A stretch of DNA of 50,456 bases, from NCBI GenBank assembly GCA_020048645.1, contig JAIFMG010000089.1:1-50456 (forward strand). The letters are read 5' to 3'. A program made the translations under genes and the position numbers. The DNA is from Bacteroidota bacterium (GTDB taxonomy: Bacteria; Bacteroidota; Bacteroidia; Bacteroidales; UBA6013). A model generated the notes under the pieces. The model searched no databases. It was not told the DNA's origin and worked only from the letters and a program-made list of their open reading frames with translations. Of the stretch, positions 1-50,456 are shown in pieces (position 1 is the stretch's first letter; every line of letters starts with the position of its first letter).

Positions 1-252
1 GAAAAGGCTTCGGAAAAGACTTCGGAGGATGCTTCGGAAAAGGTTTCGGAGGATGCTTCGGAATATGTTTCGGAATATGTTTCGGAAAAGGCTTCGGAAA
101 AGACTTCGGAGGATGCTTCGGAAAAGGCTTCGGAGGATGCTTCGGAAAAGGTTTCGGAAAAGGCTTCGGAAAAGACTTCGGAAAAGACTTCCGAGGATGC
201 TTCGGAAAAGGTTTCGGAAAAGGCTTCGGAAAAGGCTTCGGAAAAGACATCG
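1..252 (+). repeat. 12-bp coding minisatellite, 21 visible units
   Basis: Twenty-one tandem 12-bp units of the type GAAAAGGCTTCG, with variants such as GAGGATGCTTCG and GAATATGTTTCG, run from the window edge to 252. Unit length is a multiple of three, so copy-number changes keep the frame and only change linker length. The array continues beyond the left edge by an unknown amount. Confidence 0.95.
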
Positions 253-429
253 GAAAAGATACTGCGGTTGATAAAAGGAAACAATAAAATCACAATTCAC
301 GAACTTGTTGATAAAATTGGAATTTCGCAACGTGCAATTGAAATGCAATTGAGCAATCTGCAAAAAGAAAGAAGGCTAAAACGAGTTGGCGGTCGCAAAC
401 ATGGAAACTGGGAAATTGAAAACACGTAA
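1..429 (+). CDS. C-terminal part of a winged-helix protein with a tetrapeptide-repeat linker (5' partial)
   Basis: The reading frame is open from base 1 to the TAA at 427-429, giving 142 visible codons; the start lies outside the window. Residues 1-84 are 21 copies of a four-residue unit of the form E-K/D/Y-A/T/V-S, an acidic, probably disordered linker. Residues 85-142 resemble a winged helix-turn-helix (EKILRLIKGN, then HELVDKIGIS, then QLSNLQKERRLKRVGG). Such a C-terminal domain is typical of AlbA_2/RecG-like ATP-binding regulators common in Bacteroidota, but the defining N-terminal domains are not visible, so the family is an inference. The arginine-rich translation of the same DNA in another frame (29-271) is an artefact of the repeat. 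Confidence 0.7.
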   Translation, partial: EKASEKTSEDASEKVSEDASEYVSEYVSEKASEKTSEDASEKASEDASEKVSEKASEKTSEKTSEDASEKVSEKASEKASEKTSEKILRLIKGNNKITIHELVDKIGISQRAIEMQLSNLQKERRLKRVGGRKHGNWEIENT

Positions 430-464
430 ATTGTTCATAACTAGGGCCTTCTGAAAATCCCTGC

Positions 465-868
465 TACCAAGTTGCTATCGGCGATGCAATGTCTCAAACC
501 CATTTCTGGCAAATCCGGGCTGTTCTTCACCTGTCCATCGCTGGATTATTGCGCCCCTTCAGGGCTGGGCTGTTGGGTGGCTTGTTCCCGATGGGCTTCA
601 CCCATCGCTATGATATTTCGCCCCTTCAGGGCTTTTTGGGCGAAGTCCAGGCATCCCAAGGGGGCGAGGCCCTGACACCTTCGTAGCATTGCGCCGCCAC
701 TGCACCATCAAAAGGGGCGAAGCCCTGACACCTTCGTAGCATCGCGCCGTCACTGCACCATCAAAAGGGGCGTAGCCCTGACATCTTCCTAGCACTGCGT
801 CGCCACAGCACCATCAAACGGGGCGAGGCCCTGGCATCTTGTGCCAAGTTGCGTTCGGATATTTCGCC
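465..868. repeat. Interspersed repeat of the TACCAAGTTGC family
   Basis: This gene-free stretch opens with TACCAAGTTGC at 465 and closes with GTGCCAAGTTGCGTTCGGAT at 841, the same terminal word that flanks elements at 44363, 49381, 49436 and 49928. Inside are GC-rich palindromic words (CGCCCCTTCAGGGC at about 552 and 609) and the 53-bp tandem units. No coding frame here resembles a protein. It is best read as a non-autonomous, REP/MITE-like sequence; how it moves is unknown. Confidence 0.6.
661..846 (+). repeat. 53-bp tandem repeat, 3.5 units
   Basis: Units begin at 661, 714 and 767, each exactly 53 bp and starting GGGGCGWRGCCCTGACA, followed by a partial fourth unit from 820. The units are tandem without unique spacers, so this is not a CRISPR array. 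Confidence 0.9.
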
Positions 869-925
869 ATCGAACACCAATGGCATAAGCATTGGCCATC
901 TGCTTGAATGGCAGCATTTTGTCGC

Positions 926-1546
926 CTATGGCACCACGACGCGGACGCTCATCTTGAGGTGCAGGGGGCGCGGGTCGGGGCGGTCTTGGCGCAGGACCAG
1001 GTCGAAGCAGGAGCCGCTGGGCGGGACGAGGGCGCCTTTGAGCAAGATCGGCGCGAAGTAGGCGAAGCCGCGGAGCTCGCGGTGGGCGAGGTAGCAGTCG
1101 CTGTTGATGCGGTAGAGGATGAATCCGCCGTCGAGGATCTTTTGCTGGCAGTTGTCGTGGGGCATCTGCTCGCGGGTTTGCAGCACGAACAGTTCGGCGC
1201 GGAGGCTGTCGAGCGGCTGTCCGCGGAGGCTGGCGCCGCGGCGGGCGAGCAGCTCGTGGAGGGGATCGGCGCCGAGGATGAGGCTGTCTTGGCGGTAGAT
1301 CTGGTGTCCGTGCTGTCCGACGCCGACCCAGATGGCCGCGTCGAGCAGGCGGGCGCCGGGGGGCAGGCTGTCGGGCAGGCGGGCGGAGCTGCCGCTGTTC
1401 CACCAGTGGTGGGCGCCGTCGCGGCTCTGGTGGGGCTCGAGCTGGTCCAGGCGCCAGTCGGGCAGGCGGAAGGTGAGCGTGTCTTGGGCCAGGGTGGGGG
1501 CGAGGCAGGCCAGGAAGGCGGCGAGGGCCAGGGCGAGCTTTTTCAT
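926..1546 (-). CDS. Secreted protein of unknown function, 206 aa
   Basis: The start is placed at the ATG at 1546 because it opens a clear signal peptide (MKKLALALAAFLACLAPTLA, then Q); the longer open frame upstream is low-complexity and not convincing. The mature part is about 185 residues with several Cys and aromatic residues and a basic C-terminus ending SVRVVVP. I recognise no family. It is divergent from the L,D-transpeptidase gene at 1642 with 95 bp between the starts, so the two may share a control region. Export to periplasm or surface is inferred from the signal peptide only. Confidence 0.65.
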   Translation of the reverse strand: MKKLALALAAFLACLAPTLAQDTLTFRLPDWRLDQLEPHQSRDGAHHWWNSGSSARLPDSLPPGARLLDAAIWVGVGQHGHQIYRQDSLILGADPLHELLARRGASLRGQPLDSLRAELFVLQTREQMPHDNCQQKILDGGFILYRINSDCYLAHRELRGFAYFAPILLKGALVPPSGSCFDLVLRQDRPDPRPLHLKMSVRVVVP

Positions 1547-1641
1547 GGCAATGGCTATTTTTGTGGACTTGCGAAGCGGTTTCCGTGGGCTTTCCTCAAA
1601 AGTCTGGCCAAGGGAAGGCCGCTCCGCGCAAAGCAACGCGC

Positions 1642-2565
1642 ATGAACTGGAAACGACCTTTGTTGTGCTGGCTGGCGCTTTCGGCGGGCTTTGCCGGCGT
1701 CCACGGCCAGACGGCGGGCCCTGCGGAGGCCGCGTCGCCCGAGTGGCTGCCTTTTCCGCACCGCGAGCGGCCGTGGGCGGAGGGCGCTGACCCGCTTTCG
1801 CCGGAGGCGATCGGGGCGCGGCTGGAGGCGCTGTTCGCGCCCGCGCTGGCGGCCCGGCTGGCCGAGCTTTCATGGGACGCGCCGCCCGACTACGTGCTGC
1901 TGCGGGTTTACAAGCAGTCGGGCGAGTGCGAGCTGTGGGGCGCGCGGGGCCCTGCGGACAGGCTGCGGCTGCTGGCGCGCCTGCCCGTCTGCGCGATGGA
2001 CCGCCAGCCGGGGCCCAAGCTGCGCGAGGGCGACCGCCGGACGCCGGAGGGCTTCTACCATTGCCGGACGCTCTACGCCAGCACGCGCCCGAACATGTGG
2101 ATCGACTTGGCTCCGGGGCAGGTCGAACGGGCGGGCGAGGTGGGCCGCGGCTCGGCCTTCCGGCTTTGTTCCGACTTCCCGAACGCGGTGGACAAGGCCC
2201 TGACGCGCAAGCTGTTGGGCAGGGGCGTGAGCGCGGGCAGTGCCATATGCGTGCATGGCAACTGCTCGTCGGTGGGCTGCGTGTCGTTCATGAATGCGGA
2301 CTTCCTGTCGGTGTTCTACCTGGCGAGCCTGCACGATGTGGGGCGCTACGGGCCTCTGCCGCTGCACATCCTGCCGTTCCGCTTGGGCGATGTGGCGGGC
2401 GAGGCGGAGGCCTGGCTGGAGGCCAATCCGGGCGTTGACGCGGCGAGCCTGGAGGCGCACTGGGCGGGGCTGCGCGCGGGCGAGGCCTTCTTCGAGCGGC
2501 ACGGCCTGCCTTTCCGGGCGCGGGCCACGCGGGGCGGCTACCGCTTCGCGCTCTACTCGGATTGA
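1642..2565 (+). CDS. L,D-transpeptidase (YkuD/YafK-like), secreted
   Basis: Residues 1-23 form a signal peptide (start MNWKRPLLCW), followed by a YkuD-type catalytic domain. The hallmark HGNCSSVGC lies at residues 205-213, with H205 and the predicted nucleophile C213. Upstream are YafK-like landmarks: VYKQSGECELWG (89-100) and KLREGDRRTPEGFY (126-139). The family forms or exchanges 3-3 peptidoglycan cross-links, or attaches proteins to peptidoglycan, in the periplasm; YafK-type members may instead cleave such links. At 307 aa it is slightly longer than the simplest YafK proteins, with a C-terminal tail of about 80 residues. The ATG at 1642 is preferred to the one at 1561 because it begins the signal peptide. 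Confidence 0.85.
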   Translation: MNWKRPLLCWLALSAGFAGVHGQTAGPAEAASPEWLPFPHRERPWAEGADPLSPEAIGARLEALFAPALAARLAELSWDAPPDYVLLRVYKQSGECELWGARGPADRLRLLARLPVCAMDRQPGPKLREGDRRTPEGFYHCRTLYASTRPNMWIDLAPGQVERAGEVGRGSAFRLCSDFPNAVDKALTRKLLGRGVSAGSAICVHGNCSSVGCVSFMNADFLSVFYLASLHDVGRYGPLPLHILPFRLGDVAGEAEAWLEANPGVDAASLEAHWAGLRAGEAFFERHGLPFRARATRGGYRFALYSD

Positions 2566-2621
2566 AAAGTCCGGCAGGGGATTGGCGAGCAAGGGCGTTC
2601 CAATCCTAATCCATTTTCGAT

Positions 2622-2629
2622 TATCTTCG
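2622..2629 (+). promoter_or_regulatory. Possible -7 element TATCTTCG upstream of surE
   Basis: TATCTTCG lies 65 bp upstream of the surE ATG and matches the -7 form seen at several genes in this window. No convincing TTG is found 19 bp further upstream, so the assignment is weak. Confidence 0.3.
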
Positions 2630-2694
2630 CGGGTGTCCGCCGCGGGGCCGAGGCCTCGACGGACCACCAACCGCAACTCCACGAAACCCAAGAA

Positions 2695-3480
2695 ATGGAA
2701 AGCAGCAAACGACCTTTGATCCTGGTCACCAACGACGACGGCATCCAAGCCAAGGGCATCCAGGCCCTGGTGTCCATGGCCGAACGGCATGGCGAAGTAG
2801 TGGTCTTCGCCCCGATGGGCGGGCAGTCGGGCATGGCCCACGCCATCACGACCCGCGAACCTATCTTCCTGGAAGACAGGGGCAACCAAGGCGGAACCCG
2901 CTACTACGCCTGCAGCGGCACGCCCGTCGATTGCGTCAAGCTGGCCCTGAACCAGGTGCTGGACCGCAAGCCCGACTTCGTGCTCTCGGGCATCAACCAC
3001 GGCTCGAACACTTCCAGCAGCATCATCTACTCGGGCACCATGGGCGCGGCCATCGAGGCCTGCCTGCATGGCATCGACGCCATCGGCTTCTCGCTCGACA
3101 CGCACCGTGCCGACGCCGATTTCGACGCCTCGGTGCGCTTTGCCGAGCAGGTCCTGCTCAAGGTCATGGAGACGGAGCTTCCGCCTTATGTCTGCCTGAA
3201 CGTCAACATTCCCGAGATTCCGGCCGAGGAGGTCAAGGGCCTGCGCGTCTGCCGCCAGACCAAGGGCCTCTGGGTGGAGGAGTTCGTCCGCCGCCAGAAC
3301 CCCGACGGCAAGTCGTACTACTGGCTCACGGGCAAGTTCCACAACCTGGAGCCCGAGGAGCAGGACACCGACCAGTGGGCCGTGGACAACGGCTACGTCT
3401 CGGTGGTGCCGATCTCGGTGGACCTGACGGCGCATGGCATGATTGGCGAACTGAAAAACCTGGGCTATGAATCCCGCTAA
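2695..3480 (+). CDS. surE: 5'-nucleotidase SurE
   Basis: SurE is a metal-dependent phosphatase that dephosphorylates nucleoside 5'-monophosphates and is linked to stationary-phase survival. All four metal ligands are recognisable: D14 and D15 in TNDDG, S45 in GGQSG and N101 in SGINHGSN. Length (261 aa) is normal for the family. The gene overlaps the next one by 14 bp, implying translational coupling. The likely start is the ATG at 2695, giving MESSKRPLILVTNDDG, where the canonical LVTNDDG follows closely as in other SurE proteins. Confidence 0.97.
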   Translation: MESSKRPLILVTNDDGIQAKGIQALVSMAERHGEVVVFAPMGGQSGMAHAITTREPIFLEDRGNQGGTRYYACSGTPVDCVKLALNQVLDRKPDFVLSGINHGSNTSSSIIYSGTMGAAIEACLHGIDAIGFSLDTHRADADFDASVRFAEQVLLKVMETELPPYVCLNVNIPEIPAEEVKGLRVCRQTKGLWVEEFVRRQNPDGKSYYWLTGKFHNLEPEEQDTDQWAVDNGYVSVVPISVDLTAHGMIGELKNLGYESR

Positions 3481-3763
3481 CAACTCCGTCAAGCTGGGCA
3501 TGGTGGTGGGCATCGTGGTGCCAGTGGTGGCCTTCTTTTTCTTCTACTTCTACTACATCGGCGACTTTGGCAACCCGGCCTACTACTTCGACTACATCTT
3601 TCGGATGAACATCTTCACCAAGATGGTGAGCCTGAGCCTGATACCCAACCTGGTGGCCTTCTTCTTCTTCATCCAGCGCGACCGGCTCTACTCGGCCCGC
3701 GGCGTCCTGGGGGCCACGTTCCTGTTCGGCTTCGTGATGCTGCTGCTGTTTCTGCTGCACTGA
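3467..3763 (+). CDS. Small membrane protein, 98 aa
   Basis: The ATG at 3467 lies inside the surE 3' end. Three hydrophobic stretches are visible, at about residues 10-30 (VVPVVAFFFFYFYY), 52-68 and 80-97, so it is probably an inner-membrane protein. I know of no assigned function; small membrane proteins are often found next to surE in Bacteroidota. The overlap suggests obligate co-expression with surE. Confidence 0.8.
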   Translation: MNPANNSVKLGMVVGIVVPVVAFFFFYFYYIGDFGNPAYYFDYIFRMNIFTKMVSLSLIPNLVAFFFFIQRDRLYSARGVLGATFLFGFVMLLLFLLH

Positions 3764-3910
3764 AGCTCGCTGACAATGGCCGCGAAGACCTCCCTCCGCG
3801 CCTGGCCGAACTGGCCCGCGGCGGGTTTTCTTTTCATGCCCGAGAGGCTCCATGAGCGATAAAAACGACTGACAGGAGGTGTAAGTCAAAAAAATAAAAC
3901 TAACTTTGCG

Positions 3911-4243
3911 GTGGACATCAAGTTCGGCAACAAAAAGCTAGGCAAATTGGCCAATGACCCAGCAAGATGCAGGCGGGAAATGGGTGAAAAGCGGTCCAAG
4001 CTCTTCTTGAAGCGCTTGGACGATTTACGAAACGCGGAAACCTTGGAAGATGTCCGGCATTTGCCCGGAAGGTACCATGAGCTGACCGCGACACGCAGAG
4101 GACAGTGGGCCTGCGACTTGGACCACCCTTACCGCCTGATTTTCAAGCCGCAAGAAGCGCCAGTGCCCACCAATGCCCACGGGCAGCACAACTGGTTCGA
4201 GATTTTGGGGGTTGAAATCGTTGAAATCGCAGATTACCATTAA
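3911..4243 (+). CDS. higB: HigB/RelE-superfamily toxin
   Basis: This 110-aa protein has the layout of HigB-type toxins: an N-terminal basic helix (KFGNKKLGKLANDPARCRRE), the block DVRHLPGRYHELTATRRGQW and the C-terminal strands YRLIFKP and IVEIADYH. Relatives are ribosome-dependent mRNA interferases neutralised by the adjacent antitoxin. The best start is GTG at 3911, because the N-terminal residues match the family. The gene for an HTH antitoxin follows 12 bp after the stop. TAACTTTG at 3901-3908 resembles a Bacteroidota -7 element but is so close that the transcript would be almost leaderless; I do not rely on it. Confidence 0.85.
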   Translation: MDIKFGNKKLGKLANDPARCRREMGEKRSKLFLKRLDDLRNAETLEDVRHLPGRYHELTATRRGQWACDLDHPYRLIFKPQEAPVPTNAHGQHNWFEILGVEIVEIADYH

Positions 4244-4255
4244 AGCAAGGCTATC

Positions 4256-5350
4256 ATGGCAAACACAAACGAGTTTCATGCGGACATCGCGTTCCATCCG
4301 GGGGAAACGCTGGCCGAAAAATTGGAAGAATTGTCAATGGGCCCCAAGGAATTCGCGCTCCGCGCCGGCAAGCCTGAAAAGACGATCTTGGCCATCCTCC
4401 GGGGAGATAGCTCCATCACGCCCGAAATGGCTGTGATTTTTGAGAGCGTGCTGTCGATTCCTGCGCGATTTTGGATCAAAAAGCAGTACAGTTTCGACGA
4501 GTACAAAGCCCGGGAAAAGAGAGCATTGTCCATTCGGAACGCAATGGATTGGGCAGGACGCTTTCCTTATGCCGACATGGTCAGGCACGGATGGGTCGCG
4601 GCGAGAGCCAAGCCCGAGGAAAAAGTGGCCGAGCTGCTCAATTTCTTCGGAGTCAGTTCGCCTGAGGCTTGGGAGAACTACTTTTTCAACCAGCAACTGA
4701 AAGTGGCGTTCCGAATATCATTGGCGGGCACCAAGGCGCCGCACGCCCTTTCGGCCTGGATACGTCAAGGCGAAATCCAGGCCAGGGCCATCGAGTGTGG
4801 CCCGTACTCTGAGCCCGAGTTCAGGAAAGCATTGGACGACATCAAGATAATAATGGCCCAGCAGCCTGAAGACTTTTTCCAGAAATTGCAAAAGGCATGC
4901 TTGGCCTGTGGGCTGAAAGTCGTTCACACGGCATGCGTCAAAAACGCGCCATTGAGTGGGGCCAGCCGCTGGATACGAGACAATCCTTTGATACAGCTGA
5001 CGGGCAGGTACAAGCAGAACGATCGATTCTGGTTCACCTTTTTCCACGAGGCGGGCCATATTCTGCGGCATGGAAAAAAGGACATTTTCCTTGAAAATGT
5101 AGAATATTCGGAGGCTGATTTGCAAAAGGAAAAGGAAGCCGATGATTTCGCCGAAGAATGGACCTTTTCGCGGGCGCAAGAACACGAAGTCTTGAAAGAA
5201 AAACCCCTTGCCCTTGAACGTGTCCGAGAGTTTGCCATCAAGTTCAACACGCATCCGGCGATGATCATCGGACGACTTCACAAAAAAGGAATACTGCCTT
5301 ATTCAGTAGGGAATGAGTTTCTTGTGAAAATTGATTTGTCAGGCGAGTAG
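4256..5350 (+). CDS. higA: HigA-type antitoxin fused to an ImmA/IrrE metallopeptidase
   Basis: The N-terminal 80 residues form the HigA-like HTH (HPGETLAEKLEELSM, then ALRAGKPEKTILAILRGDSS). The C-terminal half is an ImmA/IrrE-type Zn-peptidase with FFHEAGHIL, giving H264, E265 and H268 of the HExxH site. At 364 aa it is over three times the size of a plain HigA. The HTH part probably binds HigB and the operator; the peptidase part may cleave the antitoxin or a partner under stress, as ImmA and IrrE do for their repressors. That last role is inference. Order is toxin first, as usual for higBA. Confidence 0.88.
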   Translation: MANTNEFHADIAFHPGETLAEKLEELSMGPKEFALRAGKPEKTILAILRGDSSITPEMAVIFESVLSIPARFWIKKQYSFDEYKAREKRALSIRNAMDWAGRFPYADMVRHGWVAARAKPEEKVAELLNFFGVSSPEAWENYFFNQQLKVAFRISLAGTKAPHALSAWIRQGEIQARAIECGPYSEPEFRKALDDIKIIMAQQPEDFFQKLQKACLACGLKVVHTACVKNAPLSGASRWIRDNPLIQLTGRYKQNDRFWFTFFHEAGHILRHGKKDIFLENVEYSEADLQKEKEADDFAEEWTFSRAQEHEVLKEKPLALERVREFAIKFNTHPAMIIGRLHKKGILPYSVGNEFLVKIDLSGE

Positions 5351-5509
5351 AGGCAGGAAGTCAGGCTGAGCGATTCCGAAAGGAATGGAAGCCAGCGTGT
5401 GCCCCATCCCATTGCGAGATCGGGTTCTTCGCGCGCGCTGTCAAGCCGCCTTCCGGCGCGGCACGAGAGCTTCGCGGGCAGGCTTGCCGAAGGGCCGCGT
5501 CGCTTTTCT

Positions 5510-5540
5510 TTTGCGGAACGGAAAGGCTTGACTAAATTCG
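5510..5540 (+). promoter_or_regulatory. Bacteroidota-type promoter upstream of dgkA
   Basis: TTTG at 5510-5513 and TAAATTCG at 5533-5540 are separated by 19 bp, the classic spacing of the Bacteroidota primary sigma factor (-33 TTTG, -7 TAnnTTTG). The dgkA start lies 54 bp downstream. Confidence 0.55.
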
Positions 5541-5594
5541 CAGGCGCTTAGGCCCGCGGGGCTTGTCCGTCGGGCGCCAATTTTCCCCGTCCCC

Positions 5595-5972
5595 ATGTCG
5601 AAGGCCCATTCCCGATTTTCGCTGCTGGCCCGTCTTCGGAGCTTCGCCCATGCCTTCCGGGGCTTGGGGGTGCTGGTGCGCGAGGAGCACAACGCGCGGG
5701 TGCATCTGCTGGCCTTGGTGGTCGTGGTGCTGGCGGGTTGGCACTGGCAGTTGTCGGGTCTGGAGTGGGTGGCGGTGCTGCTCTGCGCGGCGGGCGTGCT
5801 CTCGCTGGAGGCCGTGAACTCCTCGTTGGAGAACCTCGCCGACAAGCTCAGCCCGGGGCACGACCCGCTGGTGGGCAAGGCCAAGGACCTGGCGGCGGCG
5901 GCGGTGCTGATTTTCGCGTTCTTTTCGGCGCTGGTGGGCGCCATCATCTTCCTCCCGAAAATCTTTCCATGA
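5595..5972 (+). CDS. dgkA: Diacylglycerol/undecaprenol kinase (DgkA family)
   Basis: This 125-aa integral membrane kinase has the family core EAVNSSLENLADKL followed by KAKDLAAAAVL, which hold the Glu/Asn active-site residues and the metal-binding segment. Three membrane spans can be drawn. In Gram-negative bacteria the family phosphorylates diacylglycerol, and many homologues act on undecaprenol to recycle the cell-wall lipid carrier; substrate cannot be decided here. Its stop (TGA 5970-5972) overlaps the ATGATG start of the next gene, so the two are translationally coupled. Confidence 0.93.
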   Translation: MSKAHSRFSLLARLRSFAHAFRGLGVLVREEHNARVHLLALVVVVLAGWHWQLSGLEWVAVLLCAAGVLSLEAVNSSLENLADKLSPGHDPLVGKAKDLAAAAVLIFAFFSALVGAIIFLPKIFP

Positions 5973-6646
5973 TGTTAGAACTTCTGCGCGCAAGCGGCAA
6001 GCTCCGCGAAGGGGCCATCCTCGTAGCCCTGACGGCCTTTTCGGTCGGGCTATGCCTGTTTCGGTACTGGAGCAGTGGCCAGTTCATCTTCTTTTTCTTC
6101 ATCTGGAACCTGTTTTTGGCCGGCGTTCCGTGGGTGATCAGCAGTGGGCTGCTGCTTTTCCCTGGGCTTCGGCGGCGCGCGGTTCCGTTCTGGCTGCTGC
6201 TGGGCTTTTGGCTGCTGTTCTTCCCGAACGCGCCCTACATCCTGACGGACCTGCTGCACCTGCGCGAGCGCCCGTCGGCGCCGATGTGGTACGACCTGCT
6301 GCTGATCCTGAGCTTCGCGTGGACGGGTCTGGTGCTGGGATTTTACAGCCTTCGGGATGTCGAGTCGCTGCTTTTGGCGCGGTTTCGGCGTGTTTGGATA
6401 GCCTTGGGGTCGGGGGCCATCTGGTTCCTGGGCGCCTTCGGGGTCTATCTTGGGCGCTTTTCGCGGTGGAACAGTTGGGACATGCTGCAACATCCGGGCG
6501 CGATCGTGGAGCAGGTGCTGGCGGCGCTGGCCGACCCGCAGGCGCATCCCCGCACCTGGGGTTTTACCGTGTTGTTGGGCATCCTGCTGAACCTGGCGTA
6601 CTGGAGCTTCCGCCCACGAACCGAAAAACTGCCCGCCGATGCTTGA
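5969..6646 (+). CDS. DUF1361 family membrane protein
   Basis: The start is ATG 5969 (or the adjacent ATG 5972), overlapping the dgkA stop; the longer open frame upstream is a shadow of dgkA. The 225-aa product has about six hydrophobic spans and the DUF1361 landmarks FFPNAPYILTDLLHL, MWYDLLLILSFAWTG and GVYLGRFSRWNSWD. The function of DUF1361 is unknown; it is an inner-membrane protein. It overlaps the ABC ATPase gene by 8 bp, so dgkA, this gene and the ATPase form one tight operon. Confidence 0.88.
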   Translation: MMLELLRASGKLREGAILVALTAFSVGLCLFRYWSSGQFIFFFFIWNLFLAGVPWVISSGLLLFPGLRRRAVPFWLLLGFWLLFFPNAPYILTDLLHLRERPSAPMWYDLLLILSFAWTGLVLGFYSLRDVESLLLARFRRVWIALGSGAIWFLGAFGVYLGRFSRWNSWDMLQHPGAIVEQVLAALADPQAHPRTWGFTVLLGILLNLAYWSFRPRTEKLPADA

Positions 6647-7628
6647 GACCCGCGCCTTGGGCATCGGCTTCGCGGCCAAACCCACGGCCCGGCTGCTGCT
6701 GGACCGCGTGGAGCTTCGGGCCGAACCGGGCGAGCTGGTCGCGGTGCTCGGGGCCAACGGCGTCGGCAAGACGAGCCTGATGCGCACCCTGGCGGGGCTT
6801 TTGCCGCCGCTGGCGGGCGGGGCCACCTGGCGCGGCCAGCCCCTGCCTTGGCACGACCGCGCAGCGATGGCCCTGCTCATGGCCCACGTGCCCACCGTCC
6901 GCCCCGCGTTGCCCTACGCCACCGTGGCCGAGCTGGTGGCCCTGGGCCGATCGCCCCACAACGACTGGCTGGGCCGCCTGCGTCCCGCCGACACCCGCGC
7001 CATTCGCGAGGCCCTCGAAGGCTGCGGAATCGCCCACCTGGCCGACCATCCGCTGGACGCCCTGAGCGATGGCCAGCGCCAGAAGGCCTTCATCGCCAAG
7101 GGCTTGGCCCAAGATACGCCCCTGCTGCTGCTCGACGAGCCAACGGCATTCCTGGACCTTGCCAACAAGCACGAGACCCTGGCCCTGCTGCGCCAGCTCT
7201 GCGACCGCCACCGGAAAGCGGTCCTTTTCACCACCCACGACCTCGGCCCCTCCTTGCGCGTGGCCGACCGCGTCTGGCTGCTGCTTCCCGGACAGGCGCT
7301 GCAAGGCTCGCCCGAGGCCCTGGCCGAGCAAGGGGCCTACGACAGGCTCTTCCCGAACGGCGGACTGCGCTTCGATTCGAGCCTGGCCGACTTCGCGCCC
7401 CATGCCCCCGACGGACGGCCCATCCGCTTGCTTTGCCCTGCCGACCAAATGGCCTGGGCGAAGATCATCCTCAACCGCAACCACTTCACAACCAGCGATT
7501 TGTCTGAAGACTACTTGGCGCATGGCTCCGAGGCATGGCGGCTGGGCTTAGGCGGCGTCCTGCACCGCTTCGAGCGGCTCAGCCAGCTCGACGCCCTGCT
7601 CAAGCAGCAGATCAGAACCAACAATTGA
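6639..7628 (+). CDS. ABC transporter ATP-binding protein, iron/heme/cobalamin uptake type
   Basis: Walker A GANGVGKT (38-45), a variant signature LSDGQ (142-146) and Walker B LLLLDE (162-167) are all present, with the switch His in FTTHD. The sequence most resembles FecE/BtuD/HmuV-type ATPases that energise uptake of ferric siderophores, heme or cobalamin. No permease or binding protein lies beside it, so it must partner with genes elsewhere. At 329 aa it is about 70 residues longer than the family core; the extra C-terminal part (about 262-329) has no motif I recognise. It ends the dgkA operon. Confidence 0.85.
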   Translation: MLETRALGIGFAAKPTARLLLDRVELRAEPGELVAVLGANGVGKTSLMRTLAGLLPPLAGGATWRGQPLPWHDRAAMALLMAHVPTVRPALPYATVAELVALGRSPHNDWLGRLRPADTRAIREALEGCGIAHLADHPLDALSDGQRQKAFIAKGLAQDTPLLLLDEPTAFLDLANKHETLALLRQLCDRHRKAVLFTTHDLGPSLRVADRVWLLLPGQALQGSPEALAEQGAYDRLFPNGGLRFDSSLADFAPHAPDGRPIRLLCPADQMAWAKIILNRNHFTTSDLSEDYLAHGSEAWRLGLGGVLHRFERLSQLDALLKQQIRTNN

Positions 7629-7659
7629 TTGGGAATGAACCCATTTTTTCCCAATTTTT
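7628..7659 (+). terminator. Intrinsic terminator after the ABC ATPase
   Basis: ATTGGGAA (7628-7635) pairs with TTCCCAAT (7648-7655) across a 12-nt loop and is followed by a T run to 7659. It closes the dgkA-DUF1361-ATPase operon. Confidence 0.6.
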
Positions 7660-7794
7660 GCGAAATTTGCATCCATAGGGCACGAATCTTGGGATTGCAT
7701 TCAAAAAAATAGTTAACAGACCAACCGCTCATGCCCTTTTTACGTGTACCCTTGTGCCGGTGCATAAAGCGGTCTTAATTTTAGGGAAAAGCTC

Positions 7795-10700
7795 ATGAAG
7801 AACAGAATTTTAGCTCTTTTGACCTTGCTCGCCTTCGGGGCTGCATCGCCCGCTTGGGCACAAGTGCCAACCGTTCAGGACTGCCTCGGGGCCATTTCCA
7901 TTTGCAATTTCGTTTACCAAGAACAAAATGCTTATTCCGGAACCGGGAACTACCTCAACGAAATAACGCCCGGGCTTTCGTGTCTCGGCTCAGGCGAATT
8001 GAACGATGTTTGGTATATTTTCACGGTGCAAAACCCTGGCGAATTGCGCTTCACCATCACGCCCAACAACCTTTCGGACGACTACGACTGGGCCGTTTAC
8101 AACCTCACCGAGGCTTCTTGCGCCGACATCGCCACCACTCCAGGCCTCGAAGTCAGTTGCAACTACTCGGGCACACCCGGCATCACCGGCCCCAACGGCC
8201 TGGCAGGCGACCAGAACAACCCGCCGCTGCAAGTGCTTATAGGCCAGACCTATGTGATCAACGTCAGCCAATTTTCCAGCTCACCTTTCGGCTACACGAT
8301 CAACTTCGCCGCTTCCACGGCCACCATCTTCGACGAGATGGCCCCCGAGCCGCAAATCGTAACGCAGGCGCACTGCGGGGCCAGCCGCTTCCAGTTCCGC
8401 TTTTCCGAAAACGTCCGCTGCGGCAACCTCGATCCCACCGATTTCAGCGTGCTGGGCGGCAGTGGCGGATACCAGGTGCTCAGCATCGAGTCCGACGACT
8501 GCCAGAACGGCGCCGAGTATTCCAGATTCTTCTGGGTAGAGCTCAACAAGCCCCTGGTTTCAGGCAATTTTTCCTTGACGTTTAGTGGTCAAAATTCGGA
8601 CCTTACCGACCTCTGTGGCAATGTGGCTTCTGCCAAGACCATCACCTTCAACACCACCAGCGTGCTGACGCTCCAGGCGCAAAGGGAGAATTTGAGCTGT
8701 TTTGAAGACCAGACGGGCAAGGTTACACTAAGCAGCACCAACGGCAGCGGCACAATCAATTTCTCGATGAATGGGGGCGGATACCTGCCCCAAAGTGTCT
8801 TCCAGAACCTTTCCGCGGGTGCCTACACCTTCCGCGCGCAAGACCAGGCGGGCTGCCTATCGCCCCTAAGAAGCGTAACCATCAGCCAGCCCAACAAGCT
8901 GCTTCTCAACACCGACCAAGTCGAGGCCATTCGCTGCAAGGGCGACCAGGCGGGCAACATCCGGCTCGCCGCCAGCGGGGGCACAACGCCCTACCAGTTT
9001 TCATTCGACGGAGGCCTGACCTTCTCGACCACCAGCCAGCGGGGGCCGGTGGGCGAAGGCATTTACGAGGTGGCTGTCCGCGATGCCAAACAGTGTTTGA
9101 TGGAAAAAACACTGGTCTTTCAAGAGCCGGATTTCGCCCTGCGCATCTCGCAGTCCAAGCATTTCGACGTAGCCTGCAAGGGCGACAGCACGGGCCGCAT
9201 CGAGCTGACAGCCAGCGGCGGATTGCCGCCCTACCGCTGGGCCTGGAGCGATGGCCAATCGGACAAGGTGGCAACCGAATTGCCTGCTGGCATCCACTCG
9301 GTCAGCCTTACCGATTCGCTGGGTTGCGTAAGCCGCGACACATTCGTCATCGAAGAACCGCAAAACAAACTGGAAATTGCGCAGAAAACCCTCGCGCACA
9401 ACCCTTGCCACGGCCAGCTACTGGGCCGGATCGACCTGGTAGCCCAAGGCGGGACGGGCGAAATTGGCATCCTCTGGTCGAACAGCTTGCAAGCGTTCTC
9501 GCTCGAGGGCCTCGCCGCCGGGGCCTACATCGCCCGCCTAAGCGACCAGAACGGATGCGAATTGCTGGATACCAGCTACATCCGCCAGCCAGCGGCTCCG
9601 CTTTCCATCCTTGCCCTCCAGCAAACAGAGCCGCTCTGCCATGCCGACAGCAGCGGCATTCTGGACCTCGTGGCCCAAGGCGGGACACTGCCTGCCACTT
9701 TCTTGTGGACCGATGGCGCCACCGAAGCTCGCCGCGACAGCCTACCCGCTGGCGTTTACACCGTGCTGGCCACCGATTCGGCAGGCTGTCAAACACAAAG
9801 CCAGTTCGTGTTGCGACAACCTGCTTTCCCGCTTGAAATTCGAGCGCGGCAAGTCGAAAACCCCAGTTGTTCGAGGCCTTACGGAGGCCTTATCGACCTT
9901 GAAACCCTTGGCGGTACAGGTGCCGCCAGCATTTCTTGGGAAGACCAGCCGCTCAACTCGTCCCTCCGCCGCGACAGCCTGCCTGAAGGCATTTACCGCG
10001 TTTGGGCCGAGGATTCCAAGGGCTGCCGAAGCCTGCTCGAAGTGGAGCTGACGCAACCCGACACGCTGCGGAATCTTCCGCTGGTCCAGGATGTGCGATG
10101 TCATGGCGCCAACGATGGAAGCGTCGCCGCCCAGCTTTCGGGCGGTACGGCACCGTTTCGCTACCTCTGGGATGGCCAGCCCGGACCTGCGGCGCGGGAA
10201 GGTCTGGCCCCCGGCCAGTACGTCCTGGAGGTGCGCGACGCCGCCAGTTGCTTCGTACGCGACACGCTCGAGATCCGCCAGCCGAGCGCTCCGCTCGTGG
10301 CCCAGGTCGTCGTCGATTCGGTTTCGTGCCACGGCCTTTCCGATGGCCGTATCACCTTGATTCCCAGTGGTGGAACAGCGCCACACCAGTTCGTCTGGGC
10401 CGATGGCCAGACCGATTCGCTGGCGGTGGGACTGCCCGCGGGACGCCACGACTTGCAGGTCGTTGACAGCAAAGGCTGCCAGTGGAAGGCCCAAGCCCAG
10501 GTGCGCCAACCCGAAAAGCCGCTTTTGCTGCGGCTAGACGAATGGACAATGCCCCGCTGCAAAGACGGCGACGACGGCAGCATCCAGACCACCCTCACCG
10601 GCGGAAGCCCACCCTACCAGTTCCTCTGGAGCGATGGGACACAAAGCGCTGACAACCTGTCTGCTACGGCCGGAAGCCACCGCTTGCTCGTTACCGACAG

Positions 10701-13700
10701 CCGCGACTGCCAGGCCGAACTTCAGGTCTTTCTCCCTGGCCCCGAAACAGCGCTTGAGCTCGATTTGAGCCCCACGCACGTGGCCTGCAACGGCGCCGCG
10801 CAAGGGGCCATCGACTTGAGCGTCTCCGGCGGCTATCCTCCTTACGCTTACCTCTGGTCGAACGGCGTAGAATTGCAAAATGTCAACGGTCTGAGCCCAG
10901 GTTTTTACAGCGTCACGGTAACAGATGCCAACGCATGTTCCCGAACGGATAGCGTCCAGATTTACAATGGCTTGGACATTCAGGCCCAGGCCACCAGCGT
11001 TAGTTGCAAAGGTTTGGACAACGGCCAAGTCGCGGTGCAGGTGCAAGGCGGCATCGGCCCTTACAGCTACCTTTGGAGCGATGGCTCGCCCCTGAGGGAC
11101 CGCCAAAACCTCGCGCCTGGCAGTTACCGCCTGACCGTAACCGACCAACTGGCTTGCTCTTCTTTTCGAGATGTCAGAATATTCGAACCTACCTTCTCGC
11201 TTTCGGCGGATCTGGTTGGCCAAGATGTGGCCTGCCACGGCGACACGACAGGCCGCCTGGAGCTGCTCTTGGGGGGGGGGACACTTCCTTACCAGGTGCT
11301 TTGGGGCGATGGCGCCAGCGATCGGCTGCGCTTGGGACTGTCCGCCGGCGACTACCAGGCCACCATCACGGATGCCAACGGCTGCGAGACTTCGGTTGCG
11401 GTGACACTTGCCGAACCTGCCATGCCTTTGGCAATCAGCCATGAAGCTCTCGACATCGCTTGCCACGGCCAGACCACGGGGCGGCTTGCCGTAACGGCTT
11501 CGGGCGGCACTGCCCCTTACCGCTACGCTTGGGCCGACGGTTCCAACCTGCCCACGCGCGAGCTCCTGCCCGCAGGCAGCTACGAACTGCTGCTCACCGA
11601 TTCCAAGGGATGCCGGTTGGAATTTGTCAGGATTTTGAACCAGCCTGAAAGTCCGTTAAGCAATGTTTTGCAAGCTGAGGACTTGCGCTGCCATGCGGAC
11701 TCTTCAGGCCAATTGGCCGTCACTCCCCAAGGCGGCACCTCCCCTTGGAACATCGCCTGGGACGATGGGCCAACCGAGTTCGAGCGTGACAGCCTTCCCG
11801 CCGGAACGTATGGCTACGTGCTCAGCGATGCCCATGGCTGCACGTTGTCGGGGCAACGCGAGCTGCGCCAGCCTTTCCCGCTGGCCATGAGCTTTTCGAG
11901 CCTTCCGGTAAGCTGTTTCGGCGGCTCGGATGGTGCAGTTGGCCTTTTCGCGCAAGGAGGAACTCCGCCTCTTTCCTGGCAGTGGGAAAGTGGAAACACA
12001 AGCGAATGGGTGGGCAACCTGCCCTCGGGCTTTCAAACGGCAAGCCTGACCGACGTTTCTGGCTGCGCGCTGGTCGACTCGGTATGGGTGCCTGGGCCAG
12101 AATCGCCCCTCACGCTTGAGTTCGACTTGACCAATGTAGCCTGTTTTGGAGAACTTTCTGGTAGCATTGACCTTAGCCCCACCGGCGGCACAGGCCCCTA
12201 TCGCTACCAATGGAGCAACGGACAGGTGCAGGAGGATTTGCAGAATCTCGCTCCAGGCTACTACCAGGTGAGCGTCCTGGATCGAATGGGCTGCGGCAGC
12301 ATGGGCGGCGCCTATGTCGCTGGCCCCAGCACCAACCTTTACACCATTCTCGCGGGCACGAATCCCAAGTGTTCCGACTCCAGCGATGGCAGTCTCCAGC
12401 TTTCCGTTTACGGCGGAAGCGCCCCGTACAGCTATGCCTGGAATCATGGAAGCACCGAACAAGACCCTGAAAATCTGGGCCCTGGCCGATACGAGGTCCT
12501 GGTTACGGATTCGCTCGGTTGCGCTGCGCGCCAAGGATTCACGCTTACGGCGCCCTTCCCGTTGGGGGTAGATTTCGAGGTCCAGGACGTGCTTTGCCAC
12601 GGTGAAAGTACAGGCAGCATCAAGGCCACAGCCAGCGGCGGCACCATGCCCTACACGGTCATTTGGCAGGACGATTTCATGGGTTTCGAGCACGTCAACC
12701 TCGGCGCGGGGCAATATGCCATCAAGTTGACCGACCGCAACGGCTGCATTTTGTCGGATACGCTTTGGATACAGCAGCCCGAATCGCCACTTTCGGGCCA
12801 GTTGAGTCTTCAGGATCCGCTCTGCAACGGCCAGCGCGATGGCTGGATGAAACTGGACCTGCTCGGGGGAACCTCGCCTTACAACTTCCTGTGGTCCAAT
12901 GGCTCTCGACTCAACAAGGCCGTCAGCTTGGGCGCGGGCCCCTGGAGCGTGCTGGCCACCGATGCCAACGGATGCGCCTTCGCGGCCAATGCGATGCTTT
13001 CGGAGCCGCCGCCTTTGCTCTTGGCTATTTCGGCCGGCAACCCAACTTGCAGCGGGGTGGCCAACGGCTGGGCCAGCTTGTCGTTGAGCGGAGGAACACC
13101 GGAATACTCTTTGCAATGGTCTGAAGGCCAGACAACTGCCGAAGTATCGGGCTTGTCGGAGGGCTGGCACGACATCTTGGCCACCGATGCCAACGGATGC
13201 TTGGCCATGGATACATTCCTGCTCGAATCTCCGTCGCCCATCACCACAAGAACAAGTTCGGCTTTTGGTTGTTTTGGAACCTCGGAAGGGCGCATCACCT
13301 TGGAGGTTTTTGGCGGGACGCCGGGCTACGATTTCCTTTGGAGCAACGGCAGCCAGGAGCAAAGCCCCAGTGGCTTGGGTGCCGGAGACTACTCGGTGCT
13401 CATCACGGATGAACAAGGCTGCCAAGCCCAGGCGGAGGCGACTGTCGCCCAGGCCGACGCGCTGCGCCTGGATACGCTCTTTTACAAAAACCAGTCGTGT
13501 ACGCTCATCCGCGATGCTGAAATCGCTGTCGCCGCTAGTGGCGGCTTGCCTCCCTACCAGTTCCAATGGACGGACTCCGCTTACGATGGTCCAAGGTTAT
13601 CTGCCTTGCTGGCAGGGTCTTATGTCGTAACCGTCAGCGACCAGATGGGCTGCAGCCAGAGTTTGAGCTTCGATTTGCGGGTGGAGGGCGACTTGTGCAT

Positions 13701-13962
13701 CGAGCTGAGCAACGCCTTCACGCCCAACGGTGACGGCTTCAACGAGCGCTGGGAGGTGCCCGGCCTGGCGCTCTTTCCAGACGCGCGCATCGAGATTTTT
13801 GACCGCTACGGGCGCAAACTGGCCGAGCTCGATGCTGCGAACAACAGTTGGGACGGGACGTTCTCGGGCAATCCATTGCCAACGGATACCTATTTCTACC
13901 TGCTTTACCCGAATCACCAGGGCCAGGCGCCTTCGCGGGGAACGGTAACATTGGTACGATGA
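7795..13962 (+). CDS. Giant SprB-repeat surface protein with T9SS type-B C-terminal domain (2055 aa)
   Basis: A signal peptide (MKKNRI-like start, cleavage after SPAWAQ near residue 23) is followed by an N-terminal beta-rich domain (to about 290). Then come 22 SprB-type repeats of about 75-80 residues, each starting with a Cys (for example ACKGDSTGRIELTASGG), continuing GGTxPYxxxWSDG and ending with VTDxxGC. The last 90 residues are the CHU_C/type-B sorting domain (NAFTPNGDGFNERW to GTVTLVR), the signal for export by the type IX system. SprB in Flavobacterium is the mobile gliding adhesin; this protein may be a gliding or attachment adhesin. Two Cys per repeat could form disulfides. A G10 tract in repeat 12 (11271-11280) could permit frame slippage. 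Confidence 0.92.
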   Translation: MKNRILALLTLLAFGAASPAWAQVPTVQDCLGAISICNFVYQEQNAYSGTGNYLNEITPGLSCLGSGELNDVWYIFTVQNPGELRFTITPNNLSDDYDWAVYNLTEASCADIATTPGLEVSCNYSGTPGITGPNGLAGDQNNPPLQVLIGQTYVINVSQFSSSPFGYTINFAASTATIFDEMAPEPQIVTQAHCGASRFQFRFSENVRCGNLDPTDFSVLGGSGGYQVLSIESDDCQNGAEYSRFFWVELNKPLVSGNFSLTFSGQNSDLTDLCGNVASAKTITFNTTSVLTLQAQRENLSCFEDQTGKVTLSSTNGSGTINFSMNGGGYLPQSVFQNLSAGAYTFRAQDQAGCLSPLRSVTISQPNKLLLNTDQVEAIRCKGDQAGNIRLAASGGTTPYQFSFDGGLTFSTTSQRGPVGEGIYEVAVRDAKQCLMEKTLVFQEPDFALRISQSKHFDVACKGDSTGRIELTASGGLPPYRWAWSDGQSDKVATELPAGIHSVSLTDSLGCVSRDTFVIEEPQNKLEIAQKTLAHNPCHGQLLGRIDLVAQGGTGEIGILWSNSLQAFSLEGLAAGAYIARLSDQNGCELLDTSYIRQPAAPLSILALQQTEPLCHADSSGILDLVAQGGTLPATFLWTDGATEARRDSLPAGVYTVLATDSAGCQTQSQFVLRQPAFPLEIRARQVENPSCSRPYGGLIDLETLGGTGAASISWEDQPLNSSLRRDSLPEGIYRVWAEDSKGCRSLLEVELTQPDTLRNLPLVQDVRCHGANDGSVAAQLSGGTAPFRYLWDGQPGPAAREGLAPGQYVLEVRDAASCFVRDTLEIRQPSAPLVAQVVVDSVSCHGLSDGRITLIPSGGTAPHQFVWADGQTDSLAVGLPAGRHDLQVVDSKGCQWKAQAQVRQPEKPLLLRLDEWTMPRCKDGDDGSIQTTLTGGSPPYQFLWSDGTQSADNLSATAGSHRLLVTDSRDCQAELQVFLPGPETALELDLSPTHVACNGAAQGAIDLSVSGGYPPYAYLWSNGVELQNVNGLSPGFYSVTVTDANACSRTDSVQIYNGLDIQAQATSVSCKGLDNGQVAVQVQGGIGPYSYLWSDGSPLRDRQNLAPGSYRLTVTDQLACSSFRDVRIFEPTFSLSADLVGQDVACHGDTTGRLELLLGGGTLPYQVLWGDGASDRLRLGLSAGDYQATITDANGCETSVAVTLAEPAMPLAISHEALDIACHGQTTGRLAVTASGGTAPYRYAWADGSNLPTRELLPAGSYELLLTDSKGCRLEFVRILNQPESPLSNVLQAEDLRCHADSSGQLAVTPQGGTSPWNIAWDDGPTEFERDSLPAGTYGYVLSDAHGCTLSGQRELRQPFPLAMSFSSLPVSCFGGSDGAVGLFAQGGTPPLSWQWESGNTSEWVGNLPSGFQTASLTDVSGCALVDSVWVPGPESPLTLEFDLTNVACFGELSGSIDLSPTGGTGPYRYQWSNGQVQEDLQNLAPGYYQVSVLDRMGCGSMGGAYVAGPSTNLYTILAGTNPKCSDSSDGSLQLSVYGGSAPYSYAWNHGSTEQDPENLGPGRYEVLVTDSLGCAARQGFTLTAPFPLGVDFEVQDVLCHGESTGSIKATASGGTMPYTVIWQDDFMGFEHVNLGAGQYAIKLTDRNGCILSDTLWIQQPESPLSGQLSLQDPLCNGQRDGWMKLDLLGGTSPYNFLWSNGSRLNKAVSLGAGPWSVLATDANGCAFAANAMLSEPPPLLLAISAGNPTCSGVANGWASLSLSGGTPEYSLQWSEGQTTAEVSGLSEGWHDILATDANGCLAMDTFLLESPSPITTRTSSAFGCFGTSEGRITLEVFGGTPGYDFLWSNGSQEQSPSGLGAGDYSVLITDEQGCQAQAEATVAQADALRLDTLFYKNQSCTLIRDAEIAVAASGGLPPYQFQWTDSAYDGPRLSALLAGSYVVTVSDQMGCSQSLSFDLRVEGDLCIELSNAFTPNGDGFNERWEVPGLALFPDARIEIFDRYGRKLAELDAANNSWDGTFSGNPLPTDTYFYLLYPNHQGQAPSRGTVTLVR
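11271..11280 (+). repeat. Homopolymeric G10 tract inside the SprB-like gene
   Basis: Ten consecutive G encode the end of Leu (TTG) plus Gly-Gly-Gly in repeat 12. The equivalent Gly codons in other repeats use mixed GGC/GGA/GGG codons, so the run is not forced by the protein sequence. Tracts of this length are prone to slipped-strand mispairing. Confidence 0.9.
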
Positions 13963-14000
13963 AATGATTTCCCATTTTCTGGAATAAAATCACATTCGAG

Positions 14001-17000
14001 ATGAAGAAAAGAACTATATTTTGGGGTTTTGTTTTGATCTTGGCTTGGACGAGCTGGCCAGCTTTTGGGCAGAAGCAAGCCGACTATTGGTATTTTGGCG
14101 AGAATGCAGGTTTGTCGTTCAGCGCGGGTGCGCCCGTGAGCCTGAACGATGGCCAGATTTCGACACTGGAGGGCTGTGCCAGCATTTCGGATGCGGCGGG
14201 TAACTTGCTGTTTTACACCGATGGTTCCGTCGTGCGCAACCGCAACCATGCCTTCATGTCGAACGGAACAGGGCTCATGGGCGACCCATCTTCCACGCAG
14301 TCGGGCGTTATTATCCCGAATCCCACAGATGGGAACATTTTCTACATTTTTACTGTCGATGCCTGCCAAAACGGCCTTGCCAATGGCATTCGATACAGTG
14401 TTGTGGACATGAGCCTTGACAACGGATTGGGAAGGGTTACTGTTAAAAACACATTGTTGCAGAACATGGTCGCGGAAAAGATAACCGCTGTGCGCCATGG
14501 CAACAACGCCGCGCTCTGGGTGTTGACACACGGCTATGGAAACAACAACTATTACGCATTTTTGATCGACGAAAATGGGGTGAATGCCACGCCTGTAATC
14601 AGTTCGGTGGGCAGTGTCCACAATGGTACCAACGACCCCTTCGACGCGTGCGGCACCTTCGGCAGTTCGAGGGGCTACATGAAAGCCTCGCCCGATGGCA
14701 AGACGATCTCGCTGGCCATAGGACGTAGCCAGAACATTGAAATTTGCGACTTCAACAACACCAACGGACTGGTAACCAATCCTGTAACGATTGGCGGGTT
14801 CGGTGACCCCTACGGCATGGAGTATTCCCCCGATGGGCATCTCCTCTACGTTACGGATCTTGTTGCGCCTTCTCGCATTGTCCAAATCGACCTGCGGAAT
14901 GGGAATGCTTTGACGCAAATCACCAGCTCAACAGCAACTTCCTATTCAGCTTTGCAAGTAGCTTCGGACGGCAAAATCTATGTCGGGAAAGTCGGTCTAA
15001 ACACGCTGGCTTCAATTGAGCAACCCAACGAGGTGGGTACGGCTTGTGATTTTCAGGTTACCAGTGTTGGACTAGGCACTGGAATCTGCTACTATGGTTT
15101 GCCTTGTTTTATTCAGAGCTTTTTCTACGATCCAAATTTCAGCTACGAAGGTCAATGCTTGGGAGAAGTAACCACTTTTTCCTTGAATGATGTTGCCAAT
15201 GTGGACTCGGTGCTTTGGACTTTTGGCGATCCGGCCTCGGGCGTTTTCAACACCGATCGGACTTTCAACCCGATACACAACTACAATGCCGTTGGCAACT
15301 ATACCGTCCGCCTAACGGTTTACTACCCGACGGCGATAGAAGTGTTGGAAGATGTCATACAAATTTATGACTTGAACATCGACCTGGGAGCGGACCGGGT
15401 TGCCTGTGGAAGCAGCCAGCTCAGCTTGCCAACGGGGCTCGCGAGCATCACCTGGTCAACAGGGCAAAGTACTCGGATAATCACCGTGAACGCATCGGGA
15501 ACATACAGCGTGAATGTGGTGGACGGCAAGGGATGCCAGGACAGTGATGAAGTTGTCTTGACGGTGGTTTCTAGCCCTATCATGGATTCCACGCGCGTGT
15601 TTAGAGGCTGCAATGGGCAAGCCAATGGGGCCATCACGCTTTTCGCATCGCAGGGCGTGCCGCCCTTGAGGTACTCTCTGAACAACGGCCCTTACGTGTT
15701 CGCGAACACTTTCCCCAATCTTTCCCCGGGAAGCTACGCCGCCAGGGTCCAGGATGCCAATGGATGTATCACTCTTCAAAATTTGACACTTACTTCTCCC
15801 ACCGCATTGGGTCTTTCCACAAGTACTGTTGATCCGCTTTGCTTTGGGCTCAGCGTGGGTTCGGCCACTGTCGCTCCATCGGGTGGGGTGGGGCCTTACC
15901 AGGTGCTTTGGAGCAGTGGTAACATCGGCACCAGTCGTCAGAACCTGCCCGCTGGCTGGCATGGTCTCGTCTTGACGGACGCCAACGGCTGCCAGAGGCG
16001 GGATAGTGTCTTGATCAACCAGCCACCGGCCATCGTTGCGACTGCCACGCGCCAGGATGTGTTGTGTTTTGGGGAGTCCACTGGGGCTTTGAACGTTCAA
16101 GTTACGGGTGGTACTGGCTTGCTTAGTCTTACTTGGGCGCATGGGCCTACAACGGCCTCGATAACAGGCCTGGCCGCTGGTGAGTATGTCTTGAAGACAA
16201 CTGATGTCAGGATGTGTTTCAAACAGGATACCTTTGTTGTCAACCAGCCCCAGTTTCCCTTGCGGATTGGGCAAGTTTTGGCCAATGACATCCGATGCTT
16301 CAACGGCGAAGATGGTAGCATTGAACTGACTGTTTCTGGGGGAAGCGCACCCTACTCGTTCTCATGGTCGAATGGGGCAAGCACACCAATCATAAGCAAT
16401 TTGGAACGAGATAGTTACGAGGTCATCGTTCGTGACGTGAACGGATGCCAGGTGGATACTTTCGCAGAAATATTTGAACCATTGGCGCCAATCGAAAGCC
16501 AAGTTTCCTTTGATAATGTAACCTGTTATGATGCTGCTGATGGAAGTGTGGATTTGACGGTTGAAGGTGGAACGGCGCCCTACCAGTTCTTGTGGTCGAA
16601 CAGCTTGCAGACAGAAGACCTGGCCCATATGGCTGGTGGACAATACATTGTACAAATTACAGATGCCAGTGGCTGCGAATGGGCGGACACAGCCACCATT
16701 TTCGAGCCGTCTGATCCCCTCGTGCTTTCCTTGGCGGCCCAGAATATCGCCTGCAAAGGCGCCAGAACCGGACGGATCGATTTGGGAATCGCCGGGGGAA
16801 TCACCGATTATCAAGCGCTTTGGAACACTGGCGATACTAGCACCACCTTGACGCAGTTGTCTGCTGGTTTTTACAGCGTCAGAGTAACCGATGCCAACGG
16901 CTGCCAGCGCGATACAAGCGTCATCCTTTTGGAGCCATTTTTCGCCTTTGAAGTCAACCGTGCCGCGCTGACGCATATTCCTTGCAATGGCTTTCCTCAG

Positions 17001-20000
17001 GGCGGAATTGACCTGGGTGTTGTTGGCGGCGCGCCACCTTACAGCTACACCTGGAGCAACGGGACAACTACGCAAGACCAAGTCGGGTTGGCTGCCGGAA
17101 ATTACACTGTTTTGATTGCTGATCGAAACAATTGTGTGATTGATACGAGTTTTGCAATCCTGCAACCCGAATCACCGCTAACGGTCAATTGGGACATCGA
17201 GCCCGTGCGCTGCAAGGGGCAGGCCAATGGGGCTGTCGAGTTGAGCATCACGGGAGGGACTGGGCCTTATGTCGTGGCTTGGTCCGACGGAAGCGCCGAC
17301 CTTGAGCGAACAGGTTTGCTTTCTGGTAATCTGCAACTTACGGTGACCGATGCCACCAATTGCGTTTGGACGAACCAGCTATTTGTCCCAGAGCCGGCTG
17401 CTCCCTTGGGCTTTACAGCGAATAGCGAGAATGTAGCATGCAAAGGTGAAAATTCCGGACGAATCGAACTTAGCCCCAGGGGCGGAACAACACCTTACGG
17501 AATCGCATGGAATCATGGTCCAAACACCTTCACGATTCAGAACCTTTCTGCGGGAACTTACAGTGCCACGATAACAGACTCTAAGGGCTGCCAGACGGTT
17601 TATACGGCACCCATCAGCCAGCCGGACTTCAAGTTTTCGATTGCCAACGAGAGTTTGGTTGACGTTCAATGTTTTGGCGCATCGGACGGTCGAATTTCAC
17701 TGGAAATTGTGGGCGGAACCCAGCCCTACAATTTCCTCTGGTCCAACAACGAAACCACCGAGGACCTTCAGGATGTCGGTGCGGGAACATACATCCTGCT
17801 GGCCCGCGACGCCAGAGAATGTTTGTTGGTCGATACCTTTGCCTTGGACCAACCGGCGGCGCCGCTTCTGCTTGATTTGCAGGGGCAGAATGCCGATTGC
17901 AAGGACGCCACCAATGGCGCTATTGATTTGAGCATCAACGGCGGGACTTCACCCTACCAAACGCTTTGGTCCAATGGTGAAACCTCGCAAGACATTGATT
18001 TGCTGACACCAGGCCTTTATACGGTGGCTGTCACCGATGCGCAGGGCTGTCTGGCCGAGGGGCAGGTCAGGATACAAACGTCGCTTGTGGTCAGTTATGT
18101 TGAAAAGCCCGTATCCTGTTTCGGAGGTTCGGATGGGGGCGTGAATGTGAGTGTGGTCGGGGGCACGCCCAATTACCAGTTCGCATGGGACCATGGCAAG
18201 GCAAGTGAGGATTTGAGCGGCTTGTTGCCAGGAACTTACAATCTGCTGGTGACAGACGCCGAGGGTTGCCAAACGTTGTTGGAAGCTGTTGTGACACAGC
18301 CCAATTTTCCACTTCGTCTCGATATTGCTTCTCGGAATGTTTCTTGCCATGAAGGGCGCGATGGCCAAATTGAATTGTCTGCCAGCGGTGGAACGCAGCC
18401 CTACCGCTTCGTTTGGTCGAACAACTCTACGAATCAGAATCTTACGGGCGTTCCGGATGGCTATTATGTGGTAAGCGTGCTCGACGCCCGCAACTGCTTG
18501 GCGGATACCTTCGCGACACTGTCGCAGCCGCCGGCGCCCTTGTTGGGAAGCACAAGCCATGCAGATGTGCTCTGTTTTGGACAGGCTTCCGGCAGCATCA
18601 ACCTGCAAGTCAGCGGCGGTACTCCCAACTATTCCTACCGATGGTCGCACAACTCATACACACAGAATCAGTTCAATCTTCGGGGCGGGCGCTACTGGGT
18701 GCGTGTTACCGATGCGAAAGGCTGCACCTGGAGCGATACCATCGTCTTGGATGAGCCCTTGCAGGCGTTGCGTTTGGAGCAGACCATCGATTCCATCGCG
18801 TGCCACGGCGACCCAACCGGGGCTATTGGCTTGGCGGCCAGCGGCGGCACGCCGGGCTATCGCTACGATTGGACGGATGGCAGCAGTTCGCCCAACCGCT
18901 CGGGTCTAGTCGCGGGGAGCTATTCCGTTGTGGTCAAAGATGCGCACGATTGCACGCTCAACCGGAGCTTCGCCTTGAATCAACCTCTTCCTCTGCAAGC
19001 AAATTTTGATGCTCTTGACGTTGCCTGCAATGGCCAGCGGAGCGGGCGTTTGGCGGCCATACCTTCGGGAGGGGTTGTGCCTTATTCCTACACTTGGTCG
19101 GTCAACCAAACGGACAGCCTGCTCGAAAACTTGGCAGCGGGCACCTACCAGCTTTTGTTGTCGGACGCGAAAGGCTGCACCTACCAGTCCTCGGCGAGTG
19201 TCGGGCAACCGGCACTTCCGCTCGGTGCGAACTGGCAGGTCAGCCCAGTGCGTTGCAAAGGTGAAGCCACTGGAGCTGTGGAACTTGAAATATTGGGGGG
19301 CACACCGGCTTACGCCGTGGTTTGGGGCGATGGTGAATCGGGAGCGAGCCACGGAGGCCTGGCCTGGGGCTGGCACGCTGCTCGTATCGAAGACGCGAAG
19401 GGCTGCGTTTACATGGACAGCGTTTTCCTTACGGAGCCGGCGCAGACCCTGTCCCTTCAGGTTGATTCTGTGTCGGTCAATTGCCCCGGCTCGGCGAATG
19501 GCGCCCTAGATCTGTCGGTTTTTGGTGGTGATTTACCCTACGAGTATCTTTGGAATGATGGTCAAGATTCGCAAGATTTGATAGGAATTTCTGGGGGCTA
19601 CTACTGGGTCCGTGTGACGGATTCGCGCGGCTGCCAACGCCAGGTCGACGCGTTTGTGCAAGAGCCACTGCCCTTCCAAAGTTCAGCCTCTGTTCAAAAT
19701 GTATCCTGTTTTAATGGCAGCGACGGCGCCCTGAACCTGACTGTTGGCGGCGGCACGCCTGGCTATCGTTACCAGTGGTCCAACAACCAGAATTTTGAGG
19801 ATATTTCGGGTTTGTCGGCTGGAGAACACATTGTCGTGATAACGGACAACCGCAACTGTACGCATCGCGATTCCTTTTCGGTGGAAGAGCCGCTTGAGCC
19901 GCTTTCTGCTGAAATCCAACATGAGGACTTGGCTTGCAGTGGTCAAGGCCAGGGCAGTATTTCGGCGTCATTCGCTGGCGGGACAGCCCCTTATGTAGCC

Positions 20001-21083
20001 AACTGGCTGTATCCCAACGGCAATATGTCTGCTGGGGCAAATTTGTTCGGTCTTCAGGCTGGCCAGTATCGCCTTAACCTCGTGGACGCCCGGGGCTGCC
20101 TTTTGCGCGATAGCCTTACCATCGTCGAGCCTCAGCCCTTGGACCTTGTGCGTTCGGTTGTTGATGTGAAATGTCATGGCGGTACCGATGGAGCCATTTT
20201 GAGCCAAGCTGAAGGCGGCTTGCCAGCTTATTCCTATCTCTGGAGCAATGGCCAAACATCCAATAATTTGTTTAATCTTTTGCCGGGCATTTATTCGGTT
20301 TTGATTTCAGATGCCAATGATTGCCAGGCATTTGATACAGTAAAGGTCACCGAGCCTTTTGGGATGGAGTTCGTCATGGAGTCGAGCTATGGCTGCCATG
20401 GCGCGAACGACGGAACCATCGAACTGGAAGTAACCGGTGGCCAGTCGCCGTACAGCTTCTTGTGGTCGAACGACATGATGACCGAAGACATCGCGGGTTT
20501 GGGCCCTGGCCTTTATCGTGTCAGGGTTACGGATGCCAGCAATTGCAGCCAGTTCGACGAGCTTGAAATAGTTGAACCAGAGGCTCTTCGACTTGCGGAT
20601 TCTACGGTTACGCCTGCCAGTTGCGCCATTGTTCGTAACGGATCCTTTTCTTTGGAAGTCGAAGGCGGAAATCCGCCCTACCGATACAATTGGTCGAATT
20701 TTTCCATCGACGGGAATATGGGCGTGAGCCTTGAAACCGGTTTTTATACGGTCATGGTTTACGATTCTAAAGATTGCCCTTTGCAGGTTGAGGCTTTTGT
20801 GCCCTATCTTTTCGAGGATTGCGTGGGCTTGACCAATGCCTTCACCCCCAACGGCGATGGCTTCAACGATCTTTGGCTTATGGATGGCTTGAGCTTGTTT
20901 CCTGATTCCAAAGTTTTAATTTTCAATCGCTTTGGGATACAAGTCTTTGAAGGCGGGCCCAACGATAGCTGGGATGGCATCTTCGATGGAAGACCGTTGC
21001 CGATGGACAATTACTTTTACATCCTTGATTTGAACTACCAAGACGAAGCCCCGATCCGAGGCAACGTGATGCTGGTTCGATAA
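14001..21083 (+). CDS. Giant PKD/SprB-repeat surface protein with T9SS type-B C-terminal domain (2360 aa)
   Basis: After a signal peptide (MKKRTIFWGFVLILAW, to about residue 24) comes a beta-propeller-like region (about 25-385; FGENAGLSFSAG, then SPDGKTISLA and SPDGHLLYVTD). A PKD domain follows (VDSVLWTFGDPASG to YTVRLTVYY), then an Ig-like segment and 23 SprB-type repeats. The C-terminus is a type-B T9SS domain (NAFTPNGDGFNDLW to GNVMLVR). Only 38 bp separate it from the preceding giant, and a SprF-like partner follows, so the three are probably one unit for a gliding or adhesion system. The propeller and PKD head differs from the head of the first giant, suggesting two adhesins with different tips on one stalk type. 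Codon use is visibly less GC-rich than in the first giant. Confidence 0.92.
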   Translation: MKKRTIFWGFVLILAWTSWPAFGQKQADYWYFGENAGLSFSAGAPVSLNDGQISTLEGCASISDAAGNLLFYTDGSVVRNRNHAFMSNGTGLMGDPSSTQSGVIIPNPTDGNIFYIFTVDACQNGLANGIRYSVVDMSLDNGLGRVTVKNTLLQNMVAEKITAVRHGNNAALWVLTHGYGNNNYYAFLIDENGVNATPVISSVGSVHNGTNDPFDACGTFGSSRGYMKASPDGKTISLAIGRSQNIEICDFNNTNGLVTNPVTIGGFGDPYGMEYSPDGHLLYVTDLVAPSRIVQIDLRNGNALTQITSSTATSYSALQVASDGKIYVGKVGLNTLASIEQPNEVGTACDFQVTSVGLGTGICYYGLPCFIQSFFYDPNFSYEGQCLGEVTTFSLNDVANVDSVLWTFGDPASGVFNTDRTFNPIHNYNAVGNYTVRLTVYYPTAIEVLEDVIQIYDLNIDLGADRVACGSSQLSLPTGLASITWSTGQSTRIITVNASGTYSVNVVDGKGCQDSDEVVLTVVSSPIMDSTRVFRGCNGQANGAITLFASQGVPPLRYSLNNGPYVFANTFPNLSPGSYAARVQDANGCITLQNLTLTSPTALGLSTSTVDPLCFGLSVGSATVAPSGGVGPYQVLWSSGNIGTSRQNLPAGWHGLVLTDANGCQRRDSVLINQPPAIVATATRQDVLCFGESTGALNVQVTGGTGLLSLTWAHGPTTASITGLAAGEYVLKTTDVRMCFKQDTFVVNQPQFPLRIGQVLANDIRCFNGEDGSIELTVSGGSAPYSFSWSNGASTPIISNLERDSYEVIVRDVNGCQVDTFAEIFEPLAPIESQVSFDNVTCYDAADGSVDLTVEGGTAPYQFLWSNSLQTEDLAHMAGGQYIVQITDASGCEWADTATIFEPSDPLVLSLAAQNIACKGARTGRIDLGIAGGITDYQALWNTGDTSTTLTQLSAGFYSVRVTDANGCQRDTSVILLEPFFAFEVNRAALTHIPCNGFPQGGIDLGVVGGAPPYSYTWSNGTTTQDQVGLAAGNYTVLIADRNNCVIDTSFAILQPESPLTVNWDIEPVRCKGQANGAVELSITGGTGPYVVAWSDGSADLERTGLLSGNLQLTVTDATNCVWTNQLFVPEPAAPLGFTANSENVACKGENSGRIELSPRGGTTPYGIAWNHGPNTFTIQNLSAGTYSATITDSKGCQTVYTAPISQPDFKFSIANESLVDVQCFGASDGRISLEIVGGTQPYNFLWSNNETTEDLQDVGAGTYILLARDARECLLVDTFALDQPAAPLLLDLQGQNADCKDATNGAIDLSINGGTSPYQTLWSNGETSQDIDLLTPGLYTVAVTDAQGCLAEGQVRIQTSLVVSYVEKPVSCFGGSDGGVNVSVVGGTPNYQFAWDHGKASEDLSGLLPGTYNLLVTDAEGCQTLLEAVVTQPNFPLRLDIASRNVSCHEGRDGQIELSASGGTQPYRFVWSNNSTNQNLTGVPDGYYVVSVLDARNCLADTFATLSQPPAPLLGSTSHADVLCFGQASGSINLQVSGGTPNYSYRWSHNSYTQNQFNLRGGRYWVRVTDAKGCTWSDTIVLDEPLQALRLEQTIDSIACHGDPTGAIGLAASGGTPGYRYDWTDGSSSPNRSGLVAGSYSVVVKDAHDCTLNRSFALNQPLPLQANFDALDVACNGQRSGRLAAIPSGGVVPYSYTWSVNQTDSLLENLAAGTYQLLLSDAKGCTYQSSASVGQPALPLGANWQVSPVRCKGEATGAVELEILGGTPAYAVVWGDGESGASHGGLAWGWHAARIEDAKGCVYMDSVFLTEPAQTLSLQVDSVSVNCPGSANGALDLSVFGGDLPYEYLWNDGQDSQDLIGISGGYYWVRVTDSRGCQRQVDAFVQEPLPFQSSASVQNVSCFNGSDGALNLTVGGGTPGYRYQWSNNQNFEDISGLSAGEHIVVITDNRNCTHRDSFSVEEPLEPLSAEIQHEDLACSGQGQGSISASFAGGTAPYVANWLYPNGNMSAGANLFGLQAGQYRLNLVDARGCLLRDSLTIVEPQPLDLVRSVVDVKCHGGTDGAILSQAEGGLPAYSYLWSNGQTSNNLFNLLPGIYSVLISDANDCQAFDTVKVTEPFGMEFVMESSYGCHGANDGTIELEVTGGQSPYSFLWSNDMMTEDIAGLGPGLYRVRVTDASNCSQFDELEIVEPEALRLADSTVTPASCAIVRNGSFSLEVEGGNPPYRYNWSNFSIDGNMGVSLETGFYTVMVYDSKDCPLQVEAFVPYLFEDCVGLTNAFTPNGDGFNDLWLMDGLSLFPDSKVLIFNRFGIQVFEGGPNDSWDGIFDGRPLPMDNYFYILDLNYQDEAPIRGNVMLVR

Positions 21084-21112
21084 GATGTCGATATACCAAA
21101 CAAGAAAACCAG

Positions 21113-22051
21113 ATGAAGATGAAAATTTTTTCTTTGATGCTGTTGCTCTCTTTTTTTTCGCTGGCTGCTACGGCCCAGGAGTTGCCATTGAACCGCATGT
21201 ACATGCTCAACGGCTATTTGCTAAATCCCGCTGTTACGGCGTCCAACGCGTCCAATGCGAAAGTCGTGGCAAGGCAGCTGTGGGTGGGCTGGGAAGAGGC
21301 CCCGCGCACCCTGGTGGGCAGTGGGCACTGGCGGCTGGGGCGCGACAAAAAGAGCGGTGTTGGCGGCATGATTTACAACGACAAGAACAACGCTATCAAC
21401 CGCTTTGGATTCCAGGCTAGTTTTGGTCACCGGGTAGCGCTTAGCAATAAGATCAACATGGCCTTCGGCCTGGCGCTTTCTGCGCAGCAGTTTAGCCTGA
21501 ATACCAGTGGATTGTATGGAAATGACGCTAGCGATCCGCTGCTGACAGGCGCCACTGAAAGCGTGTTTGGCCTGCCCGACGCGAGCGCTGGTTTTTTGAT
21601 CTATTCTGCCAAGGCCTACTTCGGGGCATCCATTTCGAATGCTTTCCAGTCGAAGATCAAGCTGCGCACGGACGGTGCCAGCGAGAGTGCCGTTCCGCGG
21701 TCGGTTTTCCTGACGGGCGGGCTTCGCAACGAGGTCAACTATTCGATCGTCTGGGAGCCTTCGGTGATGATGCTTTGGACGCAGGGTTTCCCCATCGAGT
21801 TGCACGTGAACACCAAATTTCGCTTTGATGACAAGTTTTGGCTCGGGGGCTCTTACCGCATCAACAACGCGTTGCAGGTCATGGCCGGGTTCCAGTTTTT
21901 GGAATACGAGCTGGGCTACGTCTATGAGTACACTCTGAGCAGCCTCAACCGCTTCAACCAAGGCTCGCATGAGTTGATGCTGGGCATCAACCTCGAATAC
22001 CGTCGGCCGCTTCGCCGGTCGGGTGCAGTCCAGTGTCCTGCTTTTCTCTGA
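21113..22051 (+). CDS. Type IX secretion system outer-membrane partner, PorP/SprF family
   Basis: A signal peptide (MKMKIFSLMLLLSFFSLAATAQ) is followed by the family opening QELPLNRMYMLNGYLLNPAV, and by beta-barrel-like strands with alternating residues throughout. The 312-aa length fits the PorP/SprF family. In Flavobacterium johnsoniae SprF is needed to deliver SprB to the surface, and sprF lies next to sprB; here the gene is 29 bp after a SprB-repeat giant. It therefore probably anchors or exports one or both giants. The last residues (GAVQCPAFL) do not fit a strand. Confidence 0.9.
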   Translation: MKMKIFSLMLLLSFFSLAATAQELPLNRMYMLNGYLLNPAVTASNASNAKVVARQLWVGWEEAPRTLVGSGHWRLGRDKKSGVGGMIYNDKNNAINRFGFQASFGHRVALSNKINMAFGLALSAQQFSLNTSGLYGNDASDPLLTGATESVFGLPDASAGFLIYSAKAYFGASISNAFQSKIKLRTDGASESAVPRSVFLTGGLRNEVNYSIVWEPSVMMLWTQGFPIELHVNTKFRFDDKFWLGGSYRINNALQVMAGFQFLEYELGYVYEYTLSSLNRFNQGSHELMLGINLEYRRPLRRSGAVQCPAFL

Positions 22052-22299
22052 AAATCAGAATGAAGGAAGCGTAGCGGAGGTCAACTTCATGAACCGAGGG
22101 GCAAAAAATGCGTCATGGGTCCTTCCGTTTGGGTTAATTTCCTAATTTTACGCGAGCCAAAAGGGGCGGCCTTTCCACAGCGGTGGTCAAGCCAAGCCGG
22201 TTCAGGTCCGGAAAAGGTCGTCAAGACCGATTTGTTTCGACATTTTTTTCATGTTTTGATTCTAATTAGACAATCGACCCTGAAACTCCAAATTGAAGA

Positions 22300-23709
22300 A
22301 TGAAGAACACTTTTTTTGATCTCGTTGAACAAAGTTACTACTTCCCCCAAGATGGTTTCGACCTTCGCGAAAACTACTTGACCTTTCATGGCATTTCGTT
22401 GAAATACCTGATTGAGAAGTACGGAACCCCCTTTAACTTGATCTATCTGCCCAAGATAGGCGACCAGATCAAAAAGTCTCGGAACTTGTTCAACCGGGCC
22501 ATAAAAAACTTGAACTATGGCGGACGCTACAAGTTCTGCTATTGCACCAAGTGCAACCACTTCAACCACGTGCTCAACGAGGTGGCCAAGTATGAAACAG
22601 ACCTTGAGACTTCTTCGGCTTTTGATATTGACTTGATTCTCAATTTGTATAACACAGGGAAAATTAAAAAGGACATCGTCATCCTGCACAATGGTTACAA
22701 GACCGATGAATACATCGAGAAAATCATTGAGCTGCAAGAGTATGGCTTTGAAAATTCCATCACCATACTGGATGGGGTCAAGGAACTGAACCGGTTGCTT
22801 CGTCACGTCAAAGGAGACCGCAAGGTGAAAATCGGCGTGCGAATGTCCATCAACGAGGAGGCGCAGTCGGCCTACTACACCTCGCGGCTGGGTATTCCCG
22901 CTTCCGAAATCATCAATTTTTTCAAGGCACACATCCAAGACAACGAAAAAGTAGAGTTGAAACTCTTCCATTTTTTCGTGGATTCTGGCATCAAGGACAC
23001 CATTTACTATTGGGGCGAGTTCAAGCGCGCCTTGAAGTTGTACATCGACCTCAAGAAGCAATGCGACACGCTGGATTCTTTCGACCTTGGAGGTGGATTT
23101 CCCATCCGCAACCATTTGGGTTTCGAGTACAACTACGAGTACATGATCAACGAGATTGTCACGAGCATCAAGGAGTTCTGCGTCAAAGACAGTGTGCCCG
23201 AGCCTGACATTTACACCGAGTTTGGGCGCTACACCATCGGCGAAAGTGGCGCCATCATCTTTGAGGTTTTGGAGCAGAAGCAGCAAAATGATACCGAGTT
23301 GTGGTACATCATCAACAACAGTTTGATGAACACCATCCCCGACGCCTGGTCCATCCACGAGAAGTTCATCCTGTTGCCCGTCAACAAGTGGCAAAACGAA
23401 TACACCCGCGTCAACATCGGCGGCATCAGTTGCGACCATTCCGACTACTACAACTCCGAAGACTTGAACCAGGAAGTCCTCTTGCCTCGCTTTTCGGACG
23501 ATGAGCAGGAGCCGCTTTACCTGGGCTTCTTCCACACGGGCGCCTACCAGGATTCGATTAGCGGCTACGGGGGTATCAAACACTGTCTGATTCCCGCACC
23601 CAAACACATCATCATCGACAGGGATGACCGCGGGAATTTCACCGACTACTTGTACCGACACGAACAAACGGTACACGACATGTTCAACATCTTAGGTTAT
23701 ACCACATGA
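22300..23709 (+). CDS. speA: Arginine decarboxylase, PLP-dependent (Bacteroidota SpeA type)
   Basis: This fold-III PLP enzyme converts arginine to agmatine and CO2. The PLP lysine is K84 in YCTKCNHF; the phosphate-binding GGG is in FDLGGGFPIRNH. At 469 aa it is the short form found in Bacteroidota rather than the 630-aa E. coli SpeA. Its TGA overlaps the agmatinase start (ATGA at 23706-23709), so both steps of putrescine synthesis are coupled. The start at 22300 leaves a normal N-terminus. No nearby promoter was convincing in the 248-bp gap upstream. Confidence 0.92.
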   Translation: MKNTFFDLVEQSYYFPQDGFDLRENYLTFHGISLKYLIEKYGTPFNLIYLPKIGDQIKKSRNLFNRAIKNLNYGGRYKFCYCTKCNHFNHVLNEVAKYETDLETSSAFDIDLILNLYNTGKIKKDIVILHNGYKTDEYIEKIIELQEYGFENSITILDGVKELNRLLRHVKGDRKVKIGVRMSINEEAQSAYYTSRLGIPASEIINFFKAHIQDNEKVELKLFHFFVDSGIKDTIYYWGEFKRALKLYIDLKKQCDTLDSFDLGGGFPIRNHLGFEYNYEYMINEIVTSIKEFCVKDSVPEPDIYTEFGRYTIGESGAIIFEVLEQKQQNDTELWYIINNSLMNTIPDAWSIHEKFILLPVNKWQNEYTRVNIGGISCDHSDYYNSEDLNQEVLLPRFSDDEQEPLYLGFFHTGAYQDSISGYGGIKHCLIPAPKHIIIDRDDRGNFTDYLYRHEQTVHDMFNILGYTT

Positions 23710-24551
23710 GCACTTACGCAGGCATCGATCCGCAGTACGCGGACAAGCAAAAAGCGGCTATATGGCTGCAAAACATTCCTTTCGATGGGACGAGCACCTG
23801 GGGAAAGGGAGCGGACAAGGGCTTCGAAGCCTTTCTGGACGCTTCCGAAAACATGGAGCTTTATGACATTGAAACCCGGTCCGAGGTCTATAAAAAAGGC
23901 GTTTTCATCTTGCCTGCCATCACCGAGGGCGCTTCAGCCGAGGCCATGTTTGACGCTGTTTACGCTTCAACCAAAGAGCTGCTCAAACATGACAAGTTCC
24001 TGACCTTTTTCGGCGGCGAGCACTCTGTCAGCATCGGCCTTATCAAGGCACATTACGAAAAGTTCGAGAACCTGAGCGTCCTGCAAATCGACGCCCATGC
24101 CGACCTTCGGCCCGAGTACCACGGCACGCCCTACAACCATGCCTGCGCCGTCTATGACGCCTCCAAGAACACCAACTTGATACAGGTGGGCATCCGGAGC
24201 ATGGACGTGAGCGAAGAAGAGCACCTGGACCGCGGCAAGTGCTTCTTTGCCGAGCAGATGTATGGCAACACCGACTGGATGCAGGCTTCGATCGACAAGC
24301 TGACCGACAAGGTCTATATCACCATCGACCTCGATGCGTTCGACGGCTCCATCATGCCCGCCACCGGTACACCTGAGCCTGGAGGCATGGACTGGAACAC
24401 GATGATCCGCTACCTGCGCAAGGTTTTCGAGCAGAAGGAAGTCGTTGGTTTTGACATTGTTGAGCTCGCACCCATCGAAGGCTTCAAGGCTCCTCAATTC
24501 CTGGCCGCGAAACTCTATTACAAGATGTTGAGCTACAAGTTTTGCCTTTGA
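23706..24551 (+). CDS. speB: Agmatinase
   Basis: Ureohydrolase that splits agmatine into putrescine and urea with a binuclear Mn site. The ligand motifs are all visible: GGEHS with H106, DAHADLR with D129, H131 and D133, and IDLDAFD with D208 and D210. Length 281 aa is typical. It overlaps speA by 4 bp and precedes the deoxyhypusine-synthase-like gene by 47 bp, giving a three-gene polyamine operon. Confidence 0.95.
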   Translation: MSTYAGIDPQYADKQKAAIWLQNIPFDGTSTWGKGADKGFEAFLDASENMELYDIETRSEVYKKGVFILPAITEGASAEAMFDAVYASTKELLKHDKFLTFFGGEHSVSIGLIKAHYEKFENLSVLQIDAHADLRPEYHGTPYNHACAVYDASKNTNLIQVGIRSMDVSEEEHLDRGKCFFAEQMYGNTDWMQASIDKLTDKVYITIDLDAFDGSIMPATGTPEPGGMDWNTMIRYLRKVFEQKEVVGFDIVELAPIEGFKAPQFLAAKLYYKMLSYKFCL

Positions 24552-24598
24552 TAAGGTCGCACCCCAATTTTCACAACCGCTTCAAAAACCACACTTCG

Positions 24599-25570
24599 AT
24601 GAACGGAGCTATTTCAAACTTCATAGAAACACATTACAGGCACTTCAACGCGGCGGCTCTTGTTGACGCTGCCAAGGGTTACAAAAAACACCTTGAAGAG
24701 GGTAAGAAGATGCTTGTCAGCCTCGCCGGGGCCATGAGCACGGCCGAGCTGGGCATCTCCTTGGCCGAGATGCTTCGGCAGGACAAAATCCAAATCATCT
24801 CCTGCACGGGTGCCAACTTGGAAGAGGACCTGATGAACCTTGTGGCGCACTCGCACTACAAGCGCGTGCCCAACTACCGCGACCTGACGCCCGAACAAGA
24901 ATGGGAACTGCTCGAAAAAGGCTGGAACCGTGTGACCGATACCTGCATCCCCGAGGAAGAGGCCTTCCGCCGCCTGCAAAAGCACATTTTCCAAATTTGG
25001 AAAGATGCCGAAGACAAAGGCGAGCGCTTTTTTCCGCATGAATTCATGTTCAAGCTGCTTCTTTCTGGTGTGTTGGAACAATACTACGAAATCGATCCCA
25101 AGAACAGTTGGATGCTGGCGGCAGCCCAGCGCAACTTGCCGATGGTGGTTCCGGGCTGGGAAGATTCGACCATGGGCAACATCTTCGCGTCGTACTGCCT
25201 CAAGGGTGAGCTCAAGCCCTCGACCATGAAATCGGGCATCGAGTACATGACTTTCTTGGCGGACTGGTACACCGATAACGCTGGAAAAGAAGGCATTGGC
25301 TTCTTCCAAATCGGTGGCGGAATCGCTGGGGACTTCCCCATCTGCGTGGTGCCGATGCTCAGCCAGGACATGGAACGCGAGGATACGCCTTTCTGGAGCT
25401 ACTTCTGCCAGATCAGCGATTCGACGACCAGCTACGGTTCCTATTCGGGCGCCGTTCCCAACGAAAAGATCACCTGGGGAAAACTTGGCATCGACACGCC
25501 GAAGTACGTTGTGGAATCGGATGCCACCATCGTTGCACCCTTGGTTTTTGCCTATGTTTTGGGCTGGTGA
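24599..25570 (+). CDS. Deoxyhypusine synthase family protein
   Basis: This 323-aa protein has the NAD-binding landmarks of deoxyhypusine synthase: MLVSLAGAMSTAELG, CTGANLEEDL, FQIGGGIAGDFPI and the active-site lysine region around K302 (TPKYVVESDATIV). In eukaryotes and archaea the enzyme modifies eIF5A. Bacteria lack that substrate, and bacterial relatives are thought to transfer aminobutyl groups to small polyamines, for example as homospermidine synthases. Its place after arginine decarboxylase and agmatinase supports a polyamine role; the exact product is unknown. The ATG at 24599 is preferred to 24542, since the extra 19 residues overlap speB and look non-coding. Confidence 0.9.
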   Translation: MNGAISNFIETHYRHFNAAALVDAAKGYKKHLEEGKKMLVSLAGAMSTAELGISLAEMLRQDKIQIISCTGANLEEDLMNLVAHSHYKRVPNYRDLTPEQEWELLEKGWNRVTDTCIPEEEAFRRLQKHIFQIWKDAEDKGERFFPHEFMFKLLLSGVLEQYYEIDPKNSWMLAAAQRNLPMVVPGWEDSTMGNIFASYCLKGELKPSTMKSGIEYMTFLADWYTDNAGKEGIGFFQIGGGIAGDFPICVVPMLSQDMEREDTPFWSYFCQISDSTTSYGSYSGAVPNEKITWGKLGIDTPKYVVESDATIVAPLVFAYVLGW

Positions 25571-25601
25571 GCTGACCCGATTGTTCAATTTGCAACATAA
25601 G

Positions 25602-25633
25602 AAAAAAGCAGCGAGCAATCGCTGCTTTTTTTT
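25602..25633. terminator. Bidirectional intrinsic terminator
   Basis: AAAAAAGCAGCGA and TCGCTGCTTTTTTTT form a strong stem with a four-base loop, with A and T runs on both sides. It sits between the convergent polyamine operon and aceK and overlaps the aceK stop by one base, so it can serve both. Confidence 0.85.
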
Positions 25634-27438
25634 CAATCGGTTTTTCTGCCCAGTTGGTATTGCGGTCGATAGGGCGAGAAGGTTAGGAATTCTCCGGCCT
25701 TTATGCTCTCTTGCGTGCGCCTCCAGTAGTGTACGTCGAAGAGGTCGCCATGCTTTTCGAGGAAGGCTTGGCGGGTTTGCCAGTTTCCGAGGAGGAATCG
25801 TCGAAATTCTTCGGGATAGATGTCGTCTTTTCCTGGCGCGAAATGCGGCTCATCCGAGAACTCCTCGTCTTCGTGCCGGGCTTCGGGCAGGTAGAGGAAG
25901 CGGCAAGTGGTCAACAGGGATATTTCGTCGTAGTCGTAGAAAATCACTCGATTGTGTCTTGTCACGCCAAAGTTTTTGAGCAGCATGTCCCCAGGAAAAA
26001 TGTTTACGCTGGCTAGATCCTTGATGGATTGTCCGTAGTCGAGCATGACCTCCTGGGCGGCTTCCGCGGGCGCGTCGAGCAGGTAGAGGTTGAGCGGAAT
26101 CATGCGCCGCTCGGTGAAAAGGTGCTTGATGATGACGGTCTCGCCTTGTAGTTTCACGATGCTGGGTGCCACGGCGAGCAGTTCTTCGAGCAGGTTCGGT
26201 TCGAAGCGCCTCTTCTCGAAGGCGAAGTGCTCGAACTCGTGCGTATCGACCATTCGTCCGGCCCTGTCGTGCCTGGAAACCAGCCGATAAGCCTCTTTTA
26301 CCTTGGCATGTGTCGTGGTTTTTTGCGGGGCGAACTGGTCTTTGATGAGCTTGAAAACAAAGTCAAAAGAAGGCAGGGTGAATACGCTCATGACCATGCC
26401 TTTGATACCCGGCGCGATGACGAATCGCTCGGAGGTCTTTTGCAGGTGCCGGAGCAAGTGTCGGTACAGTTCGGACTTGGCGTGTTTGACGAATCCGATG
26501 GACTGGTATAGTTCGCTTGAGGATTTGTGGGGAAGCAAAACCTTCAAAAAGCGGATAAATTCGCTAGGAATTTCGACATCGACCATGAAATAGCTACGGG
26601 TGAAGCTGAAGATGATGCTCATCTGGTCGGCGTCGGCGATAAAGGCATCGATATAAACGCCTTTTTCGCTATGCAACATGGGCAAAATAAAGGGAAAAAC
26701 AATGCCAGAGATGTAAATCCTGCCGATGAGGTAGGCCGCTTGGTTGCGGTAAAATGGCGGCTTCAGCATCTCGATGCGGACGTCCGGGAGTTGGTCGTAG
26801 TCGGCCAGGACTTCCTTACGGATGCGGCAGGCCAGTTTCTCGACGTCGTGTTCGAGGTTTTCGTAGGGGACGCCCTTGGGCTGGTAGTCGAGCAGCAGCT
26901 TTCGGAGGGCGGCTTCGAGCTTTTGCCCATCGACGGCATAGGTGGTGTAGATCGGTTCGCCCGATCGGCGGAGGATGTGCTCGTGCTCCGAGAAGATGAA
27001 CATGAGCTCCTCGCGGTCTTCGACATCGCCGAAAACCCTTCTTCCCAGAGAGTTGAAGAAGGTTTCGGCCAGTTCGAACTCCAGCGAGAGGGTGATGGCT
27101 CGGCTGTAGTTTCGTTTGATTTCGCGCCACATGTCCTTGTCGTGCAACTGTGGGCCCATCAGGGCGCGGACCTGGACGACCAATGCGGCCATGCTTTCGG
27201 GGTAGAGGTCGAAGCGGCTGAGCGAATCGTCGCGCAGCTCGGGCCACTGTCGGTTGCGGAATCGGTTGTGCGCCCGGTTGGTGATGGTCCTGAAACGGCG
27301 GATGTACTTCCGAAAATGGCTCAGTATCAGCTCCGGAACTTCCCAATTCAGGAAAGCGCTCCCGGTGTTGAAGCTCTCGAAACTGGGATTAGGCATCGTT
27401 GCGTCGTTGTTTTTCTGGGTAGTCGTTTCCGTCAGCAT
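25633..27438 (-). CDS. aceK: Isocitrate dehydrogenase kinase/phosphatase
   Basis: AceK phosphorylates isocitrate dehydrogenase to divert carbon into the glyoxylate shunt, and reverses it. The 601-aa length fits, and the kinase core is clear: a Walker-like segment APGIKGMVMSVFTLPS, the catalytic and metal region DYGQSIKDLASVNIFPGDML followed by KNFGV, and VIFYDYDEI. It is the last gene of an aceB-aceA-aceK run in the same order as in E. coli, separated from aceA by 188 bp. AceK is best known from Proteobacteria but also occurs in Bacteroidota. Start at 27438; the downstream ATG (MPNPSFESF, residue 15) is an alternative. Confidence 0.95.
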   Translation of the reverse strand: MLTETTTQKNNDATMPNPSFESFNTGSAFLNWEVPELILSHFRKYIRRFRTITNRAHNRFRNRQWPELRDDSLSRFDLYPESMAALVVQVRALMGPQLHDKDMWREIKRNYSRAITLSLEFELAETFFNSLGRRVFGDVEDREELMFIFSEHEHILRRSGEPIYTTYAVDGQKLEAALRKLLLDYQPKGVPYENLEHDVEKLACRIRKEVLADYDQLPDVRIEMLKPPFYRNQAAYLIGRIYISGIVFPFILPMLHSEKGVYIDAFIADADQMSIIFSFTRSYFMVDVEIPSEFIRFLKVLLPHKSSSELYQSIGFVKHAKSELYRHLLRHLQKTSERFVIAPGIKGMVMSVFTLPSFDFVFKLIKDQFAPQKTTTHAKVKEAYRLVSRHDRAGRMVDTHEFEHFAFEKRRFEPNLLEELLAVAPSIVKLQGETVIIKHLFTERRMIPLNLYLLDAPAEAAQEVMLDYGQSIKDLASVNIFPGDMLLKNFGVTRHNRVIFYDYDEISLLTTCRFLYLPEARHEDEEFSDEPHFAPGKDDIYPEEFRRFLLGNWQTRQAFLEKHGDLFDVHYWRRTQESIKAGEFLTFSPYRPQYQLGRKTD

Positions 27439-27626
27439 AGGTCGGTGCTAAGGAGGTTAAAGAAATCGGGATTCAAACCAGAGTAAAAACCGCCGCCCCC
27501 CGTGCTGTCAAACACAAAACAAAACCAGGGAATATAGGGGCACAAATCCAATGGGCCAATCCAGAGGGAGGAATGACGGGGGGCGGCGGCAAATGGCAGT
27601 CGTTGCGCTTTTTTTCGGAAGGCGGC

Positions 27627-28910
<1,284 letters not shown>

Positions 28911-28960
28911 GGTTGTCAAAGGATTAAGGATTTGGGTGAAGTTTGTTTTGTTTTTTTTGC

Positions 28961-28991
28961 AAAGGCGAAGGAGCATCGCCCCTTCGCCTTT
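28961..28991. other. Perfect 11-bp inverted repeat between aceB and aceA
   Basis: AAAGGCGAAGG (28961-28971) pairs with CCTTCGCCTTT (28981-28991) around a 9-nt loop. In the operon direction (minus strand) no T run follows it, so it is more likely an mRNA-stabilising or attenuating hairpin than a terminator. Confidence 0.6.
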
Positions 28992-29012
28992 TTGGGATAT
29001 TGGCCAATGCTG

Positions 29013-30617
29013 TCAGATGTGCTGGTAGGCCTCGAGGGTGAGGAACTCTTGGAGCTCGTCGGCTTTGGAAAGTTTTTCGAACATGTGCACGGCTTCGGAA
29101 TAGTGTCCATGCTCGAACTCGGTGTCGCCCACGGCCTTGCGGATGCGCTCCAGGGCCACGGGCACGAGCTCGTCGTAGAGCTTTTCGTCCACGGGCGTGC
29201 CGTCGTTGAGCTTGGCCTGGCTGTGGTGCAGCCATTGCCAGAGCTGGGTGCGCGAGATCTCGGCGGTGGCGGCGTCCTCCATGAGGTTGTAGATGGGCAC
29301 GCAGCCGTTGCCGCCAAGCCATGAGGCCAGGTACTGGATGCCGATGTCGATGTTCTTGACGACTCCCTCGCGGGTGATCTCGCCCTCGGGCACTTGCAGC
29401 AAGTCGCTGGCCGTCACGCTGACATCCTCTCGTTTGCGGTGGATCTGGTTGGGGGTGGGCATGTGCTGGTCGAAGACGTCCATGGCCAGTTGGACCAGCC
29501 CGGGGTGCGCCACCCAGGTTCCGTCGTGTCCGTCGCGGGCTTCGCGCTCCTTGTCCTCGCGCACTTTGTCGAGGGCTAGGCGGTTGGCTTCCTCGTCGTT
29601 CTTGATGGGGATCTGCGCGGCCATTCCGCCCATGGCGTGGACTTCGCGGCGGTGGCAGGTCTGGATGACGAGCTGCGAGTAGGAGCGCATGAAGTGCTTG
29701 GTCATGCCGACTTGTGCGCGGTCGGGGACCAGGAATCTATCGTGTTTTTGCAGCCTTTTGATGTAGCTGAAAATGTAGTCCCAGCGTCCGCAGTTGAGGC
29801 CAGCCGAATGCTCACGCAGCTCGTAAAGGATTTCGTTGAGTTCGAAGGAAGCCAGGATGGTCTCGATCAGGACGGTGGCCTTGATGGTTCCGCGGGGCAC
29901 GCCGAGCTCGTACTGGGCGGCCAGGAAAACATCGTTCCAGAGGCGGGCTTCGAGGTGGCTTTCGAGCTTGGGCAGGTAGAAGTAGGGGCCGCTGCCGTTG
30001 GCGAGCAACTGTTTGGCGTTGTGGAAGAAAAACAGTCCAAAGTCAAAGATTGAGCCAGAAGCTATCTCGCCGTCGATGGTGACGTGTTTTTCGTCGAGGT
30101 GCCAGCCCCTGGGGCGCACCATCAGGGTGGCGATGGTTTCGTTGAGCCTGTACTGCTTTCCGTTGGCGGGGTTGGTGTACGAAATGCTGCGGTTGATGGC
30201 GTCGCGGAGGTTGAGCTGCCCTTGGATGGCGTTGTGCCAGGTGGGCGAGTTCGAGTCCTCAAAGTCGGCCATGAAGACCTTGGCGCCCGAGTTCAGGGCG
30301 TTGATGACCATCTTTCGTTCGACGGGCCCAGTGATTTCGACCCGGCGGTCTTGGAGGTCGGCGGGCAGTGGGTTGACGGTCCACTCGCTTTCGCGGATGT
30401 GGCGGGTCTGGGGCAGGAAGTCCGGCAGTTGGCCTTGGTCGATGAGGGCTTGGCGCTTTTCGCGGCGTTCCAGCAGCTCCAGACGCATCGGGTTGAAAAG
30501 TCGGTGCAGCTTGGCTACGAAGGCAAGGGCCTCCGGGCTGAGGATCTTTTCCCAGCCGGCTTCCAGCGAGGCCTTGACTTTGACCGTCCCGTGCGGGGTT
30601 CCGTAGGTTTTGTCCAT
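29013..30617 (-). CDS. aceB: Malate synthase A
   Basis: Condenses glyoxylate with acetyl-CoA to malate, the second shunt step. The 534-aa length and motifs match isoform [47 protein letters not shown] and the [14 protein letters not shown] block. It is the first gene of the aceBAK set and is divergent from the regulator at 30739, with a good promoter and a palindrome between them. The C-terminus ends TLEAYQHI. Confidence 0.97.
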
Positions 30618-30651
30618 GATGGGGCGAGGGTTATTGGGGTTGAACTTGGCG

Positions 30652-30681
30652 CGAAGATAGGAAAACGAATTTATTCCACAA
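30652..30681 (-). promoter_or_regulatory. Promoter of the aceBAK operon
   Basis: On the minus strand TTG (30681-30679) and TATCTTCG (30659-30652) are separated by exactly 19 bp, the Bacteroidota -33/-7 arrangement. The aceB start is 34 bp downstream. Confidence 0.65.
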
Positions 30682-30694
30682 GCGAATTTTCGCT
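30681..30694. promoter_or_regulatory. Candidate operator between aceB and its divergent regulator
   Basis: AGCGAATTTTCGCT is a perfect inverted repeat (6-bp arms, 2-bp centre) that touches the -33 element of the aceB promoter. It is placed where the product of the divergent gene could repress aceB. That the regulator binds here is inference. Confidence 0.4.
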
Positions 30695-30738
30695 AAATTT
30701 TCAATCCCAGCAAATTCTTTCCTTCTCGATTTTTCGAA

Positions 30739-32289
30739 ATGCCGCCAAAAGTGTATCTTGCCGAAAGCAAACGCCCCCCATCCACCAAAAATCTACCTGC
30801 CTTGAGCCTCAGCGAAGAAAACATCCGCATCATTTTCGGCCTGAAAATGAAGCAGGTACGCACTGAAAAGAAATTGTCGTTGGCACAGCTTTCCGAGCAA
30901 TGCGGGCTATCGGTCTCCTACCTCAACGAGATTGAGAAAGGAAAGAAATACCCCAAGTCCAACAAGATCATCAAGATCGCCGCGGCCCTCAAACTGCCCT
31001 ACGACGAGCTTGTGTCGCTCAAACTGAGCAAGAAGCTGGCTCCCTTGGGCGAGCTGCTCCAGTCCAACATCTTCGAGGAGCTGCCCCTGGAGCTTTTCGG
31101 CATCGACCCCAAGAAGCTCATCGAGATCATCGCCAATGCCCCGGCCAAGGTCAACGCCTTCATCGGCACGCTCATCCAGATCGCCCGGAAGTACAACCTC
31201 AGCCAGGAGAACTTCTACATGTCGGCCCTGCGCTCGTACCAGGAATCGCACGACAACTACTTCGAGGAGCTCGAGCTGGCCGCCGAGGCCTTCGCCGCCG
31301 AGCACGGCCTGGCCTTCCCCAGCGAGCGCCCCGACTCGCTGCTCGAGCCCATCATCCGCCAGAAGTACGGCTACCAGATCGACTACGACGACATCGCCCG
31401 CCGCCCCGAGCTGGCCAAGATGCGCTTCTTCGACAGCCAGCAGGGCGACGTCCGCAAGCTGCACATCAACGGCAAGCTCGACCCCTGGCAGAGGGCCTTC
31501 ATCCTGGCCCGCGTCATGGCCGTCAAGTACCTGAAAATCAAGGAATGGGCCAGCAGCTCGCCCCACCTCAAGATCGAGAGCTTCGAGCAAGGCCTGGGCA
31601 ACTTCCGGGCCGCCTACTTCGCCGCCGCCCTGCTCATCCCCCGCGAGCCACTCAAGAACGACATCCGCGAGTTCGTCAAGCTCAAGACCTGGGACAGCCA
31701 GGCCTTCCTGCAGATCGTCGCCAAATACACCCGCTCGCCCGACATGTTCATGCAGCGGCTCTCCAACCTGCTGCCCCGCTATTTCAACCTCACCAACCTC
31801 TTTTTCATGCGCTTTCAGAGCCAGGAGGGCAGTGGCTACTTCAAACTCACCAAAGAGCTGCATTTTTCGCAGTTCCACACCCCCTACGGCAACGAGCTCG
31901 AAGAGCACTACTGCCGCCGCTGGGTCATCCTCGACCTCCTGCGCCAGCTCGAGCGCGACAAGACCCTGGGGCCCGTCACCCGCGTGCAGCGTTCCAGCTT
32001 CTTCGCCTCGCCCAACGAGTATTTCGTCATCGCCATTGCCAAGCAGGCCGACCACCTCCCCGGCATGAACTACAGCGTTGGCATCGGATTCCTGCTCGAC
32101 GAGGAGCTCAAACGCAAGGTCCGATTCGCCAAGGCCGACCAGGCCCCGCTGCACATCGTCAACCAGACCTGCGAGCGCTGCCGCATCGCCGACTGCGCCC
32201 AGCGCGTGGCCGAACCCACCATGGTGCGCCTGCAAGACGAGGTGGACCGCCTCAAGCTCGCCCTCGAGGGGCTGGGCGGAAGCCTCTGA
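30739..32289 (+). CDS. XRE-family regulator of the ScfR/RamB type
   Basis: The 516-aa protein begins with an XRE HTH (about residues 33-95; LSLAQLSEQCGLSVSYLNEI), then an ImmA/IrrE-like middle region in which no HExxH can be seen. It ends with the short-chain-fatty-acyl regulator domain, including the cysteine cluster CERCRIADC. Relatives include RamB of Corynebacterium, which controls isocitrate lyase and malate synthase, and ScfR/MccR-type acyl-CoA regulators. Divergence from aceBAK makes this a strong candidate for its regulator, sensing acetate or propionate metabolism. That role is inferred from family and position. Confidence 0.88.
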   Translation: MPPKVYLAESKRPPSTKNLPALSLSEENIRIIFGLKMKQVRTEKKLSLAQLSEQCGLSVSYLNEIEKGKKYPKSNKIIKIAAALKLPYDELVSLKLSKKLAPLGELLQSNIFEELPLELFGIDPKKLIEIIANAPAKVNAFIGTLIQIARKYNLSQENFYMSALRSYQESHDNYFEELELAAEAFAAEHGLAFPSERPDSLLEPIIRQKYGYQIDYDDIARRPELAKMRFFDSQQGDVRKLHINGKLDPWQRAFILARVMAVKYLKIKEWASSSPHLKIESFEQGLGNFRAAYFAAALLIPREPLKNDIREFVKLKTWDSQAFLQIVAKYTRSPDMFMQRLSNLLPRYFNLTNLFFMRFQSQEGSGYFKLTKELHFSQFHTPYGNELEEHYCRRWVILDLLRQLERDKTLGPVTRVQRSSFFASPNEYFVIAIAKQADHLPGMNYSVGIGFLLDEELKRKVRFAKADQAPLHIVNQTCERCRIADCAQRVAEPTMVRLQDEVDRLKLALEGLGGSL

Positions 32290-32327
32290 GCCGCCCCGAC
32301 CCGCGCCCTGATTTCGAAACAAACACC

Positions 32328-32358
32328 TTGGAAATTGGCCCAAGTCTGCTTATCTTCG
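32328..32358 (+). promoter_or_regulatory. Promoter-like site before the Rpn remnant
   Basis: TTG (32328-32330) and TATCTTCG (32351-32358) are 20 bp apart; the ATG follows at 32379. Confidence 0.45.
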
Positions 32359-32378
32359 CGCAAAGCGACGCCCCGAAA

Positions 32379-32714
32379 ATGGAACCAACGCCCGAGAAAT
32401 ACCTCAACCCCTTTACCGACTACGGCTTTAAGCGCCTTTTCGGCCAAGAGCCCAGCAAGGACCTGCTGCTCGACTTCCTCGCCGAGCTCGCCAAGCTCAG
32501 CCCGCAGGAGTACCGCGAGTACGAGGACAGCGTCAACAACTACCGCGACATCAAGAATTCCATCGACTGGGCCGAGGAAAAAGGAAGGCAGAAGGAAAAA
32601 CTCGATACCGCCGCCCGGTTGATCGAGGCTGGCATGGACGACCCGGCCATCGCCGCCATCACCCTGCTCGATCTCGAAGCCATCCGCGCCCTGCGCAAAT
32701 CCATGGGACGGTAG
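32379..32714 (+). pseudogene. Rpn-family PD-(D/E)XK nuclease with in-frame internal deletion
   Basis: The first 37 residues match the opening of Rpn/transposase-like nucleases (KYLNPFTDYGFKRLFGQEPS, then KDLLLDFLAEL). Residue 38 onward matches the family C-terminus (AKLSPQEYREYEDSVNNYRD, basic coiled region, short helical tail). The PD-(D/E)XK core, normally about 180 residues between them, is missing, and the frame is preserved. The 111-aa product cannot be a nuclease. It may be a decaying gene or a short protein that still makes the C-terminal helical part; some Rpn genes encode a short regulatory product from the 3' end. Confidence 0.7.
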
Positions 32715-32837
32715 GCCCTGCCGCCCGCCGCTTTAAAGGCCAGTTCGTCAGGCTCATCCACAACAGCGCGGCAACGACCAGCAACAAGAACAACCGCGGA
32801 AAAAGCCTGGATCCATTTTCCCGAAAACTACCAAAAG

Positions 32838-33641
32838 ATGAACCCCGAACAAAACTACCTCGACATCAACCGACATTCTTGGAACAACAAAACCGAGGCG
32901 CATTTGAAGTCCGAATTTTATGACCTTCAAGGATTTCTGGATGGAAGTTCCTCTTTGAACGACATTGAGTTGAACCTGTTGGGAGACCTGGACGGGAAAA
33001 CTCTTTTGCATTTGCAATGCCATTTCGGGCAGGACACCATTTCGCTGGGCAGGCTTGGGGCTGAGGCAACAGGCGTTGACTTGTCGGACAAAGCGATCGA
33101 CAGCGCGAGGCAAATCGCAAAAGACACGCATTCCAGCGCGAAGTTTGTTTGTTGCGACATTTACGACTTGCCCAACCATCTGAATGGCAAATTTGACATT
33201 GTTTTCACCAGCTACGGGGCGATAGGCTGGCTGCCGGATCTGGACCGATGGGCCAAAATTGTCTCCCAATTCCTGAAACCCGGCGGGCGATTCGTCATGG
33301 TCGAATTCCATCCTGTCGTGTGGATGTTCGACAACAACTTTGAAAAGGTCGGGTACAGGTACTTCAACTCGGGGGCGATCGTCGAAACCGAAACCGGAAC
33401 TTATGCCGACAGAAAAGCCGATATAACACAATCCTACGTCTCGTGGAACCACGGCCTCAGCGAAGTGCTCAATAGCTTGATCAAAAACGGACTGGAAATC
33501 AACTCCTTCGATGAGTTTGACTATTCGCCTTACAACTGTTTCAATCGGACAATCGAAGTCGGGCCAAAGAATTTCAGGATCGAGCATCTGGGCGACAAAA
33601 TTCCCATGGTGTATTCGGTTGCGGCGACAAGAAAAACCTGA
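32838..33641 (+). CDS. Class I SAM-dependent methyltransferase
   Basis: The 267-aa protein carries Rossmann motifs: I (LLHLQCHFGQDT), II (ATGVDLSDKAI), a DIYDLP block, and IV-like IVFTSYGAIGWLPDL, then FLKPGGRFVMVE. The aromatic-rich C-terminal half resembles small-molecule methyltransferases. Substrate is unknown. It converges on hypA with only 4 bp between the stops. Confidence 0.85.
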   Translation: MNPEQNYLDINRHSWNNKTEAHLKSEFYDLQGFLDGSSSLNDIELNLLGDLDGKTLLHLQCHFGQDTISLGRLGAEATGVDLSDKAIDSARQIAKDTHSSAKFVCCDIYDLPNHLNGKFDIVFTSYGAIGWLPDLDRWAKIVSQFLKPGGRFVMVEFHPVVWMFDNNFEKVGYRYFNSGAIVETETGTYADRKADITQSYVSWNHGLSEVLNSLIKNGLEINSFDEFDYSPYNCFNRTIEVGPKNFRIEHLGDKIPMVYSVAATRKT

Positions 33642-33645
33642 TGAG

Positions 33646-33987
33646 TCAGCAGAACCTCATGCTCTTGATTTTCAGTTCTTTGCCCTCGATGATTTCGGCA
33701 TGGAAGGCGCCACAATCGGGGCAGGGGTCGTAGAAGTTTTCGATGGGGAAGCGCGCCTGGCATTGTCGGCAAAGCGCGACGGCCTGCACCACCCGCAGGT
33801 TCAGCCGAGCCCGTTCGAGCAAGGTTTCGCGGACGGCCGACTGCAAGGCCATTTGCAGGGCCTCGACCACCACGCCCGAGAGCGTCCCGACTTCAATGTC
33901 AACGAGTTCCACTTCGCGGGCCTTGTGCCTTTGGGCCTGCTCGCAGGTCAGTTCCACGATGTTGAGGGCCAGGGAAAATTCGTGCAT
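33646..33987 (-). CDS. hypA: Hydrogenase/urease nickel-insertion protein HypA
   Basis: Starting at 33987 the protein opens MHEFSLA, with the conserved His2 that binds nickel. It has a zinc finger made of CRQC and CPDC separated by 13 residues. At 113 aa it is a normal HypA. HypA delivers nickel to NiFe hydrogenase or urease. No other hyp or hydrogenase gene is in the window, so it stands alone. The in-frame upstream extension (to 34152) is rejected because His2 must follow the initiator Met. Confidence 0.92.
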   Translation of the reverse strand: MHEFSLALNIVELTCEQAQRHKAREVELVDIEVGTLSGVVVEALQMALQSAVRETLLERARLNLRVVQAVALCRQCQARFPIENFYDPCPDCGAFHAEIIEGKELKIKSMRFC

Positions 33988-34280
33988 GGCGAGGCTTTTC
34001 CCGCAAGATACGCGTTGCCACTCGGAAACGCAAGGCCCCGGAGGGTTTTTCGAGCGTCGCGGGCCAATCCATCGCCTTGTCAAGGCTCGCCTCGGGTTGG
34101 GTATCCGTTCTGCACGGCCGCCTGGCGCATCAATGACTGGGCCTTGTTGCAAGCCCGCTATCTCGTTTTGTGACTACCGCTTTCCGATTGTTTCATTCTT
34201 TTGGGGCATCAGTTTTGCTCCTTATTCCATTGTCCAGTTTTTTGGGAGTATTTCAGTTACCTGCGTTCTTTTTTTCCTGT

Positions 34281-34495
34281 CTATTTGATATTTTCAGTTC
34301 GTAATCGTTTATTTTTGATAATAATTCTAAAATATGGGTACTTCCCATTTATAGATAAATCTTTATCGTCATCACCTTTTCTGAATTTTACAATTTCAAA
34401 TTGGTCTGGATTGAACTTATGTAGAAAAGTTATTGGAACTCCCATGTAACCTGCATAGTCTAATGGTATGTCTTGTGTTTTATCGACATTAATTC
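34281..34495 (-). pseudogene. C-terminal fragment of the EcoRI-type methyltransferase, cut off by IS256
   Basis: Read on the minus strand this encodes INVDKTQDIPLDYAGYMGVP, then a region matching the C-terminus of M.EcoRI (TFLHKFNPDQFEIVKFRKG, then DLSINGKYPYFRI), to a TAG at 34281-34283. It has no start codon or promoter of its own. Bases 34487-34495 are the left copy of the target duplication. If the IS and one duplication copy are removed, the frame joins perfectly to the N-terminal part at 35842-36649, giving a 337-aa protein. Confidence 0.93.
34487..34495. repeat. Left 9-bp target-site duplication of the IS256-family element
   Basis: CATTAATTC, identical to 35842-35850 on the other side of the element. 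Confidence 0.9.
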
Positions 34496-34539
34496 GACAC
34501 TGTCCTAAAAAGTGTGTAAATTGAATTCGGCACGTCGGC

Positions 34540-35742
34540 CTAAGATGAGGTTATGCGGTCGTTGAAGAGGATCATGAACTGGTTGAAAATGATACCCCAG
34601 TTTGGGACAGGCCTGCTCCACCTGGAGGTTATGTCTCGCAGCGCGAGGAAGACGGACTTGGCGAGCGCGTCGTCGGTGGGGAACGAGAGCTTGTTCCGGG
34701 TGTACATCCTGAGCTTCCCGTTCAGGTTCTCGATGACGTTGGTGGTGTAGACCGTCTTCCTGATCTCCAGGGGCAGGTCGAGGAAGGTTGTCAGGTCGTC
34801 CCAGTTCCTCCTCCAGGATTCCACGGCGTAGGCGTACTTCTGCGACCAGGCCCTGTCGAAGTCGTCGAAGGCGGCCCTGGCGGCGTCCCTGTTGGGGGCG
34901 GTGTAGATCGCCCTCATGGCCTTCGCGAAGTCCTTCTTGTGCTTCTGGGCCACGTGCTTGGCCGAGTTCCTGACCTGGTGGACCACGCAGACCTGCGTGG
35001 CGGCCTCGGGGAAGGCGGCCTTGACGGCCTGGGTGAAGCCGCTGAGGTTGTCGGAGACGCTGATGAGCGCGTCGCGGACGCCCCTGGCCTTGAGGTCGTT
35101 GAGGACCGACAGCCAGAAGGCGGCGCTCTCGTTCCTGGCCAGCCACATGCCGAGCACCTCCCTGAACCCGTCCTTCCTGAGCCCGACGGCCAGGTGCACG
35201 GCCTTGCTGACGACCCGGGACTCCTCGCGGACCTTGAAGACGATGGCGTCCATCCAGACCACCATGTAGAGGCTCTCCAGGGGGCGGTTCTGCCAGGCCA
35301 GGATGTCGCCGGCCACCTTGTCCGTGACCATGGAGATGGTGGAGGTGGAGACCTCGACGCCGTAGAGGTCGCGCACCTGGGCCTCGATGTCCGAGTTGCT
35401 CATGCCCCTGGCGTAGAGCGAGAGGATGGCCGACTCGATGCCCTCGCTCATCCGGGCCCGCTTGGGGACCAGCAAAGGCTCGAAGCTGGCGTCCCTGTCG
35501 CGGGGCACCCTTATCTGGACCTGGCCGAACTCGGTCTTGATTGTCTTGGACCCGTGCCCGTTCCTCGAGTTGCCGGGGTTCTTGCCCCGCTGGTGCCTGC
35601 CGTAGCCCAGGTGGGCGGAAAGCTCGCCCTCAAGCATGGACTCCACGCCCCGCCTGTAGAGCTCGACCATGAAGTCGCCGAAGTCCTTGGAGTCCTTGAA
35701 CTGGCTCAGGAAGTCGCTCTCGAAAAATTCTTCTCTTGTCAT
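34540..35742 (-). CDS. IS256-family transposase
   Basis: The 400-aa protein is full length for the Transposase_mut/IS256 family. DDE residues are recognisable in VVWMDAIVFK (first Asp), ISVSDNLSGF (second Asp) and TNVIENLNG (Glu). The N-terminal region has the typical RRGVESMLEGELSAHLGY block and a basic GKNPGNSRNGHGSKT segment. It ends 44 bp from the left end of the element. GC content is far higher than the interrupted restriction-modification genes and close to the chromosome. Confidence 0.96.
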   Translation of the reverse strand: MTREEFFESDFLSQFKDSKDFGDFMVELYRRGVESMLEGELSAHLGYGRHQRGKNPGNSRNGHGSKTIKTEFGQVQIRVPRDRDASFEPLLVPKRARMSEGIESAILSLYARGMSNSDIEAQVRDLYGVEVSTSTISMVTDKVAGDILAWQNRPLESLYMVVWMDAIVFKVREESRVVSKAVHLAVGLRKDGFREVLGMWLARNESAAFWLSVLNDLKARGVRDALISVSDNLSGFTQAVKAAFPEAATQVCVVHQVRNSAKHVAQKHKKDFAKAMRAIYTAPNRDAARAAFDDFDRAWSQKYAYAVESWRRNWDDLTTFLDLPLEIRKTVYTTNVIENLNGKLRMYTRNKLSFPTDDALAKSVFLALRDITSRWSRPVPNWGIIFNQFMILFNDRITSS

Positions 35743-35774
35743 GACTGTGTGTGTTTAGGGGTTGAAAATAATCC

Positions 35775-35814
35775 AATTTCTTTCCTTTGCCCCATGGGGC
35801 AAAGGAAAGAAATT
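35775..35814. repeat. 40-bp perfect palindrome near the right end of the IS
   Basis: Two 20-bp arms meet at CCCCATGGGG without a spacer (outer ends AATTTCTTTCC and GGAAAGAAATT). It lies between the right inverted repeat and the transposase start. As RNA it would fold into a very stable hairpin upstream of the transposase start, a position that in other IS limits expression from outside transcription. Confidence 0.85.
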
Positions 35815-35827
35815 CAACTTACACACT

Positions 35828-36649
35828 TTATTGGATACTGCCATTAATTCCATCGTAGTTGTCATATTTTGGGTATTCAACTTCGTTTCCAAAGTATTTC
35901 TTTGTGAGCTCAATATCTTCGTGACGTTTCAAAGTATCTAAGTTAGTTAACCACAACGCATTGTTTGGGGAAACTATTCTATTTCCTGAGCTATCAATAC
36001 GAGCTTCTGTTCCATAAAGTTCATAGTGTTCTGGCACGATAAAGCCTGAAATGCCCCGACCTAAATTTATACCCAACCACGCCTTGTTTTCTTTGATTAG
36101 TTTGAATATTTCTTTATAGGTAATAGCATTAACATTGCCAATTATTAAAAATTTCTTATCGTATTTAACCAATTGAGCTACAAACTCCCTAAATAATGAA
36201 AATGGCGGGTTGGTAACCACAATATCTGACTTCATTAAAAGTTTGACACTTTCTGCACTTCGGAAATCACCATCACCTTTAAAATGGATAATATCTTTTG
36301 AACTTGGCTTAATTTTTTCTCCTTCAGCACCTGTATATTCATAGAAACAACCACGTTCAAATTCTACATTATTAAACAAATCTCTTTCTTGATTGATGTA
36401 ACAAGCCGATATTAGCTTTTTGAGTCCTAATTCTTTAAAATTTAAAGCAAAATAATTATAAAAATTACTAATTCGGGGGTCATCGCAATTGCAATAAACT
36501 ACCTTATTTCTAAAATTACTTTTATAGTGTTGTAATTCACTTTCAATATCTGAAAGTTGTGTATAAAACTCATCACTTTTTGATTTTTTAGCTTTTTGTA
36601 ATAATTCATTTGTCGCATTTCTTGCCATTTTGATCTTTTTTATCTGCAA
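35828..36649 (-). pseudogene. EcoRI-type adenine methyltransferase, truncated by IS256 insertion
   Basis: The protein starts MARNATNELLQKAKKSKSDE and follows M.EcoRI closely (KVVYCNCDDPRISNFYNYF; catalytic DIVVTNPPFSLF; GLIVPEHYEL-like block GFIVPEHYELYGTEARIDSS). M.EcoRI methylates the second A of GAATTC. The native frame reaches GIN at the insertion point. The IS end then supplies GSIQ and a TAA at 35828-35830, so 269 native residues remain of a predicted 337. The missing 68 are at 34281-34486. The start is 3 bp after the endonuclease stop. Whether the shortened enzyme still methylates is unknown. Confidence 0.93.
35842..35850. repeat. Right 9-bp target-site duplication of the IS256-family element
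   Basis: CATTAATTC, identical to 34487-34495; on the minus strand it reads GAATTAATG within the methyltransferase gene. Confidence 0.9.
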
Positions 36650-36652
36650 AGT

Positions 36653-37486
36653 TTATATTTTAGTTATTTGATTAAATAAATCACTTCCTAAAAGTTGAAG
36701 CGATGTTTTAGAAATTTCAATCATAATATCAAACATATTTTTTGCGTCCCACTTTTCTCCATTCCCTTGTGTAAATATAGACGTTGCTTGAAGCATAATT
36801 GTTTTATCTTTATGTTTGATAAACTTGTTTTTACACAAATTGGTATTAATCGGCATTCCATAGTTTGCAGAAGTTAATCTATCTAACCGATTTAGCATTC
36901 CTGAATTATATTCCAGCGTAACAACCCTTCCATCAGGTCTTTTAATTGAAATAGTTTCTGTTAAAAAATTTGAGCCTTCCAGAAATAATACATCAGGGAA
37001 ATGAGATTCCGACAACATTAAATTAGCAATTTCTGAAATATTTTTATGCGACCTTTCTATTGCATTACCGGCAGCCATCAAATCTTGGTCATTTTTTGCA
37101 CCTACAAGTTTTCCTGCTTTAATGTTTTCAATGTCTTTCCCTTGATGTTTTGCTTCCGAAACTAAAACTATTCTCCAATTACCATTATCGTCTTTAACCT
37201 CGATTATTCCACCATCAGGTATAATACTTGAATTTGAAACAAAAAGTGTTTGACCTAATCCAGGGTCGACTTTTCTTAATGCTTCGTTTATTTCTTCTTT
37301 TTTTATACTCGTTCTATGTTGAAAAGATAACCGAGGAAAATCCTTTTCAAGTTGTTCAACCACAAAATGTGAAATTTTCCCAACTGATATATCATGCGAT
37401 TTTGCTTCATCACCGAATATCCCAACAACTCCCTGTGATTTTTTGTGTTGAGTTGTTAATCTTTGTGATTGATTCTTTTTAGCCAT
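36653..37486 (-). CDS. Type II restriction endonuclease, EcoRI homologue
   Basis: The 277-aa protein has exactly the length of EcoRI and can be read against it without gaps. The catalytic residues fall at the same numbers: D91 in PDGG, E111 and K113 in SEAKHQGKD. The recognition residues N141, E144 and R145 lie in GNAIERSHKN. It should therefore cut GAATTC, dimerising as EcoRI does. It is AT-rich compared with the chromosome, a sign of transfer. Gene order (endonuclease, then methyltransferase, same strand) is that of the EcoRI system. No frameshift or missing residue is visible, so the enzyme is predicted active. Confidence 0.96.
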   Translation of the reverse strand: MAKKNQSQRLTTQHKKSQGVVGIFGDEAKSHDISVGKISHFVVEQLEKDFPRLSFQHRTSIKKEEINEALRKVDPGLGQTLFVSNSSIIPDGGIIEVKDDNGNWRIVLVSEAKHQGKDIENIKAGKLVGAKNDQDLMAAGNAIERSHKNISEIANLMLSESHFPDVLFLEGSNFLTETISIKRPDGRVVTLEYNSGMLNRLDRLTSANYGMPINTNLCKNKFIKHKDKTIMLQATSIFTQGNGEKWDAKNMFDIMIEISKTSLQLLGSDLFNQITKI

Positions 37487-37499
37487 ACTTTATTTTTTC

Positions 37500-37523
37500 C
37501 ACTTTTAGTGTTTTACAAAAGTG
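37500..37523. promoter_or_regulatory. Inverted repeat in the leader of the EcoRI-like gene
   Basis: CACTTTT (37500-37506) pairs with AAAAGTG (37517-37523) with 10 nt between. It lies between the putative -7 element and the endonuclease start and could be a leader hairpin or protein-binding site. Confidence 0.35.
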
Positions 37524-37554
37524 CAAATTTTATTCTATAGGTCATTTTTTGCAA
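37524..37554 (-). promoter_or_regulatory. Candidate promoter of the EcoRI-like operon
   Basis: On the minus strand TTG (37554-37552) is followed after 19 bp by TAAAATTTG (37532-37524), close to the Bacteroidota -33/-7 pattern. The endonuclease start is about 38 bp downstream. Confidence 0.4.
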
Positions 37555-37634
37555 TTGCAGGTAACGTCATTACTTCCAGCATCTTCAACTCGTACCCAAA
37601 AGCACAAGGGTGCAAATAGGAATCAAACGCAGAC

Positions 37635-37853
37635 CTAAAGAAAGCCCGCCAGTTCGCCCAACTTTCGAATCGGCAGATTTTGGAAGTCCTTGAGATTATG
37701 GGACAGTATGTCTGCGTCAATCCACAACCTGTTGCCCGAGGCGCGCACCCGTAAGCCTTGGCCCTTTGCATTGGCGATTTTAATGGGAAGACTGTTCATC
37801 GGATGTTTGCAATTGACGATAGCAAAGCTACAAAAGAAGTTTGGAGAAAGCAA
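37635..37853 (-). pseudogene. Probable PIN-domain (VapC-like) toxin remnant
   Basis: The frame ends with RASGNRLWIDADILSHNLKD and FQNLP, which resembles the last third of VapC/PIN toxins (the NDLWIAA and NLKDF blocks) with the intervening strand lost. The N-terminal acidic motif of a PIN domain cannot be found in any frame upstream. No antitoxin gene is visible. The rest of the 37487-38101 interval shows nothing I recognise. Confidence 0.4.
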
Positions 37854-38101
37854 GCAGGTCTCTTTTTGGGCCCTTGAGCGGATTGTTCCAGGATGAGTTT
37901 TGGCGGATCAGAAGAGAAGATGTTTCTCAACAAAATACGATAAGTTCAGATTAAAAGGTCGAGTCTTGCGCTGTAAGCGAACGGAAAATCCGCATTTGAA
38001 CATTTCTCGGGCAATCAATTTTTAGCGGTATTCCCATCGCAAGAACAGCCAACATCCTGTTTTGCTGTCCTTGTGATGGGATTGATTTGCGCTTGCAAGG
38101 C

Positions 38102-40900
38102 TCATGCCGCGGGCTTTCCGCCGAACAGGTCGCGGAAGAAGCCGCGCAGGCGTTGCCACCAGTTGCCGGCGGGAGCGGCTTCGGTGGGTTGGGCGGGCAC
38201 CGGTTCGGGCTGGTCCTTCGGAACGGTCTTCTCGGGCAGGTCGAAGCGCTCCTCGGGGGGCGGGACGGGGTCGTCGAGCCGCTTCTGGATCTGCTCGAGC
38301 TCCTCGCGGGTGACGTTGGTGTAGGCCAGCCCGTTGTCGTGGTAGTCGATGTTGATGAACTTGGACTTGTCCACGTCGCCCTGGAGGATGCGCTTGGAAA
38401 GCTCGCTGATGATCTCGCGCTGGAGGGTGCGCTTGATGGGCCGGGCGCCGAACTGCGGGTTGTACGAGACCTTGGCCAGCCAGCTTTGCGCGGCGGGCGT
38501 CATGTGCAGGCGCACTTGCTGCTCGGCGAGCTTCTTCTGCAAGCCCTTGACTTGCAGGCCGGTAATCTGCCGGACCTCGAAGTAGCTCAGGGGCGAGAAC
38601 ATGACGATTTCGTCGAGCCGGTTGAGGAACTCGGGCGACATGGTCTTGCGCAGCTCCTCCGAGACGGCCTTCTTGGCCTTGGCGGCCACCTGCTCGGGCG
38701 TATCCTGGCCGCGGTCGCGGTAGGCCTCCATGATCTGGGCGGCCCCGGCGTTGGAGGTCATGACCACCAGGGTGTTCTTGAAGTTGACGGTGCGGCCTTT
38801 GCTGTCGGTCAGCCGCCCGTCGTCGAGCACTTGCAGGAAGACGTTGAACACGTCGCGGTGGGCCTTTTCGACCTCGTCGAGCAGCACGAGCGAGTAGGGG
38901 CGCTGCCGGACGGCCTCGGTGAGCTGCCCGCCTTCGTCGTAGCCCACGTAGCCGGGCGGCGAGCCGATGAGGCGGTTGACGGAGTTCTTTTCCTGGTACT
39001 CCGACATGTCGAGCCGGACGATGGAGCGCTCGTCGTCGAAGAGCAGCTCGGCCAGGGCCTTGGCCAGCTCGGTCTTGCCTACTCCGGTGGTTCCCAGGAA
39101 GATGAACGAGCCGATGGGGCGGTTGGGGTCGCCCAGTCCGGCGCGGCTTCGGCGGATGGCCTCTGCCACGGCGCGGATGGCCTGTCGCTGGCCGATGACG
39201 CGTTGGCCGAGCTCCTCTTCGAGCTTGAGCATCCTTTCGCGCTCGCCCAGGGCCATTTTGGCCAGGGGGATGCCCGTGCTTTGCGAGACGACCTGCGCGA
39301 CCGACTCGCGATCGACCTGGTCTTTGAACAGCGTGCTTTGGTCTTGTTTGTCGCGCAGTTGCTTGCCGAGGCTGTCCAGCTCCTTCTCGGCCTCGATGAG
39401 CTTTCCGTGCCGGATGCTGGCCACCAGTTCGAAGTCGTCCTCGCGCTCGGCGGTGTCGGCCTCCTGCTTGAGCTGCTCCACCTTCTGCTGGGCCTTGACC
39501 AGCTCGCCCACCAGCTCGCGCTCCGATTCCCAGATGGCCCGTGCCTGGCTGCGCTTGTCGCTGAGCTGGCCGATGCGTTCCTGGAGCTGGGCCTCGCTCT
39601 GCGGGTCGTTCTCGGCCTTGACGGCCTCCAGCTCCACGCTGAGCTGGCGCAGTTCGCGCTCAAGCTGGTCGATTTCGAGCGGCAGCGAATCCATGTCGAT
39701 GCGCAATTTGGAAGCGGCGCGGTCGATCAGGTCGAGGGCCTTGTCGGGCAGGAAGCTCTCGGTGATGTAGCGGGCCGAAAGCTCGACGGCGGCGGCCAGA
39801 GCCTCGTCGCGGATGCGCACCTTGTGGTGTGCCTCGTATTTTTCCTTGAGCCCCCGGAGGATGGAAAGGCATTCCTGCTCGGAGGGCTCCTCGGCCCAAA
39901 CACGCTGAAAACGACGGTCGAGGGCCTTGTCGGGCTCGATGAATTTGCGGTATTCGGCCACGGTTGTCGCGCCGATGGCCACCAGCTCGCCGCGGGCCAG
40001 GGCCGGCTTGAGGATGTTGGCGGCGTCCATGGCCCCGGCGCCTTTGCCCGCGCCCACGAGCATGTGCATCTCGTCGATGAACAGGATGGACTTGCCGCCA
40101 GAAAGGCGCAGCTCTTCGAGCAACTGCTTGAGCCGCTGTTCGAACTGCCCTTGCTGCGAGGCTCCGGCGAGCATGGCCGTTAGGTCGAGCGAGTGGATCT
40201 CGCAGTTCTTGAGGTTCTCGGGCACGTCTCCGCGGGCGATGCGCAGGGCCAGCCCCTCGACGATGGCCGTCTTGCCGACGCCGGGCTCGCCGACCACGAT
40301 CGGGTTGCTCTTTCGGCGGCGCGAGAGGATTTCGAGCATGAGGCGGATTTCGTCGAGGCGGCCCACGACGGGGTCGAGCTTGCCCTGCCGGGCCATTTCG
40401 GTGAGGTTCTGGGCATATCTGGACAAGGCGCCCATGCCGTCCTGCTCGGGGCCTTTGATCTGGGCGCCCTTGCGCAGTTGCCGGATGGCCTCGCGCAGGG
40501 GCTGCTCCGCCAGGCCCATCCGCGCGAGCTGGGCGCAAAAGGGATCGCCGGTGGCCGAGGCCAGGCCCAGCAGCAGGTGTTCCACCGAGATGTAAACATC
40601 CTTCATGTCCTTGGCCTGCGCCTGGGCCACGTCGAGCGTCGTCTCGATGCTCTTGGAGACGACCATTCGCTCGGCGCCCAGGGCCGGCAGCCGGGGCAGT
40701 TCCTGGTCGATCAGCCTGCCCAGGGCGTCCAGGTCAACGCCGCACTTCTTGAGCAGGTAGGGCGCCACGTTCTTGTCCACCTCCAGGATGCCCTTGGCAA
40801 TGTGCGGAGGTTCTATGGCCTTGTGCTGCATCAACTTGGCCAGCTTGGAAGCCGCCTTCAGGGCCTCTTGGGCGATATGGGTGAAATGGTCGTAGTTCAT
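38102..40900 (-). CDS. clpB: ClpB-family AAA+ disaggregase with extended C-terminus
   Basis: Two-ring Hsp100 chaperone that threads aggregated proteins with DnaK. The N-domain (1-150) is followed by AAA1 with Walker A GEPGVGKT (204-211) and Walker B SILFIDEMH, then a long coiled-coil middle domain (LEIDQLERELRQLSVELEAV, then KAENDPQ). AAA2 has Walker A GTTGVGKT and YSLVLLDEVEKAH. The middle domain marks it as ClpB rather than ClpA/ClpC. At 932 aa it is about 70 longer than usual: the tail is proline-rich and ends in an amphipathic stretch (NWWQRLRGFFRDLFGG). The start is ATG 40900; the longer frame to 41140 is non-homologous. The 294-bp gap upstream holds no gene; TATCTTTC at 40965-40958 may be part of its promoter. 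Confidence 0.93.
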   Translation of the reverse strand: MNYDHFTHIAQEALKAASKLAKLMQHKAIEPPHIAKGILEVDKNVAPYLLKKCGVDLDALGRLIDQELPRLPALGAERMVVSKSIETTLDVAQAQAKDMKDVYISVEHLLLGLASATGDPFCAQLARMGLAEQPLREAIRQLRKGAQIKGPEQDGMGALSRYAQNLTEMARQGKLDPVVGRLDEIRLMLEILSRRRKSNPIVVGEPGVGKTAIVEGLALRIARGDVPENLKNCEIHSLDLTAMLAGASQQGQFEQRLKQLLEELRLSGGKSILFIDEMHMLVGAGKGAGAMDAANILKPALARGELVAIGATTVAEYRKFIEPDKALDRRFQRVWAEEPSEQECLSILRGLKEKYEAHHKVRIRDEALAAAVELSARYITESFLPDKALDLIDRAASKLRIDMDSLPLEIDQLERELRQLSVELEAVKAENDPQSEAQLQERIGQLSDKRSQARAIWESERELVGELVKAQQKVEQLKQEADTAEREDDFELVASIRHGKLIEAEKELDSLGKQLRDKQDQSTLFKDQVDRESVAQVVSQSTGIPLAKMALGERERMLKLEEELGQRVIGQRQAIRAVAEAIRRSRAGLGDPNRPIGSFIFLGTTGVGKTELAKALAELLFDDERSIVRLDMSEYQEKNSVNRLIGSPPGYVGYDEGGQLTEAVRQRPYSLVLLDEVEKAHRDVFNVFLQVLDDGRLTDSKGRTVNFKNTLVVMTSNAGAAQIMEAYRDRGQDTPEQVAAKAKKAVSEELRKTMSPEFLNRLDEIVMFSPLSYFEVRQITGLQVKGLQKKLAEQQVRLHMTPAAQSWLAKVSYNPQFGARPIKRTLQREIISELSKRILQGDVDKSKFINIDYHDNGLAYTNVTREELEQIQKRLDDPVPPPEERFDLPEKTVPKDQPEPVPAQPTEAAPAGNWWQRLRGFFRDLFGGKPAA

Positions 40901-41194
40901 TGTGCTTTGGGGTGTTGGCGGCTGGCACCTGCCTCGCGCGGGCTTGCCAACCGGGCTGAAAGATACGAAGGCTTTGCCGATTTCGGGCCGATGCCCGGGC
41001 CTTTTTGCGCGTCCCCCAAGATTTCCGCCCAGCACGCCCACGGAAGCAGCCCTCGGTGCCGGCGAATCGAAACCTGCGGGCCTGCGCTGGCCCTCTCCAC
41101 CCACTCTCGAAGCCCTTTTCTGGGACTTGTTGATTATCAAAGAATTGAAGAATGCCGAATCAAGCCTTCGGGTCGGGACCCACTTGTTCGATGC

Positions 41195-42328
41195 CTATTC
41201 CATGGCGAACAAAGTCGGGCTGTCTTGCTTGATGAAATAATGTATCTTGTTTGACTTTTTGATGGTTTGGATGTTGGGCAAGGCTTTGAGTTTTTTCGCG
41301 AGCTCTTTGTCGGTCATGCCAAGGCTCAATTTTTCGAGGATTTGTTTGGGGGTGAGGATTTGTTTTTCAAGCAGCGAGAGGACTTCATCCATTCCATTTT
41401 TTTCCGCGGCTTCGACGGGTTTTTCTGTGTTTTCCGCGACGTTCGCGTCTTCGATGATGTTGCCTTCAAAATCGACCGCTTTGGCGCCTTTCGCGATGAG
41501 CAGAAGGTTGGCGTTATTTTCGTCGGGATTGGGTTTTCGCACGAAAATGGTCCTTCCTTTCCGGAAGCCGTCGATCACGCCTGCCCAGGTTCCCCCACTT
41601 TCGGAAGATTGTGCCACGAAGATCTCGCTGGCCAAGGCATAGATGATCGGATTGCGGGCCATGGCCAAGCCTGCGCTCCACGCGGCTTTTGGGTGGAAGG
41701 TGCTCACGACCAATACATCACCATGGGTGATTTCCTTATAGTATCTTTTGATGCCTGAGCCGAAGGTCATGATGCCTTGCGGAAGCACGATGATGCTTTG
41801 TCCTTTGTGGAGAATGGCACTGTCCAAGGCTTGCTTGTCAACCCCTTTGGCAAAGCCACTCACCACGACTTTGTATTGTTGGGAAGCCTTTTGGGCGACA
41901 TGGTCCGCGAACTGCAAAGAGATTTCATCCGCGTCGCGACTGCCCACTATCGCGATGCTGTTTTCCTGCAAGATCTGCTTGTTGCCTTTGACATACAAAA
42001 GGGTAGGGGCTTTTAGCTTCAGGTTGGCTTTCAGGGTTTTGGAGTATTCCGGCGAATTGATGGGCACGACTTCGAAGCCTTGTGAGAGCATATCTTCCGC
42101 CAGGAAGGCATGGTTGGGCAATTCGGATTTGGCATTTTGCAGGTCCGAAATTTCCGCGTCAGACAAGCTGAATTTGTCTTTCCATTCATCTTCAGACTGG
42201 AAAAAGGCTTCCAAGGCCATCCTGTTGTCGTGGACGATCTTCACGACCAGGCGGTTGATTTTCTCGGTTCCCCACTTGGGTAGATTGGCCAAGGTGATCC
42301 AGTAAGGTACTTCCGATAGCTGTGTCAT
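41195..42328 (-). CDS. DprA-like DNA-processing protein
   Basis: The 377-aa protein has the DprA Rossmann landmarks: IAIVGSRDAD, VVVSGFAKGVDKQAL and AQSSESGGTWAG, preceded by APTLLYVKGN. The C-terminal part (about 310-377) is a winged-helix-like domain (QILTPKQILEKLSLGMTDKE). DprA binds incoming single-stranded DNA and loads RecA in natural transformation; DprA-like Rossmann proteins also occur in defence loci. It starts in an ATGA overlap with the helicase-PRTase gene, so the two are coupled and probably act together. Lower GC than neighbours suggests transfer as a pair. A housekeeping DprA elsewhere in the genome is expected. Confidence 0.85.
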   Translation of the reverse strand: MTQLSEVPYWITLANLPKWGTEKINRLVVKIVHDNRMALEAFFQSEDEWKDKFSLSDAEISDLQNAKSELPNHAFLAEDMLSQGFEVVPINSPEYSKTLKANLKLKAPTLLYVKGNKQILQENSIAIVGSRDADEISLQFADHVAQKASQQYKVVVSGFAKGVDKQALDSAILHKGQSIIVLPQGIMTFGSGIKRYYKEITHGDVLVVSTFHPKAAWSAGLAMARNPIIYALASEIFVAQSSESGGTWAGVIDGFRKGRTIFVRKPNPDENNANLLLIAKGAKAVDFEGNIIEDANVAENTEKPVEAAEKNGMDEVLSLLEKQILTPKQILEKLSLGMTDKELAKKLKALPNIQTIKKSNKIHYFIKQDSPTLFAME

Positions 42329-44346
42329 AAATCTCCTCCAACGGTTTTTGCGATGATCAAAGGTGCTATTTTTGTGGCACCCAATTTAGACAAATATTTT
42401 CCAATTTCCTTGACGGTTGCTCCGCTGTCAAAAATATCGTCGATCAGCAAGACGCTTTTTCCATCGATCTCGTTTGGGTCTTCAAGGGCAAAAGCATCTT
42501 TCAGGTTGTCTTTTTTCAGAATGCCAGATTGAATGATTTTCTGAGAACTCGTTGTCCTGCTTTTCTTGAGATTGTGCGACAGCTTGAAATCCAGGGCTTT
42601 GGCAATCTTTTCCGCGAAGTTCTTGACCAGGTCACCGCTTTCTGTGGGTGGGACATACAACACGACATCAAATTTTTCTTTGCCAAAATGGCTGTGGAAT
42701 GCTTTGAGTGTCATTCGCAGGAGCCAGTCCGGAAAATCTCCCCCTTTTTCATATTTGCTCCGGTGCAGTGCTTTTCCAACATTAGAAACGCCATAATAAG
42801 ACGCCGCGACACCATCGGCCAGATTTGTGTTTTTCTTTTCAACTTCCAAAATGGGAAAATAGTTTTCCAGGAAATCAGCCAGTTTGTCATTGCATTCTTT
42901 CGTAGCCTCAACTTGCACTTTTCTTTTTCTGCAATTGTCGCACAAGCCGCAATTGCTGGGCAAGACATCGCCCAAAAAGTCACACAAAAATTTCATTCGG
43001 CAATCCCTGGTCTCCCAGTAGTTCAGCATTTCATCGAACTCGTTCAGTTTCGCCTTTCTTAACGTTTCAAAACTTTGCGTGTCCAATTCTGGCGCGCCGA
43101 ATTTGAATTCATATTTTTTCCGATTGCCCTCAATTGTCTCAACGACAATGCCTTGCGCTATCAGATCAGCCAAGATTACATTGACTTGGTTCTTTTTCAG
43201 ATTCGTTGCTTTTACAATGCCATGCAAGCCCAATCTTTCTGATTTTACGGTATCGATTACTTTTTGGTACTTTTTTGTTTCAGGCCTTCCGCCTTCTATG
43301 AAAGACAAGGGCAGGGTTTTGTCTTGATTGGGATTGTAGAACAGGATGATGAACGAAGGTTTGCCATCGCGCCCTGCCCGGCCAATTTCTTGGTAATAGT
43401 GGATGGGTGAAACCGGGATTTGCGTATGGACAACAAAACGAATGTCGGGCTTGTCGATGCCCATGCCCAGAGCATTGGTGCTGACGACACATTTGTACTC
43501 ATTTTTCATCAATCCTTGCTCAATTTCTTTTTTTGTTTCGGTATCAATGCTTGCATTGTAGTGTACTGCTCTGATTTTCAGGTACTCGAACCATTTGGCA
43601 TAAATCTCGGTATTTACTCTTGTGCCTGTATAAATCACTCCTGCCCCTTGTATTTTCTCCAGGTTCTGAGCCAGCCAGACCATCTTTTCGTCTTCGGATT
43701 GCACTGTGATCACAAACAAATTGAGGTTGGCTCTTAACAGATTGCCACGGATGGAGACGATGTTTTTTCCAATTTGGGTCGCGATGTCGTCTTCTACTCG
43801 TTGGGTCGCGGTTGCTGTTGTGGCTAGAACAGGAAAGTTAAGCGGAAGGAGGTTGACCAGGGTGATGATTTTTCGATAAGAGGGAATAAAATCATGTCCC
43901 CAAGTTGAAATGCAGTGGGCTTCATCTACAACGACCATCGCGATTTTGAAGTCCCTGTCTCGGACCGTTTCCAGCCATTTCACATTCTCCATCCTCGCAG
44001 GATGGATATACAGAATTTTTAGTTTTCCGTTTAGCGCGTCATGGATGGTCTGGTCGTTTTCTTGTTCGGTATGCTGCGATGAAATAAAATTGGCCGGGAC
44101 GCCTAACTCTTGCATCTTTTGCACCTGGTCGCGCATCAGGGCGATCAATGGGGAGAAGACAATCGTTACTCCTTCGAACTGGGTCGCGGGAAACTGATAG
44201 CACAATGACTTTCCGAACCCCGTCTTTTCGATCAGAAGGACACGTTTCCCTTGCAATAGTTTGTCGATCACGGTCCATTGGTTGTCGTGAAATTGGCGAA
44301 AACCAAAGGTGGATTCTAGTTTCTGCTCGGCTTGCTGTCTGGTCAT
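42325..44346 (-). CDS. RecQ-type helicase fused to a ComF-like phosphoribosyltransferase domain
   Basis: Residues 1-350 are a RecQ-type SF2 helicase: Q-region FGFRQFHDNQ, Walker A TGFGKS (42-47), VDEAHCISTWGHDF (140-153) and QEIGRAGRDG. A zinc-binding cysteine set follows (CDFLGDVLPSNCGLCDNCRK). The C-terminal 130 residues are a type I phosphoribosyltransferase domain, with VLYVPPTESGDLV and the PRPP loop VLLIDDIFDSGAT (632-644). Helicase plus PRTase in one chain mirrors the ComFA-ComFC pair of competence. The 673-aa protein overlaps DprA by 4 bp. Its start is only 17 bp from a repeat element (44363-44548), which therefore must contain or pass on its promoter. Confidence 0.88.
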   Translation of the reverse strand: MTRQQAEQKLESTFGFRQFHDNQWTVIDKLLQGKRVLLIEKTGFGKSLCYQFPATQFEGVTIVFSPLIALMRDQVQKMQELGVPANFISSQHTEQENDQTIHDALNGKLKILYIHPARMENVKWLETVRDRDFKIAMVVVDEAHCISTWGHDFIPSYRKIITLVNLLPLNFPVLATTATATQRVEDDIATQIGKNIVSIRGNLLRANLNLFVITVQSEDEKMVWLAQNLEKIQGAGVIYTGTRVNTEIYAKWFEYLKIRAVHYNASIDTETKKEIEQGLMKNEYKCVVSTNALGMGIDKPDIRFVVHTQIPVSPIHYYQEIGRAGRDGKPSFIILFYNPNQDKTLPLSFIEGGRPETKKYQKVIDTVKSERLGLHGIVKATNLKKNQVNVILADLIAQGIVVETIEGNRKKYEFKFGAPELDTQSFETLRKAKLNEFDEMLNYWETRDCRMKFLCDFLGDVLPSNCGLCDNCRKRKVQVEATKECNDKLADFLENYFPILEVEKKNTNLADGVAASYYGVSNVGKALHRSKYEKGGDFPDWLLRMTLKAFHSHFGKEKFDVVLYVPPTESGDLVKNFAEKIAKALDFKLSHNLKKSRTTSSQKIIQSGILKKDNLKDAFALEDPNEIDGKSVLLIDDIFDSGATVKEIGKYLSKLGATKIAPLIIAKTVGGDL

Positions 44347-44362
44347 GGCTTCGTCTCAGTTT

Positions 44363-44548
44363 TATACCAAGTTGCTTTCAAACGTGACGGATTGCCTTGA
44401 AGGCTCCGCCCAACCCCGAGGGGTGAAATTATCCTCATCGGGAGGATGGGCCAGACAATGCCACCCCTTCGGGATTCCCCCGGAATCTTCCAAATTTCGC
44501 ATGATGCTGATGATTTGTATTTGTCACCCTTGAAAGCAACTTGGTATA
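44363..44548. repeat. MITE-like interspersed element, copy A
   Basis: 186 bp bounded by perfect 19-bp inverted ends, TATACCAAGTTGCTTTCAA at 44363-44381 and its complement at 44530-44548. The interior has palindromic words (CCCCGAGGGGTGAAAT, CACCCCTTCGGG) and no coding capacity. The copy at 49928-50214 shares the same ends and much of the interior. It has replaced the 3' end of the TOPRIM-like gene. Confidence 0.85.
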
Positions 44549-45087
44549 AGCTCGTTGGCTCCTGACTCCCGAAGGCAGTCCGCGAGTTTGGCTTCAACAC
44601 AATCCGCCAGCGGAGAGGGCTTTGCCTTTATCGCTTTGAGAAGGTCTTCCATTTCGCCCTTGCCGCTCAATCCTGTGAAGTGGCAGGCGATGCGAATTTC
44701 AAATTCCTCCGGTCTCCCTTTTTGAAATACGACTTTGCCGAATGGGTTCACCCCGCTGACGCGCTCGAAAATGCAATCCTCGTAAGCCTGCTCAATGGCT
44801 GCGTTGATCATTTGCAGCCGCTCCTCCGTGGTCCTGTCGTCGAAATCCATCACGATACCGAGCCGGTCGTAGCTTCCTTTCTTGAAGTCGTTGACCAGGC
44901 TTTTGAGCGTCTTGATCAGTGTCGTGGGCTTCGCGGGGTTGGGATCCGCAGTCGAAGAATGCCACTCGACTTCCTCGGCGGGGAGGCTGGCTACCTTGAA
45001 CTTGTCCATCGAGGCCATGTGCCGGAGGATCGCCTCCAGCGTGTGGCGGTCGTTGTCGTGCTCTACAATCAGGATTCTCTTGGGCAT
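44524..45087 (-). pseudogene. TOPRIM-like (DUF3226-type) protein with 3' end replaced by a repeat element
   Basis: The protein opens RILIVEHDNDRHTLEA and has LGIVMDFDDRTTEERL, giving the Glu and the D-x-D pattern of TOPRIM-like nucleases such as those paired with AAA ATPases in overcoming-lysogenization-defect and PARIS-type systems. The match to DUF3226 is from memory of the family. The final residues LIPSCFQG are translated from the repeat element's end, so the native C-terminus is gone. The start lies 3 bp after the stop of the truncated ATPase. It is likely non-functional without its partner. Confidence 0.65.
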
Positions 45088-45090
45088 GGG

Positions 45091-45366
45091 TCATTCGCCT
45101 CTGAAAGGGTTGTCGGAAACCAGCTCGTGGTGCAGCATCTCCGCGTCCATCGGGTTGAGGATGATGGCTCCCGTCTTGAAATGCCGGGCCATTTCGAAGT
45201 ACATGGCCATGCCCTCGTTCCGCTCGCGATTGCCCACGCGGTTGAATGCCCTGATCATTTCTTGGCTGTGCGAGGTGGCGAAAATCTGGATCTGGAACTT
45301 CTCGGCCAAGCTGAACAACAGTTCCCGGTAGCTTTCATGAGATGAGTGGTGGATGCGATTCTTGAC
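45091..45366 (-). pseudogene. C-terminal remnant of an AAA ATPase (OLD/AAA_15-like)
   Basis: After an in-frame TAG the frame reads VKNRIHHSSHESYRELL and FSLAEKFQIQIFATSHSQEM, the Walker B-distal part (ENGIHHS-like, ATSHS) of OLD-type ATPases, through to NPFRGE. Walker A and the rest of the N-terminal two-thirds are missing. A promoter-like site survives just upstream, so an internal deletion appears to have joined the 5' flank to the 3' end. It preceded the TOPRIM-like gene as the first of a two-gene pair. Confidence 0.7.
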
Positions 45367-45409
45367 CTACCTGTCTTGCGTCCAGCGTCGAATCCGCTGG
45401 GCATCAACG

Positions 45410-45438
45410 CAAAGATAAAAAGATTTGAAAGCTCCCAA
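45410..45438 (-). promoter_or_regulatory. Promoter-like site upstream of the ATPase remnant
   Basis: On the minus strand TTG (45438-45436), an 18-bp spacer and TATCTTTG (45417-45410). It points at the truncated ATPase and could still drive the TOPRIM-like gene and, through the repeat, the helicase-DprA pair. Confidence 0.5.
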
Positions 45439-45451
45439 GCGGCCCCGGCCG

Positions 45452-46507
45452 CTACCCCTTCTTCCTGCCCTTGGACGGCATGGGCTCCTTCATGCGGGGT
45501 GGGACGTTGTCGTGGGGCCTGACCAGCAGGGCCTTCTCGGGCGCGATGCCGATGGTGGCCACCGAGCCCGAGTTGAAGTTCAGGTAGTCGTTCTCGATGC
45601 CGTCGCTGAAGATGACGCCGCGCTCGGGCATGAAGGACTCGAGCACCAGGCGCTCCTCGCCCTCGAGCACGCCGGCGGCGATGTCGGCCCGCGAGTACTT
45701 GCTCACGAAAGGCTCGCGCACCACGAAGACCAGCCGCGGGGCGTCCCAGGGCCAGGCCTGGCGGGGGATGCGCGGCGCGGGGGCCGCCGAAACGGAGGCC
45801 GAGAGCTTCGAGAGGCTGCGGAGCGGCTCGGGCCCCTCGCGCTCGCCGAAGGTGCCGGCCATGCCGTTGGCCATGTTGAACAGCGAGCTGAGCCAGCCCG
45901 TCGAGCCGGCCCCGGTGGAGACGATGATGCCGCTGGACGACTGCTCCTCGACGCGGCCCTTGTGCGTGATGGAGTAGCGGGCCGAGGTGTGGGTGGCGGG
46001 CCCGATGAACAAGTCGTTGAAAGCCAGCAGCCTTTGCCCATCGTTGAGCTTGACCTGGGCCATGGTGACGGCCGTGGCGGCGAAGGCCTCGCGGGCGGCC
46101 ACCCGGGCCAGGGTCTCGCGCAACTGCTCGATGCGGAAAGGCAGCAGCACGCCGTCGTAGCGCTGCGGATCGGGATTCACGCCCAGGATTGGGATGCCTT
46201 GCGCGTATTTTGCCGTGTTGGCCACAAGCCCGTCGCGGCCCAGCACCAAGATGGTGTTCTCGGGGGCGAAGATGAAGTTGGGCAGGAAATCCCTTTCCAC
46301 GACCTTGACCTTGGCCAGCGACTCGCCCTGCCGCACCACTTCGTCGAGGGCCTGCTGGAAGCGGTCGTGCTCCTGCTGGTACTGGTCGAACGAGCTGCCC
46401 TGCGACTTGAGGTAGAACTTGGTCTGCGAGACGGTGCTGAACCGCTCCTTGAGCATCTCCAGGCGGGTCTTGTCCTTGACCACCAGCAGGGTTTCGAGTC
46501 GCTTCAT
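45452..46507 (-). CDS. NAD-kinase-like protein
   Basis: The 351-aa protein follows the NAD kinase/diacylglycerol kinase fold: TILVLGRDGLVANTAKY (85-101) in place of the GGDGT motif, GIPILGVNPDPQRYDGVL, FNDLFIG in place of the NE motif, and SGIIVSTGAGSTGW. The kinase normally makes NADP from NAD and ATP. The GGDGT change to GRDGL and the long N-terminal part leave open a different substrate or a binding role. It lies 12 bp after an SPFH-protein gene, so the pair is one operon. A housekeeping NAD kinase is expected elsewhere. Confidence 0.8.
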   Translation of the reverse strand: MKRLETLLVVKDKTRLEMLKERFSTVSQTKFYLKSQGSSFDQYQQEHDRFQQALDEVVRQGESLAKVKVVERDFLPNFIFAPENTILVLGRDGLVANTAKYAQGIPILGVNPDPQRYDGVLLPFRIEQLRETLARVAAREAFAATAVTMAQVKLNDGQRLLAFNDLFIGPATHTSARYSITHKGRVEEQSSSGIIVSTGAGSTGWLSSLFNMANGMAGTFGEREGPEPLRSLSKLSASVSAAPAPRIPRQAWPWDAPRLVFVVREPFVSKYSRADIAAGVLEGEERLVLESFMPERGVIFSDGIENDYLNFNSGSVATIGIAPEKALLVRPHDNVPPRMKEPMPSKGRKKG

Positions 46508-46519
46508 GCTCGGTTCGGC

Positions 46520-47626
46520 TTAGCGCTGCTGCTGCTCCGTGATGAGGTTCTGCAGCAGGTCCGGGCTGATGTTGAGGTTGCCGATGCGCTGGGCGTTCTG
46601 GGCCAAGTCGTTGAAAGCCATGGCGATATGGGTCTTGGCGTCGAGGCCCTTGCCCGTCAGGGCCATGATGCGGCGCCAGTCCATCTCCTTGTAGGGAGTC
46701 AGCATGAGGTCTTGGGCGTAGGCCTGGGCCTCGGCCTCGGCCTTCTCGTTCTCGACCTTGGTGGCCACGAGCTGGCGGCGCTGCTCCTCAAGCTCGATGT
46801 TGGCGGCCATGCGCATCTCTCGGAGGGCGCGGTCGTTCTTCTCGCGGATGGCGGCGGCCTCCATCTCCTTGGTGGCCACGGCGTTGTCGGCGTCGATCTT
46901 CATCTCGCGGAGCTTGCGGTCGTTCTGCGCCTTTTCGACCTGGGCCTCCATCTGCTTCTGCGAAATCTGCTTCTTCTTCTCCTCGATGGCGATCTCGGTG
47001 CTGAGCTCGCTCTCCTTGATGCGGCGCTCTTGCTCCACGGCGAAGTTGCGGCGCTCGTAGATGGCGCTGTCAGCCTCCTTGAGCAGGGCCTCGCGGGTGT
47101 GGGCCTCGAGGGCCTTTGCCGTGTTGGGTTCAGGCTTGATGGCCAGGATGTTGACCGTCAGGGGCGTGATGCCGAGCATGGCGATGGCCGGCGAGTCCTT
47201 GAGGCCCCGGGCGATCTCCTGCTCCACCTGCTTGGCCGAGCGCACGGCGTCCTTGACGCTCAGGCTCTGCATGAAGCTGGCGCTGGCCGTCTGCGACTCG
47301 TTGACCAGGCGCTGGTGCAGCTTCTCCTTGTCGTTCTTGATGTACTTGCCGTTGGCGTCCACGCTGAAATCGAGCATCTCGCCAAGCTGCTTGGGCGCCT
47401 CGACCTTGTAGGTGAGCTGGCCCTGCACCGTCACGTTCTGCGAGTCGGCCGTGGTCTGGTTGAAGATGAAGGGCACGTCGTCGGTGCCCATGGGCACGGC
47501 CACGATGGAGGAGCTCCGGGAGTTGAAGTAGAACGAAAGCCCCTTGCCTTCCTTGACCACCCGGCCGTTCTTGTAGTGCAACACGTAGGTCGAGGCGTCG
47601 AATTTGATGTGTTTTATTCCGAGCAT
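46520..47626 (-). CDS. SPFH (band 7/stomatin-like) domain protein
   Basis: The start at 47626 gives MLGIKHIKFDASTYVLHYKN; the upstream in-frame extension is rejected. The N-terminal half (to about 190) is an SPFH domain (VTVQGQLTYKVEAPKQLGEM), followed by a long charged coiled coil (about 180-310; EQERRIKESELSTEIAIEEK, then KKQI). There is no clear N-terminal membrane span, so it may associate peripherally or act in the cytoplasm as a large oligomer. It is the first gene of a pair with the NAD-kinase-like protein and has a good promoter 44-72 bp upstream. Confidence 0.88.
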   Translation of the reverse strand: MLGIKHIKFDASTYVLHYKNGRVVKEGKGLSFYFNSRSSSIVAVPMGTDDVPFIFNQTTADSQNVTVQGQLTYKVEAPKQLGEMLDFSVDANGKYIKNDKEKLHQRLVNESQTASASFMQSLSVKDAVRSAKQVEQEIARGLKDSPAIAMLGITPLTVNILAIKPEPNTAKALEAHTREALLKEADSAIYERRNFAVEQERRIKESELSTEIAIEEKKKQISQKQMEAQVEKAQNDRKLREMKIDADNAVATKEMEAAAIREKNDRALREMRMAANIELEEQRRQLVATKVENEKAEAEAQAYAQDLMLTPYKEMDWRRIMALTGKGLDAKTHIAMAFNDLAQNAQRIGNLNISPDLLQNLITEQQQR

Positions 47627-47669
47627 GGCGCGATGGCTTTTGGTTTTTGGTAGGGATGATGCTTGCCAC

Positions 47670-47698
47670 CAAAGATAGCAAAAAGACGGTTCGCGCAA
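47670..47698 (-). promoter_or_regulatory. Promoter of the SPFH/NAD-kinase-like operon
   Basis: On the minus strand TTG (47698-47696), an 18-bp spacer and TATCTTTG (47677-47670). The ATG at 47626 follows after 43 bp. Confidence 0.6.
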
Positions 47699-47749
47699 GG
47701 CATAGCCGACCACCCGGGAATATTTTGGGCAAAAAGGCCTGGGCCGGGC

Positions 47750-49195
47750 TCAGTTGGCGGTCGCCGCGATTGGCTCGACAATGGGCGAACCTTCATGGCC
47801 CAGGAGGCAGACCATGAAATGCCCTTGGGGGCCGGCAAGGCTATCGAGGGAGTCGATGCGCAGGTCGAAATATGCAACACTGTCCATATGGCTGAAAGCC
47901 AGCTTATCCAGGCCGACAGACGGCCTCCCTGAGCGAAGCTGCTCAAATGCCGCCCGCAGCCGGGGAGCGTCCTTTTCAAGCACCAGGTCGCTGAACCTGA
48001 GGCCAGCCATGTCCCCCCCAAGCCCATCAAGCTGGGCAGACCAGGCCAGGTTCAGGAAGATGACGCGGCCGTCGCCATCGAGCAGGGCCACGCCGTGGCC
48101 CAAGAGGTCGAGAATCCTGAACAGCCGCGCGTCGCTCTTGCCCAAGACCACGGCCAGCTCGCCCAGCTTCAGGCCCAGGTCCTCGACCTCCCGGCGCAAG
48201 GCGTGGTTGTCTTCGACCAGGGCCTGGATCTGCGCTTTGGTCTCCATGACTTTGGCCTCCTGCATTATGCGTTTGGTAATCAGGCGGTTGCTACCACGGA
48301 TGCCCAGGTTGCGGCCCAGCTCGTCGATGACCTTCTGGCAGACGTGCCCCAGCCACTCGAGCCGCCCCTCCTTGGTTCGTATCCGGAACTCTAGCTGCGA
48401 CTCTTCGGCCAAGTTTTGTTCGCGGCCATTCAAATGCTCCAAGAACATCGGGCGGTCCTCGGGGTGGATGATGGAAAGCAGCAGGGTCTTGTTCTGGTAG
48501 AACTCCTCATCCGAGTAACCCGTGATGCGCAGAACCGAGGGGGAAACATACAGAAAGTCACCATTGGGCGCGGTCCAGTACTCCCAACCGTGGGTGAAGT
48601 TGGCGACGGTCTTGTACTTGCGTTCGCTTTCCATGAGCATGCGCTTGAGCTCGTTCTCGCGGGTCATGTCCGAGAGGGCGCAGCGGCAGTTGCGCTGCTG
48701 GTTCAGGGGATCTTCGTGGGCCGATGCCGTCAGGCGGGCATGCAGCCGCTTTCCGCTAGAATCCACGAGCTCGATGTCGCCAAACTCTATCTTTTGGGAA
48801 GAAAAAAACCGCTTGAGGAATTTCGTGAAAGCGATTTTCGAGTCCTGGTGCAAAAAGTTGAAAATTGAGGCCGCCTTGAATTGGCCAGGCTCTCGGCCCA
48901 GGAGGCGCGCGGCGGCGAAGTTCAACTCCACGATGTTGCCCACCGGGGTCAGGGTGAAGTAGGCGATGGGCGCGCGGTCGTAAAGCTCCTTGTAGCGCTG
49001 CCGCTCCATGGCCAGCAGGTCCTGGGTCTGCTGGAGCTCAGCGAATTGCATCTCCAGCTCCACCTGGCGGACGTTCAGCTCCTCAAGGAGCTTGTCCACG
49101 TCCTCCGCCTGGCCTTCCTGGATGCGCTGGCGCTGCATTTTCAGCCGCCGGAGGGCCTTTTCGCGCAATTCGCTGTATTTCTCGTCGTAGTTCAT
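47750..49195 (-). CDS. Triple-PAS sensor protein without an output domain
   Basis: From ATG 49195 the 481-aa protein has an N-terminal coiled coil (about 1-65, ending LQQTQDLLAMERQRYKELYD) and a PAS domain (RAPIAYFTLTPVGNIVELNF). A second PAS with a PAC segment follows (FTHGWEYWTAPNGDFLYVSP, then IIHPEDRPMF), then a second coiled coil and a third PAS (LGHGVALLDGDGRVIFLNLA). No histidine kinase, GGDEF or HTH part follows; the protein simply ends EPIAATAN. It may pass its signal through protein contacts. The in-frame extension to 49297 is rejected. Confidence 0.85.
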   Translation of the reverse strand: MNYDEKYSELREKALRRLKMQRQRIQEGQAEDVDKLLEELNVRQVELEMQFAELQQTQDLLAMERQRYKELYDRAPIAYFTLTPVGNIVELNFAAARLLGREPGQFKAASIFNFLHQDSKIAFTKFLKRFFSSQKIEFGDIELVDSSGKRLHARLTASAHEDPLNQQRNCRCALSDMTRENELKRMLMESERKYKTVANFTHGWEYWTAPNGDFLYVSPSVLRITGYSDEEFYQNKTLLLSIIHPEDRPMFLEHLNGREQNLAEESQLEFRIRTKEGRLEWLGHVCQKVIDELGRNLGIRGSNRLITKRIMQEAKVMETKAQIQALVEDNHALRREVEDLGLKLGELAVVLGKSDARLFRILDLLGHGVALLDGDGRVIFLNLAWSAQLDGLGGDMAGLRFSDLVLEKDAPRLRAAFEQLRSGRPSVGLDKLAFSHMDSVAYFDLRIDSLDSLAGPQGHFMVCLLGHEGSPIVEPIAATAN

Positions 49196-49380
49196 GCTGG
49201 GCTTTGCCTTTTCGAGCTTTGCGGCAAGATACAAAAAAAACCAGTTTTTGCCCTTGGGCCACCGAACGCTCGTCCGAAAGATAGCCATTTTGGCCATAGC
49301 AAAGATGGATTTTATACGAATTATTCATCAATGCCAAGGGCGATTGGTCCGTGCCGAGGAATTGCAAGACATGATGTTTC

Positions 49381-49427
49381 ATGCCAAGTTGCCTTCGAAT
49401 ATTTCACCACAGAACGCAACTTGGCAT
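49381..49427. repeat. Short palindromic repeat of the ATGCCAAGTTGC family
   Basis: ATGCCAAGTTGC at 49381 and GCAACTTGGCAT ending at 49427 enclose 23 bp containing ATTTCACCACAGAAC. It is a minimal version of the elements at 49436 and 49928. Confidence 0.75.
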
Positions 49428-49435
49428 TACGGGTA

Positions 49436-49648
49436 ATACCAAGTTGCGTTCTGTGGCGAAATGTCTGAACCATCAGTTTCCGACAAAAGCAGGCTGCTTT
49501 GCCAATCCCAAAGGGATTGGATGTGGATAGCCCCGGATGATATCCGGGGGAGCAGAGAACCACCGCGAACCAGAACCCCGTAGGGGTTCAATGCCAAAAC
49601 AAAAACGTTTCAAGGCATTCCATCACGGTGGATGGCAACTTGGTATAA
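49436..49648. repeat. Interspersed repeat element, copy C
   Basis: It begins ATACCAAGTTGCGTTCTGTG and ends GGCAACTTGGTATAA. Inside are CCCCGGATGATATCCGGGG and CCCCGTAGGGG, palindromic words of the REP type. No coding capacity was seen. Confidence 0.7.
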
Positions 49649-49927
49649 TATACCAATCGTCAGCGTCGGGCGAAATTTAGATCGAGGTGGACGTTGAGGA
49701 TACGGATTTGGCGGATAAATCGATTTTGCTGAATCGGCTAATCTTCGTCAAAACTTAATTTTCATCCATTTTGTGTTACAAATTCATGGGTCAAAATAAG
49801 GTAATAAGGTTATTCTGACTCAGCCAATTGATTTTCTATTAAGGTTTTACCCAAAAATAAGATCTTTTCACCCGTTCTCAAAGGATAACCTTAGTAGAAA
49901 CTCTAACAAGTGATGGATATACAACCT
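49649..49927. other. Intergenic stretch between repeats, no gene seen
   Basis: AT-rich sequence with scattered direct and inverted words (AATAAGGTTATT near 49797-49816) and no coding frame that resembles a protein. Confidence 0.6.
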
Positions 49928-50214
49928 TATACCAAGGTGCGTTCAAAGGTGATGGATGTCCTTGAAGACTCGCCCAACCCCGAAGGGGTGTAATGATTGT
50001 AGTAAGCGGATCCAGGCCAAAGAAGAGAACCCCGAAGCGGTGAAATTGTCCTGATCGGGAGGAAGAGCCAGATAGTGCCACCCCTTCGAAGGTCCCCTCC
50101 GGCGCACGCTAGGCTGGCCACAACAGTTCCATCCCTTCGGGATTCGCCCGGAATCTTCCAAATTTCGCAGGATGCTGACGATTTGTACTTGTCACCCTTG
50201 AAAGCAACTTGGTA
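49928..50214. repeat. MITE-like interspersed element, copy B
   Basis: It begins TATACCAAGGTGCGTTCAA and ends CTTGAAAGCAACTTGGTA. Both halves match copy A at 44363-44548 (CGCCCAACCCCGA near the left end, CGGAATCTTCCAAATTTCGC near the right). It is about 100 bp longer because of extra internal palindromic units. No coding capacity was seen. Confidence 0.8.
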
Positions 50215-50257
50215 AGTAAGTGTCTAAAGTTATTTTCATTGTCGTTTTGGCGCTTTT

Positions 50258-50323
50258 AAACACATAGGCACATAGTTTTTTTCTATGTAACCATGTGATT
50301 TCAAACTATGTGCCTATGTGTTT
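50258..50323. repeat. Perfect 21-bp inverted repeat
   Basis: A 21-bp arm beginning AAACACATAGGCACATAG (50258-50278) is the exact complement of 50303-50323, with 24 nt between. Similar ACATAG-type hairpins are scattered in Bacteroidota intergenic regions; whether it acts as a terminator or a small repeat cannot be told. Confidence 0.85.
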
Positions 50324-50456
50324 TAATTCAATGTGATGAAGAACAAGTACATATTCATTTGAACATTAATTGTAACTATTTAGGTCATCTCGCATTTGAC
50401 GGAAAGGAAGTTGTGGCCGTCAAAAGTGTTTTTGAGCTCCCTGAAAATGTTCCTCC
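50308..50456 (+). CDS. Possible start of a hypothetical gene, cut by the window edge
   Basis: A frame open from ATG 50308 to the end encodes about 49 residues, with a plausible segment YLGHLAFDGKEVVAVKSVF. The start lies inside the inverted repeat, which is awkward, so the true start may be further in. No family is recognised. Confidence 0.25.
   Translation, partial: MCLCVLIQCDEEQVHIHLNINCNYLGHLAFDGKEVVAVKSVFELPENVP

What the first reader, a model, noticed from the sequence alone, without database searches (positions are those of the whole stretch)
34281..37486. EcoRI-like endonuclease intact while its methyltransferase gene is split by an IS256 element
The endonuclease has full length and all EcoRI catalytic and recognition residues. 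The methyltransferase is cut after GIN by a 1346-bp IS256-family element with a 9-bp duplication, and its last 68 codons lie on the far side in perfect register. An active GAATTC nuclease without protection should be lethal: GAATTC occurs in this window at 4349, 25040, 25687, 32555, 33303 and, inside the IS itself, 34523. So one of these must hold: the shortened methylase still works, the nuclease is silent, another methylase protects, the site is modified otherwise, or the insertion is present in only part of the population.
Basis: partly seen in the sequence, partly recalled or inferred. Interest (0 to 1): 0.92.

Follow-up and report, generated by a model that had tools for sequence, protein, structure and literature searches.

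The report
EcoRI system decaying after IS256 hit
A bacterium carries an EcoRI-type DNA-cutting gene that still reads through in full, while the gene that should protect its own DNA is cut in two by a jumping element; the cutter carries a striking change at a residue that hardly ever varies, so this is most likely a defence system in early decay rather than a cell surviving an active unprotected nuclease.

Summary
A 1346-bp IS256-family element (34496-35841, duplication CATTAATTC) splits an M.EcoRI-family gene after codon 262; the last 68 codons follow in register; the adjacent EcoRI gene is open and full length. It is unusual: among 84 distinct relatives, 58 have both genes full, 23 a full methylase with a broken or absent nuclease, 3 are cut by contig ends, and none has a full nuclease beside a broken methylase. 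The lost end is as conserved as the rest, so the stump is probably dead. No second EcoRI- or RsrI-type methylase was found in the 92%-complete assembly. This worst residue ranks 3rd of 64 although the protein as a whole is typical. Best reading: the nuclease was crippled first (probably Y165D), the methylase became dispensable, and the fresh insertion was tolerated. A mixed population, or a methylase on an unbinned plasmid, remains possible. Full-length nucleases beside broken methylases are already catalogued (74 in PMC3488263), so this is a good example of a known kind.

The parts
36653..37486 (-). EcoRI-type restriction endonuclease gene (R), 277 codons, open and full length; Asp165 codon at 36992-36994
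35842..36628 (-). 5' part of the M.EcoRI-family methyltransferase gene (262 codons before the IS), including the DEFYTQ and NPPF motifs
34496..35841 (-). IS256-family insertion sequence, 1346 bp, only copy in this assembly
34540..35742 (-). IS256-family transposase, 400 aa, full length
34487..34495 (.). 9-bp target duplication CATTAATTC, left copy
35842..35850 (.). 9-bp target duplication CATTAATTC, right copy
34281..34495 (-). 3' part of the methyltransferase gene with the left duplication copy: last 68 codons plus stop, in register; matches PF13651 positions 264-341
37557..37565 (-). GTTACCTGC box upstream of R (attC-like boundary shared with units in relatives)
34256..34264 (+). GTTACCTGC box just after the M stop (inverted partner of the upstream box)

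Best explanation
This is a horizontally acquired EcoRI-type restriction-modification unit in an early stage of decay. An IS256-family element landed recently in the methylase gene and cut off its conserved last 68 codons, which very probably kills the methylase (insertion shown; loss of function inferred). The cell could tolerate this because the nuclease was already crippled, most likely by the single-residue change Tyr165 to Asp in an almost invariant block (FP-Y-VLFLEGSNF) that leaves the reading frame and the active site untouched (substitution shown; effect and order of events inferred). With no working nuclease the methylase was dispensable, so the insertion was neutral.
For: Insertion with perfect duplication and open frames on both sides. 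Lost segment, codons 263-325: mean conservation 0.88 against 0.85 for the retained part, 30 of 63 columns at least 98% conserved in 83 relatives. At residue 165 the 65 aligned nucleases have Tyr in 63, Phe in one 30%-identical relative, Asp only in the window; the window's worst residue ranks 3rd of 64 while its mean score ranks 41st of 64 from the worst. The two M pieces show no such odd substitution. dN/dS of R, M5' and M3' as in relatives (0.05-0.12, 0.06-0.13, 0.03-0.13), so the breakage looks recent. EcoRI plasmid loss causes SOS response and post-segregational killing in E. coli (PMC11324026, abstract read), so an active unprotected R should not persist: 0 of 58 distinct relatives with full R and uncut M gene region has a broken M.
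Against: No activity or expression data exist. The number of odd substitutions in the window R (2) is ordinary: 44 of 54 relatives have as many or fewer, median 1, maximum 12. 6 of 55 sequences including the window carry a substitution of BLOSUM62 -3 or worse at a column at least 98% conserved, so Y165D may be harmless. dN/dS shows no relaxation, as expected only if the decay is very recent; dS is near or above 1 in most comparisons, so the ratios are rough. The R upstream region has a Bacteroidetes-type promoter match of 8 of 9 (21 of 52 relatives and 145 of 1060 shuffles reach 8 or more), so promoter loss is not evident.
Confidence: 0.52

Rival explanations
1. The cell is protected after all: an intact methylase sits on an unbinned plasmid or in the missing part of the genome, or the insertion is present in only part of the population and the assembler kept that path.
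For: The genome is a 242-contig assembly, 92.2% complete; EcoRI systems in E. coli lie on plasmids (8 of 8 places), which are often lost in binning (recalled). Strong purifying selection on R.
Against: No second M.EcoRI-family gene in the assembly; no RsrI-type orthologue among the nine PF01555 genes compared; no D12-family gene over the cut-off. A sub-population cannot be tested without reads.
Confidence: 0.22
2. The nuclease protein is competent but not expressed in this host, so the loss of the methylase costs nothing.
For: The unit is foreign in composition (29-32% GC in a 56-57% GC window), and EcoRI-type R transcription is held down by reverse promoters (PMC12707154, section 12 read).
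Against: Promoter-like match upstream (weak); GAATTC is rare in this genome (45 per Mb, lowest of 60), which hints at past restriction, though the composition-corrected rank is only 5 of 47.
Confidence: 0.14
3. The shortened methylase (262 plus 4 residues), alone or with a separately made 3' piece, still methylates GAATTC.
For: The DEFYTQ and NPPF motifs lie in the retained part.
Against: The lost part is as conserved as the rest; no M in the survey ends near residue 266 except L025, which is cut by its contig end; in the 3' piece the only in-frame ATG, GTG or TTG downstream of the last stop is an ATG at 34443-34445, well inside the conserved part. Both structure predictions were too poor to judge (pLDDT 59.6 and 63.6).
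Confidence: 0.05
4. The nuclease is active and unprotected, and the cell lives with it, by few sites, repair or DNA shielding.
For: Catalytic and recognition residues are intact; GAATTC density is the lowest of 60 genomes. PMC3488263 (discussion read) lists rare sites, repair and nucleoid shielding as possible reasons for other solitary nucleases.
Against: 218 sites remain; EcoRI plasmid loss kills E. coli (PMC11324026, abstract); Y165D.
Confidence: 0.04
5. Reversible switch: precise excision of the IS restores the methylase, making protection phase-variable.
For: Reversible insertion and excision of IS256-family elements is documented for biofilm genes (PMC5649170, passages read, citing Ziebuhr 1999).
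Against: Switching the methylase off with R on would be suicidal; one insertion, no second state seen in the assembly.
Confidence: 0.03

Closest known systems
EcoRI restriction-modification system (R.EcoRI PF02963, M.EcoRI PF13651)
   Same: R then M on one strand; R 277 aa, D91, E111, K113, N141, R145, R200, R203 kept (residue roles recalled, identities).
   Different: M is split by an IS; R has Asp165 instead of Tyr.
Solitary restriction endonucleases with methylase pseudogenes (Ershova et al. 2012, PMC3488263; abstract, second part of the results and the discussion read)
   Same: Full-length R beside an inactive M, intact orthologous systems elsewhere, no other cognate M found; the paper counts 74 such systems.
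   Different: Here the lesion is a clean IS256 insertion (the paper speaks of truncations and frameshifts in these 74), and a candidate inactivating missense in R is identified.
IS256-family insertion sequences
   Same: Mutator-type transposase, terminal inverted repeats, 9-bp target duplication.
   Different: Single copy in this assembly; no near-identical copy in 59 other same-order genomes.

Membership tests
EcoRI-type Type II restriction-modification system | Full-length EcoRI-fold nuclease with its active-site and recognition residues | tested here: met
EcoRI-type Type II restriction-modification system | Complete cognate GAATTC methyltransferase | tested here: not met
   Gene split after codon 262; only copy in the assembly
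EcoRI-type Type II restriction-modification system | GAATTC cleavage and m6A protection | not testable with these tools
   no reads, modification calls or assays
IS256-family insertion sequence | Mutator/IS256 transposase | tested here: met
   NF033543 8.5e-124, PF00872 1.3e-112
IS256-family insertion sequence | 8-9 bp target duplication and terminal inverted repeats | tested here: met
Solitary restriction endonuclease with methylase pseudogene | Full-length R, broken neighbouring M, intact orthologous systems elsewhere | tested here: met
Solitary restriction endonuclease with methylase pseudogene | No other cognate M in the genome | tested here: inconclusive
   None of EcoRI or RsrI type in the assembly, but it is 92% complete and other families were not searched
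IS256 phase switch | Both occupied and precisely excised states in the population | not testable with these tools
   no reads; the 30-base uninterrupted junction is absent from viral contigs, the only collection scanned for it
Integron gene cassette | attC site at the end of the unit | tested here: inconclusive
   Boxes on both sides of the window unit, full attC-like hairpins seen only in relatives L012 and L042; no integron integrase over the cut-off in the own genome

The most novel reading that the evidence does not exclude
A genuinely active EcoRI nuclease, perhaps attenuated by Asp165, lives in a cell without its methylase, tolerated because GAATTC is rare and breaks are repaired; that is, a natural EcoRI variant tamed by a mutation outside the active site that no longer needs an antidote.
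Probability: 0.06. Interest if true: 0.75.

Novelty: new member of a known kind. Interest (0 to 1): 0.36.

Why it matters
These EcoRI systems decay nuclease-first: in 23 of 84 distinct relatives the methylase is full while the nuclease is broken or absent, and in none is a full nuclease left with a broken methylase. A full-length nuclease beside a freshly broken methylase is the rare configuration that should be lethal, so each case predicts a hidden lesion in the nuclease or hidden protection. Here a specific candidate, Tyr165 to Asp, can be tested directly in one of the best-studied enzymes of molecular biology. If it abolishes cutting, 'invariant residue broken, antidote lost next' becomes a usable rule for reading decaying systems; if not, a truly tolerated EcoRI would be surprising.

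Tried and rejected
Assembly artefact: rejected as unlikely, because of the exact 9-bp duplication and proper IS ends inside a contig.

Second methylase: own-genome searches with the M protein, PF01555 (11 hits) and PF02086 (3 hits, none over the cut-off). L117 is CcrM-like (157 bits to CcrM, 48 to RsrI); L113 is nearer CcrM (95 bits) than RsrI (63); L115 is nearest 2zie and N4-cytosine enzymes. L116, L119, L120 and L121 look like type III Mod proteins by length and motifs (my reading, no call). L114 and L118, and L116 and L119-L121, were compared only with the Acinetobacter RsrI-type methylase, and the two partial hits on C136 and C12 not at all. Type I, Eco57I-type and other methylase families were not searched.

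Structure of the methylase: both AlphaFold jobs gave poor models (pLDDT 59.6 and 63.6), so no fold search was run and nothing is concluded on the role of the lost end.

GAATTC avoidance as proof of an active nuclease: suggestive only. Own density is the lowest of 60 (sizes of the others are rounded); order-2 O/E 0.26 ranks 5 of 47, and G010, which carries an intact system, ranks 1 (13 of 60 genomes dropped for too little sample sequence, most others represented by 20 kb or less). Within the own genome GAATTC ranks only 15th of 64 palindromes.

Promoter loss upstream of R: not supported, but the scan has little power.

Literature: the listings show no paper whose title or abstract start reports an IS inside M.EcoRI; the library is open-access only. 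No statement on EcoRI Tyr165 was found in the one review searched for it (PMC4081073); the 1987 study of EcoRI null mutations that it cites was not available to me.
Full report
WHAT IS THERE. On the minus strand lie an EcoRI-type endonuclease gene (37486 to 36653, 277 codons) and, 24 bases on, a methyltransferase gene of the M.EcoRI family starting at 36628. The methyltransferase reads 262 codons and then runs into a 1346-bp element (34496-35841), which adds four codons and a stop. Beyond the element the last 68 codons follow in register. The element has imperfect terminal inverted repeats, a 9-bp duplication CATTAATTC and a full-length IS256-family transposase. Pfam sees PF13651 positions 2-265 in one piece and 264-341 in the other. 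An uninterrupted relative in the same order (G010:C104) aligns at 80-82% DNA identity with the two pieces contiguous.

SETTING. The window lies in a 4.81-Mb, 242-contig, 92.2%-complete assembly. Its order contains G010, whose contig has the length and the M sequence of a GenBank MAG titled Paludibacter, and G564, whose R and M coordinates match a MAG titled Bacteroidales; so the host is probably in Bacteroidales (inference). The R-M unit has 29-32% GC, the element 61% and the flanks 56-57%, so the unit looks acquired and the element resembles the host. The element and its transposase occur once in the assembly.

HOW UNUSUAL. By an automatic rule on tblastn coverage and stops, of 88 loci 61 had both genes full, 19 a full M with broken R, 4 a full M with no R, 3 a full M with R at a contig edge, and 1 had M at an edge with broken R. 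Adding L248 and removing duplicates (arithmetic by hand) leaves 84 distinct: 58, 19, 4, 2 and 1. None has a full R with a broken M. In E. coli, 7 of 5,426 genomes carry the system, all with both genes annotated (one record is split at its start). R-first searches: in the phylum 3 of 395 genomes match, the own one and two whose M is full; in the order 7 of 393 match including the own one. Of those 6 others, 3 have a full R and all 3 a full M, 1 has a broken R with full M, and 2 are cut by contig ends with no M in view, one of them also with a stop inside R. Four of the genomes in these two searches (G010, G564, G168, G341) are loci already counted.

IS THE STUMP A METHYLASE? The lost columns 263-325 have mean top-residue frequency 0.884 against 0.854 for 1-262, with 30 of 63 columns at least 98% conserved in 83 relatives, including the block GVPITFLHK..N..QFE...FRKG. 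Loss of function is therefore very likely but not shown. The 3' piece has one in-frame ATG/GTG/TTG after the last stop, at 34443-34445, inside the conserved part. Two structure predictions were too poor to use.

IS THERE ANOTHER METHYLASE? No second M.EcoRI-family gene. An EcoRI-family nuclease on an Acinetobacter plasmid (46% identical) is paired with a true RsrI-type methylase (365 bits to M.RsrI), which shows that the alternative partner exists in nature. Against that yardstick the best of nine PF01555 genes of the own genome reaches only 25% identity and 84 bits. Within the assembly there is thus no candidate of either of these two types; the missing 8% and plasmids remain open, and other methylase families were not searched.

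IS THE NUCLEASE SOUND? The catalytic and recognition positions checked (list recalled) are identical to EcoRI. But a test of window-specific substitutions at conserved columns gives Y165D and the mild Y238F, the latter shared with one relative. Tyr165 lies in FP-Y-VLFLEGSNF; in an alignment of 65 nucleases reaching down to 30% identity it is Tyr in 63, Phe in the most distant, Asp only here. In a leave-one-out profile score of 64 sequences (the Paracoccus one left out) the window's worst residue ranks 3rd, behind the very distant Acinetobacter protein and L018, while its mean score ranks 41st from the worst. Counter-evidence: 44 of 54 relatives have as many or fewer odd substitutions, with a median of 1 and a maximum of 12, so the number (2) is not unusual; and 6 of 55 sequences including the window carry one as harsh. 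Y165D is a candidate, not a proof.

AGE. dN/dS of the window against 14 relatives is 0.05-0.12 for R, 0.06-0.13 for M5' and 0.03-0.13 for M3' (13 computable); relatives among themselves have medians 0.083, 0.090 and 0.131. dS is near or above 1 in most pairs, so the ratios are rough. With a perfect duplication and open frames, the insertion looks recent.

GAATTC. 218 sites remain in the genome, the lowest density of 60 genomes of the order including itself. Corrected for composition the rank is 5 of 47, and the carrier G010 ranks 1. This hints that restriction acted in this lineage, but GC content differs greatly and within the genome GAATTC ranks only 15 of 64 palindromes.

MECHANISM. Because loss of an EcoRI plasmid triggers SOS and killing in E. 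coli (PMC11324026, abstract), a lineage with a dead methylase must have a nuclease that does not bite or some other protection. The simplest account is two steps: a missense in R that spares the frame, then a neutral insertion in M. Shown: insertion, substitution, conservation, absence of a second methylase of EcoRI or RsrI type in the assembly. Inferred: loss of both activities, their order, and that most cells carry the insertion.

COMPARISON. Ershova et al. 2012 (PMC3488263; abstract, second part of the results and the discussion read) report 74 systems with a full-length nuclease and a possibly inactive methylase and offer much the same set of explanations. This case belongs with them.

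SIDE FINDING. In 10 relatives and the window a GTTRCCTGC box lies 68-121 bp before R, and in two relatives and the window GCAGGTAAC follows within 17 bp of the M stop (86 loci and the window scanned). The motif was chosen after seeing the sequences. 16 of 41 boxes in 908 kb lie within 400 bp of the unit. In L012 and L042 the stretch upstream folds as a 142-144 base hairpin with paired ends, as expected of integron attC sites (recalled). The own genome has no integron integrase over the cut-off. EcoRI systems may thus travel as integron cassettes in these bacteria; this was only partly followed.

Noticed in passing
L008, L009, L012, L014, L019, L020, L042, L045, L047, L057 upstream of R; L009 and L014 downstream of M; window 37557-37565 and 34256-34264: EcoRI R-M units are bounded by attC-like boxes (GTTRCCTGC / GCAGGTAAC), with long hairpins in L012 and L042: these systems may move as integron cassettes.
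   Followed up: partly
G000 sample of 400 kb (L132-L151): Palindromes CAGCTG (3 seen, 205 expected), GTCGAC (4, 218), GTGCAC (1, 58) and GTATAC (0, 7) are almost absent from this genome sample, far more depleted than GAATTC (14, 43); this suggests other restriction systems with these targets.
   Followed up: no
window 37529-37855: A diverged repeat (about 70-81% identical pieces) next to the R-M unit recurs on contigs C215, C4, C22, C93, C48, C234 and C102 of the same genome.
   Followed up: no
window 35775-35814: Perfect 40-bp palindrome inside the IS between its right end and the transposase start, perhaps a guard against read-through transcription.
   Followed up: no
window 589-633: Acido-Lenti-1 RNA (RF01687), 37.2 bits at a gathering score of 37, in a genome probably of Bacteroidales.
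   Followed up: no
L253 (Acinetobacter plasmid NZ_CP044480.1): An EcoRI-family nuclease paired with an RsrI-type methylase instead of an M.EcoRI-type one: partner exchange between unrelated methylases.
   Followed up: partly
L081, L082, L084, L087: Divergent EcoRI systems (57-59% identical R) with the reverse gene order, M before R.
   Followed up: no
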